A DNA stretch of 64,000 bases. Source: an uncultured Gemmatimonadales bacterium. GTDB taxonomy: Bacteria; Gemmatimonadota; Gemmatimonadetes; JACCXV01; JAHWKZ01. Of this stretch, positions 1 through 64,000 are shown one piece after another (within the stretch, counting starts at the first letter, position 1; each line of letters begins with the position of its first letter). Below the pieces are notes generated by a model that saw nothing but the letters and a program-made list of their open reading frames with translations, was not told the DNA's origin and did no database searches. The DNA lies in NCBI GenBank assembly GCA_947259315.1, contig CAMYLR010000029.1:17443-81442 (forward strand). The letters run 5' to 3'. The translations under genes and the position numbers were made by a program.

Positions 1-661
1 TCGCCACATCAGCCCGGCTCCCCAGCTGGATCAACGACCCTGACCCTGCACGGCTCAGGCAGCGTAGCCGTTCGAGATCGCCGGGTCCCGGGTCGAGTGC
101 CACGACGTGCAGCCGTGGCCGAGGTGTCTCCACCCTGGGCACCCCCTGCTCGCGCCACACCGTGCAAGCATCACGACCGCAGTTGTCGGCGCCGTCCGTC
201 ACCAAGATGTACGTCACGGCGTCAGCACCGAGCGCGCGTTCGAGAGCCGTCGCCAGCGGCGAGACACCGAGCGGCCTGACCGCCACCAGCGCCGCGTCCC
301 AACTGACCAGCGAATCGGCCGGCGTGATCAAGCGGGCGGTATCCCGGCAATCGCGAAGCTGACGATCGCTGCCCGCACCGTAGACGCTCAGGCCCATCGG
401 TGGGACGACCCCATCCCGGCCAAGCTCCTCACGAAGCGCAGCCAGGAACTCTTTCGCCACCATCATTTTTTCAACCGTCTCGAGGCGGCCACGCATGCTG
501 CCCGAGGCGTCGAGCACGACTTCGATCGGACCGATCGGCGCATCCGTCGCTTGCGTGGTGGCTGCGATCATCCGGGGGCTGCCGCACAACACCAGGAGCG
601 TCGCCGCGGCCGCGATTCGGCTTACGGTCAGGAGATCTTCAGGTATCGAGAGTGGCTGCAT
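1..661 (-). CDS. VWA-domain protein, 3' end outside the window
   Basis: The minus strand is open from an ATG at 661 to the window edge and gives 220 residues of an unfinished protein. A hydrophobic stretch at about residues 14-27 looks like a signal peptide or anchor. It is followed by a von Willebrand factor A fold with the metal-site motif DASGS (residues 51-55), a GVSPLATAL segment near 132-140 in the place of the usual GGTPL motif, and the core strand YILVTDGAD (151-159). These features support a secreted or anchored metal-ion-dependent adhesion domain. The binding partner cannot be read from the sequence. The ATG lies 34 bp inside the upstream zinc-ribbon gene, so a later start just before the hydrophobic stretch is possible. 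VWA fold sure, function unknown. Confidence 0.75.
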   Translation of the reverse strand, partial: MQPLSIPEDLLTVSRIAAAATLLVLCGSPRMIAATTQATDAPIGPIEVVLDASGSMRGRLETVEKMMVAKEFLAALREELGRDGVVPPMGLSVYGAGSDRQLRDCRDTARLITPADSLVSWDAALVAVRPLGVSPLATALERALGADAVTYILVTDGADNCGRDACTVWREQGVPRVETPRPRLHVVALDPGPGDLERLRCLSRAGSGSLIQLGSRADVA

Positions 662-879
662 TTGGGGCACGGCGGGAGCTTCTTGTTGGCCGCCAACGCC
701 AGCACGTAGCCGCATCGCTCACACTGATAGCCACCGCCGCGAGCCACGATCTGCCCGGTGCGGAATTGGTGCCCGATCTCGAGAACTGTCTCCTCGTACT
801 TTCGCTTAGCGAAGGAGCCAGCCACGATGGCGGCACTCGCGCCCGCCAAGCTCCAGAGCAAGCCTTTCCATCTGCCCAC
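628..879 (-). CDS. Small membrane-anchored zinc-ribbon protein
   Basis: This 83-residue protein starts with a hydrophobic helix (about residues 6-21) and ends in a zinc ribbon with two CxxC knuckles, C53/C56 and C71/C74 (CERC and CPKC). The start chosen is the GTG at 879, because an AAGGAG sequence lies 7 bases upstream. A second GTG at 885 is too close to that site. A longer reading frame runs further upstream but has no sensible start and crosses the promoter region of the divergent gene. It probably binds zinc at the membrane. It overlaps the downstream VWA gene and may be co-translated with it. No specific function is known to me. Confidence 0.65.
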   Translation of the reverse strand: MGRWKGLLWSLAGASAAIVAGSFAKRKYEETVLEIGHQFRTGQIVARGGGYQCERCGYVLALAANKKLPPCPKCSHSRYLKIS

Positions 880-1039
880 GACCACTCTCCTTGGACGTAC
901 AGTGCGGGAGGAAGATACACTCAAGCTACCGGTGGTTTCTGGGGCCGTCAAAAGCCGAGTTCGTTCGGTGCTTGACGACCGCGCTGGGGCCAGCCATACT
1001 GATCGGCCACGATGCCCTTCGGCCCGAGAGGAGTGATAC

Positions 1040-1825
1040 ATGCCCGATCCCCATGCTGTTCGATTGGAAGACGAGATCGCGCAGATCGAAAACCGAAGCC
1101 GGACTCGCCTGCTCTTCATGGTGCTGGGCGGCCTCTTGGTCATCCTGCTGGGTGCCATCGTCGTGTTCGGCGGTCGCGAACGAGCGCGCCTGAGAGCTGA
1201 GGCCGCACGTCCAAAGACCGAGCCCGTCAGCTTTGGCCAATACCTCGGCACGGTTGGTACGCAGGCGGTGTTTATAAACGGCGAAGAGCTCGCGTACGTG
1301 CAACTGACTGGCGAGGCGACCGTCACCACCGACTCGCGTTTCGCGCGCCCATTGGCTTACGATGACGCCGGACAGCCGATCGGGTTACAGGACGGGATCA
1401 CTCACTGGTCTCTGTCGTCGGCCGACAGCGTAATGTTCGTGATCGAGCCGGTGGCGAATCCGCTGACCGGCGTCAACCTCGACGACTACCGTCAGCTGCC
1501 GCTGGCGTCTCTGACACCGGAGGATTACGGCTCTGGCGGACCTCGGGATTGGCAGGCCCTGCAGGATCAGGGCTCAAACGTCGCCGTCAGCGGCCAAGCA
1601 CAGCGGGTCGAGGGGGCGGTCTATTTGACGGCCGACGCCAAGCGAATACGGCTCCAAGGAATCGAGGGGCTGAGCGCAATCGACAGTCTCGAAACGGCCT
1701 GGGCGACTCAGAACAACGCCCAGCTGAGCGCATTCGGCCGCATCAGCTCGACTCCGCGTGGAGCTGACACGGCGTTGTTCGTCATGACGGTGACCGCTGT
1801 ACACCCAGCCGGCGGGAGCGAGTAG
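1040..1825 (+). CDS. Single-pass membrane protein of unknown function
   Basis: The product has 261 residues. A charged N-terminal segment of about 23 residues is followed by one transmembrane helix (about 24-44, LLFMVLGGLLVILLGAIVVF) and a long polar domain of about 215 residues that would lie outside the cytoplasm. The ATG is preceded by GAGAGGAG at a good distance. I recognise no family. The soluble part has a beta-rich look with repeated short hydrophobic strands, and no catalytic motif is evident. The stop codon lies directly against the stop of the convergent metallopeptidase gene, in the palindrome TAGCTA. Confidence 0.7.
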   Translation: MPDPHAVRLEDEIAQIENRSRTRLLFMVLGGLLVILLGAIVVFGGRERARLRAEAARPKTEPVSFGQYLGTVGTQAVFINGEELAYVQLTGEATVTTDSRFARPLAYDDAGQPIGLQDGITHWSLSSADSVMFVIEPVANPLTGVNLDDYRQLPLASLTPEDYGSGGPRDWQALQDQGSNVAVSGQAQRVEGAVYLTADAKRIRLQGIEGLSAIDSLETAWATQNNAQLSAFGRISSTPRGADTALFVMTVTAVHPAGGSE

Positions 1826-3553
1826 CTACCTCGCCCGAATAATCGTCAGTCGCGTCGTCGCGCGGCCAAAGCCGTCGAAGTAGAGATCGTAATCCCGGTC
1901 ATCGACCCCCGCGTCCACGATCAAGCGGTAATAGTCGGCATCGGCGCGGTCGAGGGTCCGCGACACGTCGAACGCATTCGACAGCGACAAGTGCTCCATC
2001 GCCATGCCATTGAATCCACCTAGCGGGATACACTGACAATCCCTCACTTCATCGGCCATGTTCTGAATATCGATCGTCCGGTAGTTGTATCGCGCGCTCT
2101 CGTTGAGCCCCTGATTGCTGATCGCGGTGGCGACGAACCAGTCGTGGAGCAACGTTTCGAACGCGACCCCAGTCACCGACTCGATGTTCGCCACGCCTCG
2201 CTTGCCGCTGGCGCCTAGCAGTTGATACAGGTTGGGCCCAAAACGATCGCGCAGATAGAGTAAGAACATCATGTAGCGGTCGTTGAACACGGTCGAGTAC
2301 TCGAGCGGCAGCATCGACAACCCCCCGTTCTGACCGCTCAGGAACTGCCACACTCGGACCATCACCCCGCCCCAGTACTGGTGCAGCGCCTCGGCCGAAT
2401 ACGACAGCCCCTCGTTGAGCCAGCGATCATCACCAGCGGCGCCGGTCGTAACCAGGTGATAGCCGGCGTTGATCACGTGTTGGTGCTCGTGGGCCAGTGT
2501 CGACAGCGGGCGATCGATCGGATCGGACGTATTCCAGTTCCCATAGAACGACTCGAGCCCCTGAGTGCGAATTGTGTCGCAGTACACTCCGCCCGCACCT
2601 TCGAGTTCCGGCGACATCACGACCAACACACGTTGATTATCGTCAAGGTCGGTTGTCGGACCGTACAGGGTCGTGTTGAGCGGGAAGATCGATTCGTCAA
2701 ACGCGATACCGAGCGAGTCGATCCGCGCTTGATCCTGGTCCCTCGGTCCGTCGACGTAGATCGCGATCCGTTCTCCCAAGTAGCGGAGTGGAGCCATGCG
2801 GTCGACATCGATACGGCACGACCGAATGTTGACCTCGTTTGGGATCTCGTCCGAGAGTTTCAGACCCGATTCCAAACCGGAACCCTGCACCACGTGATCG
2901 GGCGCGGCTGGCCCGGGGCTGATGGCGCGCGGTGCGGGGCGCTCGGCCACCCCGATCGCGCCGTTCGCGCCTGGCTCGGTGCCCTGGTACAACAGTCGGT
3001 AGGTCGCACCGCTGCGCTCGGTGTCGGTCTGGTAGGGCATCGCGATGTACTCGGCTCCGGCGACGCCCGCGAGCCGGACGAGCGCGCCATCTGTTGGCAA
3101 CGCGACGTCCCAGATCGACCCGACCTGTAGATCCGCCGGGACGACCGCTGCCGCGACGACGTCAAAGGGCAGGAATGACTGAGCGTCGTCTTCCAGCGCG
3201 ATCTTGATCTTGGTCTTATCGCCAGTCGCCGGCATACTGACGTCGAAGGAGGCGATTCCGCGCGAGTTGGTCGTCTTGAGCGCAACCGAGATCTCGCCCC
3301 GACCTTCCTCCCGGGTCGCTTTTAGCAACGCGCCGGAGAGAGGCTCGACTCCGCCGACAGGAAGTTCGCTCAGGACCTCGATCGACAGTGTGACGACCCG
3401 CGCGCGGTCGGCTGGAACGACCTGTGTCCTTGGGCTCTGATATCGAAGCTGGATGCCGTCGCGACCACCCGGCGCACCGACGATGCCTCCACCGTCCGAT
3501 CCGCAACCCGCGATGCCCAACGCGAGCAGGAGAATGAGCCAACGATTACACAA
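1826..3553 (-). CDS. Lipoprotein zinc metallopeptidase (HExxH, gluzincin-like)
   Basis: The chosen start is a TTG at 3553 that overlaps the last codons of uvrA by 8 bp. It gives a short lipoprotein signal, MCNRWLILLLALGIAGC, with the lipid-modified cysteine at residue 17. An ATG at 3613 would add 20 residues and overlap uvrA by 68 bp, so it is less likely. The C-terminal half carries HEHQH (H355, E356, H359), an HExxH zinc site, followed by NEGLSYSAE, which probably supplies the third zinc ligand as in gluzincins. The N-terminal half is beta-rich, possibly Ig-like. It is likely a periplasmic or surface protease. Substrate and exact family (M6- or M9-like) remain open. It probably shares a transcript with uvrA. 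Confidence 0.75.
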   Translation of the reverse strand: MCNRWLILLLALGIAGCGSDGGGIVGAPGGRDGIQLRYQSPRTQVVPADRARVVTLSIEVLSELPVGGVEPLSGALLKATREEGRGEISVALKTTNSRGIASFDVSMPATGDKTKIKIALEDDAQSFLPFDVVAAAVVPADLQVGSIWDVALPTDGALVRLAGVAGAEYIAMPYQTDTERSGATYRLLYQGTEPGANGAIGVAERPAPRAISPGPAAPDHVVQGSGLESGLKLSDEIPNEVNIRSCRIDVDRMAPLRYLGERIAIYVDGPRDQDQARIDSLGIAFDESIFPLNTTLYGPTTDLDDNQRVLVVMSPELEGAGGVYCDTIRTQGLESFYGNWNTSDPIDRPLSTLAHEHQHVINAGYHLVTTGAAGDDRWLNEGLSYSAEALHQYWGGVMVRVWQFLSGQNGGLSMLPLEYSTVFNDRYMMFLLYLRDRFGPNLYQLLGASGKRGVANIESVTGVAFETLLHDWFVATAISNQGLNESARYNYRTIDIQNMADEVRDCQCIPLGGFNGMAMEHLSLSNAFDVSRTLDRADADYYRLIVDAGVDDRDYDLYFDGFGRATTRLTIIRAR

Positions 3554-6437
3554 CGATCGGCTCTGCGACTGGCTGGTGGGCGCGGAGAGCTCGTCCCGTG
3601 TGTGAATCGTCACAAGCCGCGATCTCGCGTGGTGTTCCCGCCACTACGACTCGACCACCCGTGGGTCCACCCTCCGGACCGAGATCCACAACCCAATCCG
3701 CGCGTGCGATCACATCCAGGTGATGTTCGACCACGACCACGGTGTCGCCCCGAGTCACCAACCCATTGAGAACCTTCATCAGCGCTCCGATGTCGGCGTT
3801 GTGTAAACCTGTTGTCGGCTCGTCCAACAAATACAAGATACCGCGTCCGGTGCGCGCCGATCGACCCCTGGCACCCGTTCCGCCACCACGCTTGGGCCCT
3901 CGCGACAGCTCGCGAGCGATCTTCAAGCGTTGAGACTCGCCGCCTGAGAGCGTGGTCCCGGGCTGACCCAACCGCAAATAGCCCAACCCCACCGCCTGAA
4001 GCACCCACAAACCGCGTCCCACCGATGGGTGACCAGCAAACAGATTCAACGCTTCGTCCACGGTCATCTCCAGCAAATCGGCGATCGAGCGATCCCGCCA
4101 CTTCACCTCTAGCACCTCCGCCCGATAGCGTCGCCCGCGACATGCATCACAAGTCACGAACACATCCGGCAGAAAGACCATCTCGATTCGCTGATGTCCG
4201 TCACCACGGCACTCTGGACAACGACCCGCCGACGTGTTGAAAGAAAAGTGCCCGGCCGCGAGCCCGCGCCTCCGCGATTCGGGAGTGGCCGCGAACAACG
4301 CGCGGATCGGGTCGAATGCTTTGACGTAAGTAACGGGGTTCGATCGCGGGGACTTCCCGATCGAGGTCTGATCGACGAGCACGACGTCGGCTAGCCGTTC
4401 GGCGCCCTCGATCCGATCGAGCATCGGCCCCGCGTCCGCCTCGTCTGACACCGATCGCGTCGGCGAGAGCGCCCGATACAACACGTCGTGCACCAAGGTC
4501 GACTTACCGGAGCCGGAAACTCCGGTCACCGCCGTCAACCGACCGACCGGGATGCGGACATCGATGGCTTGCAGGTTATGAGCCCTTGCGCCGCGCACGA
4601 TGATACAAGGTCCATCGACCGACCGAGCTCGACGCTCGGCGAAACGCGCTTCTCCACGCAACCACTCGCCGGTGACGGTGTCCGCCCGCTCGAGCTCGAT
4701 CGGCGATCCCTGAAACACGACCGCTCCACCGTTTTCGCCAGAACCCGGCCCGAGTTCGATCACTTTATCGGCGCTGCGGACGATATCGAGGTCGTGCTCG
4801 ACGACGAGCACCGAATTACCGCTATCGGTAAGCTCGCGTAACAGGTCGACCAGCCTCTCGATGTCGCGCGCGTGCAACCCGACCGATGGCTCATCGAGCA
4901 CGTACACGCCATCGGTGAGCGCGCTGCCCAGCGCGTTGGCGATCGCGATTCGTTGTGCTTCACCACCGGATAGCGTTCGCGTCAGTCGATCCAGCGTCAG
5001 ATAGTCGAGCCCAACCGCTCGCAGCAAACGAACCCGTCGCGTGAGCTCGCGCAAGATGGGTTCCAGGACCTCCATGGGAGCGTCCGAACCGTCGAGCGAG
5101 TCGAGCCAAACACCAAGCTCGGGAAGCGGCCATCGCGCCAAATCCGAAAGACGCTCGCCTCGCACCAGGACCGTCAGAGCCTCGGATCTCAGCCGGGAGC
5201 CCTCGCACGTCGGACATCTGCGGTGCGACTGATAGCGCCGCAGGAAAAACCGGATGTATGGCTTGTACTTCTTCTTCTCCATCCGCTCGAGGAACGGGAT
5301 TACGCCTTCGATTTGGACTCCGCGGTAGCGCCCCCCCTCCAACAGCACGCGTTGCGCGTCAGCTGGGAGCTCAGCCCACGGGGCGTTGCCATCGAGATCG
5401 GTTTCCTCGACGAACTCCTCGAGCCTGCGCCGGCGACTCCCGTAGCGCGGTTTTGTCCACGGGTCGAGCGCCCCGTCAGCCAGCGCACGGGACGGGTCGG
5501 GCACGATCAGGTCGGCGTCGTATTCGAGCAGGAATCCGAAGCCATTGCAGTCCGGGCAGGCGCCGTGGGGGCTGTTGAACGAGAACAACGCCGGTCGCGG
5601 CTCGGGAAACGTGCGTTGACAACCACCGCACCGTGCATAGCGGCTATAGCGACGCGCGTTCTGCGGGGCTGTCTCCCCCCGCTCGAACAACACGACCTCT
5701 CCATCTCCCTCCTCGTATGCCCGCTCGATCGCTTCCGCCCAACGGCTCTGCGCCGTGCCGCCTCGAAGCCGGTCGACCACCACAAACACCGGCCGCTCCT
5801 CGGTCAGATCGGCGTCTGGTGGCAGCGCCTCGAGGTGCAACTCTCGGCCACCGATTAGCAACCGCACAAATCCCAGCTGCAGCAAGTTGTCGAGCAGCAC
5901 GTCGTGGGTCAGAACCGGCGAGAACGGGAGCTCGAAGGTTACGTACCAGCCGGATCCCTCGTCAGCAGCGATCGCCTCCATGACTGCCGCCGCCGAGAAC
6001 CCCCGCACCGCGCGATCGCAATCGGGACAATGAACGACGCCCGCGCGGGCATAAAGCAACCGTAAGAAATCGTATACCTCGGTCGCCGTGCCGACGGTCG
6101 ACCGGCGGTTCAGCGTCGGGTTCCGCTGTTCGATCGCGATCGCGGGTGGCAACCCATCGATCGAATCAACGTCAGGCCGTGGCAATTTGTCGATGAACTG
6201 CTGCGCGTAGGTAGAAAGCGAGGCTACGTAACGACGCTGGCCCTCAGAGTAGACGGTGTCGAACGCCAGCGACGATTTCCCCGACCCTGAGACACCGGTG
6301 ATGACCGAGAGTTGTGACCTCGGAAACTCGACATCGATGTCACGCAAGTTGTTCTGGCGCGCGCCGCGTACGACGATGGCGCGTTGGGAAGGTGAGTTCA
6401 CACGTGCCGAATCTAGACTTGCTGCAAACGTTGGCAA
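3546..6437 (-). CDS. uvrA: Excinuclease ABC subunit A
   Basis: The 963-residue product is the damage-recognition ATPase of nucleotide excision repair, which loads UvrB onto damaged DNA. It shows the two ABC modules of UvrA. The first has Walker A GVSGSGKSSLAFDT and signature LSGGEAQRIAIANALGS. The second has GVSGSGKSTLVHDVLY and LSGGESQRLKIARELSR. Cysteine pairs of the zinc modules are visible (CPDC, CGGC, CPDC, CPEC, CDAC). Length is close to the usual 940-970. The C-terminus ends soon after the second module with a short tail. It is divergent from the ECF sigma gene with only 29 bp between the starts, and it overlaps the downstream lipoprotein gene. Confidence 0.97.
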   Translation of the reverse strand: MPTFAASLDSARVNSPSQRAIVVRGARQNNLRDIDVEFPRSQLSVITGVSGSGKSSLAFDTVYSEGQRRYVASLSTYAQQFIDKLPRPDVDSIDGLPPAIAIEQRNPTLNRRSTVGTATEVYDFLRLLYARAGVVHCPDCDRAVRGFSAAAVMEAIAADEGSGWYVTFELPFSPVLTHDVLLDNLLQLGFVRLLIGGRELHLEALPPDADLTEERPVFVVVDRLRGGTAQSRWAEAIERAYEEGDGEVVLFERGETAPQNARRYSRYARCGGCQRTFPEPRPALFSFNSPHGACPDCNGFGFLLEYDADLIVPDPSRALADGALDPWTKPRYGSRRRRLEEFVEETDLDGNAPWAELPADAQRVLLEGGRYRGVQIEGVIPFLERMEKKKYKPYIRFFLRRYQSHRRCPTCEGSRLRSEALTVLVRGERLSDLARWPLPELGVWLDSLDGSDAPMEVLEPILRELTRRVRLLRAVGLDYLTLDRLTRTLSGGEAQRIAIANALGSALTDGVYVLDEPSVGLHARDIERLVDLLRELTDSGNSVLVVEHDLDIVRSADKVIELGPGSGENGGAVVFQGSPIELERADTVTGEWLRGEARFAERRARSVDGPCIIVRGARAHNLQAIDVRIPVGRLTAVTGVSGSGKSTLVHDVLYRALSPTRSVSDEADAGPMLDRIEGAERLADVVLVDQTSIGKSPRSNPVTYVKAFDPIRALFAATPESRRRGLAAGHFSFNTSAGRCPECRGDGHQRIEMVFLPDVFVTCDACRGRRYRAEVLEVKWRDRSIADLLEMTVDEALNLFAGHPSVGRGLWVLQAVGLGYLRLGQPGTTLSGGESQRLKIARELSRGPKRGGGTGARGRSARTGRGILYLLDEPTTGLHNADIGALMKVLNGLVTRGDTVVVVEHHLDVIARADWVVDLGPEGGPTGGRVVVAGTPREIAACDDSHTGRALRAHQPVAEPIVV

Positions 6438-6466
6438 AGCCCGAACCCCACTCGTAGCTTCGGCCG

Positions 6467-7090
6467 ATGGCCCGAGAGAACCGGCCGACTTCCCGCCAAC
6501 AACAGGCCTTGCGTGAGGAGTGTCTGAGACACCTCGATGCTCTCTACGGGGCGGCCCTGAGAATGACGAGGAACCGTCAAGACGCGGAAGACCTGGTACA
6601 GGAGACTTATCTCAAGGCGATCCGGAACCTGCACCGCTATCGTGACGATGGTTCCTGCAAGGCGTGGCTTTTCCGAATACTGACGAACACGTTTATCGAC
6701 CGGTATCGGAGCTCCCAGCGAGCGCCACAATCGGTCGAGTTCGAGGACGAGGCGCCGACTAAAGCCCAAGACCAGCCCGACGATGAAACCGGCGCCGGCG
6801 AATCGATCGAGGCGCTCACCGACCATCATGCTGTGCACGAGTTTCTCTCGGAGTTCATGGTCGACGAGGTCAAGTCGGCGATCGATGGGCTGCCTGACAT
6901 ATTTCGCGATGCGATCGTCCTGCGCGATATCCAAGGGCTCTCGTACCAAGAGGTTGCCGACGCCCTGAGCATTCCGATCGGAACCGTTATGAGCCGTCTC
7001 TACCGCGGTCGACGACTGTTGCAGGACGCTCTCTGGGAGTTCGCGGTCAAACACGGCTATACACGAGCTGAAGAACCGGAGCGCACCTGA
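6467..7090 (+). CDS. ECF-type RNA polymerase sigma factor
   Basis: The 207-residue product has the two domains of an extracytoplasmic-function sigma-70 factor. Region 2 spans about residues 15-85 ([22 protein letters not shown], then [16 protein letters not shown]). An acidic linker follows, then region 4 at about 140-195 with [20 protein letters not shown] and a helix-turn-helix ending [14 protein letters not shown]. It would direct transcription of a stress or envelope regulon. No anti-sigma gene is adjacent. The next gene is a membrane protease, which starts at or just inside the sigma stop codon. The SigR/RpoE-like group is the best fit, but subgroup assignment by eye is uncertain. Confidence 0.92.
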
Positions 7091-7119
7091 TCCGCCTCGC
7101 CCGAATCGCTGGCATTCGA

Positions 7120-8217
7120 TTGACGATCGACCCGAGCTGGTTCGTGATCTTCGCATTGGTCACGTATTTCCTCGCGACCGGCTGGCTCGTAACCGCGATT
7201 CCGGGGTCAACCCCCGTCGGTCGCTGGGTACTGGCGATCATCCTGGCGGGTGCATTATTCGCGTCGGTTCTGCTTCACGAGCTGTCACACGCACTCGTTG
7301 CTCGAACGCGTCGGGTCGAGGTCGATGAGATCATGCTGTTTATCTTCGGCGGGGTGGCAAAGCTCAAGGGTGAGCCACGAGATGCTCTCTCCGATCTACT
7401 GATCGCCGCCGCTGGGCCGCTTCTGTCCACAGGCCTCGGGCTGATGTTGCTCGCGATCGCGCAATCCCTGCCGACGGGAGCACCCGAAACACTCAGAGCC
7501 GGTCTCTCATGGCTCGGGCTGATCAACGTCGCGTTGGCGGTATTCAACATGGTGCCCGGTTTCCCGCTCGACGGTGGTCGGATCCTGAGAGCCATCCTGT
7601 GGTGGCGCTTCGATGATTACGAACGAGCGACGATCGGCGCCGCGCGCACGGGAAAGGTCATCGCCGGGTTGCTCATGGGCATCGGCTTTCTTCTCATCGC
7701 GGCGACCGGCAACTTTAGTTGGTTGTGGGAGATCTTGATCGGGTGGTTCCTGTGGTCGGCGGCAAACCACAGCGTTCGCATGTCCCGCTTGCGTGGTGCG
7801 GTCGAAGGGGTGACGGTACGGGACCTGATAACCGAGCGTGTCCCGGCGATACGAGCTGACCACGACGTTCGAGTGGCATTGGCGCAGGCAAGCCAGATGG
7901 AACCGACATCGGAGTTGGCGGTCGTCGAGCGAGACAGAACGCTTGTCGGCGTGGCCACGGTAGACGCGTTGGAGGAGGCCGCGCTGGAAACCCCTCAACG
8001 ACCGGCCCGCGACCTCGCGCGGCCCGCCGACGACGATCAAGTCCTATCCCCGGATGTACCGGCGAACGAGATGATCGCTCGGATAGCGCGCATTGAAAGT
8101 GGACTCGTATTGGTCGTCGAGGACGGGCGGTTGATTGGTACAGTCGACCCCAAGGCTCTACTGAGCGCGCTGCAGAAACTCGAGCCACCCCAACGATCCG
8201 GGGAGGAGCCGCGTTGA
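7120..8217 (+). CDS. Site-2-type M50 zinc metalloprotease with CBS domains
   Basis: The product is a polytopic membrane protease. The zinc site is HELSH (H53, E54, H57) in a membrane helix, and the third ligand is the Asp of FPLDGGRILRAILWWR (D151). A soluble C-terminal part from about residue 230 resembles a degenerate CBS pair, which could sense nucleotides. The layout matches SpoIVFB-like family members with C-terminal CBS domains. The TTG at 7120 is the start used here. A CTG at 7087, with GGAG upstream, would add [11 protein letters not shown], which resembles the N-terminus of homologues, so the true start may be there. It lies between the sigma factor and guanine deaminase genes in one transcript. 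Confidence 0.88.
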   Translation: MTIDPSWFVIFALVTYFLATGWLVTAIPGSTPVGRWVLAIILAGALFASVLLHELSHALVARTRRVEVDEIMLFIFGGVAKLKGEPRDALSDLLIAAAGPLLSTGLGLMLLAIAQSLPTGAPETLRAGLSWLGLINVALAVFNMVPGFPLDGGRILRAILWWRFDDYERATIGAARTGKVIAGLLMGIGFLLIAATGNFSWLWEILIGWFLWSAANHSVRMSRLRGAVEGVTVRDLITERVPAIRADHDVRVALAQASQMEPTSELAVVERDRTLVGVATVDALEEAALETPQRPARDLARPADDDQVLSPDVPANEMIARIARIESGLVLVVEDGRLIGTVDPKALLSALQKLEPPQRSGEEPR

Positions 8218-9467
8218 GCCGTCCCCGCGACATGCTTCTCCGAGGCGCCGTTCTCTCGCCGCACGCCATCGACCGGGTCGAAAGCTACGAGGACGGCTTC
8301 GTTAGAATCGATGATGACGGACGAGTCGCATCCATAGGTGATTGGCACGATGCGCCAAACGACGCCGGTCCGATCGTCCATGTCGGCGACGCGTTGATCC
8401 TGCCTGCGTTCGTCGACGCTCACGTTCATCTGCCGCAAATCGACGTTCGAGCGCGATACGGCTTGCCGCTGATGGCGTGGCTCGAGCAACACGTCTTCCC
8501 CGCCGAGGCAGCGTTCGCAGACCCCGAGCATGCCGAGCGCGTCGCCGAAAGGTTTTTCCACGCACTGGCCGCCAACGGCATCGGCACCGCCGGCGTATTC
8601 GCGACCGTACATCTCGAAGCGACGCACAAAGCGTTCGAGGTCGCCGCCAACAGTGGTCTCAGGATCGTCATGGGTAAGGTGCTGATGGACGTCAACGCTC
8701 CCCCGGACCTCATCGAGCCAGCGGATCGGGGTATCGCAGCCAGCCTCGAGCTGGCAGAGCGGTGGGAGGGCGCGGCTGGCGGCCGGCTCCACACGGCAAT
8801 TACGCCACGCTTCGTGCCGACGTCATCGGCCGAGCTTCTCTCCCATGCCGGGCGCGCAGCGAGCCAGGCAGGTTTGCGAGTCCAGACGCATCTGGCCGAA
8901 CAACCGGAAGAGGTCGAGATCGTCAGCCGGCTCTTTCCCGATAGCACTGACTACTTGGCGGTCTACGACGAGCGTGGACTGGTTGGTGAGCGGTCGGTCT
9001 TTGCGCATGCCATTCACTGCACCGATGATGCATTCGCGAGGTTGGCGAGTTCGGGATCGGCGATCGCCTGTTGCCCAACATCGAACGCGTTCTTGGGTTC
9101 GGGCTCGTTCCCGCTCCAACATGCGAAGCGTGCCGACGTGACGATCGGGATCGGCTCCGATGTCGGCGCCGGCCCCCTGTTCAGCCCGCTCGATGTCCTT
9201 CGTCACTTCGCGTATCTCGACCACATCGAACCGTGCGAGCTCTTATATCGGGGCACGCTGGCCGGCGCTGAGGCCCTTTCGGTGGACCATCAGACCGGAC
9301 GCCTCGCAGTCGACAAAGCGGCCGATCTCGTGGTACTCGAGCCACCGGCCGACGCTAGCGGTGACCCGCTGCAGAGGTTTGTACAGTGCGTGTTCCGCAA
9401 CCCCGAAACGCGGGTTGTGGCGACGTTGGTGGAGGGTCGAGTGGTTTTTGGTCGGCTGCCGACTTAG
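8214..9467 (+). CDS. guaD: Guanine deaminase
   Basis: This amidohydrolase-superfamily protein (417 residues) is likely to convert guanine to xanthine in purine salvage. Zinc-site motifs are FVDAHVHLPQID (H70, H72), QTHLAEQ near 224, a histidine in FAHAIHC near 265, and GIGSDVGAG near 318. The segment around GLPLMAWLEQHVFPAEAAFA is typical of bacterial guanine deaminases. The start is a TTG that overlaps the stop of the M50 protease gene, with GGGGAGGAG just upstream. The stop overlaps the stop of the convergent gene in the sequence TTAG. A related chlorohydrolase cannot be fully excluded. Confidence 0.85.
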   Translation: MSRPRDMLLRGAVLSPHAIDRVESYEDGFVRIDDDGRVASIGDWHDAPNDAGPIVHVGDALILPAFVDAHVHLPQIDVRARYGLPLMAWLEQHVFPAEAAFADPEHAERVAERFFHALAANGIGTAGVFATVHLEATHKAFEVAANSGLRIVMGKVLMDVNAPPDLIEPADRGIAASLELAERWEGAAGGRLHTAITPRFVPTSSAELLSHAGRAASQAGLRVQTHLAEQPEEVEIVSRLFPDSTDYLAVYDERGLVGERSVFAHAIHCTDDAFARLASSGSAIACCPTSNAFLGSGSFPLQHAKRADVTIGIGSDVGAGPLFSPLDVLRHFAYLDHIEPCELLYRGTLAGAEALSVDHQTGRLAVDKAADLVVLEPPADASGDPLQRFVQCVFRNPETRVVATLVEGRVVFGRLPT

Positions 9468-9988
9468 AACTGGTACTGCAAACCGATCTGCGGCAGTGGC
9501 AGCACGTTGCCTGATTGCGTCCAGTAGGTGAACAACGCCTCTAGCGAGACAGCCGTTCGCGTACCGACGGGCAGCTCTATTCCAGCCCCCAAGCCGATCG
9601 ACCAGCTGTCATCCACATCATCGAAGATCCGCTCGCCGGTGACGTTGTCATCATCGTCGAAGATCGGCTCGCTCGTCTCCTCGGTGTGTCGCCAGTACGC
9701 CAAGCTGCCAACCAGATACACGCGCTGTCGACCATCATCGGTCAAGATCCGCAAACCTGATGCACCGGTGTTCAGGAAGAACGTGTCACCGGCTTTCCAC
9801 AGCGCCAGCGCTCCACGGTAACCCCATGCGGAAGGGAAGATCTCTTGATACGAAATGCCGGTACCCGAGGCGAGCCCGGCCATACCCCCGATCGCCTGAT
9901 TGCGATGCGGGTCGAACCGTGTCTGTGCCGCCAAGGGGGCGGCGACCGACAGAACCAGGGCTAGGACCAGCGTAGTACGCACGCTCAA
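9464..9988 (-). CDS. Exported protein of unknown function, possible beta-barrel
   Basis: The 174-residue product begins with a clear signal peptide, MSVRTTLVLALVLSVAAPLAAQ, cleaved after about residue 21. The mature part has alternating hydrophobic strands (for example YRGALALWKAGDTFFLNTG and WSIGLGAGIELPVGTRTAVSLE) and ends LPLPQIGLQYQF. The final aromatic residue preceded by alternating residues is typical of outer-membrane beta-barrel proteins. An acidic loop with EPIFDDDDN lies in the middle. I cannot assign a family. Its promoter region lies in the short gap shared with the upstream gene on the same strand. Confidence 0.7.
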   Translation of the reverse strand: MSVRTTLVLALVLSVAAPLAAQTRFDPHRNQAIGGMAGLASGTGISYQEIFPSAWGYRGALALWKAGDTFFLNTGASGLRILTDDGRQRVYLVGSLAYWRHTEETSEPIFDDDDNVTGERIFDDVDDSWSIGLGAGIELPVGTRTAVSLEALFTYWTQSGNVLPLPQIGLQYQF

Positions 9989-10052
9989 TCATAAAAAACG
10001 CGCAGCAGGATCACAAGATCCAGCTACGCGATACGTAGTGGCAGAGCTCGGG

Positions 10053-10499
10053 CTAGGTCGGCTCGATCCGCGCGGCCGCCTTCCTCGAGATGTACACCTG
10101 ATGGATGTTGTAGGCCCGGTTTAGCGGTCCAATCGGAAACAAGAAAAACCATGGCGTTTTCTTATCTACGTCCGGCGACACACCGTCCATCACCTCACCC
10201 CATATGAACGTCACGCGTATCCGTTTTCCATTCTTCGCTGCAGGCGGGGGCGAAACCGGTGCGTCCCGGTTCGTGTGACGACTGGTGCGCATGATCGCCA
10301 GATCGCGCACAAAAAAGATCGCATGCACTTTGTGCATGTCCACGTCGTGGATCTCGACGACGTTCCCCCCGACATCGATCTCTTTGATCAACAGCGTCGA
10401 CTTCTTCGGATTGAACGCGTCGGTGACTCCCTTGCGTCGGGTTCCATCGTTCAGCTGGACCACGACGTTCAGCTTGGCGCTCGCTTTCGACTGCAACAT
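10053..10499 (-). CDS. Small beta-rich protein of unknown function
   Basis: The 148-residue product has no signal peptide. The first 70 residues form short strands (AKLNVVVQLNDGTRRKGVTD, then STLLIKEIDV and KVHAIFFVRDLA) reminiscent of small regulatory beta-barrels such as PilZ- or Sm-like folds. A proline-rich linker (VSPPPAAKNGKR) leads into a second strand-rich half with FIWGEVMDGV and WFFLFPIGPLNRAYNIHQVY. I do not recognise a named family with confidence. It stands alone between the tRNA-Lys gene and the exported protein, on the same strand as both. Confidence 0.6.
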   Translation of the reverse strand: MLQSKASAKLNVVVQLNDGTRRKGVTDAFNPKKSTLLIKEIDVGGNVVEIHDVDMHKVHAIFFVRDLAIMRTSRHTNRDAPVSPPPAAKNGKRIRVTFIWGEVMDGVSPDVDKKTPWFFLFPIGPLNRAYNIHQVYISRKAAARIEPT

Positions 10500-10663
10500 G
10501 TAGGTCCCCGCATCTCAGTGATCGTTTCCGGCGCTGAGCCGCGCCAGTCGCACACGAATCCAGTTTGCCTTGCTGCAATAGTCAGGCCAGGCCCCGCAGG
10601 TGGAGACGCATGGGCATTTGCTACCGAAACAAGCCAATCGGGGTTGCAAAAAGCAGGCAGGGA

Positions 10664-10739
10664 TGGTGGGCCCGGTGGGACTCGAACCCACAACTCTCGG
10701 CTTAAAAGGCCGATACTCTACCAATTGAGTTACAGGCCC
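10664..10739 (-). tRNA. tRNA-Lys (anticodon TTT)
   Basis: Read on the minus strand, the sequence folds into a complete cloverleaf of 76 bases including an encoded CCA end. The acceptor strands are GGGCCTG and CGGGCCC, the D-stem is ACTC/GAGT, the anticodon arm is TCGGC-CTTTTAA-GCCGA with anticodon TTT, and the T-arm is GTGGG-TTCGAGT-CCCAC. The discriminator base is A. All helices pair, with one G-T wobble in the acceptor. It should decode AAA and AAG lysine codons. No other tRNA is near it. Confidence 0.97.
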
Positions 10740-10815
10740 AAGCGCAAGGTAGGGCCCGGCGTCGGAGCGGGCAACGAGAGTGGCCCGCTACCCATGGCCG
10801 CCTTATCGTTGCGTC

Positions 10816-12390
10816 ATGGTCAAGACGGCTCCTGATCTCGAACGTGTTGGGCTCATGCCGACCGACGAGGTGCACCGCAACCTGTCGGTGCCACTGCTGG
10901 TGGAGCACAGCGTAAACCGGGGAGAGGGTGTACTCGTCCAGTCGGGAGCCTTGCGCACCGTGACCGGTGATCGAACCGGGCGCTCCCCCGACGCAAAAGC
11001 GATCGCCGAAGATCCTGAAGTCAGTGACGAGATCTGGTGGATTCGCAATCACAAGGTCGACCCGGAAACGTTCGACCGCTTGCATCAGCGAGTAGCTGCG
11101 TATCTGTCGCAACGACCGATCTATGTATTCGACGGATTTGCGGGCGCCGATCCGGCGTACCGGTTACCGGTTCGTGTCGTGAACGAATACGCCTGGCACA
11201 ACCTCTTCGTGCACCAACTCTTTCTGCGTCCCAGTGAGAACGAACCGAGAATCACCGAACCGCGCTTCACCATACTCCACGCACCCAACCTGACGGCGGA
11301 TCCGGCAGTCGACGGCACCCCGGACGCAGCGTTCGTCCTCCTCTCGTTCAGTAAACGACTCGTCCTCATCGGCGGTACGGATTACGCCGGTGAGATGAAG
11401 AAATCGATCTTCACAGTAATGAACTATCTGATGCCACACCGTGGAGTCTTGCCGATGCACTGCTCGGCCAACATCGGAGCGGATGGTGAGACGGCTCTGT
11501 TCTTTGGCTTGTCAGGGACCGGGAAAACAACGCTCTCCGCAGATCCCAGCCGGTCGCTGATCGGTGACGACGAGCACGGTTGGTCGGATGACGGAGTTTT
11601 CAACTTTGAGGGCGGGTGCTACGCCAAGTGCATTCGACTGTCGGAGAAAAGGGAACCCCAGATCTGGTCCGCGATCCGTTTTGGGAGCGTGCTCGAGAAC
11701 GTGGTGATCGACGAATTGACGCGGGCAATCGACTATGACGACGACGCGATCACCGAGAACACCCGTGCCGCCTACCCGGTCGAGTTTATCCCCGGCGCCA
11801 GGATTCCCGGTGTAGGCGGGCATCCGAAAACGGTTCTCTTCCTGACCGCCGATGCCTTTGGCGTGTTACCTCCTGTATGCCGGCTGACAGCCGAGCAGGC
11901 GATGTACCACTTCGTCTCCGGTTACACCGCAAAGGTGGCCGGGACAGAAGCCGGAGTTACCGAGCCGACCGCCACGTTCTCGGCCTGTTTTGGGGCGCCC
12001 TTCCTGCCGCTCCCACCGACTCGTTATGCGGAGATGTTAGGCGACCAGATCGATCGCCACGACACGGTCGTCTATCTCGTCAACACCGGCTGGACCGGCG
12101 GACCGTACGGCGAGGGAGAACGGATGAGACTGCGCCACACGCGGGCGATGGTTACCGCAGCGCTCGACGGAGACCTGCGAAATGTCGAGTCCACCACACA
12201 CCCCGTTTTCGGTTTCGCTGTACCGACCCAGTGTCCTGGAGTCCCGGCCGAGGTGCTCAACCCGAGAAGTACTTGGGCCGACCCCCAAGCGTACGACGAC
12301 AAGGCAGCTCATCTGGCGCACCTGTTTCGCGAGAACTTCACTCACTTCGACGTTCCGACGAAGATCGCGGCGGCCGGCCCGATTACTTAG
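10816..12390 (+). CDS. pckA: Phosphoenolpyruvate carboxykinase (ATP)
   Basis: This enzyme turns oxaloacetate and ATP into phosphoenolpyruvate, CO2 and ADP, the entry step of gluconeogenesis. The ATP-type family is shown by the kinase P-loop [16 protein letters not shown], the following LIGDDEHGW, the substrate segment RTGRSPDAK near the N-terminus, and [15 protein letters not shown] near the C-terminus. The ATG at 10816 gives 524 residues, in line with the usual 520-540. A GTG at 10780 would add 12 residues with no family resemblance. It is a single-gene unit flanked by the tRNA and the convergent purA. Confidence 0.96.
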
Positions 12391-12414
12391 CGCCGCCACT
12401 CTACAGGGTTTTAC

Positions 12415-13716
12415 TTAGCGTTCCAGTACCTGCTTACGTCCCTGACCGACGGATACTCGGGTGATAGGAACGCCAACCAGCGCTTCGATACGCTCGACGT
12501 ACTGCCGTGCCTCGACCGGAAGGTCGCTCCACTTTCGCGCATCTCCAGTCGGCACACGCCAACCCAAGTGCTCCTCGTACACGGGCTCGCTGCGTTCGAG
12601 CAACCCCAGATCGGCGGGGAACTCAGTCAGTTCCTCACCACCGTCAACATCGGCTGCGCGGTACCCGGTACACAGCAGAATCGACTCAAAGCCGTCGAGC
12701 ACATCGAGCTTCGTCACCGCCAATTCCGTTAGGCTGTTCACCCGAGCGGCGTAGCGAACAACGACCGCATCGAACCATCCGCACCGCCGCGGACGACCGG
12801 TAGTCGCGCCGTACTCGCCGCCCGCTTCTCTGAGCACTTCTCCCACCGGTCCTTCGACTTCGGTTGGCAGTGGGCCATTGCCGACCCGAGTGGTGTACGC
12901 CTTGACCACTCCGATGATCTGATCGAGGAACTTGGGGCCGAGACCGATCCCGGTCGCCGCTCCGCCAGCTGTCGTGCTGGACGACGTCACGTACGGATAC
13001 GTGCCGTGATCGATGTCCAGCTGCGACCCCTGCGCGCCCTCCAACAAAATCTGGCGACCGGCTACGAGGTCACGTGCTACGCGCTGGGAAACGTCCGTCG
13101 CCCGCTCCGCCAGTCGATCACGGAAGCCCGCGAGTTGGTCGAAGATCTGCTGGCCGTCGATTCTCTCGTCGCTGCCGAGTCGCTCTAGCTGGACTTGCTT
13201 GATCTCGACGTTGGCATCGATCCGCTCGCGCAAACGAACGGGATCCAAGACGTCGGCGACTCGAATCCCGTGACGGGCGATCTTGTCTTCGTAGGCGGGT
13301 CCAATTCCACGACCCGTCGTGCCGATGGCTCCCTTCCCGCGGTTGCTCTCTGCGGCCCGATCGAGCATTCGGTGATACGGCAGCACCAGGTGGGCGCGGT
13401 TGGATATCCAAACTCGGCCCGCTGTGTCTATACCGCGCCTCTCGAGGGCGGTGAGCTCCTCGAAGAACGGCTCTGGGTCAAGCACCACGCCGTTGCCCAG
13501 CAGACATTGCTTTCCAGAATGGAGAACGCCCGATGGGACTTGGTGGAGAATGAACTCCTCGCCACCTACCACCACCGTGTGGCCGGCGTTCGAGCCGCCT
13601 TGAAAACGGGCCACGACGTCAGCGCGCTCGGCGAGCACGTCGACGATCTTGCCCTTCCCTTCATCGCCCCATTGGGCGCCGACGACGACTTGACAGGTGC
13701 CCTCAGCGGGCTGCAT
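12415..13716 (-). CDS. purA: Adenylosuccinate synthetase
   Basis: The 433-residue protein catalyses the GTP-dependent joining of IMP and aspartate, the first committed step to AMP. The N-terminal P-loop WGDEGKGKIVD, the GSNAGHTVV motif, the IMP-site segment IGTTGRGIGPAYEDK, the switch-like LLEGAQGSQLDIDHGTYPYV and the C-terminal GVPITRVSVG are all present. The length is normal. A strong hairpin followed by a T-rich run lies in the leader about 45 bases upstream of the start (13761-13788), so transcription may be attenuated. It converges on pckA with a 24-bp gap. Confidence 0.97.
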   Translation of the reverse strand: MQPAEGTCQVVVGAQWGDEGKGKIVDVLAERADVVARFQGGSNAGHTVVVGGEEFILHQVPSGVLHSGKQCLLGNGVVLDPEPFFEELTALERRGIDTAGRVWISNRAHLVLPYHRMLDRAAESNRGKGAIGTTGRGIGPAYEDKIARHGIRVADVLDPVRLRERIDANVEIKQVQLERLGSDERIDGQQIFDQLAGFRDRLAERATDVSQRVARDLVAGRQILLEGAQGSQLDIDHGTYPYVTSSSTTAGGAATGIGLGPKFLDQIIGVVKAYTTRVGNGPLPTEVEGPVGEVLREAGGEYGATTGRPRRCGWFDAVVVRYAARVNSLTELAVTKLDVLDGFESILLCTGYRAADVDGGEELTEFPADLGLLERSEPVYEEHLGWRVPTGDARKWSDLPVEARQYVERIEALVGVPITRVSVGQGRKQVLER

Positions 13717-13760
13717 ATGGTACCGTTCCCGTCCTCGGTATCGAGGTGCTGTAGGTGAGC

Positions 13761-13788
13761 AAAGAAAACGCGCCCGACTAGGGGCGCG
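13761..13788 (-). promoter_or_regulatory. Terminator-like hairpin in the purA leader
   Basis: On the minus strand the sequence reads CGCGCCC, a short loop, GGGCGCG, then TTTTCTTT. That is the shape of an intrinsic terminator. It stands upstream of purA with no gene above it on this strand, so it would end only leader transcripts and could act as an attenuator or 5' stabilising hairpin. No ligand-binding aptamer is visible. It equally lies in the upstream region of the divergent exchanger gene. Confidence 0.45.
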
Positions 13789-13858
13789 GTCACACTCCCA
13801 TAAGGTGCCGCGTTCGACCGGAAGACGTCAAATCGCTCCCCGAGCTAGTGGAGGTGCG

Positions 13859-14953
13859 TTGAGAATCCAGGCGCGAAACATCCTGTATTGGGCACTGGTC
13901 TTCGTGCCGATCGCCCTGATCGTACGCTACACGTCGCCCGAGTCGCACACGCTGGTTTTCGCGCTCGCGGCGATCGCGATCATCCCGTTGGCAGGGATCA
14001 TGGGTCGAGCGACCGAGCACCTGGCCGACAAGACAGGTGAGGGCATCGGCGGGCTGCTGAACGCGACGTTCGGCAACATGGCGGAGATCATCATCGCCGT
14101 GTTGGCGCTACGCGAAGGCTTGTACTCAATCGTAAAGGCGTCGCTCACCGGTTCCATTATCGGCAACGCGCTGCTTATCCTCGGTCTTTCTATGCTCGCA
14201 GGAGGCTTGAAGTTCAGGACCCAGAGCTTCGTCGGAGCGGGTGCGAGGACACGCTCGACGACATTGACGCTCGCGGCTGTCGCGCTTATCGCACCGGCGG
14301 CGTATCACTACCTGGCCGGGCCCGGAGCGGCTCCCAGCGAAGCCCAACTGAGCCTGGCGATCGGGATCATCTTGATGGTGACGTACTGCTTGTCGCTCAT
14401 CTTTGCGCTCCACACGCACACCGACTACTTCACTCGCGATGCCGCCCAAGCCGCTCATGTGGAGTCGTCACACCGTACCTGGAGCATCCGGCGCTCACTA
14501 ACCGTTCTCGTCACCGCCACCGTTTTTGTCAGCTGGCTGGCTGAAATCCTTGTCTCGGCGGTCGAGCCCACGGCTGCGGCCCTCGGCATGACCGAGGTGT
14601 TTATCGGGGTCGTCATCGTAGCCATCGTCGGAAACGCAGCCGAACACTCGACCGCGATCCTCATGGCACTCGAGGACCGGATGGATCTCAGCGTCGGCAT
14701 CGCCATCGGGAGCAGCACACAGATCGCGCTCTTCGCGGCGCCGTTGCTGGTGTTTCTCAGCTACGTGATCGGGCCCGAGCCGATGAACCTCGTGTTTACC
14801 TCGGCCGAGGTGTTGGCGATCGGTCTATCGGTCATCATCGTCTCGCGCGTGGCGGTGGACGGAGAATCGAACTGGTTGGAGGGTGTGCAACTTCTGGCGG
14901 TGTACCTGATCCTAGCAGCGGTGTTCTACTTCCTACCGGAAGCCGCGCACTAG
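13859..14953 (+). CDS. cax: Calcium/proton exchanger, CaCA superfamily
   Basis: The 364-residue product has about eleven hydrophobic helices in two homologous halves. Each half carries the ion-binding alpha repeat of the Ca2+:cation antiporters: LNATFGNMAEIIIAVLAL in the first half and VGNAAEHSTAILMALEDR followed by VGIAIGSSTQIALFAAP in the second. It would export Ca2+ in exchange for protons across the inner membrane. The TTG at 13859 is chosen because GGAGG lies just upstream and the protein then starts as family members do. The open frame extends further upstream but runs back into purA. The stop overlaps that of the Nif3-like gene in CTAG. Confidence 0.9.
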   Translation: MRIQARNILYWALVFVPIALIVRYTSPESHTLVFALAAIAIIPLAGIMGRATEHLADKTGEGIGGLLNATFGNMAEIIIAVLALREGLYSIVKASLTGSIIGNALLILGLSMLAGGLKFRTQSFVGAGARTRSTTLTLAAVALIAPAAYHYLAGPGAAPSEAQLSLAIGIILMVTYCLSLIFALHTHTDYFTRDAAQAAHVESSHRTWSIRRSLTVLVTATVFVSWLAEILVSAVEPTAAALGMTEVFIGVVIVAIVGNAAEHSTAILMALEDRMDLSVGIAIGSSTQIALFAAPLLVFLSYVIGPEPMNLVFTSAEVLAIGLSVIIVSRVAVDGESNWLEGVQLLAVYLILAAVFYFLPEAAH

Positions 14954-15714
14954 TACCCGGTCGGGGAATCGAGGAAGACCGTCTCCACGCCGAACCGCTC
15001 GGCGAGGTGATCGCCCAACGCCCGTACGCCCAACGTCTCGGTGGCATAGTGTCCACCGTAGAGCAAGTTCATCCGGTGCTCGCGAGCGACGTGCCAGGCG
15101 ATGTGGCTGCTCTCGCCGGTGACAAAAGCGTCGACGCCGGCCTCAGCCGCCTCGGGGACCATATCGGCCGCACCGCCAGAGACGATCGCCAGCGTTTCGA
15201 TCGAGTCCTGGCCGAACGGCAGCACGTCGGGCGGAGTCCCCAGCAGGGCTTCGAGCCGAGCTGCGAGATCGGTACGCGACAACCGCTCTGGCAGCCGACC
15301 CATGACCCCGATCTCGCGTCCGCCATAGCGTCCAAACGGTCGCCGTTCGGTCAACCCCACCAAGCCCGCCAGCACAGCGTTGTTGCCCACTTCAGGATGG
15401 GCATCGAGCGGAAGATGTGCCGCATAGAGCGAGACACCGCCGTCGAGCAACGTCGCCAATCGGTTGCGGTGGGTGCCGGTTACGGCGATCGGCTGCCCCC
15501 AGAAGAGCCCGTGGTGGACGATCAGCAATTGAGCGCCAGCCTCCGCGGCGAGCGAGAACGTAGCCAGCGCGGCGTCGGTCGCCAGGGCGACTCGATCCAC
15601 GGTTGGACCGCCTTCGACCTGCAGGCCGTTCATCGAGGAGTCCTCCCACTCCTGGATCGCCAGGTACTCGTCGAGATACTGAACCAGCTCGTCTCGTTCG
15701 ACCGTCGTACTCAC
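14950..15714 (-). CDS. Nif3-like dinuclear metal centre protein
   Basis: The 254-residue product belongs to the Nif3/YbgI/YqfO family, which form hexameric rings with a two-metal site and have been linked to GTP cyclohydrolase I-like activity without a settled role. Metal-site motifs are LLIVHHGLFW (residues about 60-69), LYAAHLPLDAHPE, and the C-terminal GESSHIAWHVAREHRMNLL with GGHYATETLG. It has the short bacterial form without the central insert. The start overlaps the stop of the DapA-like gene by 4 bp, so it is the last gene of a coupled three-gene run. Confidence 0.92.
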   Translation of the reverse strand: MSTTVERDELVQYLDEYLAIQEWEDSSMNGLQVEGGPTVDRVALATDAALATFSLAAEAGAQLLIVHHGLFWGQPIAVTGTHRNRLATLLDGGVSLYAAHLPLDAHPEVGNNAVLAGLVGLTERRPFGRYGGREIGVMGRLPERLSRTDLAARLEALLGTPPDVLPFGQDSIETLAIVSGGAADMVPEAAEAGVDAFVTGESSHIAWHVAREHRMNLLYGGHYATETLGVRALGDHLAERFGVETVFLDSPTGY

Positions 15715-16601
15715 AACTGGACTCCCGCTGTTTCGAGTGCCGCGACGACCACTGCGCGATCGCTCTTCCCGAGCGACGAGAGCGGCGCCCGGGGTTCGCC
15801 ACCCCCTGGCCAGCCGCGCGCATCAAGCGCCGCCTTGATGCCAGCGATGCCAAACTTCGGCCCGCACGCTTCCGCCAACGGGAGCAGTGACGCCTGTATC
15901 TGGGCCACCTCTCTTGTGTCGTTCGCACGGTGAGCATCAAACAGCGCCAACACCGTCTCCGGCACGACGTCGGCCACGGCCAAGATCGCGCCGTCAGCGT
16001 CAGCGGCCAGCGCTTCAGCAACGACTGACGCCTTTCCACACAAGATCGCGAAGTCAGGTCCCAGAGCCCGCCGCAGTGACGCTTGAAGCGCCAGATCTCC
16101 GGCCGAATCCTTGATGCCCGCGATCGTCCCCTCGCGACCGAGCTCGATCAACAGCTCGGCGCGCAGATCGACCTTCGATCGAAGTGGGAAATGATAGGCC
16201 AGTAGCGGCACCTGAGTCGTCGCGTGGACCGCTCGAAAGTGATTCGCGATCACCGCCTCGCTGAGCGCGTAGTAGCGCGGTGGCAAACACAGCAACGCGT
16301 CAGCCCCGACTGCGCTTGCCCGCTCCGCCGCTTTCCGGGAGGCGCGCACGCTCTCGCGCCCAACTTGCACGATCAACTTCCAATCGCTCGGCAACACGCG
16401 CTTTGCCGCTTCGAGCAGCGCCGGCTCTTCCTCGGCCGCTAGCAACGGGCCTTCGCCGGTGGTACCAAAGATGATCACCCCCGACAGACTGAAACCAGTG
16501 TAGATCCGGATCTGGTCGGCGAAGCGCTCGAGGTCGACTTCCCCATCGTCACAGAAAGGCGTGGTAACCGGAAGGAAGAGACCTTGTAGTTGGTGGCTCA
16601 C
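15711..16601 (-). CDS. Dihydrodipicolinate synthase family aldolase/lyase
   Basis: This 296-residue protein has the TIM-barrel fold of the DapA/N-acetylneuraminate lyase superfamily. The GTTGEGPLL motif near residue 45, the YHFP segment replacing the usual YNxP, and the Schiff-base lysine in TIAGIKDSAGD are visible. The YHFP variant and its neighbours argue against a housekeeping DapA, so the true substrate is open. It might be a 2-keto acid aldolase. The start chosen is GTG at 16601, in a GTGA overlap with the end of the MgtC-like gene. A longer frame upstream lies inside that gene. It is coupled on both sides. Confidence 0.82.
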   Translation of the reverse strand: MSHQLQGLFLPVTTPFCDDGEVDLERFADQIRIYTGFSLSGVIIFGTTGEGPLLAAEEEPALLEAAKRVLPSDWKLIVQVGRESVRASRKAAERASAVGADALLCLPPRYYALSEAVIANHFRAVHATTQVPLLAYHFPLRSKVDLRAELLIELGREGTIAGIKDSAGDLALQASLRRALGPDFAILCGKASVVAEALAADADGAILAVADVVPETVLALFDAHRANDTREVAQIQASLLPLAEACGPKFGIAGIKAALDARGWPGGGEPRAPLSSLGKSDRAVVVAALETAGVQL

Positions 16602-17269
16602 GCTTGGGCTTGGATGTCCTCGACGGTGTCGATCGCGAGCAACCGTTCGAGCAATTGATCGCGGGCCGCCGGTGTACACGGCGCGCCGAACTCGACCACC
16701 ATTCGCTCGCCGGCGCGCTCGAGGCGAACCCCGCCAAAGTCGAGCTCGGTTGCGGCGACGGCATCCTGAATGGCCGCCAGCACACCGGTTTCCCGACTCG
16801 CGCTAACTCGGAACAGCACGAACTTCCGGGGACGAACGACGTTTCGACCGAGCCAACGCAGCGCCCAGAGAATCAGCAGTATCAGGATCGTCGTCGCCAC
16901 AGCCGGCGCGTAGAACCCGCTCCCGATCGCCAACCCGATGCCGGCCATGACCCAGATCGTCGCGGCTGTCGTCAGCCCATGCACAGCGCCGCGCGCTTGG
17001 ATGATCGTCCCGGCACCGATAAAGCCAACACCAGACACGATCTGTGCCGCGATCCGTCCGGGATCGGCGAGGTTGATGCCGCGTTCCGCGTACGTCAGCG
17101 CGACGTGTATCGACACCATCGTGATCAGCGTCGACCCCACGCAGATCAGCATGTTTGTGCGAGCGCCGGCCGGTTTCTCACGAATCTGGCGCTCCATGCC
17201 GATCGCTGCGCCGCAGGCAAGCGCTAGCAAGAGCTTCAACCAAAGCTCGGCGTCAAGGAACTCATTCAT
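16598..17269 (-). CDS. MgtC/SapB family membrane protein
   Basis: The 223-residue product has about five N-terminal hydrophobic helices with the family motif ALACGAAIGMERQIREKPAG (about 16-35), followed by VSGVGFIGAGTIIQ and GLTTAATIWVMAGIGLAIGSG. A soluble ACT-like domain of about 85 residues closes the protein. Members are linked to Mg2+ homeostasis and membrane potential in some bacteria, but their biochemical role is unsettled. It is first in a coupled run with the DapA-like and Nif3-like genes. The small gene at 17285-17611 lies just upstream. Confidence 0.92.
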   Translation of the reverse strand: MNEFLDAELWLKLLLALACGAAIGMERQIREKPAGARTNMLICVGSTLITMVSIHVALTYAERGINLADPGRIAAQIVSGVGFIGAGTIIQARGAVHGLTTAATIWVMAGIGLAIGSGFYAPAVATTILILLILWALRWLGRNVVRPRKFVLFRVSASRETGVLAAIQDAVAATELDFGGVRLERAGERMVVEFGAPCTPAARDQLLERLLAIDTVEDIQAQA

Positions 17270-17284
17270 TGGGCGCCGTCCGGC

Positions 17285-17611
17285 TCAGCGGTTTTCGATC
17301 GACGCCGCTTCGCGGGCGGCTCGGTAATCGCGGAAGCGAGTCAGCACGGAGTCGAGCGCGGCGTACGACCGGATTCCGCAAAGATCGCAAAGGTCGGAGT
17401 ACACATCGATCGCCTCCCAGTTCTCGTCGCCCGAGTCGAAGAAACCTCGCTCCTCGAGCGCCTCGGCCAAGAATGGAATGCGGTAATCGTCACCCTCTGG
17501 CCCGGCGATCGGGCGCACAACGCGATCGATGAAGTACAGATCTTGAAGAACGATCTCTGGCTCGACGCGGGACTGCATGCGGTCGAGGCGCTCGAACAGC
17601 AGATCTTCCAC
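17285..17611 (-). CDS. Small soluble protein of unknown function
   Basis: The 108-residue product starts at a GTG (VEDLLFERLDRMQSRVEPE). It is acidic, helical in appearance and carries two cysteines in LCDLCGIRSYAALDS. No signal peptide or membrane helix is seen. Its stop lies 15 bp before the start of the MgtC-like gene, so it may share that transcript. I recognise no family, and no function is offered. Confidence 0.55.
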   Translation of the reverse strand: MEDLLFERLDRMQSRVEPEIVLQDLYFIDRVVRPIAGPEGDDYRIPFLAEALEERGFFDSGDENWEAIDVYSDLCDLCGIRSYAALDSVLTRFRDYRAAREAASIENR

Positions 17612-17741
17612 GGTCAGATTCGAAGAGAGTTGGGCCCGGCCTCAGCCGCGACGACAGACTGAACCGGGTCGTGAAAAAGCCTTGATCGAAGATAGGGACC
17701 CACGCCGGAGCGGCAACTGGACCCCGGGAAACGGCTGCGAC

Positions 17742-19505
17742 CTAGCTGGCGGACGCCGCACTCGCCTCCAGCGACCGCTCCGGTACTTCCAGCAAGTACG
17801 GGATACGGAATCTCATTACGCTGCCCTTGCCAGCCTCGGACTCGGCCCAGATCCGTCCGCCGTGGAGCTCCACCAATTGCCGGGTGATGGCGAGCCCCAA
17901 CCCGACGCCCTGATAAGCTCGCGTCGGCGATGCATCGACCTGCCGAAAGGCCTCAAAGATTTCGTCCAGTTTCTCCGGTGGGATTCCGATCCCCTGATCG
18001 GCCACCGACCCCTCCAGCTCGCCATCGAAAAGTCGTGCCGAGACTCGTATCTTGCCCTCTTCTTTCGAAAACTTGACCGCGTTCTCCGCCAGATTCAGAT
18101 AGACCCGGTAGATCTTCTCCCCATCCATGTAGCACGGCTTCAGTCGATCATCGATGTCAACGACGAATTGCAGCCCGCCCGCCTCTAGAGGCTGTACCGT
18201 TTCGACCACCGAGGCGATCAACCGTTGGAGATCGACCTGTTCGTACTTCACCGGTGTACGTCCCTCTTCCTGGCGGGCAAAATCCAACAACTGTGAGATC
18301 ATCTCGAGCAAGTGGTGACTGTTGCGACCGATGCTGCTCAGAATCCGACGTTGCTCCTCGTTGACCGAGCCGCACATCTCATACTCCAGGATCTCGGTAT
18401 TGGCGATGATCGAGGTTAGCGGCGTCTTGAGCTCGTGACTTGTGTTCGAGAGAAACTCCGACTGCAGCTCGTTGGTCCGCTCGAGCTCAGCGTTTATCTC
18501 CGTGAGCTCGGCGTTCACGGCCCGGACCTCGGCCTCGATTCTCCGTTGCTCGGTGAGATCGATCAATTCGAATTTGATCGCCGAACGTCCCTCCCAGGCG
18601 ATCAAATCCCCAAAGATGACAACCGGCACAACCTCTCCGTTGGAGCGCACGATTTCGACCTCGAAGCCGGTGTCGGAATGTTCCCCGTCGAGCAGACTCC
18701 GCAGACGGTTGGCGGCTTCGTCACGATACTCCTCGGCGATGTACTCGAACGGTTCCTGGCGATCCAAGTCTCGGAAGCTCCACCCGGTGCGCTGCTCGAA
18801 AGTACGGTTCGAGAACAGGTACTTTTCCCCTTGGTAGACGATGATCATGTTCGGATCCTCGTCCAGCATGCCCCGCGGGGCGAATACGAGTCGTGCTTCT
18901 TCGACGCCCAGGATGATCATTCCCACCGCCAGTATCACGTAGAGCCCGATCTCCATGGAGGGTAACCACGCCGGGGCGGGCGATTGGCCCGCGTATATCC
19001 ACCCGACCGGCAGCAGAGCCCCCCAGGCGACCAGCGCCAGGCCCGCCACCGAAGCGCCGATCGGTGTCCTGCGTCGACCAAAGCGATCGACCATCCAACC
19101 TGCCGCGATCCACAGTGCCCCCACCCCCCCCAGCGTGGTTGCCCACGGTCGGCTGGGTGTCGGCAGCCACTCGATCACGGCGGCAACCACCACCACGATC
19201 AACACACCAACCACGAGTCCGATCAATGCCGCCCTTCGGCGACCTAATTGAGACGCAGCGGCGATCGCCAAGCCACCCAAGAAGACGAGCACGCCAGCAA
19301 GCGAGAGCAAGAAAACGTCCGGAACGACCCATAGGAGCGTAGGCGGTTGGTCTAAGAACGCAATCGTGTGGCGCACCATCAGGACGACCCAGGCCAGCCC
19401 CCACAGGAGGAACTGCACCATCTTGTGCTGCCAGTAGAGGTAGAAAAACAGCGTCGCCAACACAGCGAATAGCGCTACAGCGTGCGGGTCAGCGGTGGTA
19501 ATCAT
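17742..19505 (-). CDS. Membrane histidine kinase with PAS domain
   Basis: Starting from the ATG at 19505 (overlapping the nuclease stop by 4 bp), the 587-residue protein has about seven membrane helices in its first 210 residues. A PAS domain follows (around YLFSNRTFEQRTGWSFRD), then a coiled coil, a HisKA domain with the phospho-acceptor in NTSHELKTPLTSI, and a HATPase_c domain with the N-box LAENAVKFS, DQGIGIPPEKLDEIF and GVGLGLAITRQLVELHGG. It is an active-looking sensor kinase whose membrane part may be the ligand sensor. No response regulator is adjacent, so its partner is encoded elsewhere. Confidence 0.92.
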   Translation of the reverse strand: MITTADPHAVALFAVLATLFFYLYWQHKMVQFLLWGLAWVVLMVRHTIAFLDQPPTLLWVVPDVFLLSLAGVLVFLGGLAIAAASQLGRRRAALIGLVVGVLIVVVVAAVIEWLPTPSRPWATTLGGVGALWIAAGWMVDRFGRRRTPIGASVAGLALVAWGALLPVGWIYAGQSPAPAWLPSMEIGLYVILAVGMIILGVEEARLVFAPRGMLDEDPNMIIVYQGEKYLFSNRTFEQRTGWSFRDLDRQEPFEYIAEEYRDEAANRLRSLLDGEHSDTGFEVEIVRSNGEVVPVVIFGDLIAWEGRSAIKFELIDLTEQRRIEAEVRAVNAELTEINAELERTNELQSEFLSNTSHELKTPLTSIIANTEILEYEMCGSVNEEQRRILSSIGRNSHHLLEMISQLLDFARQEEGRTPVKYEQVDLQRLIASVVETVQPLEAGGLQFVVDIDDRLKPCYMDGEKIYRVYLNLAENAVKFSKEEGKIRVSARLFDGELEGSVADQGIGIPPEKLDEIFEAFRQVDASPTRAYQGVGLGLAITRQLVELHGGRIWAESEAGKGSVMRFRIPYLLEVPERSLEASAASAS

Positions 19506-20098
19506 CGGGGACAACCCCGCGGCACCGGCGGACAATCGCCCCAGACACCCCGGCCCGCCGCCCGAGCTTCAGCCTCGGCAGCGGAGATAGCATCCCGAAA
19601 TCTCCGCGTGTCACCAAACGGAAACGCACACACCCAACCCGATCGGACCAGTTCGACATTCACGATCGTTTCGTCGCGCTCCAAGTAGACCAGCAACCTC
19701 CCAAAGCGGTCACGAGTTTCGACTGGGTCCAGCCGCAGCGTAACGGTTTTTTCGTCAATTAAATCGCGATTGAGTTGAGTCGCCTCCATGGCGCCGCATT
19801 GCTGAATCGGAACCATTTCGGGGGCATCGATCCCGATGAGCCGAACCGAGGTTCCGTCGGAAAGGACCGCCGTATCACCATCGATCACATGATCGATCCG
19901 AAAAACCTGGTCCTCGAATCGATCGCGATCGGTGGATGCGGCCTCGCTGGGCCCGCGTCCCCCATCGTCCCTGCAGTATTCGACCCCCAGGCCCGCGATC
20001 GCAAGCACGAGGATTATCAATGTCCGCTGCGTCGAGCGACGCAGATACCAGCTGGAAAGCTGATCGCGCTCTTGCTTACGTCCCGACGACTTTGGCAT
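19502..20098 (-). CDS. Membrane-anchored staphylococcal-nuclease-like protein
   Basis: The product is 198 residues from the ATG at 20098 (MPKSSGRK), which overlaps the end of the moeB-like gene by 23 bp. One hydrophobic helix near residues 23-40 anchors it. The SNase fold then shows DHVIDGDTAVLSDGTSVRLI, GIDAPEM with the catalytic Arg/Glu pair, and DPVETRDRFGRLLVYL with the second Arg. This predicts a Ca2+-dependent nuclease acting outside the cytoplasm. It ends in two cysteines and prolines. Its gene is overlapped on both sides, so it sits in one transcript with moeB-like and kinase genes, although no functional link is obvious. Confidence 0.87.
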   Translation of the reverse strand: MPKSSGRKQERDQLSSWYLRRSTQRTLIILVLAIAGLGVEYCRDDGGRGPSEAASTDRDRFEDQVFRIDHVIDGDTAVLSDGTSVRLIGIDAPEMVPIQQCGAMEATQLNRDLIDEKTVTLRLDPVETRDRFGRLLVYLERDETIVNVELVRSGWVCAFPFGDTRRFRDAISAAEAEARAAGRGVWGDCPPVPRGCPR

Positions 20099-21104
20099 AT
20101 AGGCTCCGGGCCTCGGTCTCATCGGTGGTACCGTCGGCGATCAAGCGCCCGTCACGGAACAAGTGGAGGGTTATTCCGTTGCGCCGCGCGCGTAGAAAAT
20201 ACTCGTTGACGGTGACGTCCCACTCACGCTCGAGCCGAGCAGCGATCACCGACAGCTGGGGTGGAGGCGAACCTTCACCCGGCAGGAGCTGAATCGCGTC
20301 GCGGCCGCACAACCGAAGCGCACCCGATACACCACCGCCTTCGAGGTACTCGAAGTCGCGCTTACCACACGTCCTGCACTGGGCCCGCGGCGACCCCGTC
20401 TGCACCGTCGTGAACTCTGTCGTCCAGGCGTCGTAACGCAAGAGGCCTCTCAGCAGCTGCTCTTCAGCGCCGACCAGCATCTTTAGCGTTTCGGTCGTCT
20501 GGATGCCGGCGATCACGGCGGCCGCGGATCCGAGTACGCCAACCGTATCGCAAGTTGGCAGTGCACCCGGTGGCGGTGGGTTTTCAAACACGCACCTCAA
20601 GCACGGTTTCCGACCCGGAACAATGGGCATGACGAGACCGCCAGTCGCCACCACACCGCCATACACCCACGGAATCTGCTCGCGAACCGAGAAATCATTG
20701 ATCAGATACCGCGTCTCGAAGTTGTCGGTGCCGTCGCATAAGACGTCCGCGTTGCCCAACAGCTGATCCGCGGTCACCGCGTTGAGATCGTCCACGACGC
20801 CGTCGACGCGCACATCCGGATTCACCGCCCTCAACGCGCGCTGGGCGGCTACCGCTTTTGGGGTCTCCGCCTCGGCATCGGTGTCGTTGAACAAGACCTG
20901 CCGCTGGAGGTTCGACCGCTCGACCAGATCGCGATCGATGATCGTCAACCGGCCGACTCCAGCGCGCGTCAACAACTGCGCCTGGTGGGAGCCCAGCGCA
21001 CCACACCCCACCAGCACCGCATGGGCGTCTGCGAGACGCTGCTGCCCCCGGGATCCAATCTCGGGGAGTATTCTCTGCCGGACGTACCGTTCGTGACTCA
21101 CCAA
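20076..21104 (-). CDS. MoeB/ThiF-family adenylyltransferase
   Basis: The protein is 342 residues long. Its Rossmann core starts with GCGALGSHQAQLLTRAGVGR and IDRDLVERSNLQRQVLF, which marks enzymes that adenylate the C-terminal glycine of MoaD or ThiS. The zinc-binding pairs CLRC and CRTC are present. A C-terminal part of about 80 residues (from GGVSGALRLCGRDAIQ) is not a rhodanese domain and looks like a small ubiquitin-like or unknown fold. It would serve molybdopterin or thiamine sulfur transfer. moeA lies about 8 kb away on the same strand, which favours molybdopterin. It heads the three-gene run with nuclease and kinase. Confidence 0.88.
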   Translation of the reverse strand: MVSHERYVRQRILPEIGSRGQQRLADAHAVLVGCGALGSHQAQLLTRAGVGRLTIIDRDLVERSNLQRQVLFNDTDAEAETPKAVAAQRALRAVNPDVRVDGVVDDLNAVTADQLLGNADVLCDGTDNFETRYLINDFSVREQIPWVYGGVVATGGLVMPIVPGRKPCLRCVFENPPPPGALPTCDTVGVLGSAAAVIAGIQTTETLKMLVGAEEQLLRGLLRYDAWTTEFTTVQTGSPRAQCRTCGKRDFEYLEGGGVSGALRLCGRDAIQLLPGEGSPPPQLSVIAARLEREWDVTVNEYFLRARRNGITLHLFRDGRLIADGTTDETEARSLYAKVVGT

Positions 21105-21180
21105 TGGAAGTTACGACCGACAATGCCATGCGCCACGCGCCGGGCTGGAACCTGGACCGCTGGTTCTATATTCCGGCCCC

Positions 21181-22434
21181 ATGCGAGACACCAAGCGCGT
21201 CGTAGTCACCGGCATGGGCGCAGTCAGCCCAAACGGAATCGGTCGTCGGAGTTTCTGGGAAGCCTGTGCGGCGGGCACGAGCGGAACCGGGCCGATCACG
21301 CAGTTTGACCCAGCCACTATTCCGTGCAAAGTCGCCGGCGAAGTAAGGGGGTTTGACGTCGAGGCCCACCTGCCACGCCGGATCGGTCGTTACCAAATGC
21401 GCGTCGTCGCGATGACGCTCGCAGCGACGGAAGAAGCCCTCTTGGACGCCCATATTGACCCCGATCGGCTGACCACCGACGAACGACAGCGAACTGGCGT
21501 GCTGATCGGAACCGGAGCCGCAGGCATCGCGTTTGGCGAGCGCCAGTACGAGACGTACTTCAACGAGGGTTATCGGAGGATGAGCCCGTATGCGGTCGTT
21601 GCATCGTTCGTTGGCATGCTGTCGAGTGAGATATCGATGGCCTTCAACCTGCGCGGCATGAGTCACGTCGTCTCCACCGGGTGCACGTCGGCCTCGGACG
21701 CCGCTGGGTACGCCCTGCAGGCGCTCCGATCGGGGTGGGTTGATCGGATCGTGACCGGTGGGGCCGAGGCGTGCATCGTTCCTGGCGTGATGGCTGGCTT
21801 TTGCCGAATGGGCACGATGACCACGCGCAATGGCGATCCCACCCGTGCGTCGCGGCCTTTCAACATCGATCGTGATGGCTTCGTGATGGCAGAGGGCGCC
21901 TGGATGTTGGTGCTCGAGACGCTGGCCAGCGCGCGCGCGCGCGGCGCCCAGATTCTGGCTGAGCTAACCGGCTACGGGACTACGTGCGACGCCTACCATC
22001 GAGTTAGACCCGAACCCGAGGGCGAAGAAGCCGCCCGGGCGATAACTGTGGCACTCGATGACGCCGGCGTAACGCCCCAACAAGTCGATTACGTCAATCT
22101 CCACGGAACCGCCACAGAGCTGAACGATCGAATCGAGACGTACGCCGTCCGAGTCGCACTCGCCGGGCGCCCCGACGTTCCCACGTCGGCTCTCAAGTCG
22201 ATGATCGGACATCCCCAGGGCGCATGTGGCGCAGCAGGTCTGGTTGAAACGATCGAGGCGATCCGGAGCGGCTGGCTCCCGCCCACTATCAACTACGAGC
22301 AACCCGACCCGGCATGCGATCTGGACTACGTTCCCAACGAGGGTCGCCCCGAGGACCTCGCGGTCGCAGTCGTCAATTGCATCGCATTTGGCTCAAAAAA
22401 CTCGGCGCTCGTCGTTCGTCGGTGGGACGAATAG
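21181..22434 (+). CDS. Beta-ketoacyl-ACP synthase (KAS II-like)
   Basis: This thiolase-fold condensing enzyme (417 residues) joins malonyl-ACP to an acyl chain. The catalytic triad is visible as STGCTSASDAAGYAL (nucleophile Cys), LHGTATELND (His) and SMIGHPQGACGAAGL (His). The TTELND variant of the normal TGTxxND motif and the single copy without fabD, fabG or acpP neighbours suggest a role apart from the main fatty-acid cluster, perhaps in a specialised lipid. It is divergent from the moeB-like gene across about 76 bp. Confidence 0.9.
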   Translation: MRDTKRVVVTGMGAVSPNGIGRRSFWEACAAGTSGTGPITQFDPATIPCKVAGEVRGFDVEAHLPRRIGRYQMRVVAMTLAATEEALLDAHIDPDRLTTDERQRTGVLIGTGAAGIAFGERQYETYFNEGYRRMSPYAVVASFVGMLSSEISMAFNLRGMSHVVSTGCTSASDAAGYALQALRSGWVDRIVTGGAEACIVPGVMAGFCRMGTMTTRNGDPTRASRPFNIDRDGFVMAEGAWMLVLETLASARARGAQILAELTGYGTTCDAYHRVRPEPEGEEAARAITVALDDAGVTPQQVDYVNLHGTATELNDRIETYAVRVALAGRPDVPTSALKSMIGHPQGACGAAGLVETIEAIRSGWLPPTINYEQPDPACDLDYVPNEGRPEDLAVAVVNCIAFGSKNSALVVRRWDE

Positions 22435-22448
22435 CTAGAGCAAGCGAC

Positions 22449-23576
22449 CTAAAACTCGAACGGGATCGGGGCAAAACACAGGATGAGGATCGCCACCGAC
22501 AGCCACCCCACGATCTGCCGACCGGGGCCGAGCCGCTGGTCGGGATCGAGCACGGGGGGGTGCTTGATGCGGATAATGAAGAACACCAGAATCGCCCACA
22601 AGTACCACCCCGACCACCACCAACCCATAATCAGCAAGGCGAAAAAGAACACCTGCGCGATTCGGTGTTGGCCGCGACCCATGAGAGCGTACAACACGTG
22701 ACCCCCGTCGAGCTGGCCGATCGGCAACATGTTCAGCGCTGTAACGAACAACCCGATCCACCCGGCGAACGCGACCGGGTTGAGAAACAGGTCGTGGGTC
22801 TCCTCCGGGTAGCTGGCAAACCACGCCACGAACCACTTGAACAAGAGTGGCTCGCCGAGCTGGATTCCCTCGACCGAACCGATCGGCAGCGCGGACGACG
22901 TCTGGATCCCATAGATCGCGACCGGAATCGCCACCAGCATGCCGGCCAACGGGCCAGCCGCACCGACGTCGAGCAGCATCCTCGGCGTGTAGACCGGTGT
23001 CTTCATTCGTATCACCGCACCCAGCGTTCCGATCGGTGAGATCAACGGTAGCGGGATAAAGAACGGCAGTGTCACGTGGAGTCCGTATCGGCGCGCGGCG
23101 ATGTAGTGGCCAAACTCATGCGCCGCAAGGATCCCCATGATCGATGCCGAGAACGGTAGCCCAGCAACGAGTTTGCTTGGGTCCCGAAACAAGAAGTCTG
23201 GCGGCTCGCCGGAGAGAAAAGCTCCGGCCCAAAGCGTTGAAACGACGGTCAGCAGGAACAGCGCCAGATTCCATCGCCACTCGGGCGGCAGGACCGGCGC
23301 CTTGGGGTAGGTCACGGTGGCGACTGTTTGCCCATCCACCCGCTCGTAGAAGTACGATACATCCAGTGTTGACAGCGCCGCTTCGAAGCGAGCACGTTCC
23401 GATGGTGAGTCGTACCTTAGCCGGCCGCGGAGGATCTTCTCGTTGCCGACGTTGAAAAGTCTAGGTTGAGAGAGGAACTCGATCCCCACCGGCTCGGCGG
23501 GGTGAATGCTCAACGCGGTTTCGACGTCCGCGCCATCTGGCGTGAGCTGAACTCTCTTTAGGAATCTGTTTCGCAT
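22449..23576 (-). CDS. Site-2-type M50 metalloprotease, second copy
   Basis: From the ATG at 23576 the protein has 375 residues. An N-terminal soluble part of about 100 residues is followed by about eight membrane helices with HEFGH (in ILAAHEFGHYIAARRYGLHV) and the third ligand in LPIGQLDGGHVLYAL. The wide spacing and the FFIPLPLISPIGTLGAVI loop resemble the EGY1-like group of intramembrane proteases. The substrate is unknown. A longer frame runs into the divergent aminotransferase gene. The two starts are only 9 bp apart, so their promoters must lie inside the opposite coding regions or one start is further in. Confidence 0.87.
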   Translation of the reverse strand: MRNRFLKRVQLTPDGADVETALSIHPAEPVGIEFLSQPRLFNVGNEKILRGRLRYDSPSERARFEAALSTLDVSYFYERVDGQTVATVTYPKAPVLPPEWRWNLALFLLTVVSTLWAGAFLSGEPPDFLFRDPSKLVAGLPFSASIMGILAAHEFGHYIAARRYGLHVTLPFFIPLPLISPIGTLGAVIRMKTPVYTPRMLLDVGAAGPLAGMLVAIPVAIYGIQTSSALPIGSVEGIQLGEPLLFKWFVAWFASYPEETHDLFLNPVAFAGWIGLFVTALNMLPIGQLDGGHVLYALMGRGQHRIAQVFFFALLIMGWWWSGWYLWAILVFFIIRIKHPPVLDPDQRLGPGRQIVGWLSVAILILCFAPIPFEF

Positions 23577-23585
23577 ACCAAATCC

Positions 23586-24419
23586 ATGCAGATACACGTT
23601 GACGGCAACTACCAACCCCTCGAGCAACCCGCGCTGAGGGCTCGCGACCAGGGGTTCCTGTTTGGCGAAGCAGTGTACGAGGGTGTCAAGATCCAGGCTC
23701 GTCGCCCGCTGTTCCTCGAGGCGCATCTCGAGCGGCTGGAGCGGTCCGCGACAGCGCTCGAGCTAGACGTACCATGGAGCCTCCCCGACTTGCGCGCCAT
23801 CTTGGCGCGACTGCTGTCCGATTTCGATGGCGACACCGGTGTCGCCCGGCTCTACGCCACCCGTGGTTCACCACAAGGTACTCCGTCGGCGCTGGTGTGG
23901 ATCGATCCGCTACCTCTCTACTCGCATCCGGATACACCTCCGTGGCGGCTCGCGTGCCACCCAGAACCGATCGTCCCGTACCTTCCGGGAGTAAAGCACA
24001 CCAACCGGTTGAGTCACGCGCGGGCTCGACGCCTCGCACACCGGTCGGGGGCGGACGATGCGCTTCTCGTGCACGCTGAAGGCTGGGTCCTCGAGGGCCC
24101 GCAGTCGAACCTTTTCTTCTTTGAGGCCGATACCCTGCACACCCCGGAAACCGGTTGCGGCGTGTTGGCCGGCATCACACGCGATGTTGTGTTGCGACTC
24201 GCGCCCAGCTGCGGTTTTCGGACGGTTGAAGGCCGCTACCCACCAGAGATCGTCCGCGAGGCGGACGAATGGTTCCTTACATTCACGTCAGCGGGTATCA
24301 AGCCGGTGGCGGCGATCGACGATGCCAGGCTTCCAGCACCCGGTCCGCGAACTACAAGGCTGGCGGTTGCATACGAGCAACACGTGGCGGAAGCGCTGGC
24401 CTCAACGGAACCGTTGTGA
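23586..24419 (+). CDS. Class IV aminotransferase (PLP)
   Basis: The 277-residue product belongs to the fold-type IV PLP enzymes: branched-chain and D-amino-acid aminotransferases and 4-amino-4-deoxychorismate lyase. The opening ARDQGFLFGEAVYEGVKI, the probable PLP lysine in GVKHTNRLSHARARRLA, EGPQSNLFFF and the closing ITRDVVLRLA and FLTFTSAGIKPVAAID fit the family. The substrate cannot be fixed by eye. D-amino-acid transaminase or aminodeoxychorismate lyase are the main options. It converges on the lipid A acyltransferase gene with a 4-bp gap. Confidence 0.85.
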   Translation: MQIHVDGNYQPLEQPALRARDQGFLFGEAVYEGVKIQARRPLFLEAHLERLERSATALELDVPWSLPDLRAILARLLSDFDGDTGVARLYATRGSPQGTPSALVWIDPLPLYSHPDTPPWRLACHPEPIVPYLPGVKHTNRLSHARARRLAHRSGADDALLVHAEGWVLEGPQSNLFFFEADTLHTPETGCGVLAGITRDVVLRLAPSCGFRTVEGRYPPEIVREADEWFLTFTSAGIKPVAAIDDARLPAPGPRTTRLAVAYEQHVAEALASTEPL

Positions 24420-24423
24420 AGAA

Positions 24424-25380
24424 CTAGGTCGGTCCAGATAATCGGGCCTGTTGTGAGGCGGTCCAGACCGGCGCATCGGTGGTTTCCCTCTCGCTCGACT
24501 CACCTGACTCCGGGGCCGACTTCTCGCGACCAATCCGGCCCCATCGACGGTACATCCACAACCAGTGATCTGGTCGATCACGAACCGCCTCTTCGAGCCG
24601 CCCGTTGAACACCGCTGCGTCTTCCGCCACGGCCTGCTCCGAATCGGTCAACGCGCTCAACTGAAACGGCTTGAGCTCGCCGCGATACCTGCCCGACCCC
24701 ACACGCCGACAAAAGATCGTGAGCAGTGGTACATCGGCCAATCGGGCTAGCCGAAACGGTCCAACGTGGGTGATCGCGGGGTGTCCAAACAGCGGGGCGA
24801 TCGCCCCGTCAGCGGAACGGCGTGGCTCCTGATCCATAATGATCCCAAGCACGCCACCTTTTCGAAGCCATTGAATCGCGGCCCGCATGTCATCGTGATC
24901 GATTTGCACCAATCCGGCCGCTTCACGCATCGCCTTTAGGCGAGTGCCAAAGCCAGCATCTTTGGGTTCTTTATACAACGCCGCGAACGGGTAACCGGCC
25001 GCGGACACGGCCCGCCCCAACCACTCCCAGTTTCCGTAGTGGCCGGACAGCAGTATCACACCCCGACCCTTATCTCGGGCAGCTTCGAGCGCTTCCACGT
25101 TGTCGAGGGTGACTCGCTCTCGGATCTCGGCGTCCGAATAGCTCCGGGTGTGCAGAAACTCGACCAGCGTACGGGCCATCTGGCGGTACGCGCAGAACGC
25201 GACCCTCCAGCGGTGCAACAGCGACCAACCGGGAAACGCCCGTCGGAGGTTCTCCAGCGCCGTCCGACGCCCGTGGCCGACCAGAAGCAGCACTGCGAGC
25301 ACCAGAGCGAGCGGCTCGTTGAGCCAGCGCGGGGCTTTTCTCGCGCCGTCCGCAATCCACTTGGCGAGTTGCGCTTTCAC
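24424..25380 (-). CDS. Lipid A-type acyltransferase (LpxL/HtrB family)
   Basis: This 318-residue protein adds a secondary acyl chain to lipid A or acts on a related lipid. A hydrophobic helix near residues 17-38 anchors it in the inner membrane. The catalytic HxxxxE/D signature is in LLSGHYGNWEWLGRA, followed by LYKEPKD and the conserved GGVLGIIMDQEPRRS. The C-terminal tail of about 30 residues is charged (SAPESGESSERE) and seems specific. Its presence supports a diderm cell with an LPS-like outer leaflet. Confidence 0.88.
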   Translation of the reverse strand: MKAQLAKWIADGARKAPRWLNEPLALVLAVLLLVGHGRRTALENLRRAFPGWSLLHRWRVAFCAYRQMARTLVEFLHTRSYSDAEIRERVTLDNVEALEAARDKGRGVILLSGHYGNWEWLGRAVSAAGYPFAALYKEPKDAGFGTRLKAMREAAGLVQIDHDDMRAAIQWLRKGGVLGIIMDQEPRRSADGAIAPLFGHPAITHVGPFRLARLADVPLLTIFCRRVGSGRYRGELKPFQLSALTDSEQAVAEDAAVFNGRLEEAVRDRPDHWLWMYRRWGRIGREKSAPESGESSERETTDAPVWTASQQARLSGPT

Positions 25381-25462
25381 CGGTTAGCCGAACATACCGG
25401 CGCGGGCGGCTCAACGGCAACGTCGTTTGACGACGATTCAGGCCGTTCCTAGACTGCGCTTC

Positions 25463-25975
25463 ATGTCTACCCCGCCTGATGCCGGTTCGGTCGAGGAACG
25501 AAGAGTGCTTCTGGGCGAGATACTGGATCGGGTGGAGACCAACGTTGAGGAGCGACCGATCCCTGAGGGGCCGGGGCCGGCCGCGGACTTCAAACCGCGG
25601 TACGACCACCTAGTCGGGGGCTTGGAGCTGGTCCTCGATGCCGTGCCGGAGGTCGAGCATGAGCCCTTGGGGTCATCCGGGATGCGGATCGCCTATCCCG
25701 CTACCGAGCGCGAGGTCCGAATAACACCACTCGAGGACCAGGAGTTGGTCCACTTCGTGTTTGGTCACGCCGCGCTCGCTGGACGAGCCGAGCACCACGC
25801 CTCACGCCCTTTTGGCGAGGTGCTGCCGAACATCCCGAAGCTGGCCGCTCAGATCCTCGCCTTCCTCATCGTAGGCGATGAACCGAAGTGGTTGACCCAC
25901 CGACCGCCTGCCGATTCGTCGGTCGTCAAGGAAGCTACAGTTGACTCGGAGGTCCTGGAGCTTCCACTCGACTGA
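25463..25975 (+). CDS. Soluble protein of unknown function
   Basis: The product is 170 residues from the ATG at 25463 (MSTPPDAGSVEERRVLLGEI). An upstream in-frame start would add 12 residues. It is acidic, with an alpha/beta pattern and no signal or membrane helix. Short hydrophobic stretches such as ELVHFVFGHAALAGRA and KLAAQILAFLIVGDEPKW suggest a compact fold. I recognise no family. It is followed by the structured leader of hsp20 and ends about 180 bp before that gene. Confidence 0.6.
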   Translation: MSTPPDAGSVEERRVLLGEILDRVETNVEERPIPEGPGPAADFKPRYDHLVGGLELVLDAVPEVEHEPLGSSGMRIAYPATEREVRITPLEDQELVHFVFGHAALAGRAEHHASRPFGEVLPNIPKLAAQILAFLIVGDEPKWLTHRPPADSSVVKEATVDSEVLELPLD

Positions 25976-26002
25976 ACGTCGTGCGTCAGAGTGACAGAAC
26001 GT

Positions 26003-26049
26003 CTGCCGTTATTACCGGCGACAATCGCAAAAACCATTCAAAACGGCAG
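26003..26049. repeat. 8-bp inverted repeat upstream of hsp20
   Basis: CTGCCGTT (26003-26010) and AACGGCAG (26042-26049) form a perfect inverted repeat separated by 31 bases. It lies between the end of the unknown gene and the hsp20 leader. It could be an operator for a heat-shock repressor or a hairpin ending the upstream transcript, but there is no T-run after it. It does not match the CIRCE or HAIR consensus sequences that I know. Confidence 0.45.
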
Positions 26050-26100
26050 GCAATCGCGTTTGGTACAGGGGTTGCGAATAGAAGCTAACGAGAAAGAAAA

Positions 26101-26129
26101 GTCCGCCACAGGCTGTCAAGTCGGCGGAC
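26101..26129 (+). promoter_or_regulatory. Hairpin in the hsp20 5' leader
   Basis: GTCCGCC (26101-26107) pairs perfectly with GGCGGAC (26123-26129) around a 15-base loop, about 30 bases before the start codon of hsp20. Small heat-shock genes often carry RNA thermometers in the leader, so a temperature-sensing role is possible. The Shine-Dalgarno AAGGAGG itself lies outside this stem, and I see no strong pairing partner for it nearby, so this is only a candidate. Confidence 0.4.
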
Positions 26130-26158
26130 GATCCATGTGCACACAAGGAGGAACAACG

Positions 26159-26629
26159 ATGACTTATCTGACCCGCTACCGCCCCTGGAGCAACGTCCTC
26201 TCACTGCCACAGGAGCTCGATCGTTGGATGGACGAAGCGTTTGGCACGCGGGATTGGTTCCGGACGGCGGATCGCCAATGGTTCCCGGCCGCGGATGTAT
26301 CCGAGACCCCGGATTTCTTGACGCTGCGCCTCGAGGTTCCAGGGATGGCGACCGAGGATATCAAGATCGGGGTCGAGAACAACACCCTGACCGTGCGCGG
26401 TGAGAAGAAGCACGAAACCAAGACTGAGGACGAGACGTTCTATCGGAGCGAGCGCTCCTACGGGGCATTTGAACGCGCCTTTTCTCTCCCCGGGTACGTC
26501 GACAAAGAGGACGTCCACGCCAAGCTCGAGGATGGCGTTCTGACGATTCGCCTTCCGCGTCGCGAGGAGGCCAAGTCACGCGAGATCGCAATCGAGGGTG
26601 GCGACTTGACCAAGGAGATCGAGAGCTAA
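26159..26629 (+). CDS. Small heat-shock protein, Hsp20 family
   Basis: The 156-residue protein is an ATP-independent chaperone that holds unfolding proteins. The alpha-crystallin domain covers about residues 40-140: WFPAADVSETPDFLTLRLEV, PGMATEDIKIGVENNTLTV, and the closing GVLTIRLPRREEAKSREI. The IxI-like C-terminal element reads REIAIEG. The ATG at 26159 is preceded by AAGGAGG and is preferred over an upstream frame of 56 residues without family resemblance. A structured leader precedes it and a strong intrinsic terminator follows. Confidence 0.95.
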   Translation: MTYLTRYRPWSNVLSLPQELDRWMDEAFGTRDWFRTADRQWFPAADVSETPDFLTLRLEVPGMATEDIKIGVENNTLTVRGEKKHETKTEDETFYRSERSYGAFERAFSLPGYVDKEDVHAKLEDGVLTIRLPRREEAKSREIAIEGGDLTKEIES

Positions 26630-26654
26630 ACTCGCTGGCACCAGTTTGAATCAG

Positions 26655-26688
26655 GGGCTCCCGGGAATTACCGGGAGCCCTTTTTTTT
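26655..26688 (+). terminator. Intrinsic terminator of hsp20
   Basis: A 10-bp GC-rich stem, GGGCTCCCGG (26655-26664) with CCGGGAGCCC (26671-26680), has a 6-base loop and is followed by eight T residues (26681-26688). It starts 25 bp after the hsp20 stop. The convergent HIRAN gene runs into it, so its last codons and stop lie inside the stem and T-run. Confidence 0.93.
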
Positions 26689-27030
26689 GCGATCGTCGAC
26701 CCGCACCTCGATCAACAGTCGCTCATAGTACGGGCAGGCGGAGCGGATCTTCACGACCGAGGCGCGGAGCCGATAGCCGGCATCCATCGCCGGAGCCAAC
26801 CAGCGCGAGATCGAACGCGGCACGTAACCCAAGAGCCGCGTTTCCGAGGTCAGAACTTGAATCGCGTCAGCTCCGATCTCGTTGTCAGATTCACGGCGCA
26901 ACAGAAGTCGATCGCCGGCATGTACCTCGTCCAGGTGCCGGTATCGGTTCTCGAAACAGATTCCGTGCACGGTGCAGCGGAATCTCCGCGCCGATCCCGG
27001 TCGGGCGAGCGGGTCGAGTGGGAGGATCAT
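26668..27030 (-). CDS. HIRAN-domain protein
   Basis: The 120-residue product consists almost only of a HIRAN domain, a small DNA-end-binding fold otherwise found at the N-terminus of eukaryotic Rad5/HLTF helicases and as a stand-alone protein in bacteria. Typical pieces are VHGICFENRYRHLDEVHAGD, LLRRESDNEIGADAIQV and LLGYVPRSISRWLAPAMDAG. The ATG at 27030 is chosen. An upstream GTG would overlap the deoxyhypusine-synthase-like gene by 35 bp. The C-terminal DRKKKGSR is encoded by the hsp20 terminator read backwards. Its role is probably linked to stalled forks or DNA repair, by analogy only. Confidence 0.8.
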   Translation of the reverse strand: MILPLDPLARPGSARRFRCTVHGICFENRYRHLDEVHAGDRLLLRRESDNEIGADAIQVLTSETRLLGYVPRSISRWLAPAMDAGYRLRASVVKIRSACPYYERLLIEVRVDDRKKKGSR

Positions 27031-27037
27031 CCAGTGA

Positions 27038-28168
27038 TCACCGTGGGATGTCGATGACTTCGCCGGGGTCACGGTCCCCGGCCGACAACTCGTATGCCAC
27101 CCGCAACTGCTCCACCAACTCTTCGCGCCGATCGTAGAGGCGACGCGGTTCGCGTGGCGAGTGGCGGTCGATGGCGTAAGCGGTCAACAACGGTAAAGCG
27201 ATCGTAGTGTCGCAATAACACACGACGGCATCTGGAAGTCGGTCCGGATCGACCTTGCCCCAGGAGACCGCCTCACCGGGTGTTGCCCCCGACAATCCCC
27301 CCGTGTCAGGTCGAGCGTCGGTGACTTGCAAGTAATAATCGTGGCCAGCCTCCTCCAATCCCATGATCTCTTGTATCTGGGGCTCGGTCTGGAGAACGAA
27401 GTTTTTTGGCGAGCCACCCCCCATGATCATCACCGCGCTGCGACCGCCATTCTGCTTGGCTCCGAACACGACTGCCGTCGTCTCGATCACGTCTATCGAC
27501 GAGTTGATCTTCAGTTTGTATCCGCGGAGCTCCATCTCGGCGATGTTCATACCGATCGATGAGTCACCGGGCGATGAAGTGTAGACCGGAACTGCATTCC
27601 TGTACGCGGCGGCCAGCACCGAGCTGCCGGGCTGATCGAGAGCTTTCTCGCGCTCATCGATGTAGCGGCCCGCACGATAGTGAAACTCGGCGGTGCCCAT
27701 CTCATGTTGAAACTCTTCAGCAGTCATGAGCTGTCGAAAGAAGGCGTCGGTCTTGAGCAGCACGTCGTACTCAAATACGACGTCATAGATCCTGACCACG
27801 CCGGCCTCGAACAAGGCGGCGTCGTCCATGTGCGGATGGCCACGTCGCATCTCTAGCCCGATTCCGAAATGCGTATCGTGATAGAGATTCGCGCCGGTAG
27901 ACACGATCCAGTCGACAAAACCGGCCTCGATCAGCGGTACGATGCACGTAATCCCCAGACCCGCGGGTGTCAGAGCTCCGGTCAATGCAAGGCCAACGGT
28001 GACGTCGTCGCGCAGCATTCGCTGCTCGAACAACTCACACGCCTCTCGCAACCGACCCGCGTTGTAGGCTAGAAAAGCGTTGTCGATCGTGTCGGAAACC
28101 TGCTCGCCCGCCCCTATCGGGCGTGGCGCGATCTGCGGCCCAGACAAGTAGTTGTCACGAATTGTCAT
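27038..28168 (-). CDS. Deoxyhypusine-synthase-like protein
   Basis: The 376-residue product belongs to the deoxyhypusine synthase family, NAD-dependent enzymes that transfer the aminobutyl group of spermidine to a lysine of eIF5A in eukaryotes and archaea. The family pieces [27 protein letters not shown] and, near the C-terminus, [12 protein letters not shown] with the conserved lysine are visible. Bacteria lack eIF5A. Some bacterial homologues are reported to make homospermidine, others have no known substrate. It overlaps the DHH phosphoesterase gene by 4 bp. Confidence 0.88.
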
Positions 28169-29199
28169 CTTCGCCCCGGTGCCCTTGCTGCCGTGTCAAA
28201 CTCATTCCTCAATGCGGGCGTCACGCGCTCGACGACAGTGCTCAGCGACTCGCGCATAAACGCTCCGGCGGCATTCACGTGACCGCCGCCGCCGAACTGA
28301 CTGGCGAAGGCGTTCACATCGTACGGACCCGATGATCGAAAAGAGATCTTCGTCGCCGACGGTCCCACTTCCTTGATCAGCATCGCGACGACGACGCCAT
28401 CGATCGATCGCAAGACCTCGACGATCCCCTCGACGTCTTCGTTCACAGCGCCCACTTCGGTCATCAAGCCAAGCGAGACGACGGCGGTCGCCACCCGACC
28501 GTTCGCCGACAGCTCGAAACTGTCGAGCACGTGAGCCAAGAGCTTTATCCGCGGCAGTGAGTACGACTCAAACAAGTTCTCGTTGGCGAGTATCGTATCG
28601 GCCCCGCGCGCGATCAGGTCAGCCGCGATTTGGTGCGTGGTCTGGCGCGTGTTGGCAAAACGGAACCCACCGGTGTCGTATGCAATCGCAGCGTACAACG
28701 CGGTCGCGATCTCGGGTGTCCACCGAACAGACCAGGATTCGAGGAGCTCGTGGACCAATTCTCCAGTAGCGGCCGCAGCGACGTTCCTGAGATCCAGACC
28801 ATCGATCTGTCCCGGCTCTGCGTGATGATCGATGATCAGTGTCTTGGGTCGGTACTCCATGACGTAGCTCTCCAGCTTGCCGAGTCGATCAGGCACCGAA
28901 ATGTCGAGCACGACCAACGCGTCAGCGGTCGACAGCGCGCGTTCCGCTAATGTTGGATCGAAGGGCACGATCGGTGGATCGGGTTCGAGGAATCGAAACC
29001 GCGGCGGAGTCGGGTGCGGGTTCAGGATAACGACATCCTTCCCGATCGCTCGAAGGTGACAGGCCAGAGCGACCTCGGAGCCGATCCCATCACCGTCCGG
29101 CTGGACGTGCGTCGTGAGGACGAGCTTTGAGGCGTCCTCCATCAAGTTGCGCGCGGCGGCGAGATCCGCTGTTCGATCTGTACTCACTGGGTCGTTCAC
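28165..29199 (-). CDS. nrnA: DHH-family phosphoesterase, NrnA-like
   Basis: The 344-residue protein resembles NrnA, which degrades short RNA and 3'-phosphoadenosine 5'-phosphate. The DHH motifs are visible as [32 protein letters not shown] and YDTGGF, and the C-terminal DHHA1 domain ends in the nucleotide-gripping [13 protein letters not shown]. The protein is cytoplasmic. Some relatives cleave linear dinucleotides from c-di-AMP or c-di-GMP breakdown, which would be relevant to the c-di-GMP locus elsewhere in this window, but that is inference. It overlaps both neighbours by 4 bp. Confidence 0.9.
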
Positions 29200-30461
29200 G
29201 CTACCGCCTTCTGCCAGGCGATGCGATCATCGATCGGCACGAAGTCGACCATCGCTCCCGCCGGCAAGTTGTCCACGCCTTCGGGCACGATCAACATGCC
29301 GTCGGCCGCTACCAGGCTCGACAGCACACCCGAACCTTGTGGACCGGTGATCGACGCGCTCCACTCGTTGGAGCCATTTGGTTCGAGACGGCACCGTAGG
29401 TAGTACGTCTTGTCGCTTCGTGTGCTGATCGGCTCGGCTAACCGCGCCCGGAGATGTCGTGGAAAACATCTCTCGTGTCCGGACATCTTGCGCAGCGCCG
29501 GGCGCACAAACAAATCGAAGGTAACGAGCGCGCTCACCGGGTTTCCGGGCAAGGCGAACACGCTTCGTCCGCCAGCAACGCCAAACGCGAACGGCCCGCC
29601 CGGTCGCAACGCCACTCGCCAAAACACGATCTCGACGCCGTTCGCCACCAGCGCGTCGCGAACGTAATCTCGCCCGCCGACAGAAACCCCACCGATCGTT
29701 ACGACTGCGTCAGATGTCAGCGCGTCGGAGATCGCTTCGTTTGTCGCGTCCGGTTCGTCCGGGACGATGGGCAACGGTCTCGCCACACCGCCGGCTTGCT
29801 CGATCTTGGTCGCCAAGCCATACGCGTTGCCATTGACGATACGATCCGCCGTACCGGCGGCTTCAACCTCGACCAGTTCATCTCCAGTGCTGACGATCGC
29901 CACCTCGGGCCGCCGGACGACATCGACCGAAGCGTGCCCCGCGGATGCCGCCATCGCGATCTCCGAACCTCGACACACGATCCCGGACTCCAGGACGATG
30001 CTACCCTGACTGACGTCTTCACCGCGGCGCCGGACGTTAGCCCCCGGTTCGGGTCTAACCTCGAAACACACTTCTTCACCTGGCTCCGCAAACGCACCCG
30101 ACCCCGCCGGTCCGGTCGATTGTTCGACCGGTATCACCGCGTCGGCACCGATCGGCATCGGAGCTCCGGTCATGATCCGCGCAACACCGTCGGGCGGTAG
30201 TGATTGACCTGAACGTGCGCCGGCTGGGAGATCTAGAACCACCGGATGCGGACCCCCCGGATGCACTTCGCCTGCGCGCACTGCGTAACCGTCCATAGCA
30301 GAGTTGTCCCAAGGAGGCAGGTCGAGCTTCGAAACCACCGCCGCGGCGAGCACGCGGTCGCGAGCCCGCGTGATCGGCACCCGTTCGGCGTCCAACGGCT
30401 CGATTCGCTCGACGATCCGTCTTTGCGCTTCGGCCACGGGAATAGGTGGTGCAGCGGGCAT
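29196..30461 (-). CDS. moeA: Molybdopterin molybdotransferase
   Basis: The 421-residue protein inserts molybdate into adenylated molybdopterin. It shows the MoeA domain order: PPWDNSAMDGYAVRAGE near the N-terminus, RIMTGAPMPIGADAVIPVEQ, the MoCF-binding domain with VAIVSTGDEL, VVTIGGVSVGGRDYV and FALPGNPVSALVTFDLFVRP, then the C-terminal beta-barrel. The ATG at 30461 fits the family better than the one 8 codons upstream. It is the first gene of a coupled run with nrnA and the deoxyhypusine-synthase-like gene. Confidence 0.95.
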   Translation of the reverse strand: MPAAPPIPVAEAQRRIVERIEPLDAERVPITRARDRVLAAAVVSKLDLPPWDNSAMDGYAVRAGEVHPGGPHPVVLDLPAGARSGQSLPPDGVARIMTGAPMPIGADAVIPVEQSTGPAGSGAFAEPGEEVCFEVRPEPGANVRRRGEDVSQGSIVLESGIVCRGSEIAMAASAGHASVDVVRRPEVAIVSTGDELVEVEAAGTADRIVNGNAYGLATKIEQAGGVARPLPIVPDEPDATNEAISDALTSDAVVTIGGVSVGGRDYVRDALVANGVEIVFWRVALRPGGPFAFGVAGGRSVFALPGNPVSALVTFDLFVRPALRKMSGHERCFPRHLRARLAEPISTRSDKTYYLRCRLEPNGSNEWSASITGPQGSGVLSSLVAADGMLIVPEGVDNLPAGAMVDFVPIDDRIAWQKAVA

Positions 30462-30508
30462 TCGACGTGCGAAGCTAGCCGCCACTCTAGGGCGACGCTA
30501 CCGAATCG

Positions 30509-31759
30509 CTACGGGATCTCGAGCTGCGTGCCGGGCATGATTCTGTTGCTTCGGAGTCCGTTGGCTTCCTTGATCGCCGTCACCGTTACGCCGTATTGAC
30601 GGGCGATGTCATACAGAGTATCGCCGCGTTGGACTCGATGGAATCGGGGCTCAAACGATTGGGCTTCAGCCAAGCTAACGGGGTGTACCGCGGCCATCGC
30701 GCCGTCGATGTTCCCGAGAAACGTCTCGACCCTATCGATCGGGATCTTGACCGGGAAGTTCGACTCGCCGGGCGGTGTACGACCCCGCAACAGGTGCGGG
30801 TTCAACCCGACGATCGCATCGGTCGGAACATCCGCCGCAGCAGCGATGACTTCCATGGAGACCGAGGTCGGGACCGTTACCCTGGCCCATTGCACCGGCT
30901 CGAGGTAGGGCACATTGTAGAAACCGTGCCGCCTGGGTTGCTTGGCGACGATCGTGGCCGCTAGAAGCTTGGGCACATAGTTCATCGTTTCGTTTCGCAG
31001 ACTCGTCAACTCCCAAAAGTTCACGGCATTGTCGCGCAACATCGTGCGCTTGAGCCGACCCTGCCCACCGTTGTAGCCAGCCGCTGCCAGGTGCCAGGAA
31101 CCGAACATGGCATGCAGGTCAGACAGGTATGCGATCGCTGCTTGAGTCGCTCGTTCGTAGTCTCTTCGCTCATCGACCCAACGGTCGATCCTGAGACCGT
31201 ACTCGCGGCCGGTTGACGCAATGAACTGCCAAGGGCCGACAGCGTTTGCGCGGCTTCTGGCGCGAGTCGAGAAGCCGCTCTCGATCAGCACGATATAGGC
31301 TAGATCCCGCGGCAGACCGGCTTTGGCTAGCTCGGTCTTCAAGTACGGAAGCCAGGCGCCGGATCGAACCAAGTAGCGCTCGAAGGAGTCGGGAATCCGG
31401 TTGATGAAGTAGTTGATCCACCACTCCACTCGGTTGTTGAGAACGATCGGTATGTCGTAGTCGACACTCTCTTCGACGAGCACAGCTCCCTCGTCCTCGA
31501 GCAGCTGCTCTAAGCTCTCATCGAGCTCGGGGGGTCGGGGGGCCGATGGCGGGTCGTACTGCGCGAGTCGAATCGCGCGAAGATCCGCTTCTTCTTCAGC
31601 GGTCAACTCGTCACCGAGGATTAGCTGCAGCTCTTCGATGCGAGTCGGTGTCGGTTCCGAAACTTTGGGTGGCGGGCCATAAGTCGCGACGGGAGCCCGG
31701 TTGCTGGCGCAGGCGGCCAGGCTAGCTGCGACGAGCAGACAACCGATTAAGCGGGACAC
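30509..31759 (-). CDS. Lipoprotein lytic transglycosylase with LysM (MltD-like)
   Basis: The 416-residue protein has a lipoprotein signal ending in the lipobox SLAAC (Cys17), so it is an envelope lipoprotein. A helical spacer leads to the transglycosylase domain with the catalytic glutamate in VLIESGFSTRARSRANA, GPWQFIASTGREYGL and HLAAAGYNGGQGRL. One LysM domain ends the protein (HRVQRGDTLYDIARQYGVTV). It would cleave peptidoglycan glycan chains to 1,6-anhydro ends. These can be reused through the anmK and murQ products encoded further right. Confidence 0.93.
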   Translation of the reverse strand: MSRLIGCLLVAASLAACASNRAPVATYGPPPKVSEPTPTRIEELQLILGDELTAEEEADLRAIRLAQYDPPSAPRPPELDESLEQLLEDEGAVLVEESVDYDIPIVLNNRVEWWINYFINRIPDSFERYLVRSGAWLPYLKTELAKAGLPRDLAYIVLIESGFSTRARSRANAVGPWQFIASTGREYGLRIDRWVDERRDYERATQAAIAYLSDLHAMFGSWHLAAAGYNGGQGRLKRTMLRDNAVNFWELTSLRNETMNYVPKLLAATIVAKQPRRHGFYNVPYLEPVQWARVTVPTSVSMEVIAAAADVPTDAIVGLNPHLLRGRTPPGESNFPVKIPIDRVETFLGNIDGAMAAVHPVSLAEAQSFEPRFHRVQRGDTLYDIARQYGVTVTAIKEANGLRSNRIMPGTQLEIP

Positions 31760-31914
31760 GCGGCGGGGTTCTCCGTTTCCAGGGTCGTATGCAACCTGAT
31801 TGGACCGCGCGGGTATTTAGGTCAGAAGCCAGTGGCTGGCCACCCGCCGGCCTGACATCTTAAGAGCATGTATATCCCCGATTCGCCCTCGTGTTCCACG
31901 CAAGGAGTGCTGTC

Positions 31915-33336
31915 ATGCGGCTGATCCGACTCGCTGCCCCCGTGGTGCTCGCCGTTTCGACTCTGATCGCGGTGCCGCGCTCGGCCCTCAGTCAGGAGTT
32001 CGACCTGAGAGAGATCTTTTCGAACGACCGGTTCTACGAGGAGCATCAAATACTCCGAGCTAGAGGCGATGTCGGATTTCTCGCTGACACGTGGCCGTTA
32101 CCGGGGACGAACGGCTCGGTTCAAGTGTTGATTGGCGTGTCGCTCTCGAACAGCAGTCTCCAGTTCGTTCGAACCACAGAGGGTCTGTGGCAGGCAAACT
32201 ATCAAGTGCGAGCGGAGTTCGAACCGGAAGACGGAGACGCTGACAAAACCGAACGAACTTGGGACAAGAACGTCGAGATCGAGTCTTTTGACGAGACGAT
32301 GTTGGAGTCAGAGACGATCGTGTTCCAAACCGAAATCCCAATGGTCCCTGGAACGTATAACTTCTCGATCACGGTCCGGGATCTCAACGCGAACGACGCC
32401 TCGCGGGCCTCAAAGACCCTCGAGATCACACCTTTCCCGAGCGTTGCCGCGGTCGGCGGACCGGTGCTACTGCGGCTTTATCAGACTACCGCTTCCGGTA
32501 CCAGCTACGTCGTAAGTCCTAGTCATTACTACCCTTCCGCCCCCACCCGCTTCGATTTTATGATCGACCTGGCTCACATCGACCAGGGTGGTCCCTACAC
32601 CCTGCGCGCGCAGCTTGTCCCCGAGGATGAGTCGTCCGGTCAAGCATCATCGGACTGGTCAGAGACGGTGGTTTCCGAAGACGACGGAACGGCCCAGGTG
32701 TTCGGCTCGCTCGAAAACAACGATGCACGGTTTGGCGAGTTCCGATTCGAGATCGAGTTGATAGACGACGCCGGAGACGTGCTTGTCAACCGAAACACGC
32801 CGTTGATCATCGCCGGTTCGGGCGGCTGGATCGCTGAGAACTGGGACGATGCGCTGTCGCTTCTCAAATACGCGGCCACATCCGATGAGCTAGACATACT
32901 AGAAGACGTGGAGGGCGCCGAGGCTCGAGTCGAAGCGTGGAACTGTTTCTGGCGCATCCGCGATCCCATACCTGCGACCGCGGTAAACGAAGAGTTGCAG
33001 GATTACTTTCGTCGCATCGCGATCGCGAACAGGGAATGGAGGAGTGCGCTGCGGCCCGGCTATCTCAGCGACCGCGGCCGGGTTTATATGACGCTCGGCT
33101 CTCCCGATGAGATCAGCCAAAACCCGGTGCCCTCGGGTGCAGAAGCTTTCGAGATCTGGCGCTACTACCGGAACAATTTCCAGATCGTCTTCATAGACCG
33201 AATCGGTTTCAACAATTATCAGCTAGAGAGTATCGGCGTATACCAACGCGAGCTGGGCTCCCTCGAGCGCCGTAAGCGGAGGTTTCTAAAAGAACGTTCG
33301 CCGGAGTGCCCGCTACTCGCTCCGGCGTACGAGTAG
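31915..33336 (+). CDS. GWxTD-domain exported protein
   Basis: The product is 473 residues from the ATG at 31915, with a signal peptide (MRLIRLAAPVVLAVSTLIAV, cleaved near ALSQ). The C-terminal 120 residues carry the GWxTD domain, with a region around RDPIPATAVNEELQDYFRRI, RVYMTLGSPDEI and FEIWRYYRNNFQIVFIDR. The rest is beta-rich and probably contains Ig-like units. The domain is frequent in Bacteroidota-like, Acidobacteriota and Gemmatimonadota genomes. Its function is unknown. It converges with the DUF885 gene, with one base between the stops. Confidence 0.88.
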   Translation: MRLIRLAAPVVLAVSTLIAVPRSALSQEFDLREIFSNDRFYEEHQILRARGDVGFLADTWPLPGTNGSVQVLIGVSLSNSSLQFVRTTEGLWQANYQVRAEFEPEDGDADKTERTWDKNVEIESFDETMLESETIVFQTEIPMVPGTYNFSITVRDLNANDASRASKTLEITPFPSVAAVGGPVLLRLYQTTASGTSYVVSPSHYYPSAPTRFDFMIDLAHIDQGGPYTLRAQLVPEDESSGQASSDWSETVVSEDDGTAQVFGSLENNDARFGEFRFEIELIDDAGDVLVNRNTPLIIAGSGGWIAENWDDALSLLKYAATSDELDILEDVEGAEARVEAWNCFWRIRDPIPATAVNEELQDYFRRIAIANREWRSALRPGYLSDRGRVYMTLGSPDEISQNPVPSGAEAFEIWRYYRNNFQIVFIDRIGFNNYQLESIGVYQRELGSLERRKRRFLKERSPECPLLAPAYE

Positions 33337-33337
33337 T

Positions 33338-35134
33338 CTAGCGCTGAGACTCGATCCAGGCGTGAACTCGACGATCGAGAACGTCGAGTGGGAGCGATCC
33401 CTCACACAACACCACATCGTGAAACGCACGCGCATCGAAAGACGAACCGAGCGCACGTTCGGCCTGAGCGCGTAGTTCTTTGATTCTCAACTCCCCGATC
33501 TTGTAAGCCAGAGCCTGTCCGGGCCAGACCACGTAGCGATCGACCTCGACCTTCACATCGTGGCCAGTGTGGCCGGAACTCTGCTCGAAGAAATCGATCG
33601 CTTGCTCGCGGGTCCACCCCAGAGCATGCATCCCGGTGTCGACGACCAACCGGATGGCACGCCACATCTCGAATGAGAGCCGACCGAACTGGCTGTACGG
33701 ATCGCGGTAGAACCCCATATCCTCGCCGAGACTCTCCGAGTACAATCCCCAGCCTTCGATGTACGCTGTAAAACCACCGTGGCGGCGAAACTCGGGCAGC
33801 GCTTCGAGCTCCTGCGCGATCGCGATCTGCAGATGGTGGCCGGGCACCGCTTCGTGGAGAGCAAGCGCTTCCATCTCCCACTTCGGTCGTTCATCGAGAG
33901 CAAATGTGTTGACGTAGAAATACCCCGGGCGCCCGACCTCGAGTGAACCCGGCAGATAATAGGCTGCCGGCTGAGAGCCGTCGGCGTAGTCGGGAACCGG
34001 GATCACCTCATACGGCAACCGTGGCAGTGTCTTGAAGAGCGGCGGCAGCTCGGCATCGGCGCGATCGGTGATATCGCGATATCCGGCCAGCAGATCTTCG
34101 GGCCGGTCGTAGAAGAAGCCGGGGTCGGTGCGCAGGAATCTCGCGAAGGCAACGAAGTCACCTTCAAAACCGCTGTCGGCCATTACGACTTTCATCGCCT
34201 CGCGAATACGCTCCACCTCGCGCAGGCCGATGTCGTGGATCTCTCGCGGTGACAGATCCGTCGTTGTTCGCAACCGAACGCAGTAGTCGTACCACGCTTC
34301 ACCGTCGGGCAACTCACTGGCGGCGATAGACTCCCGAGCGCGAGGCGCGTACGTGTCAACGACGTAATCGAGAAGCCGTTTTAGCGCCGGTGCGACGTGC
34401 GACGTGTACGTGTCGACGGCTTCGGCGCGTAGCCGCTCACGATCCGCCTCTGCGACACCCTCTGGAAAAGTCTTGAAAGGATGAAAGAGGGGGCTCGACA
34501 TCGCGTCAGCGGCGATAAGGCCCTCGATTTGGTCGGGGACCTCGCGCAGCGTGACCTGCGGCTGAGTCCACCCCTCGGTGAGCCCCACATCGAGGAGCGC
34601 AATCGTCTGATCTATGAGCAGTGGCAATCCAGACAGTCGCGACAGAATGTTCTCGTAGTCGGACCTGCTTCTGGTCGGCATCATGACCAGCATCCGGGTG
34701 GCCGAAAGCTGCAGGCCGTTCATCTGATCCATGGCCATCAGATGATCCGGGAAACGCGTCCCTTCGACCGCGTCCTCGGTCTCCTTCCTAAACAGCTCCT
34801 GATTCAGCCCGTCGCTGGCGCTCAGACTCTCGGGATCGATCGCATCGAGCACCGGCAGCGGGTCGCCATACTGAGCTCGGCGATCCTCGATCGTTGTCAA
34901 CGACATATCGCTCCAGGCGCCATGGTCGCCGGCCTCGTACCCGACGTGGGTAGCAAACTCGGGGTTCCACGCCATCGTTCGTTCCCAGGCGAGATCGAAC
35001 AGCGCATGCAATCGCTTGTCTGGTGGGAGCTGATCAGGGTTTTCGGCCAATCGAGCGAAACGAGCGCGAAAGTCGTCGTCCGGGCGGTTGGTTTTCTTGG
35101 TGTTCGCGGTTGTCGCGATCTGTGCCACCATCAC
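33338..35134 (-). CDS. DUF885 protein, putative zinc carboxypeptidase-like
   Basis: The 598-residue product matches the DUF885 family by its length, its helical make-up and the signature LALHEAVPGHHLQIAIAQE, which contains an HExxxGHH-type metal motif related to M3/M32-like peptidases. Further family-typical pieces are FYDRPEDLLAGYRDI and YRDPYSQFGRLSFEMWRA. No signal peptide is seen, so it may be cytoplasmic. The start (GTG or the ATG just inside) overlaps the stop of phhB, so the two are coupled. It is the last gene of the amidase-glyS run. Confidence 0.9.
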   Translation of the reverse strand: MMVAQIATTANTKKTNRPDDDFRARFARLAENPDQLPPDKRLHALFDLAWERTMAWNPEFATHVGYEAGDHGAWSDMSLTTIEDRRAQYGDPLPVLDAIDPESLSASDGLNQELFRKETEDAVEGTRFPDHLMAMDQMNGLQLSATRMLVMMPTRSRSDYENILSRLSGLPLLIDQTIALLDVGLTEGWTQPQVTLREVPDQIEGLIAADAMSSPLFHPFKTFPEGVAEADRERLRAEAVDTYTSHVAPALKRLLDYVVDTYAPRARESIAASELPDGEAWYDYCVRLRTTTDLSPREIHDIGLREVERIREAMKVVMADSGFEGDFVAFARFLRTDPGFFYDRPEDLLAGYRDITDRADAELPPLFKTLPRLPYEVIPVPDYADGSQPAAYYLPGSLEVGRPGYFYVNTFALDERPKWEMEALALHEAVPGHHLQIAIAQELEALPEFRRHGGFTAYIEGWGLYSESLGEDMGFYRDPYSQFGRLSFEMWRAIRLVVDTGMHALGWTREQAIDFFEQSSGHTGHDVKVEVDRYVVWPGQALAYKIGELRIKELRAQAERALGSSFDARAFHDVVLCEGSLPLDVLDRRVHAWIESQR

Positions 35135-35484
35135 TCTACGGCGAAGCCCCCCTCAGCAAAGGCAGCATCGATCTTGGCCGCGAGTATGAAGTCGTTCTCC
35201 GAGAGGTCATCGATCGCGTGGGTCCAGATCGTGAAAGTCACTTTGCGGTAGTCGATGGTGATGTTGGGATGATGGTCCTCCACTTCGGCTACGTCGGCAA
35301 CGCGCTTGACGAAATCGATAGCAGCCACGAAATCGCGACATTCGAAGGTTCGCACGAGCTTGTGACCGGTGGTGATCCCCCAGTCGGAGGTCTTCTCGTG
35401 CAGCTTGAAGATTTCCGGCGGTTTGAGGGCCGGTGTCTCGGCCGTGCACGGCTCACAGCGTCGTTGCGTCAATTCGGTCGTCAT
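35131..35484 (-). CDS. phhB: Pterin-4a-carbinolamine dehydratase
   Basis: The 117-residue protein is likely to dehydrate 4a-hydroxytetrahydrobiopterin, which recycles the pterin cofactor of aromatic amino acid hydroxylases. The signature is EDHHPNITIDYRKVTFTIWT with the catalytic histidines, followed by AIDDLSENDFILAAKID. An N-terminal part with two cysteines (RRCEPCTAE) follows a frequent family pattern. In bacteria without phenylalanine hydroxylase its role is unclear, and none is visible in this window. It sits 33 bp after glyS and overlaps the DUF885 start. Confidence 0.93.
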   Translation of the reverse strand: MTTELTQRRCEPCTAETPALKPPEIFKLHEKTSDWGITTGHKLVRTFECRDFVAAIDFVKRVADVAEVEDHHPNITIDYRKVTFTIWTHAIDDLSENDFILAAKIDAAFAEGGFAVE

Positions 35485-35517
35485 CGATCGTCCCTTATCG
35501 CTGCTAGTGAATTGGCT

Positions 35518-36826
35518 TCAGCTCAGGTGATCCTCCAGCCACTCGGCCAACCGGTCGGCCGAGACCCGGTCCTGGGTCATCGAATCACGATGCCGCACCG
35601 TCACTGTCCCATCGCTCGTCGATTCGCCATCGATCGTCACACAAAACGGTGTACCCGCCTCGTCCTGACGGCGATATCGCCGACCAATCGAGCCGCCATC
35701 ATCGAAAAAGGCATTCCAGCGGCGCTTGAGATCGGCGTGGACCTCGATCGCCATCTCGGGCATACCGTCCCGCTTGACGAGCGGAAAGACCGCGACTTTT
35801 ATCGGCGCGATCCGGGGATCGAGACGCAACACCGTACGTGCCTCCTTCCCCTCGCCCTCTTCCCGGAATCCGTCGACCAAACAGACCAGCAGCGTGCGAT
35901 CGACGCCGGCTGACGTCTCGATGATGAAAGGCACGTACCGCTCCTTCGCTTCCTCATCGAAGTACGATAGCTTCTTGCCCGACCGCTGCTCGTGTGCCGC
36001 AAGGTCAAAGTCAGTCCGGTTGTGTATCCCCTCTAGCTCCTGCCAGCCGAACGGGAACTCGTATTGGATGTCGAACGCCGCCGCCGCGTAGTGAGCGAGC
36101 TCCTCCCCGGTGTGCTCGTGGACACGAAGCTTGTCGTCACGGACGCCTAGCTCACGGTACCATCCACGCCGTTCCTCCAGCCACCGTTCCAGCCACTCAC
36201 CATCCGACCCCGGTTGGACGAAGTACTGCATCTCCATCTGTTCGAATTCGCGGGTCCGAAAAATGAAGTTGCCGGGCGTAATCTCGTTGCGAAACGCTTT
36301 TCCGATCTGAGCGATGCCAAACGGGAGCTTTTGTCTCGCAGCGTTCATGACGTTGAGGAAGTTGACGTAGATGCCCTGAGCGGTCTCTGGTCGCAGGTAC
36401 ACCACCGACGCGTCGTCCTCGACCGGACCCATGAATGTCTTGAACATGAGATTGAACTGGCGGCCCTTTGTCGGGATCGAGGTCGTCTTCGCGGAAGCGA
36501 TGCTTGCAGTTTTTGCAGTCGACCAACGGATCGGTAAACCCCTCGACGTGTCCCGAGGCTTCCCACACCTTGGGCGACATCAGGATGGCGGCATCGAGCC
36601 CCTCGATGTCGTCCCGGCGCTCGACCATCGACCGCCACCAGAAGTCTTTGATGTTGCGCTTGAGCTCGACGCCCAGCGGACCGTAGTCCCAGGTCGATCC
36701 GATCCCTCCGTAGATCTCTGACGATTGGAACACGTACCCGCGGCGCTTCGACAGCGACACAAGGCGGTCCATGACGCTGTCGGCGGCAACGTTGCCCCAG
36801 TCGGATTGATGATTGATGTCGTTCAT
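35518..36826 (-). CDS. glyS: Glycyl-tRNA synthetase (alpha2 type), interrupted by a frameshift
   Basis: Two overlapping frames together make a class II glycyl-tRNA synthetase of 435 residues. The N-terminal part (36826 to about 36466) has [16 protein letters not shown] and [19 protein letters not shown]. The C-terminal part has the motif-2 region [32 protein letters not shown] and the anticodon domain from [13 protein letters not shown]. The frames break in a CCC run at 36464-36466 (GGG on the coding strand). With one G fewer the text reads on as [13 protein letters not shown], as in the family. It is the only glyS copy here and is normally essential, so a sequencing error is as likely as a real mutation. 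Confidence 0.88.
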
Positions 36827-36890
36827 CGGCCCTTGAAAATGGACCTGCGATCAGGCCCGTGCCATGTGACCGGCGTCCGTGCGCGCCGCA

Positions 36891-37961
36891 TTACCGCGGC
36901 TCGATCTCTTGCATCTCGGCGAGACGCTCCCACTCTGCCAGGCCGGGCTCGCCGCCAGGTACGCTCAGAATCCGCTCGAGCAGCTCGACATCGTCGGGCA
37001 GAAGCCCAGCCGGAACGAGACGCGGCGTGAGCACCGCCCACCGGGGATCGGCATCAAACGCGCGCTCAAAACGCGCTAGGCTTTCCTCGACCCGCCCTTC
37101 GCCGGCCAGTGTGACGCCGGCCCAGTACACCATCTCGGCACTTTCCGGGACCATCTCGGCAGCACGGTTGTAGTGTTCGACCGCCGCTCCCACGTTTACG
37201 TCGCTCATCGCCTCGTCGCCGGCGTTCATCTCGCGATAGGCGCGCGCCAAATGCAACAACCGGCGCAATTCGACCAGCGGGCGCTCGTGATCTTCGACCC
37301 GCAGATCGAACGTGCGATCGACCCACGGCCGGCCGGTCGGCTCGCCCGAGACCACCAACAGCGCGGCCGATTGCCGGCCCCGGATATCGCCGCCCTCGGC
37401 CTCGGCTGCTTCGAGCGCTACCAACAGACGTTCCGCCAGGTCACCCTCGGCGTTCTCGAACGCGTTCGCCATCGCCGGCCACACGGTCGGGTGCTCCATC
37501 AAGTTGGCCTGCACGCTGTAGTTCTTCCCGGTTTGATGCCCGGCAGCGATGATCGCGTTCGCACCGGTGTGCGCGGCTACGTTGCCGCTGGCGTCGATCA
37601 TCGCCACCTGTCGCACCTCGGGGTGAGCGTCCGACTCGACCAAACCGCTCAGCGCTTCGGTTGCCGACTTGCCGGCCCGCATCAAGTCGAGTCCTAACGG
37701 ACCGTACGACGGATCCACAAACGACTGGGTCGCCACCGCCCCCACGCCGGCTTCGGCCCACGGCACGATCGGCCCGACGCTGAACCAATGCGATTGCACC
37801 GCGACTCCCAGCTCACCGGTTCCCGGATCCCGAGCCACGATCGAGTACGTCGCCACCGGACGCAGTGAGCGATCACCCGCCGACGCGTTTTGTCCACTGA
37901 CAGCGCTCGCAGCAAACGGCGCGACCAGCGCAGCAGCGGTAGTCAATAGCGTGCGCACCAT
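36891..37961 (-). CDS. Exported DUF1028 protein with TPR-like tail
   Basis: The 356-residue product has a signal peptide (cleaved near AVSGQ) and the DUF1028 domain, an Ntn-hydrolase-like fold: ATYSIVARDPGTGELGVAVQ, SHWFSVGPIVPWAEAGVGAV and TGANAIIAAGHQTGKNYSVQ. The C-terminal 100 residues form helical repeats of TPR type (NRAAEMVPESAEMVYWAGVT, ESLARFERAFDADPRWAVLT). Family members are suspected amidases or peptidases of the envelope, without a known substrate. It lies 14 bp behind the amidase gene in the same transcript, which fits a cell-wall role. Confidence 0.88.
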   Translation of the reverse strand: MVRTLLTTAAALVAPFAASAVSGQNASAGDRSLRPVATYSIVARDPGTGELGVAVQSHWFSVGPIVPWAEAGVGAVATQSFVDPSYGPLGLDLMRAGKSATEALSGLVESDAHPEVRQVAMIDASGNVAAHTGANAIIAAGHQTGKNYSVQANLMEHPTVWPAMANAFENAEGDLAERLLVALEAAEAEGGDIRGRQSAALLVVSGEPTGRPWVDRTFDLRVEDHERPLVELRRLLHLARAYREMNAGDEAMSDVNVGAAVEHYNRAAEMVPESAEMVYWAGVTLAGEGRVEESLARFERAFDADPRWAVLTPRLVPAGLLPDDVELLERILSVPGGEPGLAEWERLAEMQEIEPR

Positions 37962-37975
37962 TTCGTCCTCCTGTT

Positions 37976-39718
37976 CTATCGGTCTCTGCTCTCCAGGAAC
38001 CGTTCGATCCCATCCGCCACCGCAGTGGCGATGCGGCGCTGGAACGAGGTCGTTCTGAGCAGCGCCTCCTGTTCAGGTATCATCATGAACGCCCCCTCGA
38101 CCAACACCGACACCATCTCGTTCATCCGCAATACCGCCAAGTTTCCGTGGTTAACCCCGAAATCAGGCAGCTCGGTCTTGATCCGCAGCTCGCGCTGAAT
38201 CGCCTCGGCCAGTGGTCGGCTCTGGGGATAGTAGAAGTACGTCGACGTGCCGTTGTTGACGAACGGGTTCACACCATCGGGAAGAGCATTGTTGTGGATC
38301 GAGACGAAGACCTCTCCACCCATCTGAGTGGCGATCGAGGTGCGATCGTACAGACCGAGCGTCGAGTCCGGCGTGGCCCGGGTGATCACCACCTCGGCGC
38401 CGCGGGTTTCGAGGATCTCGGCCAACTCGAGCGCTATCGCGAGGTTGGCTTCGCGTTCCTCTAGCCCCGTCGGTCCGACCGCCCCGGGGTCTTGGTCGGC
38501 GTCGAGTTTGATGTCGAGCCGGTACACGCCACGAGCTGGCTGGCTCCAGTCGATCGATTCGATCATCGGATCGTCGGTGTAACGCGCCCAGTCGGTGTCC
38601 GACGTCGCGCCGTAGATCGAAACCGCGTACCGAACCGGGTCGAGCCGCTGCTCGACCCGAAACGGCAGCCGGCTGGTGAGCGGGACGACGATCTCACTCC
38701 AGTCACCGCGAATGCGCGTCCGCACGACCGTCACCACGCTGTGCGGCCTTGGCGCGTCGATCTCGATCGTCTCAGCCGCCGCGACCCAGGCGCTGTGGCC
38801 CGACCCGAGAGCGATCTCCCGTTGATCGCCATGGCGCCGACCGAGCGTGGCTAGCGTGCCGTTTGGCAGCAACATCGTGTACCCCTGGCCCGGCCCCGCG
38901 CGGGCCACCACCCGACCGTCGGTCCGACCCGTGCCAGCGGTGTCATCGTCGAGCACCGCCACTCGGATGTCGGTCGGATCGAGGTAATCAACCGTCGTGA
39001 CCGGCACTGATCGGATCGAGCCGTCGGCCGACTCCAGGTCGAGGAACAACGAGTCCGAAAGCGACCCGCTGATTCGCAGATACACATCGCCGGCGTAACT
39101 GAGCCAACGGTCTTCTCGCGTAGCCTCTGGCGCGGCACCGTCGACCGGTTGGGCCGAGCCGAACACCTGCCGTCCCGTATTGCCAGACCACGACCGCTCG
39201 GGAATCAACATCGTTTCACGCCCACCGATCCGGGCCGCCACACGTAGGTCAGGCGCCGCGACAACGCCGACCCTCAACGTGTCGCCCGCGTACGCCTCCA
39301 CTGGACCGACCGGGGTGATCGTCTCCGGCCGGTAGCCGAGCTCGGAATCGCCTGGCGTACCGGTTGGGGGTGGGACCCAGACCGTGTGTGATATCGTGGT
39401 TTCACGCTCGCCGGCGATCGCGCGGACCGAAAACGTGAACGAGTCGGGCTCAATCGGAACAAAGGCCAACCACCCGCCCGCCGGATGGACCTCCACCGGG
39501 TTGCCGTTCACGCTCAGCTGTACAGCACTCCCCGGCGCGCCTTCCACCCGGCCGAACACAAACGTAGAGTCCGAGGCGGTCAGCGCCTGGCCGGCGGCCG
39601 GATACTGAACGTGAACGAGCAGCGAATCTTGGAGTTGGGCGGCGGCCGCGGGAGTCGGGGTCGCGGCCGCGAGCAGCACCACGAGCGACACCGGGGAACG
39701 CCCCGGGAGAAGCCTCAT
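37976..39718 (-). CDS. N-acetylmuramoyl-L-alanine amidase-like protein lacking the first zinc motif
   Basis: The 580-residue protein has a signal peptide (cleaved near TPAAAAQ), a long beta-rich N-terminal part and a C-terminal Amidase_3 domain. That domain keeps EREANLAIALELAEIL (second ligand Glu), VSIHNNALPDG (His) and VLVEGAFMM (catalytic Glu). The usual segment with the first ligand, GHGG preceded by a short linker, is missing: GVYRLDIKLDADQ runs directly into DPGAVGPTGLEE. About 30 residues seem to have been lost in frame. It may be inactive, altered or an assembly error. It is the first gene of the run with DUF1028, glyS, phhB and DUF885. Confidence 0.85.
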   Translation of the reverse strand: MRLLPGRSPVSLVVLLAAATPTPAAAAQLQDSLLVHVQYPAAGQALTASDSTFVFGRVEGAPGSAVQLSVNGNPVEVHPAGGWLAFVPIEPDSFTFSVRAIAGERETTISHTVWVPPPTGTPGDSELGYRPETITPVGPVEAYAGDTLRVGVVAAPDLRVAARIGGRETMLIPERSWSGNTGRQVFGSAQPVDGAAPEATREDRWLSYAGDVYLRISGSLSDSLFLDLESADGSIRSVPVTTVDYLDPTDIRVAVLDDDTAGTGRTDGRVVARAGPGQGYTMLLPNGTLATLGRRHGDQREIALGSGHSAWVAAAETIEIDAPRPHSVVTVVRTRIRGDWSEIVVPLTSRLPFRVEQRLDPVRYAVSIYGATSDTDWARYTDDPMIESIDWSQPARGVYRLDIKLDADQDPGAVGPTGLEEREANLAIALELAEILETRGAEVVITRATPDSTLGLYDRTSIATQMGGEVFVSIHNNALPDGVNPFVNNGTSTYFYYPQSRPLAEAIQRELRIKTELPDFGVNHGNLAVLRMNEMVSVLVEGAFMMIPEQEALLRTTSFQRRIATAVADGIERFLESRDR

Positions 39719-39801
39719 GAGTGGGAAAGCTAGCCCCCGGCTCTGGCCGGCTCAACGAAACGCCATTGATCGTTCGTTGCCCCGGGGTCGTCGTACAGTA
39801 G

Positions 39802-41025
39802 ATGAACCATCGAGCCCATCCCTCAGCTCTGCTGGCAGCGATCACGCTCCTCGCCGCGCTGCGACCGTTCGACGCCCAAACCGAACAACACTCGAGCCCG
39901 CAGTTCGCCACGGCCGACTTGGCCTTCGTCGACGTGAACGTGGTTCCGATGGACACCCGGCGAGTGCTCCGCCACCAGACCGTCCTCATCGAGGGTGATC
40001 GGATCACCGCCCTCGGCCCAGCGGACGGGATCGAAGTCCCCGCCGGAGCGACGATCGTCGAGGGCAACGGGCGGTACCTCATGCCGGGACTGGCCGACAT
40101 GCACGTGCACCTCGATCGCGAAGACTTGCGCGCTTACGTCGATCACGGAATCACCACGGTCCGCAACATGTGGGGGTTCCCGGACGTCCAAGCGATGCAG
40201 CGCGAGATCGCCGCGGGTGAGCTGCTCGGTCCAACGATCCACTCGATCAGCCCCGGTCTGGACGGCACCCCACCCAAGTGGCCGCTGACCCAGCTCGTGC
40301 TCGAGCCGTCCCACGCCGACAGCGTGGTCGGCGTCCAGTACGACAGCGGCTGGCGAACGCTCAAGCTGTATCAGGACCTCCACCGGGACGTGTACGACGC
40401 GATTATCGCGGCGGCCCGAACCCGGGGGATGGATTACGTCGGCCATGTCCCCACTCGAGTCGGGCTCACTCACGTGCTCGACTCGGGTCAACGGTCGATC
40501 GAGCACCTCGGCGGCTACGCAAACGAGCTGGGCGGCGCCGGCGGTTGGTGGATGTCGATCAACGAAGATCGATTGCCGTTCGTCGTCGCTCACACCCGAC
40601 AGGCAGGTACTTGGAACTGTCCGACGATGGCGATTTTCGCCGAGATCGCCAAGCGTCGCCCGCGAGATGTCGCCGATCGACAGATCGCGAACCGCCGCCG
40701 GGTCGTCAAAGCGCTCCACCACGGCGGGGCACAACTCCTTATTGGCACCGACTCGGGGATCGATATCGTGGCCCCAGGCAGCTCGATTCACGACGAGCTG
40801 GCCGAGTTCGCGGCCGCCGGGCTGTCGCCCTACGAGGTGCTCCGGATCGCCACCGTCGAGGCGGCCGAGTTTCTCGGCCACGCTGACGAGTTCGGAACGG
40901 TCGAGGTAGGGCGCCGAGCGGATCTGCTGCTGGTAGACACCAATCCACTAGACGACGTGGCGGCGCTGAGGGGGCTGAGGGGCGTCGTCCTGCGCGGCAC
41001 CTGGAGGCCAGGCCCAGCCCAGTAG
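39802..41025 (+). CDS. Exported amidohydrolase
   Basis: The 407-residue protein has a signal peptide (cleaved near LRPFDAQ) and an amidohydrolase TIM barrel. Metal-site motifs are GLADMHVHLDRED, LKLYQDL (probably the carbamylated lysine), GHVPTRVG, SIEHLGG and LIGTDSGIDI. The C-terminal part is the usual small beta sandwich (GRRADLLLVDTNPL). Close relatives are imidazolonepropionase-like or Xaa-Pro dipeptidase-like enzymes of the periplasm. The substrate is not predictable. It is divergent from the amidase gene across 83 bp. Confidence 0.88.
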   Translation: MNHRAHPSALLAAITLLAALRPFDAQTEQHSSPQFATADLAFVDVNVVPMDTRRVLRHQTVLIEGDRITALGPADGIEVPAGATIVEGNGRYLMPGLADMHVHLDREDLRAYVDHGITTVRNMWGFPDVQAMQREIAAGELLGPTIHSISPGLDGTPPKWPLTQLVLEPSHADSVVGVQYDSGWRTLKLYQDLHRDVYDAIIAAARTRGMDYVGHVPTRVGLTHVLDSGQRSIEHLGGYANELGGAGGWWMSINEDRLPFVVAHTRQAGTWNCPTMAIFAEIAKRRPRDVADRQIANRRRVVKALHHGGAQLLIGTDSGIDIVAPGSSIHDELAEFAAAGLSPYEVLRIATVEAAEFLGHADEFGTVEVGRRADLLLVDTNPLDDVAALRGLRGVVLRGTWRPGPAQ

Positions 41026-41062
41026 CTTCGAGCCTGTCGCTTCCCCGCCAATCAGGTTATTC

Positions 41063-43180
41063 ATGTCACGCGATCGCCGTAAACGATTACCGACCCAACC
41101 GAGCCCAACGGTCATGACGCAAGCCAGCGAAAAGACCCTCTACGACTACCAGCGCCTGTTCGAACGGGTGCCGGACGGCGTCTATCAAACCACCCCCGAA
41201 GGCCGAATCGTGGCCGCCAATCCGGCTCTACTCAACATGCTCGGTTACGACACCCTGGAAGAGCTCAAAGAGATCGACATCGCCACTACTCTCTACGTCG
41301 ACCCCGCCGCCAGAGAGGCGTGGGGACAACAACTCGAGAGCGACGGCAAAGTGCACAACATGGAGATTGTCTTAAGGCGCAGAGACGGAACTCGTATCGT
41401 CGTGCTTGACAACGCCGTTGTCGTCACAGACGACAACGGAGACGCGCTCTTCTACGAGGGAACGCTCACCGACATTACGACGCGCAAACAGGCCGAAGAA
41501 GAGTTGCGCAGGAGCGAGAAGAGATTCCGGGATCTATTCGAGGCTTCCCCTGACCCGATTTTCGTCGAGGATCCAGATGGAAACGTTTTGGACGCAAACC
41601 CGGCCGCTACCGAGCTACAGGGCATCGACAGGGAGACGCTGATCGGCATGAATATCTCCGAGCTCGTGCCGCCCGAGTACGTCGAGTTCGCGCAGGACCA
41701 CCATCGTCGACTGGTGGAAGGCGAGGTAGAGCAGATCGAAGGCTTCACGTGGGCCGCCGATGGCCGCGCCATCCCGGTCGAAATACGGGCCAGACCACTG
41801 GAGTACCGTGGGCAACGAGCGGTGTTGGTCCACGTTCGTGATGTCACCGAGCGGAGAGAGCAGCAAAAGCGGCTTGAGCAGCTGGCCCAGTTCGACGCGC
41901 TGACCGGGCTACCCAACCGGTTCCTCTTCGAGGACCGTTTGAATCAAGCCGTTCTTGGGACGCGGCGGACGGGCGAACGAATCGCGCTCCACTACCTCGA
42001 CCTCGACGAGTTCAAGCAAGTCAACGATACCCTCGGCCACCCGATCGGCGACAAGCTGCTCAAAGCGGTCGGCCATCGACTCAACAACCTCGTTCGCGAA
42101 ACCGACACCGTGGCTCGTCTGGGCGGCGATGAGTTCGCCATCATACAGACTGACATTCACGGTGCCACGGGAGCGAGCGCGTTCGCCCTGCGGATCCAGG
42201 AAGCGATGATCGCGCCGTTCACCATCAGCGAGAATGAGATCCACACCAGCACGAGCATCGGCATCACCGTTTCTTCACCTGGAGACGAGCCGAGCGAGTT
42301 GTTGCTGCAAGCCGACCGCGCGTTGTACAAGGCCAAAGAGCGAGGTCGGCAGCGGTTTCATTTTCACAATCAGGAGCTGGCCGAGGAGGTCGAGCGGTAT
42401 GTATCGATCCGCAGGGATCTCCGAGATGCGGTTAGCCGTGACGAGTTTTTCCTCGAATATCAACCGCAGATCGATCTCAGAACCGGTGGGATCGTTGGTT
42501 CGGAGGCGCTCGTTCGCTGGCAACATCCGAAACGCGGGAGACTGCCCCCGGGCGAGTTCATCCCGGTTACCGAGAACACGGGCCTCATCAGCGCCATCGG
42601 CGAGTGGGTGCTCCAAGAAGCGTGTCGGCAGCGTCGTGAATGGTGCGACCGCGGTCTGACAAAGGTCCCGGTGGGGGTCAACCTGTCCGCGGTGCAGTTC
42701 AGGGACCCCCGGTTCAGCGACAAACTCCAAACCTTGCTCGAGTCCACCGGCGTGAGACCCGATCTGCTCGAGCTCGAGCTCACCGAGACGATCCTCATGC
42801 AGGGGTCCTCGGCTATCCAGCGTGCGCTCACGCACTCCGACAAGAGCGGCATCTCGATCGCTATCGATGACTTCGGTACCGGGTACTCGTCCCTTCAGTA
42901 CCTGCGCGAGTTTCCGGTACGCCGGCTCAAGATCGCGATGGAGTTCGTTCAGGGCGTGACCGAGGATCCCGACGATGCAGCCATCGTTGCGGCGGTGATC
43001 AGCCTTGGACACGAGTTGGGGATAAGGGTCATCGCCGAGGGTGTCGAGACGGAAGAGCAGGTCGAGTTCTTGAAGGCCCACGGCTGCGATGACGCCCAGG
43101 GGTTCTACTTCGGCCGCCCTCTCGCCGCGGAGGCATTCGCCGAGCGCCTCAACCATCTCTCAGGACGTCAAGTTCCGTAG
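41063..43180 (+). CDS. PAS-PAS-GGDEF-EAL protein, c-di-GMP turnover
   Basis: The 705-residue protein has no signal or membrane helix. Two PAS domains (about 25-140 and 150-265) are followed by a GGDEF domain with the active site GGDEF (354-358), the metal Asp in LDLDEFK (313) and an intact RxxD inhibitory site RETD (345-348). The EAL domain starts with SEALVRW (481-483) and keeps VNLSAVQF, ELTETIL, DDFGTGYSS, the lysine of LKIA, AEGVETEEQ and AQGFYFGRP. The usual LKID has Ala for Asp, which is not one of the catalytic residues I know. Both activities seem possible. It lies directly upstream of a c-di-GMP riboswitch. Confidence 0.95.
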   Translation: MSRDRRKRLPTQPSPTVMTQASEKTLYDYQRLFERVPDGVYQTTPEGRIVAANPALLNMLGYDTLEELKEIDIATTLYVDPAAREAWGQQLESDGKVHNMEIVLRRRDGTRIVVLDNAVVVTDDNGDALFYEGTLTDITTRKQAEEELRRSEKRFRDLFEASPDPIFVEDPDGNVLDANPAATELQGIDRETLIGMNISELVPPEYVEFAQDHHRRLVEGEVEQIEGFTWAADGRAIPVEIRARPLEYRGQRAVLVHVRDVTERREQQKRLEQLAQFDALTGLPNRFLFEDRLNQAVLGTRRTGERIALHYLDLDEFKQVNDTLGHPIGDKLLKAVGHRLNNLVRETDTVARLGGDEFAIIQTDIHGATGASAFALRIQEAMIAPFTISENEIHTSTSIGITVSSPGDEPSELLLQADRALYKAKERGRQRFHFHNQELAEEVERYVSIRRDLRDAVSRDEFFLEYQPQIDLRTGGIVGSEALVRWQHPKRGRLPPGEFIPVTENTGLISAIGEWVLQEACRQRREWCDRGLTKVPVGVNLSAVQFRDPRFSDKLQTLLESTGVRPDLLELELTETILMQGSSAIQRALTHSDKSGISIAIDDFGTGYSSLQYLREFPVRRLKIAMEFVQGVTEDPDDAAIVAAVISLGHELGIRVIAEGVETEEQVEFLKAHGCDDAQGFYFGRPLAAEAFAERLNHLSGRQVP

Positions 43181-43409
43181 GAATGAACTCTCTTTCCACG
43201 TCGTCTGCAAGGCAAAATCTCAAAACGATAGGCAACACTTTTCCAACCTTGTAGGTAACGGTTTTCCGTTGCGTAGGAACCCGGTCTCCACTCGGTAACC
43301 CCTACGCCCCTGAGCGGCGCCTCTCATGTCCTCTCCATTCCCACCCCCCTACCACCACTGGCACACCCGTTGCCTTGTCCAAGGGCACTTCCCCCGACCA
43401 AATAGCCCC
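43181..43409 (+). other. Leader region before the riboswitch, with two hairpins
   Basis: Nothing coding is seen in these 229 bases. AACGG-TTTT-CCGTT (43257-43270) and GCGTAGG (43271-43277) with CCTACGC (43301-43307) are two adjacent inverted repeats. After them the sequence is pyrimidine-rich. The region may hold the 3' end of the GGDEF-EAL transcript and a promoter for the riboswitch transcript, but I cannot point to a convincing -35/-10 pair. The hairpins lack a long T-run on the plus strand. Confidence 0.4.
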
Positions 43410-43502
43410 TCGGTCCAGGGCAAACCCCGCGAGAGCGGGCGACGCAAAGCCACGGATCCTCACTGCAACAGCAGCGGACAGCCGGGCTACCCGAAAAACC
43501 GA
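43410..43502 (+). promoter_or_regulatory. Cyclic di-GMP-I riboswitch (GEMM)
   Basis: The sequence holds the signature pieces of the class I c-di-GMP riboswitch in order: CCAGGGCAAACC, a stem closed by a GAGA tetraloop (CCCGC-GAGA-GCGGG), GACGCAAAGCC, a variable stem, and the 3' piece ACAGCCGGGCTACC. TCGGT (43410-43414) can pair with ACCGA (43498-43502) to close the element. The GNRA tetraloop and the GCAAAGCC segment match the known aptamer, which uses a tetraloop-receptor contact. The piece AGGGCAAA has G where the cGAMP-binding variant has A, to my knowledge. It precedes the TPR gene at 43557. Confidence 0.92.
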
Positions 43503-43506
43503 AACA

Positions 43507-43550
43507 CCTCGCATGCGCCAGCCGATTCTGAAGGCGCAGAACCGAGGAGG
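43507..43550 (+). promoter_or_regulatory. Riboswitch expression platform covering the Shine-Dalgarno
   Basis: Right after the aptamer, CCTCG (43507-43511) can pair with CGAGG (43543-43547), and TGCGCC (43514-43519) with GGCGCA (43533-43538). Together they form an extended hairpin. The right arm contains most of GAGGAGG (43544-43550), the Shine-Dalgarno of the ATG at 43557. Formation of this hairpin would block translation, so ligand binding probably controls ribosome access. No T-run follows, which argues against a transcriptional terminator. Confidence 0.65.
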
Positions 43551-43556
43551 CATTGG

Positions 43557-44654
43557 ATGGAAGTTTTGCCAGCGAACCCTGCTGCGCCTTCAGACGATCC
43601 AAGCGACACCATGGGTGGATCGCAACCGTTCATGCTCGTACAGATGGCTATGGCCAAGGCCGATGCCCTGACGCGCGCGCAACGGTGGGATGCCGCCCTG
43701 GATGCCTACGGAGATGCCATACGGCTCGCCGGGGACGACGGGCTCGGCCTTGCAACAAAGGCCGATGCTCATCGTGGCGCAGGGATCGTTCACATGCGGT
43801 GCAGCAACTGGGACGGGGCTGAATGTGAGCTACTGGAGAGTCAAGCGTTCGCGTCGCAGTTGAAGGACGACCGGCGGTTGGCTCTGGTCAAGAACGTCCG
43901 AGCCGCCGTCGCGTTCGAACGCGGCGATTGGCAGGACGCTCAGCAACTGTACCGAGCGGCGCGGGGACACGCGGCCGCCTCCGGCAGCACACGGCTTCTG
44001 GCCCAGATCGACAACAACGAAGGCGCGCTCTGGTCGGCACTCGGCCACCAGAAGCGGGCGGAGGCGTGCTTTAGGCGCGCCCTCGAGCTTTTTGAAGAGC
44101 TCGACAACCACCCGTGCGGCGCGCGCACACTCAACAACCTCGGCATCGCGCTGGTCGCGCAAGGTCGCCTCTGGGAGGCAGACAACGTCTACGACCGGGC
44201 GATGCGCGAGTGCAAGCGGCAAGGCGACAGAACCCTGGCCGCCGAGGTCATGCTCAACCGAGCGGACCTCGCGTACACCCGAGGCAACGAACATCAAGCT
44301 CAGTCGCTCGCGGACCGCGCACGCACGTTCGCAGAGCACTTGGAGAACGTCGTCGTACAGGCGAGCGCGCTCCGAATCTTGGGCGGTGTTTCTCGGGTCT
44401 CCGGAGATCTGAGGCTCGCCGAGCAACAAATCGAAACGGCCATTGAGCTTAGCCGGGGCGGAACAGCCCCGTTGAGCGAGGCCGAGGCATGGGCAGAGCT
44501 AGGCCTTCTGTTCATGGACCGACATGACCCACAACGAGCTGAGGACGCCTGGCGGCGGGCTCAGTCCATCTATCGTGACTTGGGGAACACGACCGAGGCT
44601 GATCGACTCGATCAGCAGATCGGTTCCTCCAAGAGACGGTCGGAGGCCGCATGA
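43557..44654 (+). CDS. TPR-repeat protein under riboswitch control
   Basis: The 365-residue protein starts at the ATG at 43557, six bases behind GAGGAGG. An upstream frame crosses the riboswitch and is rejected. It consists of tetratricopeptide-like helical repeats from about residue 25 to the end (for example AEACFRRALELFEELDNHPC, ARTLNNLGIALVAQGRL and AEDAWRRAQSIYRDLGN), with no signal peptide or enzymatic domain. Such proteins act as protein-binding scaffolds. Its repeats resemble those in the HD-GYP protein at the end of the cluster. The stop overlaps the first lipoprotein start (ATGA), so translation is coupled. Confidence 0.88.
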   Translation: MEVLPANPAAPSDDPSDTMGGSQPFMLVQMAMAKADALTRAQRWDAALDAYGDAIRLAGDDGLGLATKADAHRGAGIVHMRCSNWDGAECELLESQAFASQLKDDRRLALVKNVRAAVAFERGDWQDAQQLYRAARGHAAASGSTRLLAQIDNNEGALWSALGHQKRAEACFRRALELFEELDNHPCGARTLNNLGIALVAQGRLWEADNVYDRAMRECKRQGDRTLAAEVMLNRADLAYTRGNEHQAQSLADRARTFAEHLENVVVQASALRILGGVSRVSGDLRLAEQQIETAIELSRGGTAPLSEAEAWAELGLLFMDRHDPQRAEDAWRRAQSIYRDLGNTTEADRLDQQIGSSKRRSEAA

Positions 44655-45202
44655 CAAGCATCAAGAAGACTCATCGCGGTCAGCTCGTCGCGATCCTGGT
44701 TGCAGCGGTCGCCTTCTCTCTCACTGCGTGTGAGAGCGGAAATGGCCCCGTGGCTTTCGAGGATATCGACAACAGCCCGACCGTAACGATCAACGGCGTA
44801 CAGCTGCTGAAGGCTCCGGCCGGACTCCGGTTGGCTTCTTCGGCCAGCGCGCAGATGGACCAGAGCGGCGGCACCATCAATGTCGATGGTGCGTGGCTCA
44901 CCGTCCCATCGGGCGCGCTCAGCAGCAACACCACAATCACAATGGCCAACGGCAGTGACCTGTGGGCCTACGACTTTGGGCCCGAAGGCCTGACGTTCAA
45001 CTCTTCGGCAACGCTTACGGTCAAGATCACAGTGACCGAGCTGACCCAGCTGGGCGTTGACCCGAATGCTCTCGCAGTTGCTTACGCCACAAACGGCGGC
45101 AGCAACAACTGGCAGATCTTGGGTGGCAGCTACGACCCGATCAAGCAAGAGATCGATCTGCCGGTCGACCACTTCTCTGTCTACGCCTTGTGCGTCGAGT
45201 AA
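44651..45202 (+). CDS. Lipoprotein with ZU5-like domain and YALCVE end, member 1
   Basis: The 183-residue product has a lipoprotein signal with lipobox SLTAC (Cys27). Glu at +2 of the cysteine points to the outer membrane under the rule known for E. coli. The mature part is one beta-rich domain: TVTINGVQLLKAP, VPSGALSSNTTITMANGSD, LWAYDFGPEGLTFNSSATLT and LPVDHFSVYALCVE. The pattern resembles ZU5-type domains. The ATG overlaps the stop of the TPR gene. Function unknown. The C-terminal cysteine is shared by all six members. Confidence 0.85.
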   Translation: MTSIKKTHRGQLVAILVAAVAFSLTACESGNGPVAFEDIDNSPTVTINGVQLLKAPAGLRLASSASAQMDQSGGTINVDGAWLTVPSGALSSNTTITMANGSDLWAYDFGPEGLTFNSSATLTVKITVTELTQLGVDPNALAVAYATNGGSNNWQILGGSYDPIKQEIDLPVDHFSVYALCVE

Positions 45203-45273
45203 GGGAGGAGACGACGATGCGAGACTTTCACAATAGACCCAGCACCAACATCAAGGACTTGAGGAGGCATCAC

Positions 45274-45822
45274 GTGTTGCAACGACACAGCATGCTCAAG
45301 CGCCTGATGGTCGTCGCGGTCGCACTCGGCTTCGTTGCCTGTGGCGAGGATTCCGGTCCTATGTCGCCTGGCGCACAGGGGCCGATCGACAACCCCGCGA
45401 CCGTAACCATCAACGGCGTTGAACTGCTGAAAGCACCGGTCGGACTGCGGCTCGCCTCATCGGCGAGCGTGCAGATGGACCAGAGCGGCGGCACCGTCTC
45501 AGTCGACGGTGCGTGGCTCAGCGTCCCCTCCGGCGCGCTCAGCGGTAGCACCACGATCAGCATGGCCAACGGCAGTGACCTTTGGGCGTACGACTTCGGG
45601 CCGGACGGCCTGACGTTCAACTCATCGGCCACACTGACGGTCAAGATCACCGTGGCGGAGCTCCAGGCCGCAGGCATCGACACAAATGCCCTTGCCGTTG
45701 CTTACGCCACCAACGGAAGCAGCAACAACTGGCAGGTTCTCGGCGGTAGCTACGACTCCGTCAAGGAAGAAATCGAACTGCCAGTCGACCACTTCTCAGT
45801 CTACGCACTCTGCGTGGAGTAG
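45274..45822 (+). CDS. Lipoprotein with ZU5-like domain and YALCVE end, member 2
   Basis: This member is very close to member 1 over the whole mature domain (for example VPSGALSGSTTISMANGSD and LPVDHFSVYALCVE). The start chosen is GTG at 45274, with GAGGAGG 6 bases upstream, giving 182 residues and a compact signal ending GFVAC. An ATG at 45217, also with a good ribosome-binding site, would add 19 residues. Gly follows the cysteine, compatible with the outer membrane. The similarity to member 1 implies a recent duplication. Confidence 0.83.
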   Translation: MLQRHSMLKRLMVVAVALGFVACGEDSGPMSPGAQGPIDNPATVTINGVELLKAPVGLRLASSASVQMDQSGGTVSVDGAWLSVPSGALSGSTTISMANGSDLWAYDFGPDGLTFNSSATLTVKITVAELQAAGIDTNALAVAYATNGSSNNWQVLGGSYDSVKEEIELPVDHFSVYALCVE

Positions 45823-45895
45823 GGAGACGGGAGAACGGATCATGTTGGTCTTCACACTAGCCACGGCCTCAACGCAAGAAGGAGGAAAAGACGTG

Positions 45896-46462
45896 ATGCG
45901 ACAAGGCATCATCAAGCAGTGCCTGTTAGTGACGGCGTACGTCATCGTCGCGATCGGCATCGTGCTTGGCGTGGTGGCGTGTGGACAGGACGAAGGTCCG
46001 TTCTCCCCCTCAGGCCAGGATCCTGGACTGAACGAAGCGACGGTAACGATCAACGGCGTGAAATTGCTGAAAGCACCTGGTGGATTGCGGCTCGCCTCAT
46101 CGGCGAGCGCGAAGATGGATCAGGCCGGCGGCACCATCTCGATCGGCGACGCCTGGCTCACCGTCCCGACCGGCGCGCTCAGCAGCGGCACGACGATCAC
46201 AATGGCTCACGCCAGCGACCTGTGGGCGTACGACTTCGGGCCCGACGGCCTGCAGTTCAATACGTCCGCCACGCTGACGGTCAAGATCACGCTCACTCAA
46301 TTAGTTGAAATTGGCGTCGATCCGTACGACTTGAGGATCGCCTACGCCACCAATGGTTTTACCAACGACTGGCAGATCTTGGGTGGCAGCTACGACCCCA
46401 TCGCCCAGGAGATCAGTCTTCCGGTTGATCACTTCTCCCGCTACTCGCTCTGCATCGAGTAG
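45896..46462 (+). CDS. Lipoprotein with ZU5-like domain and YSLCIE end, member 3
   Basis: The product has 188 residues. The start is the ATG of a GTG-ATG pair behind GGAGG (45881-45885), in the sequence GTGATGCGACAAGG. The signal ends IVLGVVAC. The mature domain follows members 1 and 2 (TINGVKLLKAPGGLRLASSA, VPTGALSSGTTITMAHASD, LPVDHFSRYSLCIE) but has more changes. The C-terminal ending has Ser in place of Ala. A similar GTGATGCGAC start is seen before member 6. Confidence 0.83.
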   Translation: MRQGIIKQCLLVTAYVIVAIGIVLGVVACGQDEGPFSPSGQDPGLNEATVTINGVKLLKAPGGLRLASSASAKMDQAGGTISIGDAWLTVPTGALSSGTTITMAHASDLWAYDFGPDGLQFNTSATLTVKITLTQLVEIGVDPYDLRIAYATNGFTNDWQILGGSYDPIAQEISLPVDHFSRYSLCIE

Positions 46463-46510
46463 ACGGTGTAGGTGAAGAACATGCACGCAACACCACAGAA
46501 GGGACACAAC

Positions 46511-46807
46511 ATGGGACTACACGGCTTGATCAAATTCATGCTGGTCGCCGCGGCCGTGACCGCATTCGCGGCCTGCGGGCAGGATGGCAGTCCGCTTGGC
46601 CCGAGCGACCAGCCAACGATATCCAGTGAAACGACGAGCGCGCCTTCGGGGCCCGCCGTCAGCGCCGAAAGCACGGCCAGCGACAGCACGTCGATGACAA
46701 ATCAGTCCGCCAGCTTTGGGCTCGGCGGTTGGAATGGTCTCGGCGGTGGTGGCGGCTTCGTGCCTTACGGCATGATGCGCGACTGCTACGCGCTCTGCAT
46801 CGAGTAG
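46511..46807 (+). CDS. Short lipoprotein with YALCIE end, member 4
   Basis: The product is only 98 residues from the ATG at 46511, which has AGAAGGGA upstream. The signal ends VTAFAAC and the next residues, GQDGSPLGPSD, are like those of the other members. The ZU5-like domain is absent. Instead there is a Ser/Thr-rich and then Gly-rich stretch (FGLGGWNGLGGGGGFVPYG), which leads into MMRDCYALCIE. The retained C-terminal ending without the domain suggests either a decayed copy or a form in which only the tail matters. Confidence 0.75.
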   Translation: MGLHGLIKFMLVAAAVTAFAACGQDGSPLGPSDQPTISSETTSAPSGPAVSAESTASDSTSMTNQSASFGLGGWNGLGGGGGFVPYGMMRDCYALCIE

Positions 46808-46840
46808 CCAACGTTAACGAACGGAAGAACGAAGCCAGCC

Positions 46841-47470
46841 ATGATCGCAGCCAAGAAGACGACACCCCACCTGATGCCCCTCGGTAGGCTCAAGAGCCTG
46901 CTGGTCGTCGCGGTCGTGGCTGGCCTTACCGCCTGCGGGCAGGACGACGGCCCGTTCGCCCCGATAGCCCAAGAGACGGCGCAGAACTCTGCAACCGTCA
47001 CCATCGACGGTGTTGAGTTGCTGGTCGCCCCAGGCGCGAGTGAAGAGATCGCTCGATTTGGCAGGAAGGTCAGGACTAAGAAGTGCTCCACGAGGGCCCG
47101 GAAGAACATGACTAACAACGGTGGAACGCTCGCCGTTTGCGGTGCCCAACTCACGGTCCACTCAGGCTCCTTCCCGCGAACCGAGCATTTGTGGATGATA
47201 ACCGGAGACACGCGGGACGACGGCCTCTGGTCGTACGAGTTCGGTCCTCACGGGATCCAATTCCGGCACACGCCGGCGACGCTCACCATCGAAGTCACAC
47301 CTCGCCAACTCAAGTCGATGGGGATCGACCCCGATCGGTTGAGCATCGCTTACGTCACCGGCCAGGGGCATGGCAACTGGCAGGTCATCGGTGTCGACTA
47401 CGACTGGGACAGCCAAACGATCTCGGCTCCGGTCTGGCATTTCTCGCGCTACGCGCTGTGCGTCGAATAA
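46841..47470 (+). CDS. Lipoprotein of second subfamily with YALCVE end, member 5
   Basis: The 209-residue product has a lipoprotein signal ending AGLTAC. After TVTIDGVELLVAP the domain departs from members 1-3. It has an extra cysteine pair (KKCSTRARKNMTNNGGTLAVC) and then HSGSFPRTEHLWMITGDTRD, DGLWSYEFGPHGIQF and APVWHFSRYALCVE. The last part again has the ZU5-like end. The two inner cysteines, about 20 residues apart, may form a disulfide. An ATG 11 codons further in is an alternative start. Confidence 0.82.
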   Translation: MIAAKKTTPHLMPLGRLKSLLVVAVVAGLTACGQDDGPFAPIAQETAQNSATVTIDGVELLVAPGASEEIARFGRKVRTKKCSTRARKNMTNNGGTLAVCGAQLTVHSGSFPRTEHLWMITGDTRDDGLWSYEFGPHGIQFRHTPATLTIEVTPRQLKSMGIDPDRLSIAYVTGQGHGNWQVIGVDYDWDSQTISAPVWHFSRYALCVE

Positions 47471-47483
47471 AAGAGGCAAGACG

Positions 47484-48110
47484 ATGTTTCGAAATCAGCC
47501 AGCTTCAACCTCGAAAAACGAAAGGACTCAGGTGATGCGACACCTAGGCGCGGTGAAGCGCCTGTTGGTCGTCGCGGTCGCGCTCGGCTTCGCGGCTTGT
47601 GGAGAGGACACCAGTCCCGTAGCACCGGGACAGGACATCATATCGAGCGCTTCGACCGTTACGATCAATGGCGTAGAGCTACTCAGAGCCCCGGAAGGCG
47701 GATTGGCGCTGGCGGGCAAGAGGTGCGGGACGTATGACCGTAGGAACATCACCAACAACGGCGGGACGCTGAGCGTATGCGATGCCGAGTTGGAGATTCA
47801 TCATCACTCGTTCCCGCAGACCGAGCGACTCTGGATGCAGACCGGTGACACGCGCGATGACGGTCTCTGGTCGTACGAGTTCGGGCCCAGCGGAACGCAG
47901 TTCGAGAACACGCCGGCGACGCTGACCGTTTTCGTCACCGCCGGTGAGCTGCAGTCGATGGGATTCGATCCCGACCAGTTGAGCATCGCCTACGTGACCA
48001 GCCCCGATCACGAGGATTGGCAGGTCATCGGCGTCGACTATGACTGGGATAGCCAGTCGATCTCAGCCCCGGTCTGGCACTTCTCACGCTACGCCCTCTG
48101 CATCGAGTGA
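47484..48110 (+). CDS. Lipoprotein of second subfamily with YALCIE end, member 6
   Basis: The 208-residue product is a close copy of member 5 (RRNITNNGGTLSVCDAELEI, TGDTRDDGLWSYEFGP and APVWHFSRYALCIE). The signal ends ALGFAAC. The ATG at 47484 has AGAGG upstream. A second ATG at 47535 in the GTGATGCGAC context gives a more compact signal peptide and may be the real start. The stop overlaps the start of the HD-GYP gene (GTGA), so the last lipoprotein and the enzyme are translationally coupled. Confidence 0.83.
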   Translation: MFRNQPASTSKNERTQVMRHLGAVKRLLVVAVALGFAACGEDTSPVAPGQDIISSASTVTINGVELLRAPEGGLALAGKRCGTYDRRNITNNGGTLSVCDAELEIHHHSFPQTERLWMQTGDTRDDGLWSYEFGPSGTQFENTPATLTVFVTAGELQSMGFDPDQLSIAYVTSPDHEDWQVIGVDYDWDSQSISAPVWHFSRYALCIE

Positions 48111-49672
48111 GCACGACGCAGAACACCATACGACGGGCCACCGATTGGCCCGAGCTATCCCTGGCGGCGATCGAAGCGCGTATGCGCCACGTCTGGAACG
48201 AAGGTCGTGGCGATGAAGCCGGCGCGCTCGCCAGCCTGGGATTGATCACCGCTCGGCGCCAACACCGACCCACTGAAAGCATAACCCCGTTCCTGAGCGT
48301 CGTCGGCGCGATCGCTTTCGAGAGTGGCCAGCTCGATAAGGCCCAGCGACGGTTCGGAGAAGTCCTTCATATCGCGAGGAAAGCTGGAACCGCCAAGAGC
48401 GAAGCGGCGGCGCTCAGCAACCTCGGCGCGATCGCCAATGTCCGTGGCGACTTTGCGATTGCGCTTTGGAACTACCGTTGCGCGCGGGGTGCCTTCCGGC
48501 GCGCAAACTCGACGAATGGCGAGGCGCGAGCGCTCCAAAATATGGGAATGGTCCACGCGGACCTACGGCGGTTCAAAGAAGCCGCCGAGTGCTATGAAGC
48601 GGCTCGCGACCTCGCCATCGATTGTAACGACCCTGAATTGATCACGATCATCACGCTGAACATGATCGAAATTGACCTGAAGACGGAAGATCTCGATCGT
48701 GCGCGTCAAAACTGCGACGACGCGATGCGGCGCGCGACCCAGATCGGCAATGATCACTGTATCGCCGAGGCCCATCGTTACAAGGGAGAGATTTTCCACC
48801 GGTTCGACGAGATCGATCAAGCCAAGCGCTCTCTCAACCAGGCGATATCGATGAGCCACGAGGCCGGCATTCCGCTGGCCGAAGCCGAAGCGCTGCGGTC
48901 GATGGGTGAGCTCCACCTGTCTCAGAATGACCGCGAGGCCGCGCTTGGCGCTTTTGGACAAGCGTTCAAGCTCTTTATCGGTCTGGATGCGGAACACGAG
49001 CTGGCGGAGAGCGTTCTCATTCGGATTATCGAACAGCTCTCAGCGGAAGAGGAGAGCCGGGATCCCCACCTCCACGGCCACTCCGCAAGAGTGGCCGATA
49101 TGGCGGTCGCGATCGCCGACGAGATGGGATTGGATTGCAGGACCAAGAAAGCGATCCTCGTTGCCGGGTATCTGCACGACATCGGCAAGCTCGACGTGGA
49201 CCCCGACATCCTCAACAAGACAGGCAGGCTCACCGCCCAGGAACTGGCCCACGTCCGCGATCACGCCGCATTTGGCGCGGCCCGGTTGGAGAAGCTCAAT
49301 CTGCCGTGGGATATCGTTCCGATGGTACGCCATCATCATGAACGGTTCGACGGCAACGGCTACCCCTGTCGCCTGGCAGGCGAGGAGATCCCATTGGGCG
49401 CTCGGATTCTGGCGGTGTGCGACATGTTCGAGGCGCTTACCTCCGACCGCCCGTATCGCTTAGCTTGGAACGCCGACTGGGCGCTCCACTACATCGAGAG
49501 CTCGGCCGGACACATAGGCGATCCGAAGGTCGTCGAGGCATTTATGCGAGTGGTCAGAAAACTCGGTCTGGCGACCCAGGGCGGTGCATTCAACTCGACG
49601 TCACAGGACGTCATCGAAGCTCTGTCGACGATCGAGGAGCCTGAGAAGCTGAGAGCGGTCGCGGGCGGCTAG
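48107..49672 (+). CDS. TPR and HD-GYP protein, c-di-GMP phosphodiesterase
   Basis: The 521-residue protein has TPR-like helical repeats at about residues 60-300 and a C-terminal HD-GYP domain. The metal-site pieces are HGHSARVADMAVAIADEMG, LHDIGKLD (His357, Asp358), RDHAAFGAARL, and HHERFDGNGYP (410-420) with GYP at 418-420, then LAVCDMFEALTSDRPYR. These are the residues of active phosphodiesterases that linearise c-di-GMP to pGpG or GMP. There is no signal peptide, so it works in the cytoplasm. Its TPR part resembles the first protein of the cluster. It ends the run that starts with the riboswitch. Confidence 0.93.
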   Translation: MSTTQNTIRRATDWPELSLAAIEARMRHVWNEGRGDEAGALASLGLITARRQHRPTESITPFLSVVGAIAFESGQLDKAQRRFGEVLHIARKAGTAKSEAAALSNLGAIANVRGDFAIALWNYRCARGAFRRANSTNGEARALQNMGMVHADLRRFKEAAECYEAARDLAIDCNDPELITIITLNMIEIDLKTEDLDRARQNCDDAMRRATQIGNDHCIAEAHRYKGEIFHRFDEIDQAKRSLNQAISMSHEAGIPLAEAEALRSMGELHLSQNDREAALGAFGQAFKLFIGLDAEHELAESVLIRIIEQLSAEEESRDPHLHGHSARVADMAVAIADEMGLDCRTKKAILVAGYLHDIGKLDVDPDILNKTGRLTAQELAHVRDHAAFGAARLEKLNLPWDIVPMVRHHHERFDGNGYPCRLAGEEIPLGARILAVCDMFEALTSDRPYRLAWNADWALHYIESSAGHIGDPKVVEAFMRVVRKLGLATQGGAFNSTSQDVIEALSTIEEPEKLRAVAGG

Positions 49673-49719
49673 AAGCGCTGACCAACGCCGCCTGTCCAAT
49701 CCAGCGGTGTGGTTTTCAC

Positions 49720-50394
49720 GTGACGTACATACGATTCAAGGCCACCAGCCGGTCCGGTGAGACGTCGGCGCTCGTCGTTCGTCCCGAGGCAGCCAAGTGG
49801 CTGTTGGTATTGGGCCACGGAGCCGGTGCCGGAGTAAAACACCCATTCATCGAGGCGATCGCGGGTGCGCTCGCCGACCACCGAGTCGCCACGTTCCGGT
49901 ACAACTTTCCGTATATGGAGCAAAACCGAAAGCGACCCGATCCGCCGGCGGTTCTGACCGCCACTGTCCGTTCTGCCATCGAGGCCGCGGCTAACGCCGT
50001 TCCCGATCTTCCGCTCTTGGCCGGCGGTAAGTCCATGGGCGGCCGAATGACCTCGTTGGCCGCATCAAAGACGCCACTACCCGAGGTCGCCGGGCTCGTG
50101 TTCTTCGGTTTTCCACTCCATCCGATCGGGAAACCCGGCACCGAGCGCGCCGAGCACTTGAAACGGGTGGCGGTGCCGATGCTCTTCCTGCAAGGCACGC
50201 GCGACCGGCTGGCCGACATGGGCCTCGTCCACGAGGTCTGCACCCCGCTCGGCGATCTCGCGACCTTGCACGTCGTCGATGGCGCCGATCACGGTTTCCA
50301 CGTCCTCAAGCGCTCGGGTCGAACCGACGAAGACGTGGTGGACGAGCTGGCCCAAACAGTGGCAAACTGGGCCCTCGCCCTCGACGTGTCCTGA
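49720..50394 (+). CDS. Alpha/beta hydrolase, KANL3/Tex30-like
   Basis: The 224-residue protein is a small alpha/beta hydrolase. The oxyanion loop is LVLGHGAGAGVKHPF, the nucleophile serine lies in GGKSMGGRMTS, the acid in QGTRDRLADM and the histidine in DGADHGFHVLKR. The segment VATFRYNFPYME is typical of the KANL3/Tex30-like group found in many bacteria. The substrate is unknown. It starts at a GTG 47 bp after the HD-GYP gene. Whether it belongs to that transcript is open. Confidence 0.87.
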   Translation: MTYIRFKATSRSGETSALVVRPEAAKWLLVLGHGAGAGVKHPFIEAIAGALADHRVATFRYNFPYMEQNRKRPDPPAVLTATVRSAIEAAANAVPDLPLLAGGKSMGGRMTSLAASKTPLPEVAGLVFFGFPLHPIGKPGTERAEHLKRVAVPMLFLQGTRDRLADMGLVHEVCTPLGDLATLHVVDGADHGFHVLKRSGRTDEDVVDELAQTVANWALALDVS

Positions 50395-50409
50395 CGCAGA
50401 GGAGCCCGC

Positions 50410-51111
50410 GTGCGAATTTGGGCCGGAACCAGTGGCTACAGCTACAAGGAGTGGAAGGGCGCCTTCTACCCTGAGGATCTCGCCAACGATGAGATGCTCG
50501 GCTACTACGCCGGCCAGCTCCCCGCGGTCGAGATCAACAACACGTTTTACCGCTTGCCGACAGAGAAGCTGCTCGCTACGTGGGCCGAGCGAGTAGGGTC
50601 CGACTTCCGATTCGCGATCAAGGCATCACGCCGGATCACTCATAAAAAGTGCCTCAAGGGCGCCGAGGACGAGACCGAGTACCTGACGCGCACCGCCTCC
50701 ACGATCGGGGATCGGCTCGGTGTCATCCTGTTTCAGCTGCCACCGTATCTGAAGAAAGGCGTCGACCGGTTGGAGGGGTTCCTGGCTCAACTTCCTGAGG
50801 GGATCCGTGCCGCGTTCGAGTTTCGCCATCCGTCATGGTACGAAGACGAGGTGTTCGAGAAGCTCCAAGCTTCAGGGGCCGCCCTTTGCATCGCTGAGGC
50901 GGGTGGCAAAGCCGACGCGCCGGACATCGCGACCACCGATTGGGGTTACTTGCGGCTGCGGCGCACCAATTACACCGACGAGGAGCTCGCCGCATGGGCC
51001 GACCGGGTCCGATCCCACCCGTGGTCGGACGCGTTCGTGTTCTTCAAACACGAAGACGAGGCCGCAGGTCCGGCGTTCGCCAAGCGGTTTCTGGAGCTCG
51101 CCAAAGACTGA
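50410..51111 (+). CDS. DUF72 family protein
   Basis: The 233-residue protein has the DUF72 TIM-barrel-like pattern: RIWAGTSGYSYKEWKGAFYP at the start, AVEINNTFYRLPTEK, FRFAIKASRRITH, LGVILFQLPPYLK and SDAFVFFKHEDEAAGPAFA. Family function is not established. It starts with GTG behind GAGGAGC, 15 bp after the hydrolase gene, and is likely co-transcribed with it. Confidence 0.92.
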   Translation: MRIWAGTSGYSYKEWKGAFYPEDLANDEMLGYYAGQLPAVEINNTFYRLPTEKLLATWAERVGSDFRFAIKASRRITHKKCLKGAEDETEYLTRTASTIGDRLGVILFQLPPYLKKGVDRLEGFLAQLPEGIRAAFEFRHPSWYEDEVFEKLQASGAALCIAEAGGKADAPDIATTDWGYLRLRRTNYTDEELAAWADRVRSHPWSDAFVFFKHEDEAAGPAFAKRFLELAKD

Positions 51112-51124
51112 GAGCCGGCGTGTT

Positions 51125-52915
51125 CTAAGAGAACAGCGTCGCCAACCGCGCGCGGGCGAGCTGCCGGAACAACATCCAGCCCGTCACGATGGCGATCGTC
51201 ACAAACGCGAGACCCCACTCCCACTCGAGCAGCAACAGCTTGCCGGAACCGAAAAGCGCGGCGTAGACGAACACCACGCTCAGCGCCCACATCTTTACCC
51301 CGTGTCGAAGCCCACCGGCGGACGGTGCGACGTCGCCGGCGACAGCGCGCACCGGACCCCACCAGCCTGGTGGTCTGACGCGACGGTAGAAGTCGACCAG
51401 CTTCTCCATCGCTACCGGCGGTGTCAAAAACGTCACGCTGACCCACACGATCGTCGAGCCGATCAGGTTGAGCGTGACCTTGGCCGCGAACGGGAATGTC
51501 GGGCCGCCCCAGGTGGGGCTCATCCCGAGCGTGAAGCCGATCCCAGCCGAGGCGATCATGGCCGCGATCTCGCTCCAAGCGTTGACCCGCCACCAGAACC
51601 AACGCGCGATGTACACCAGCCCGATCCCGGCGCCCAGCGTCAGCAGCAACAGAAACAGTTGCGAGATCGAGTCAGCAAAGAAGCTGATCGTGATCCCGAT
51701 CGCCAACGCCACCACCGACGCCATTCGACCGGCGGTCACGTAGTGGCGTTCCGATCGGTCCCGAACCAGGAACGGCCGGTAGAGATCGTTGACCAGATAC
51801 GCCGCCGACAGATTGATGAACGACGTCAACGTCGACATGAACGCCGCCACCAACGAAGCCAGCATGAGACCCAGCAGGCCGACTGGCAGGAAGTCGACCA
51901 TCGCCCTGGGGTACGCCATCTCTGGATCGGCGATGTCCGGGTAGAGCAGCAACGACGCCAACGCGACGACGATCCACGGCCACGGCCTCAGCGCGTAGTT
52001 GGCGACCTGGAACCACAGCGTGGCCAGCACCGCCTCGCGTTCGTCCTTTGACGCCGCCATCCGCTGGATGACGACCGCTCCGCCGTCGGCGTTCTTGTTG
52101 GCCCACCACTGGATCGTGATCAGCACCAGGAACGTCGCCAGTGCCGTTCCCGTCCACCCCAGTGGCCCGCTCCAGACACTGTCCGCTTGGGCCGCGTCGA
52201 GCGGCGGCAAGAACGCCAGCGCGTCGCCGTGACCGGCGACGTAAAGCTGATCAACCATCGCGTCTAGCCCGCCGACCGCATCGACGACGAACACCGCCAG
52301 CACCACCGCCCCGACCGTCGCCAGGACGAACTGCACCAGATCGGTCACGACCACACCCCACAAGCCGGCCAACATCGCGTACGCGAGCGTCAGGCCGGCA
52401 GCAAACAGCGTGGCCGGCAAAGGTCCGATATCGAACACCGCACCGAACACTTTCACCATCGCCAACGTCACCCATGCCATCGTGAGGCAGTTGGCGTACA
52501 ACGTCATGTAGACCGCGCGGATGCCGCGCAGCGCGGCCGCCGGTCGACCCGAATACCTGAGCTCGGTCAGCTCGACGTCGGTCATGACCTCCGAGCGTCG
52601 CCACAGCTGCGCGAACACAAACGCCGCCAGCATGCCACCGATCGCCAGGCACCACCAGATCCAGTTGCGCTGAATGCCCTGCGTTCTGACCCAGCCGGTG
52701 ACGACCAAGGGCGTGTCGACCGAGAACGACGTCGCAACCATAGACGTACCCGCGAGCCACCACGGCAGGTTGCGCCCGGAGACAAAGAACTCCTGTGTCG
52801 AGGAGCTGGCGCGACGCACGAAGTACAAGCCGACTGCCAGCGTAAACGCGAAGTACAGCGCCAAGACCGCCCAGTCGATCCAGTGGAGCTGGGCGAAGAA
52901 GCTGGCTACGCCCAC
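51125..52915 (-). CDS. Sodium:solute symporter
   Basis: The 596-residue protein has about 13-14 membrane helices and the SSS family features: FFVSGRNLPWWLAGTSMVAT, WWCLAIGGMLAAFVFAQLWR and FLPVGLLGLMLASLVAAFMSTLTSFINL. The STLTSFINL stretch holds the residues that coordinate sodium in the family. The solute is not predictable. The gene is 3 bp behind the lytic transglycosylase and last in the run anmK, GH3 and lytic transglycosylase, so uptake of a cell-wall-derived sugar or a related compound is a reasonable guess. Confidence 0.92.
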   Translation of the reverse strand: MGVASFFAQLHWIDWAVLALYFAFTLAVGLYFVRRASSSTQEFFVSGRNLPWWLAGTSMVATSFSVDTPLVVTGWVRTQGIQRNWIWWCLAIGGMLAAFVFAQLWRRSEVMTDVELTELRYSGRPAAALRGIRAVYMTLYANCLTMAWVTLAMVKVFGAVFDIGPLPATLFAAGLTLAYAMLAGLWGVVVTDLVQFVLATVGAVVLAVFVVDAVGGLDAMVDQLYVAGHGDALAFLPPLDAAQADSVWSGPLGWTGTALATFLVLITIQWWANKNADGGAVVIQRMAASKDEREAVLATLWFQVANYALRPWPWIVVALASLLLYPDIADPEMAYPRAMVDFLPVGLLGLMLASLVAAFMSTLTSFINLSAAYLVNDLYRPFLVRDRSERHYVTAGRMASVVALAIGITISFFADSISQLFLLLLTLGAGIGLVYIARWFWWRVNAWSEIAAMIASAGIGFTLGMSPTWGGPTFPFAAKVTLNLIGSTIVWVSVTFLTPPVAMEKLVDFYRRVRPPGWWGPVRAVAGDVAPSAGGLRHGVKMWALSVVFVYAALFGSGKLLLLEWEWGLAFVTIAIVTGWMLFRQLARARLATLFS

Positions 52916-52918
52916 CCG

Positions 52919-54316
52919 CTAGCCTGAGATCTTGAGCCGTTGTCCGATTTCGATGTGGTTGCGGTCTTCGATGTCGTTGAGGGCGATCAGCACCCTCACT
53001 GTGGTTCCGTGCCGCGCGGCGATCAGGCTCAACGTGTCACCCGGTTGAACGGTGTAGTAGCGCGTCCCGTTCCCTTCAACCGTGCGGACGCGCTGCCCTG
53101 TGCGGCCGGCCACCGCCGATGCAAGCTGGGCGGGGGCCTCCTCGACCAGCTCCGGCGGAATGCGCAGATCGAAGCCAGCCGGCACGTTGCGCCTACCCCG
53201 GGCGACCGAGTTGGTGAGCGAAGGATTGAATTGCCACAACAGCCGGTCGTCCACGCCGATCGCGTTGGCTATCTCGGCGAGCTTCATCGAGGTCGACACC
53301 TCGATCGTCTCAAACTCCAACGGTGCGGACGGAGTGAGCACGCCGAAGTAATGCTCGACATTATCGACCACTTCGAGCGCAGCCAGGAACTCGGGGTAGA
53401 AGTTTTTGGAAGCGAACTTGAAGCGCGGACCATCGTAATGCATCCGGATCGTCATGTAGTCGTCGCTGCCCACGTCGCGTACGGCGCGTTTCATTCCCGC
53501 GAGACCGTGGTTGTAAGCGGTCAACGCCAGTGGCCAACTGCCAAGCACTTCATAGTTGTGCTTGAGCAAGCGCGCCGCGCCGCGAGCCGCGATGATCGGG
53601 TCGAAGCGCTGATCCACCGACCTGCCGACCTTCATGTACAGCCGTCCGGTCGACGGCATGAACTGCCAGACGCCTCCGGCCCCGACCGACGATCGCGCTT
53701 CCAGGTTGAACGTCGTTTCGATCATCGGCAGCCAGGCGATCTCGAGCGGGACGTCCTCTTCGTCGAGGACGGCAACGATGTGGTCGTAGTACTGACCCGA
53801 CCGCAGCAGTCCCTCCCGAAACCCCTCCTTCAGGCCACGCTGAATGCGGATTCGATCGGCCGCCCGGCGCCACCGCTCTGGACCCGCACCCGATCCGAAC
53901 GCGTTGTAGATGTCGCGGTACTCGCCAGCCAGCGTGCGTGGATCGGGGTTTCTTTCAGCCAGATCGAGCAGAATGTCCCGGATGTGCGCCTTGATCGCCT
54001 TCTGCTCTTTCTCGTTGGCCTTCCGGACCGCGGTTTCGTCGGACTTCTGTTGCGGCACGACTCGGTAGACGATGCTCAGATCGTCGCGGTCGTGAGCCAC
54101 GATCTCGTTCTCGCTCCACACGGCGAAGACGTTCTTCCAGAACTCGATCGTTGGGCGCAACCCGTGCGGCGACGGAAAGACGTTGGCGTACGGAGCCGAA
54201 GCGCTGGCGTGCTGGGCGAGCGCCGGAGCGGGGCCAGAGAGCACCCCAAACGTGGAGATCGCAACGATGGCGATGCGCATTGCCCGGGGGAGGTAGAGGG
54301 TCGTCAGTGCGTGCAT
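52919..54316 (-). CDS. Lytic transglycosylase with LysM domain
   Basis: The ATG at 54316 gives 465 residues. A signal peptide ends near PALAQ. An internal ATG at 54280 would shorten it. The open frame continues upstream, but it enters the GH3 gene and is not used. The catalytic domain has LPMIETTFNLEARSSVGAGG, WQFMPSTGRLYMKVG and ALTAYNHGLAGMK. The catalytic Glu is in ETTF instead of the usual ESxF. A LysM domain closes the protein (RYYTVQPGDTLSLIAARHGT). It would release anhydro-muropeptides from the wall. Confidence 0.9.
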   Translation of the reverse strand: MHALTTLYLPRAMRIAIVAISTFGVLSGPAPALAQHASASAPYANVFPSPHGLRPTIEFWKNVFAVWSENEIVAHDRDDLSIVYRVVPQQKSDETAVRKANEKEQKAIKAHIRDILLDLAERNPDPRTLAGEYRDIYNAFGSGAGPERWRRAADRIRIQRGLKEGFREGLLRSGQYYDHIVAVLDEEDVPLEIAWLPMIETTFNLEARSSVGAGGVWQFMPSTGRLYMKVGRSVDQRFDPIIAARGAARLLKHNYEVLGSWPLALTAYNHGLAGMKRAVRDVGSDDYMTIRMHYDGPRFKFASKNFYPEFLAALEVVDNVEHYFGVLTPSAPLEFETIEVSTSMKLAEIANAIGVDDRLLWQFNPSLTNSVARGRRNVPAGFDLRIPPELVEEAPAQLASAVAGRTGQRVRTVEGNGTRYYTVQPGDTLSLIAARHGTTVRVLIALNDIEDRNHIEIGQRLKISG

Positions 54317-54363
54317 ACGGCTACCCGCTGATACGCAAAACTCTGGCCAGATGTTCACGTTTA

Positions 54364-55929
54364 TTACGGTATCTGTACGGGCAGGCGGCCCGGCGCTGGC
54401 CGTGTTCCCCGGAGGAACTCCAGCGCAGCCCGCTGGCTCGATCGATCCTCGCCGTACGCCCATACGACTCGGGATGGGGCCCGAACCTGGGCTACGATAT
54501 GTGGGTTCGAGAGAATCAACAAGACCGAGTCGCGATCCGGCCCCGTGACCCCGTTGACCGCATCGCTGCCGAGCGCGGACAGTCCGTGACGTCCCTTGGA
54601 AGCCCGGATCGGGCTGAAGACGGCGCATACTACGGGACGATCCGAGGCTTGGCGCCGCGCTTCTGCGATCCTTTCGCGAGTCTGCTCCCCGCCACGGGTC
54701 GTGTCGATGACGACCATCCGGTCGCCTGCCTCGGGCGCTAACCACTCCGCAAAACGCACGTCCTCGGGTTCGATCTCGCCATCGAGAACGACGATCCACT
54801 GAGCACCGTCGACCCATTTGGGATCGGACGGCGGGTCGGCGGGACGAGCGGTGATCGCAGCCGCGGCCATGCGGTCTGCCAAAGCGACCGGATCGTTGAT
54901 TCGGCCGGCGGAAGGGTGACGCAAGACCCACAGCTTGAGACGCAGCAAGCGGGTAGCCGCGCGCTCGCATCGCGCGCGGTCGAGCCGACCGTCGTCGATC
55001 GCCGAAACGAGCCCACGGTGAACCGTGGCTGGGTTGGGCGGATAGAGAAGCCAGTCGACGCCCGCCTCGAGCGCCCGTTGGGCGGCTTGCTCGGGCTCAT
55101 CGCCGGCTACGGCGCCCATCATCAGCGCGTCCGAGCAAATCACGCCATCGAAACCCCACTCGCGCTTCAAGATCTCATTGACCGCTCTCGAAAACGTCGC
55201 CGGTTGCGTTTCACCATCCGGCTCCAGCGCCGGAAAGGCGACGTGCGTCGTCATCACGATCCGCGCTCCGGCCCGCAACCCGACCCGAAAGGGCACCCAG
55301 TCGCTGGCCTCGAGCTCGTCGCGAGCGGCGCGAACGACGGGAAGCGCATGGTGGCTGTCGGTCGTCGTCCGGCCGTGACCGGGGAAGTGCTTGACGGCCG
55401 CCGCCACACCCGCCGACTGAACTCCTTCCACCGTGGCCGCTACGATCGGTGCGACTCGCCCCGGGTCATCACCGACCGCGCGCGTGGCGACGATCGGGTT
55501 CCTTGGCTCGATCGCCAGATCAGCCACCGGCGCAAAATCGACATGAAACCCGTGCGCCCGAAGCTCGGTACCGATAGCTGTGCCAACCGCTTCCGCCAAC
55601 CCGACATCAGCGGCAGCCCCGAGCGCCATAAGCGGCGGAAAAGTGGTGCCAACGCTGGGAAACTGCTGTCCAAGCCCACGCTCGAAGTCGCCGGTAAAGA
55701 GCAACGGCACCGGAGACCTTCGCTGGGCCTCGGTCAGCAGTTCGGTGACCGCTTCGAGTTGTCCACCAAAGACGATCACCGCGCCCCAACCGCACGACTC
55801 CAGATCGGCCAAGAAACGATCGTGCCGTTCTCGATCGCCGTCGTAGTCACGCAGCGAGACGCAGATCAGCTGACCGACGAGCGCGTCGGTGGACAGCTCG
55901 GTCGGGGCCGGCACGGAGAGCGTGCTCAC
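54364..55929 (-). CDS. Glycoside hydrolase family 3, NagZ-like
   Basis: The 521-residue protein lacks a signal peptide, so it should be cytoplasmic like NagZ, which removes N-acetylglucosamine from anhydro-muropeptides. The barrel shows LLFTGDFERGLGQQFPSV, GFHVDFAPVADLAIEPRNP, AAVKHFPGHGRTTTDSHHAL and FDGVICSDALMMGAV with the nucleophile Asp. After the barrel (about 350 residues) is a second domain of about 170 residues, longer than in E. coli NagZ. It starts 7 bp after anmK. Confidence 0.9.
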   Translation of the reverse strand: MSTLSVPAPTELSTDALVGQLICVSLRDYDGDRERHDRFLADLESCGWGAVIVFGGQLEAVTELLTEAQRRSPVPLLFTGDFERGLGQQFPSVGTTFPPLMALGAAADVGLAEAVGTAIGTELRAHGFHVDFAPVADLAIEPRNPIVATRAVGDDPGRVAPIVAATVEGVQSAGVAAAVKHFPGHGRTTTDSHHALPVVRAARDELEASDWVPFRVGLRAGARIVMTTHVAFPALEPDGETQPATFSRAVNEILKREWGFDGVICSDALMMGAVAGDEPEQAAQRALEAGVDWLLYPPNPATVHRGLVSAIDDGRLDRARCERAATRLLRLKLWVLRHPSAGRINDPVALADRMAAAAITARPADPPSDPKWVDGAQWIVVLDGEIEPEDVRFAEWLAPEAGDRMVVIDTTRGGEQTRERIAEARRQASDRPVVCAVFSPIRASKGRHGLSALGSDAVNGVTGPDRDSVLLILSNPHIVAQVRAPSRVVWAYGEDRSSQRAALEFLRGTRPAPGRLPVQIP

Positions 55930-55936
55930 ACGTCTG

Positions 55937-57121
55937 TCATCGGGGAAGCGTCAGCTTGCCGCAGCGTACCGCGTGTTTGGCGCCGGTTACCGACGGGAGG
56001 TTGACCCTTCGTCCAAGCGCGCTCTCGTAGGCCAGGATCGCAAAAGCGATCGCTTCTTTGAGGTCGCCGTCCATCCCGCGCTCTTCGATCGCGATCACCG
56101 GGCGCGGCCGGCAGCGCTCGGCCAGACCAGCCATGAGCGCGCCGTTTTTGCGGCCGCCACCGGAGACTAGAATCGTGGCATCTTCCGGCACCCGCGCCGT
56201 ACCCGCGGAGCCGTCGAGCGCGGCTCCCACGCTTTCAACCGTCAGCGCCGCGGCGGTCGCCATGCGGTCGTCTGTCTCGTCCGCTGAGAGGTTTTCCAAT
56301 GGCGCGAAGTGATGCTCGACAAACGGTGCGCCAAACGCTTCTCGTCCGGTCGACTTTGGAGCCGGTCGCGAGAAGTAGGCGTCAGCCAGCGCCGTCTGGA
56401 GCCGACGCACGTCGACCGTGCCACGGCTCGCGGCAGCGCCATCATCGTCGCGATCTGAACCGAGCAGCCGCCGGGCGAGCTCATCCAGCACCATGTTGCC
56501 GGGCCCGGTATCGAACGCGATCACGTCGCCGCGCTCACCACCCGGCGGTAGCACCGTCAGGTTCGCGATCCCACCCAGGTTCAAACACACCGTCCAGCGA
56601 TCTGGATGCGTAAACAAGAGCCAGTCGACGTAGGGCACGAGCGGCGCGCCCTGACCGCCGGCGGCGACATCCGCGGTTCGAAAGTCCGACCACACCGGGC
56701 AACCGGTGCGCTCTGCGATCTCGGCTGGCTCACCGATCTGGAGCGTGGCGCCCACACCGCCGACTGCGCCGTCCGGGTCGTGCCACACCGTTTGACCGTG
56801 GCTGCCGATCAACGTGATGTCATCGAGCGATAAGCGAGCTTGCGCCGCTGCCGCCGCCGCGGCCTCGGCCAACGCAACGCCCACTTCGATGTTGAGGCGA
56901 GCGACATCCGGCAGCGCCAACGTTTCTGGCGCAAGCAGCGCATCGGCCAGAGAACCCGGATACGACGCGACCGCCGAGCCCAACAACTCCCACTCGAATG
57001 GCTGACCTGGTGGATGGCTGAGCCGCACACACGCGGCGTCGACGCCATCGGCTGATGTTCCCGACATCAGCCCGATGACGACAACTGGTTCGGTCGGTTC
57101 CAAATCGGTGAACGCGCGCAT
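55937..57121 (-). CDS. anmK: Anhydro-N-acetylmuramic acid kinase
   Basis: The 394-residue protein phosphorylates and opens 1,6-anhydro-MurNAc to MurNAc-6-phosphate. The ATP-binding opening VIGLMSGTSADGVDAACVRL, TLIGSHGQTVWHDPD, LNLGGIANLTVLPPGG, FDTGPGNMVLDELARR and ILVSGGGRKNGALMAGLAER fit AnmK. MurNAc-6-phosphate is the substrate of the MurQ etherase encoded at 60298-61200. It is first in the run anmK, GH3, lytic transglycosylase and symporter. Confidence 0.96.
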   Translation of the reverse strand: MRAFTDLEPTEPVVVIGLMSGTSADGVDAACVRLSHPPGQPFEWELLGSAVASYPGSLADALLAPETLALPDVARLNIEVGVALAEAAAAAAAQARLSLDDITLIGSHGQTVWHDPDGAVGGVGATLQIGEPAEIAERTGCPVWSDFRTADVAAGGQGAPLVPYVDWLLFTHPDRWTVCLNLGGIANLTVLPPGGERGDVIAFDTGPGNMVLDELARRLLGSDRDDDGAAASRGTVDVRRLQTALADAYFSRPAPKSTGREAFGAPFVEHHFAPLENLSADETDDRMATAAALTVESVGAALDGSAGTARVPEDATILVSGGGRKNGALMAGLAERCRPRPVIAIEERGMDGDLKEAIAFAILAYESALGRRVNLPSVTGAKHAVRCGKLTLPR

Positions 57122-57173
57122 TAGAACAAGGTAGGGGCCGGCGCACCAGCGGGACAGACGCGATCTTCCGGAT

Positions 57174-57656
57174 GTGGCGATCGATCGTGTCTTGCGCTCG
57201 AACTCGGTTCGCGAGCTGGAGTTCCTTCTCGCTCGGCGTAACGATCTCGCGCGCTCACCTCTCGACTCGGCCGCGATCCGCGCCGAGGCCGAAGTTCTCG
57301 ATCATGCGATCGAAACGATCTTCGGCGCCTCGAGACGACTCGCCGTTTACGGCAGCCTGGCACCCGGTGAGGCCAATCACCACGTGCTATCCAATCTCAG
57401 CGGCGAGTGGTTTGACGTTATCGTCCGCGGACGGTTGATCGATTCCGGGTGGGGATCGGATCTCGGGTACCCCGCGCTGCGCTGGGATCCCAACGGCGAT
57501 GACGTTGCGGCGAAGCTATTCGTATCTACTTATTTGCCAGACCACTGGGAGCGCCTCGATGCGTTCGAGGGTGACCATTATCGGCGCGACCTAGTCACCG
57601 TACACCATCCCGGCGGCGAGACATCCGTAGCCAACACCTATGTTGTTCGGGTATAA
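57174..57656 (+). CDS. Gamma-glutamylcyclotransferase-like protein
   Basis: The 160-residue protein has the GGCT/AIG2 fold from about residue 55: LAVYGSLAPGEANHHVL with the YGSL motif, then GWGSDLGYPALRWDP and WERLDAFEGDHYRRDLV with the acidic residue (E) normally used for catalysis. A helical N-terminal extension of 50 residues precedes it. It could act on gamma-glutamyl peptides or amines. The start is a GTG. It is divergent from anmK across 52 bp. Confidence 0.82.
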   Translation: MAIDRVLRSNSVRELEFLLARRNDLARSPLDSAAIRAEAEVLDHAIETIFGASRRLAVYGSLAPGEANHHVLSNLSGEWFDVIVRGRLIDSGWGSDLGYPALRWDPNGDDVAAKLFVSTYLPDHWERLDAFEGDHYRRDLVTVHHPGGETSVANTYVVRV

Positions 57657-57740
57657 TTACTACCCCCCGGTCGGCACCGTTTTTGCGAACAACAAGGCCC
57701 GATGCTGACAAAGCGAATCGTCTATCCATGGAGGGATGAG

Positions 57741-58649
57741 ATGGAAACGTGGACACGTCGGGCGATGTTTCTTCCCCTCGTCGCCTTTTTGATCGCCGCC
57801 TGCTCGGACGACGGACCGAGCGGTCCTGGACTACCAGCCGGCTCAGGCGGCATCTCGGGTCAGCTAACCGCTAACCCAGCCGCGCTCGGCGCCGCTTTGG
57901 CGCTGGCCGACGGCGACGACGAGTTCTTCGTCGGCTCGGCGACGCTCGCCAACGTCTTGGTCGAGATCGTCGACGACGCCGGCACGATCGTCTTTTCGAC
58001 CGACACCGATGGCGGGGGGAGGTTCACGAGCGAGCTCTCACCGGGGACCTACACGCTCGTCGTAACGCTCGATAACGGCAGTGAGTTCTCGTTCGTCATC
58101 GAAGTCGCCGAGGGCGAGATGTTGTTTGTCCGCGGCAAGGTCGACGTCAACCCGAGCGGCAAGCTCAAGATCAACCTCAAGATCTTCCGCGATCAGGACG
58201 GAGACGGGCAGGCCGACGACAACTTCAAGATCCGCATCACCGGTCGCGAGGCGGGACAACCGTCGAGCGGCATAACGGACGCCGAAACCCTCGGTGCCAG
58301 CGACAAGGTGGTCGTTTGCCACGCTCCGCCCGGGAACCCCGACAACGCCCACACGATCGTCGTCGGGCCCTCCGCGCTCCAGGCTCACTTGAATCATGGT
58401 GACGAGGAAGGACCTTGTGAGGGCGACATGGTCGACGGCGAGACCGACGGTGACATGGTCGATGACAACGGGGATAGCGACGGGGACGGCAGCGCTGAGA
58501 AGGTCGTCGTGTGCCACATCCCGCCCGGTAACCCCGACAACGCCCGCACGATCGAGGTCTCACCCGACGCGCTGGATGCGCACCTCGCGCACGGCGACGT
58601 CGTGGGTGAGTGCGTGGTCGACGATAACGGCGACGGGGGTAGTACCTAA
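57741..58649 (+). CDS. Lipoprotein with duplicated Cys/His repeat
   Basis: The 302-residue product starts at ATG 57741 (GGAGG six bases upstream) and has a lipobox ending FLIAAC (Cys21). A middle part of about 130 residues with LANVLVEIVDDAGTIVFSTD and GGRFTSELSPGTYTLVV resembles carboxypeptidase-regulatory-like beta domains. The C-terminal part has two copies of a 35-residue unit, KVVVCHxPPGNPDNAxTIxV followed by ALxAHLxHGDxxGxC, separated by an acidic linker. The unit is seen in many bacterial surface proteins without a function known to me. A strong terminator follows. Confidence 0.85.
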   Translation: METWTRRAMFLPLVAFLIAACSDDGPSGPGLPAGSGGISGQLTANPAALGAALALADGDDEFFVGSATLANVLVEIVDDAGTIVFSTDTDGGGRFTSELSPGTYTLVVTLDNGSEFSFVIEVAEGEMLFVRGKVDVNPSGKLKINLKIFRDQDGDGQADDNFKIRITGREAGQPSSGITDAETLGASDKVVVCHAPPGNPDNAHTIVVGPSALQAHLNHGDEEGPCEGDMVDGETDGDMVDDNGDSDGDGSAEKVVVCHIPPGNPDNARTIEVSPDALDAHLAHGDVVGECVVDDNGDGGST

Positions 58650-58733
58650 GCCGGGAACCCTACCAACCCACGCGGGTACGGTTACACGGCGTCGTCGCCG
58701 TGATTAACCGCGGCCCCACGGTGGTGATGCTCG

Positions 58734-58764
58734 AAAAGCCCCCTCCATTTGGAGGGGGCTTTTT
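58734..58764 (+). terminator. Intrinsic terminator behind the Cys/His lipoprotein
   Basis: AAAAGCCCCCTCC (58734-58746) pairs with GGAGGGGGCTTTT around an ATTT loop, and the right arm ends in a run of five T residues (58760-58764). It ends the lipoprotein transcript about 85 bp after its stop and separates it from dodecin. Confidence 0.93.
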
Positions 58765-58862
58765 CACGTCCCGCCATTGCCGCCCGACGCGCCGACCGAT
58801 ACCATCATCCGCGTAAGCATTGCCGCATACTCAAACAAAAAACCTAGCCAAGGAGACATCTC

Positions 58863-59072
58863 ATGGCGGTCCACAAAGTGATCGAGGTCCTATCGCAATC
58901 GGATAAGGGATGGAAGGAAGCCGCGCAGGCAGCGGTCACCGAAGCTGCCGAGACGGTGAAGGGGATAAAATCGATCTACATCGAGGAGTTTCAAGGCGTC
59001 GTCGAGAACGAGAAGATCACTCAATATCGGGTGAACGCTAAGATCACGTTCGAGGTCGGCGACAACCGGTAA
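58863..59072 (+). CDS. Dodecin family flavin-binding protein
   Basis: The 69-residue protein has the dodecin pattern HKVIEVLSQSDKGWKEAAQA, the turn ETVKGIKSIYIEEF and ENEKITQYRVNAKITFEV. Dodecins form twelve-subunit shells that bind flavin or its breakdown products and are thought to buffer them. The conserved tryptophan (W17) that stacks on flavin is present. AAGGAG lies 7-8 bases before the ATG. Confidence 0.95.
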   Translation: MAVHKVIEVLSQSDKGWKEAAQAAVTEAAETVKGIKSIYIEEFQGVVENEKITQYRVNAKITFEVGDNR

Positions 59073-59093
59073 CCCGACATCATGTCGACGTTG

Positions 59094-59119
59094 AGAGCCG
59101 CCGGCTTCGGCCGGCGCTC
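59094..59119 (+). other. Strong UUCG hairpin behind dodecin
   Basis: CGCCGGC (59099-59105) pairs with GCCGGCG (59110-59116) around the very stable TTCG tetraloop. It begins about 25 bp after the dodecin stop and could protect the 3' end or help termination. There is no T-run, so a classic intrinsic terminator is not supported. Confidence 0.5.
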
Positions 59120-59137
59120 CGCGTCGCCCCCACTCGC

Positions 59138-60301
59138 ATGTACATCGAGACCCGCACCCCCGCGGAACTAAGAAAACAGTGGGAGCGAGATCACTCGCTC
59201 GACGGCGTCGTCTGCCAAAACCTGGACCTCACGGGTGAGACCGAGTTTGTGTTGACGATCGACGCCAAAGGCGCGGTCTTCCTCGGGTGCCGTTTCGAAC
59301 CGCCAGCACTCGAGCACGTCCTCGAAACGTGTGGGTTGGTGTTTCCGCGGCTGAGCGAGCACCTCGACCTGCCGTTCCAGCCCTATCGCCACAGCCTCTA
59401 TATGGTCCCCGAGCTCATGGCGGGTTTCGATCCCAAGCGGCCCGAGAGCTTCGCCGACACCGTCGACGGCCAGATCTACACCCGTTTTCAGAAGTACCGC
59501 GGCACCGATGACCAACCGACGCCGATCCTCGAAGCGCTGGCCCAACGGATTCACGACCACGCCATCGACGACGCGCTGTACGAGTTCTTGCTCGAACACG
59601 AGCACGTGGTCGGAATCATGGGCGGTCACCGGATGGTACGTGGCGAGCAGGCGTACTGGGACATCGCGTGGTTGGCGCGCGAGCTCACCCGGAGCAACAT
59701 GCTGGTCGCCACCGGAGGTGGTCCTGGCGCGATGGAAGCCGCCAACCTGGGTGCCTGGTTGGCGCCGTACAACGATCACGCGCTCGACGTAGCGATCGAT
59801 GTGCTCTCACCGTCGCCGTCCTTTGACGACGATCCCGGTGAGTACATCGCCCACGGCTACAAGGTGCTCGACCGGATCGCCGGAACCGACTCGCCAAACG
59901 ATTCGGCCGGCGCTCCCAGTCTCGCCGTGCCGACGTGGTTCTACGGCCACGAGCCCACGAACGTCTTCTCGACCCACATCGCCAAATACTTCGCCAACTC
60001 GATCCGCGAAGACGGACTGGTCGGGATCGCCACCCGCGGCATCGTGTTCGCGCCAGGGAAGGCCGGCACGGTTCAAGAGATCTTTCAGGATGCGACCCAG
60101 AACTACTACGGGACCTGCAAGGTAATCAGCCCGATGGTGTTGTTCGGTGTCGAGTACTGGACCAAAGAGTTGCCGGTCGCCCAGATCCTGGACCGGTTGG
60201 GCGAGGGGAAGACGATGGGAGATCTGGTCGCGCTCGAGGACGAGCCGGAGCAGATCGTCGAGTTCCTAAAGAAGCAGCCGCCGGTTGACGCGGGAGACTA
60301 A
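59138..60301 (+). CDS. LOG-family nucleotide-binding protein
   Basis: The 387-residue protein has a C-terminal LOG-type Rossmann domain (lysine-decarboxylase-like family) with HVVGIMGGHRMVRGEQAYWD, LVATGGGPGAMEAANLGAWL and FAPGKAGTVQEIFQDATQN, which replaces the usual PGGxGTxxE loop. A 145-residue N-terminal part is outside the core domain. Members cleave nucleoside monophosphates to base and ribose 5-phosphate (cytokinin activation in plants, PpnN in bacteria). Substitution of Gly by Lys in the loop may change activity. The stop overlaps murQ in CTAA. Confidence 0.85.
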   Translation: MYIETRTPAELRKQWERDHSLDGVVCQNLDLTGETEFVLTIDAKGAVFLGCRFEPPALEHVLETCGLVFPRLSEHLDLPFQPYRHSLYMVPELMAGFDPKRPESFADTVDGQIYTRFQKYRGTDDQPTPILEALAQRIHDHAIDDALYEFLLEHEHVVGIMGGHRMVRGEQAYWDIAWLARELTRSNMLVATGGGPGAMEAANLGAWLAPYNDHALDVAIDVLSPSPSFDDDPGEYIAHGYKVLDRIAGTDSPNDSAGAPSLAVPTWFYGHEPTNVFSTHIAKYFANSIREDGLVGIATRGIVFAPGKAGTVQEIFQDATQNYYGTCKVISPMVLFGVEYWTKELPVAQILDRLGEGKTMGDLVALEDEPEQIVEFLKKQPPVDAGD

Positions 60302-61200
60302 CCCCACACCCTTCGCAACAACCCATCCGCATCTTCGAGCATCCGTTCCGCGGTCGACCGGTCGACTTCTTTTCGGTGCATGACAAGCGCTGTCTTTACG
60401 CGCCCATCGGCCGATGCCAGCAACTCCCCCGCCTCTTTGTATGACACGCCCAAGAGCTCACGCAGGATCCGCCGACCGCGATCCTCGAGCTTGGCAGACG
60501 TCACCCGCAAATCGACCATCAAGTTCCCGTAGGTCTTGCCGAGCTGCACCATCGCTGCGGTAGTGATCATGTTGAGAACGAGCTTGGTCGCGGTGCCGGC
60601 TTTCATGCGCGTCGAGCCAGCGATCACCTCGGCTCCGGTGAGCGGCGCGATTACGACATCGACTCGATCGGCGATCGGGATCTCGTCAAGCGGGATCGAC
60701 GTCAGGAAGATCGTCTTGGCTCCGCGATCGATCGATTCCTGTAGCCCACCGATTACGAACGGCGTCGTCGAACCGGCGGCGATTCCAACCACGGCATCGT
60801 CGGCGCCGACCGCGCGAGTCGCGATCGCATCCGCGCCATCGCTTTCGGAGTCCTCCGCCCCTTCGACCGACCGCACCAAGGCCGCTTCCCCACCGGCCAT
60901 GATCGCCTGCACACGCTCGGGATCGGAGCCGAACGTCGGTGGGCACTCGGCCGCGTCGAGCGTCCCCAAACGACCACTCGTGCCGGCGCCGATATAAATC
61001 AATCGACCGCCGCGTCGAAACGCCGAGACCACCAGGTCGACCGCGCGACCCACTGGACCCAGCACCTCACCAACCGCCTCCAGGGCGCGGTGGTCCTCGG
61101 CGTGGATTAGTTCGAGAATCGCCGCGACATCGAGCGTGTCGATGTCGGCGGTTCGGGGATTGATCTTCTCAGTGAGAAGGTGCGACCGATCGCTACTCAA
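60298..61200 (-). CDS. murQ: N-acetylmuramic acid 6-phosphate etherase
   Basis: The 300-residue protein cleaves the lactyl ether of MurNAc-6-phosphate, giving GlcNAc-6-phosphate and D-lactate. The SIS domain has YIGAGTSGRLGTLDAAECPP, AGGEAALVRSVEGAEDSESD and GSTRMKAGTATKLVLNMITT. A C-terminal UBA-like helical part ends it. It completes the recycling path that starts with lytic transglycosylases and AnmK. The TTG start overlaps the stop of the upstream lipoprotein gene (TTGA). Confidence 0.96.
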   Translation of the reverse strand: MSSDRSHLLTEKINPRTADIDTLDVAAILELIHAEDHRALEAVGEVLGPVGRAVDLVVSAFRRGGRLIYIGAGTSGRLGTLDAAECPPTFGSDPERVQAIMAGGEAALVRSVEGAEDSESDGADAIATRAVGADDAVVGIAAGSTTPFVIGGLQESIDRGAKTIFLTSIPLDEIPIADRVDVVIAPLTGAEVIAGSTRMKAGTATKLVLNMITTAAMVQLGKTYGNLMVDLRVTSAKLEDRGRRILRELLGVSYKEAGELLASADGRVKTALVMHRKEVDRSTAERMLEDADGLLRRVWG

Positions 61201-61583
61201 GGAAAGTCGAGCACGTCGACCGCAACCGTCTTCGTAACCGACAACGCTGGACTGCCCGAGTCGGTCACCGTGACGCGAACAAGCGGGTCCATCCTCAACA
61301 CCACCGCCATCGCGATCTGACGATCCTCGTCCGACAGAACAAACAATCCCTGGCGGTTAAATGGCTGGCCGACGTTCTTCTTCTCGAACTCGACTAGTAG
61401 CGGAAAAACGACCCCCCGGGCCCGGGTGATCGTCACCACGACGTCTACCCTCGACTTGGTCGGCAGCTCAACCGGTGCCGAGACATTGAAGTCGATGCCC
61501 GGCCCACTGGGTGTAGTCGGATCGCTACCACACGCTACGACAAACAATAGTCCAAGGACGGCGAGGCCGATTGTCGCTTTCAT
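61197..61583 (-). CDS. Small lipoprotein of unknown function
   Basis: The 128-residue product has a lipoprotein signal with lipobox FVVAC (Cys18), then SDPTTPSGPG and a single beta-rich domain. No catalytic motif is visible. It is translationally coupled to cystathionine beta-synthase upstream (ATGA overlap) and to murQ downstream (TTGA overlap). I recognise no family. Confidence 0.75.
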   Translation of the reverse strand: MKATIGLAVLGLLFVVACGSDPTTPSGPGIDFNVSAPVELPTKSRVDVVVTITRARGVVFPLLVEFEKKNVGQPFNRQGLFVLSDEDRQIAMAVVLRMDPLVRVTVTDSGSPALSVTKTVAVDVLDFP

Positions 61584-62989
61584 TGTTGGCCTCCGTTGGT
61601 CAAATAGTGAAGTACGTCGAACTTCGTGAGGATGCCGACAAACTCACCAGCTCGCCGCACCAAGAGCGCGGGTTGTCCTGTCGTGAGGTGCTCGATCACC
61701 GACTTCATGTTGGCGTCTTCCTCGACCGTCGGGAACGGCGCTTCCAAATACCCGGTGAGTGATTTGTCCAAAGCTTCCGGTTCGGCCAAGACACGGCTTA
61801 ACAACGTGCCCTCGGATAGGGTTCCTTTTTGCTCACCGTCCTCGATCACCGGGATCTGGCTCACGTTGTACTCTTCCATCAGCGTGAGCGCGTCGCGCAC
61901 GGTCCCCTTGCAATCAATCTTGATCAACGTCGGCACGCCCTCACGGAATTTCCGCTTGAGCAGGTAGCCGGCCTCGACCCGCTCGTCGTCAAACATTCGG
62001 TTCTCTTGCATCCACTCATCTGAGTGGAACTTCGACAGATACCGCTCGCCGAGGTCACACAACAACCCCACCACGCAGTGATCGGGATCGTCGAGCTCGC
62101 GGGCGATGTCGAGCGCCACGGTCACGATCGCGCCGGTGGAGCCCCCGACGAACAACCCTTCGTCGCGAGTCAGCCGCCGAGCCATCTGGAACGTCTGCTT
62201 GTCGCTCACGTTGCGCACCTCGTCGACGTACTCGATGTCGAGCGCGCCCGGCACCTTATCCATCCCGATGCCCTCGACCATGTACGTCTTGCCCTCGCCA
62301 ACGACCCTCGTCTCCAGGTACTCCTTTAAGATCGAACCGACTGGATCGGCGACGACGATCCGGATATCCGGATTCTTTTCCTTCAGGAACCGCCCCGCGC
62401 CGCTAACCGTCCCACCCGTGGCAGCACCGGCCACCAACGCCGCGATCTTGCCCTGCGTTTGCTCCCAGATTTCGGGGCCTGTCGTCGCGTAGTGCGCCTC
62501 GGTGTTGGCGCGGTTGTAGAACTGATTCGCGAACACCGCGTTGGGTGTCTCTTCCGCGATCTTCTTGGCGGTGTTGACGTAATAGTCGGGATGGTCGGGC
62601 GGCACCGCGGTGGGCGTGATCACGATGCGGGCACCAAATGCGCGCAACAACCGGATCTTCTCGCCGCTCATCTTGTCCGGCAGTGCGAACACCGTCTTGT
62701 ACCCCTTGATCGTGGCCGCCATGGCGAGCGCTACGCCGGTGTTCCCGGCGGTCGCCTCGACCACCGTTCCACCCGGTTTCAAGTCGCCATTCTTCTCGGC
62801 CGCCTCGATGATCGCCACGCCGATCCGGTCTTTGACCGAGCCTCCGGGGCTCAGGTATTCGGCCTTCCCGTAGATCGGAGTCCGAATCCCTTGGGTGATC
62901 CGATTGAGCTTTACGAGTGGAGTGTTCCCCAGCCCTTCGAGGATGTTGTCGAAGACGCCACGACTGGGGTCATGGAGGTCGAGCGGCAT
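61580..62989 (-). CDS. Cystathionine beta-synthase (PLP, CBS domains)
   Basis: The product is 469 residues from the ATG at 62989. A TTG four codons upstream is an alternative. The PLP fold-type II core has NTPLVKLNRITQG, GGSVKDRIGVAIIEAAEK (PLP lysine), EATAGNTGVALAMAATIKGY and GAATGGTVSGAGRFLKEK. A CBS domain pair follows (from about 340), with KGTVRDALTLMEEYNVSQIP and PALLVRRAGEFVGILTKFDV. It should condense serine or O-acylserine with homocysteine, the first step of reverse transsulfuration. The C-terminal CBS pair may be regulated by a nucleotide or S-adenosylmethionine. Confidence 0.92.
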   Translation of the reverse strand: MPLDLHDPSRGVFDNILEGLGNTPLVKLNRITQGIRTPIYGKAEYLSPGGSVKDRIGVAIIEAAEKNGDLKPGGTVVEATAGNTGVALAMAATIKGYKTVFALPDKMSGEKIRLLRAFGARIVITPTAVPPDHPDYYVNTAKKIAEETPNAVFANQFYNRANTEAHYATTGPEIWEQTQGKIAALVAGAATGGTVSGAGRFLKEKNPDIRIVVADPVGSILKEYLETRVVGEGKTYMVEGIGMDKVPGALDIEYVDEVRNVSDKQTFQMARRLTRDEGLFVGGSTGAIVTVALDIARELDDPDHCVVGLLCDLGERYLSKFHSDEWMQENRMFDDERVEAGYLLKRKFREGVPTLIKIDCKGTVRDALTLMEEYNVSQIPVIEDGEQKGTLSEGTLLSRVLAEPEALDKSLTGYLEAPFPTVEEDANMKSVIEHLTTGQPALLVRRAGEFVGILTKFDVLHYLTNGGQQ

Positions 62990-63013
62990 GTTGATGGCCA
63001 AGGTATGGCGGGG

Positions 63014-64000
63014 TTATCGAGCGAGCAAGCCGTCCTCGGGCCGGCGAATCTTCCAGGCTCCCAGCGTCAGCAGCGGGATCACCAGCACCACGATGAAGAA
63101 CCACGTCATGAAGCCGTAACCCCGGGCGATCAACGCGATGATCCCGAATCGCGACAGCAGCCAACCGGCGGTCAGCACGATGACCGCGATCAAAGGTCTC
63201 AGCCGGCGCGGCATCTCGGCCCCGTGCGTTCGGTAAACCGTGGCGACCCGCTCGTTGAAAGCGTGGATCAGCCCAGTACCAGTCTCGATCAGCGTACCGA
63301 ACAACATGATCTGATACACGATCTGGAACGGTCGCGAGCCGAGCCCCTCGAGGACAAAATTAGCCGGGACTGGACGCTCGAGGATCGCCGGATACTGACC
63401 CACCATCGCCAACAGGAACAGGATGGCCGGAATCGTACCGATCGGTCCAGCGAGAAGTCCGGCGCTAATCGCTTCTCTACGCGTCTCGATGTGCGCGGTC
63501 GCGAACAGCATCGCCGGTACGAGGGCGATCCCTAGCGCCGAGTACCGCATGCCCGACAGCAACCACCCGCCGTGAATCTCACCCGTCGCGAGGTGCGACC
63601 GGATAACCGGCCCGAAGCTCACCAGGCTCCAGACGAACATCGCGATGAACACGCCGTAGAGCACGAACGACCACGCCGACATCGTGCCCTCGATCACCCG
63701 CGTCCCACGGAAGACGAGGAATCCTATCGTCACCAGTAGCCCGACTCCGCCGACGACGGGCGGCAGCCCAAACGTCTCCGAGAGAAAGTGACCGGCCGCC
63801 GATCCGATCACGGCGACGATCAACAAGATCGAGACGAGGTACCCGATCTCGTACAGGAACCACATCGGACCAAGCAACTGCTTCAGAAATGCACGGTAAT
63901 CGTAGCTTTGCGTTTGCCGTGCCAGCTCGAACGCGATCGCGCACGCCAAACTGGTGACGATCGTGGCCGGAAGCAGCAGCCCCAGGAGACCGCCCAACGG
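63014..64000 (-). CDS. YkvI-like membrane protein, 5' end outside the window
   Basis: The visible 327 residues are a polytopic inner-membrane protein with about ten helices. It resembles the YkvI family (COG3949), which belongs to the amino acid-polyamine transporter type folds, in pieces such as AFELARQTQSYDYRAFLKQL, GLIHAFNERVATVYR and LSRFGIIALIARGYGFMTWF. The N-terminus lies beyond the right edge, as the frame stays open to it. Substrate unknown. It ends 25 bp before the cystathionine beta-synthase start and may be in the same transcript. Confidence 0.82.
   Translation of the reverse strand, partial: PLGGLLGLLLPATIVTSLACAIAFELARQTQSYDYRAFLKQLLGPMWFLYEIGYLVSILLIVAVIGSAAGHFLSETFGLPPVVGGVGLLVTIGFLVFRGTRVIEGTMSAWSFVLYGVFIAMFVWSLVSFGPVIRSHLATGEIHGGWLLSGMRYSALGIALVPAMLFATAHIETRREAISAGLLAGPIGTIPAILFLLAMVGQYPAILERPVPANFVLEGLGSRPFQIVYQIMLFGTLIETGTGLIHAFNERVATVYRTHGAEMPRRLRPLIAVIVLTAGWLLSRFGIIALIARGYGFMTWFFIVVLVIPLLTLGAWKIRRPEDGLLAR

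Follow-up and report, generated by a model that had tools for sequence, protein, structure and literature searches.

The locus lies on the forward strand of a 64-kb stretch of DNA, here called the window (G000:C29:17443-81442), which comes from the metagenome-assembled draft genome of a Gemmatimonadota bacterium (2.4 Mb in 33 contigs); its closest relatives are likewise Gemmatimonadota MAGs. A sequence-only reading of this DNA had described a GGDEF-EAL gene followed by a riboswitch, a TPR gene, six lipoprotein genes and a TPR/HD-GYP gene, and all of these elements were found where it had placed them (Table 1). Both of the 4-bp gene overlaps that it had claimed were confirmed by direct reading, namely ATGA at 44651 (TPR/LP1) and GTGA at 48107 (LP6/HD-GYP), and the GTGA lipoprotein/HD-GYP junction is also present in G001, a relative from the same genus. 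The count of six lipoproteins needs a correction, in that five are full-length and the sixth (46511) is a truncated remnant. The lipoprotein genes have intergenic gaps of 30-90 bases and their own ribosome-binding sites (RBS).

Table 1. Features of the locus, with coordinates in the window.
Feature	Coordinates	Strand	Evidence or remark
PAS-PAS-GGDEF-EAL gene	41063..43180	+	Pfam; neighbour, judged outside the module
Intergenic stretch 5' of the aptamer, probable operon promoter region	43181..43408	+	conserved with G001
c-di-GMP-I (GEMM-I) aptamer	43409..43494	+	Rfam RF01051; P1 strands 43410-43413 and 43491-43494
Expression platform	43495..43556	+	sequence; hairpin kept in G001; folding
TPR protein, first gene 3' of the riboswitch	43557..44654	+	TPR_12 and related Pfam models
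LP1, lipid-anchored ZU5-domain protein, tail HFSVYALCVE	44651..45202	+	lipobox LTAC, AF2 model, Foldseek
LP2, LP1 paralogue, 76% identical to LP1	45217..45822	+	start ambiguous: 45217 or later
LP3, LP1 paralogue, 64% identical to LP1	45896..46462	+	
LP4, remnant of 98 aa: lipobox and YALCIE tail kept, ZU5 domain lost	46511..46807	+	alignment
LP5, second lipoprotein subtype	46841..47470	+	46% identical to LP1, 66% to LP6
LP6, second lipoprotein subtype	47535..48110	+	42% identical to LP1
TPR/HD-GYP phosphodiesterase (predicted), GTG start	48107..49672	+	HD_5 7e-36, TPR_12 3e-20

The match to the aptamer spans the whole Rfam model (model positions 1-87) and scores 59.5 bits (E 4e-9; cut-off 35), and it is the only riboswitch found within the window. 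The open reading frame of the TPR gene opens at 43326, which would enclose the aptamer. Judged from the sequence, the start is most likely the ATG at 43557, six bases 3' of the Shine-Dalgarno (SD) sequence GAGGAGG (43544-43550), and with this start the aptamer sits in the leader of the TPR gene. A promoter consensus scan identified none, the one weak site being on the opposite strand and no better than chance; a promoter belonging to the operon itself is probable within 43181-43408.

Downstream of the aptamer, CCUCG (43507-43511) is complementary to CGAGG (43543-43547), and their pairing would mask the SD; this hairpin is conserved between the leaders of the window and G001. In folding, the SD of the window leader is masked either way: in the free state the 5' P1 strand covers it, and when the aptamer is constrained the downstream CCUCG does. 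The leaders from G003, a relative from the same family, likewise fold with the SD masked. Folding of the window and G003 leaders gave no clear ON or OFF mechanism. The riboswitch likely acts by translational control.

All six lipoproteins begin with a signal peptide that has a lipobox cysteine, read by eye, the lipoboxes of LP1 to LP6 being LTAC, FVAC, VVAC, FAAC, LTAC and FAAC. An AlphaFold2 (AF2) model built with 36 aligned sequences had a pLDDT of 92.4, and a Foldseek search with this model returned the ZU5 domain of ankyrin (E 1.3e-5), that of ZO-1, and UNC5b, with weaker matches to the GAIN domains of CD97 and BAI3 and to NLRP1. When the sequences of solved structures were searched with a profile, nothing came up beyond weak matches to ZO-1 ZU5 and chance matches. 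The lipoproteins are thus predicted from the model to have a ZU5-like fold, without Pfam membership; we use this wording because LP1, LP2 and LP3 score 15.1, 12.7 and 13.2 bits against PF00791, below its gathering score of 21. Between lipoprotein copies dN/dS is 0.18-0.42, a mark of purifying selection, which indicates that the copies are kept functional.

Near the C-terminus, 16 lipoproteins from across the class all carry H174, F175, S176 and Y178, and in all 102 aligned relatives HF is followed by a possible nucleophile, S (85), T (16) or C (1). In the AF2 model the HF-S motif sits between the penultimate and the last strand. The C-terminus is reached 7-8 residues from the motif S in 24 of the 25 lipoprotein genes of module loci. 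The tail reads SxYALCVE in the window and SxYAVAW elsewhere. The search key YALCxE, which the sequence-only reading had put forward, is specific to the family, and HFSxY is the general signature.

We surveyed 100 relatives for conservation of these genes. Matches to the TPR/HD-GYP protein of the window (P0003) have 78% identity in the same genus (G001), 44% in the same family (G003) and about 30-35% class-wide, and a lipoprotein profile gave many matches at the TPR-HD-GYP locations. With TPR-HD-GYPs of standard length and lipoprotein matches at E<=1e-6 counted, 20 of 29 TPR-HD-GYP genes across the class have a lipoprotein gene no more than 3 kb away, versus none of 16 genes for HD-GYPs without a TPR match, the comparison set being matched over the HD-GYP domain only. 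The hypergeometric probability of this difference, about 3e-6, is a guide only, since the genomes are related and some have several copies. Among the other nine TPR-HD-GYPs, five (G080, G050, G044, G064 and G032) adjoin a weaker lipoprotein match. From these neighbour counts we take the core of the module to be the ZU5 lipoprotein and the TPR-HD-GYP; some of the module loci have a free TPR protein as well, and others do not. The module was not found outside Gemmatimonadota: HD-GYPs resembling P0003 at more than 100 bits occur in 4 of 80 public loci with lipoprotein relatives, and all four are Gemmatimonadota records.

The gene order is riboswitch-TPR-LP x6-HD-GYP in the window and riboswitch-TPR-LP-HD-GYP in G001, relative to which the lipoprotein array of the window has grown from one gene to six. 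G003 keeps the same components rearranged and doubled, in the order riboswitch-LP-TPR-TPR/HD-GYP-riboswitch-LP-LP-TPR. A riboswitch lies directly 5' of the module in G001, G003 (twice), G035 and G071. No riboswitch was detected in ten other module loci, even at E<=2, and because of this the module as such can do without the switch; by its distribution the riboswitch is a repeated add-on that occurs in few lineages, not a universal module part. The combination of riboswitch, TPR, lipoprotein and TPR/HD-GYP genes for which a genome search had been proposed recurs, then, in G001 and G003 and so goes beyond chance, with its riboswitch component restricted to few lineages. The earlier view of riboswitch, lipoproteins and HD-GYP as one group is upheld, in that relatives keep them together and nearly all module members retain an intact HD-GYP active site (below). 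In two of the module loci, L070 and L075, a gene for a family-5 solute-(peptide-)binding protein lies directly downstream of the HD-GYP gene.

The GGDEF-EAL gene had been counted as a member of the system, which with the riboswitch, lipoproteins and HD-GYP would then form one local unit that makes, senses and degrades the messenger. It adjoins the module on the same strand, and it holds the sole EAL domain of its genome and one of its four GGDEF domains; five HD-GYP domains are present there. Against membership, the gene is missing at the corresponding place in G001, where an amidohydrolase gene (81% identical to that of the window, which lies upstream of the GGDEF-EAL gene) directly precedes the conserved leader and riboswitch, and the flanking genes are kept; in the window, 229 bases lie between the gene and the aptamer. 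Among the other module loci a GGDEF gene is nearby in two only, directly adjoining the module in one of them. By this comparison the GGDEF-EAL gene was gained in the window genome or lost in G001, and we treat it as a neighbour outside the module; a closed local circuit is very unlikely. Because LKIA replaces the LKID of a solved relative in the EAL domain, hydrolase activity of this domain is uncertain.

P0003 has the HD pair, HH, GYP and all metal ligands, and 22-23 of 23 module members have them too. Among proteins of solved structure the closest are V-cGAP3 (5z7c), which is cGAMP-specific and the best match, and PmGH (4mcw), and because of this pair of relatives both c-di-GMP and cGAMP are possible substrates of the predicted phosphodiesterase. 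The enzyme resembles both in its HD, GYP and metal-site residues and differs from them in its N-terminal TPR part; at the position of PmGH Glu185, as equated by alignment, the window enzyme has His and the other 22 members have Tyr. For the TPR part a parallel exists in RcbA/RcbB of Vibrio vulnificus, a TPR protein and a TPR-GGDEF protein whose TPR parts interact and control enzyme activity (PMC12282931). Both systems have adjoining genes for a TPR protein and for a TPR-bearing c-di-GMP enzyme, a likeness of composition; here the enzyme domain is a degrading HD-GYP instead of GGDEF, and lipoproteins and a riboswitch are added. RcbAB membership, which would take a TPR partner and a TPR-GGDEF cyclase, does not apply, and the comparison is confined to how the proteins may work: by analogy, the free TPR protein probably tunes the HD-GYP enzyme as RcbA tunes RcbB.

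The pocket of the window aptamer reads G20, A47 and C92, the same as in G001, in a numbering that we take to correspond to that of Vc2, and both G003 aptamers have G20 and A47. G20 goes with recognition of c-di-GMP and A20 with that of 3',3'-cGAMP. A20 is found in the aptamers that precede the module in G035 and G071, the two lineages furthest from the window, which suggests cGAMP there, and in one of the nine riboswitches of the window's own genome, on C11. The riboswitches of that genome other than the one of the module mostly precede lipoprotein or exported-protein genes as well. Seven of its aptamers are named c-di-GMP-I-GGC by Rfam; those read in alignments carry A47 and were treated as ordinary c-di-GMP-type pockets. 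That cGAMP recognition arises from variation of the GEMM-I pocket has been stated in general terms (PMC8835794). With the A20 pockets and the match to V-cGAP3, the messenger in some lineages could be 3',3'-cGAMP, or both dinucleotides, the pocket and the HD-GYP specificity having changed together. We consider this distinctly unlikely in view of G20 in the window, G001 and G003 aptamers, and the substrate of an HD-GYP cannot be read from its sequence. Relative to known GEMM-I riboswitches (RF01051 / RF03167), the aptamer is alike in sequence, structure and pocket, and what differs is the regulated unit of ZU5 lipoproteins and TPR-HD-GYP.

The best explanation of the locus, which we hold with somewhat more confidence than doubt, is an operon led by a c-di-GMP-I riboswitch, which from its place in the 5' leader would hide or expose the RBS of the TPR gene. 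The operon would encode the TPR protein, paralogous lipid-anchored ZU5 surface proteins and the TPR/HD-GYP phosphodiesterase, so that c-di-GMP would set the output of the surface proteins and the co-produced HD-GYP enzyme would lower c-di-GMP again; this feedback is plausible. The two TPR proteins would probably be in contact, and the free one would adjust the enzyme in the manner of RcbA/RcbB. Support at the level of sequence comes from the c-di-GMP-type pocket, the conserved leader, the gene overlaps, the predicted ZU5 fold, the intact HD-GYP motifs and the conserved neighbourhood, and to these we add by inference a single transcript, the ligand and sign of the switch, the enzyme activity, the TPR-TPR contact and the surface location. 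Also in favour are the riboswitches placed directly before the module in relatives, the lipoprotein and exported-protein genes behind most other riboswitches of the genome, the purifying selection on the lipoprotein copies and the RcbA/RcbB precedent. Three points count against this explanation: ten other module loci have no detected riboswitch, neither of the modelled states frees the SD, and the gaps between the lipoprotein genes could hold internal promoters.

The same gaps, with the RBS of each lipoprotein gene, would suit a riboswitch that controls the TPR gene only by hiding its RBS, the lipoproteins and HD-GYP being translated independently or from internal promoters and the neighbourhood reflecting some other shared function. 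The leader hairpin covers the first RBS only and most modules of the class are without a riboswitch, which also speaks for control of this limited kind; we nevertheless think it unlikely, because both G003 riboswitches directly precede a lipoprotein gene and the overlap of TPR and LP1 favours coupling.

PIDD is cut at HF/S immediately C-terminal to its ZU5 domains, and CARD8 right before its last strand (PMC3210808); the HF-S motif stands before the last strand in PIDD as in the modelled window lipoproteins. Zhang et al. (2012) proposed self-processing for ZU5 domains of bacterial surface proteins (PMC3482391). Likeness to the ZU5/FIIND/GAIN superfamily (PIDD, NLRP1, CARD8, UNC5b, ankyrin, CD97) is one of predicted fold and of the HF-S motif, and here the domain is small, stand-alone and lipid-anchored, with only 7-8 residues after the motif. 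The bacterial surface proteins and toxins of PMC3482391 likewise have ZU5 domains on exported proteins; here there are no toxin or repeat domains, and the link is to an HD-GYP enzyme instead. By this analogy the lipoproteins could, like PIDD and GAIN domains, undergo self-cleavage at HF-S, the C-terminal strand of 7-8 residues staying clipped in and releasable or exposable at the surface, with supply set by a cyclic dinucleotide through the riboswitch and the TPR-HD-GYP as the brake. We offer this as a speculation with little likelihood of being right; the peptide-binding-protein gene in L070 and L075 would fit a reading of the tail as a peptide signal, and the HF-S motif could instead have a structural role, with the tail no more than the final strand.

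Each component is of a familiar type, and it is their combination that is new. The literature searched, with subscription journals mostly outside its coverage, held no description of a ZU5-lipoprotein/TPR-HD-GYP riboswitch module and nothing on c-di-GMP riboswitches in Gemmatimonadota, and the riboswitch-lipoprotein-HD-GYP set looks like a real signalling module that is so far undescribed. In one genetic unit, an RNA that senses a cyclic dinucleotide would stand together with an enzyme predicted to hydrolyse it and with a well-delimited family of surface lipoproteins. The core pair of ZU5 lipoprotein and TPR-HD-GYP recurs class-wide, which makes it testable in any cultured member that carries the pair, and with small stand-alone bacterial ZU5 domains that have the PIDD cleavage motif, the proposed self-processing of bacterial ZU5 domains (PMC3482391) becomes directly testable.

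The 2.4-Mb own genome carries nine c-di-GMP-I-type riboswitches, located on contigs C4, C11, C24, C29, C30 and C32 (loci L020-L024), and most of these are followed downstream by lipoprotein or exported-protein genes. The same genome encodes four GGDEF domains, a single EAL domain and five HD-GYP domains. A tenth riboswitch-like stretch (L022:3243-3300), which has a shortened P3 and scores below threshold at 27 bits, lies upstream of a lipoprotein/beta-propeller gene. In the GGDEF-EAL protein neighbouring the module, the EAL domain (window 42413-43177) reads LKIA where relatives have LKID.

An A at position 20 is associated with cGAMP-type GEMM riboswitches. Three aptamers have A at this position: L023:7232-7342 in the own genome, and L067:8489-8573 and L060:6205-6296, both of which head module copies in other genera.

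Some distant modules contain additional genes, as listed below.

Additional genes found in some distant modules
Gene	Placement	Coordinates
Family-5 solute-binding protein	directly after HD-GYP	L070:10833-12455
Family-5 solute-binding protein	directly after HD-GYP	L075:10635-12266
Sigma-54 activator	between lipoprotein or TPR and HD-GYP	L074:8189-9226
Sigma-54 activator	between lipoprotein or TPR and HD-GYP	L075:7956-8993

The lipoprotein family of the module is also found outside it. A lone member on own-genome contig C3 (L025:5884-6414), which has the C-terminal end HFSRYALCME, has neither a riboswitch nor an HD-GYP gene nearby, and another stand-alone family member is likewise separate from the module in the same-genus relative CSMAG_2013 (L120). 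More broadly, exported proteins with ZU5-like domains bearing HF[ST]xY (L121-L197) are spread over many phyla, archaea included.
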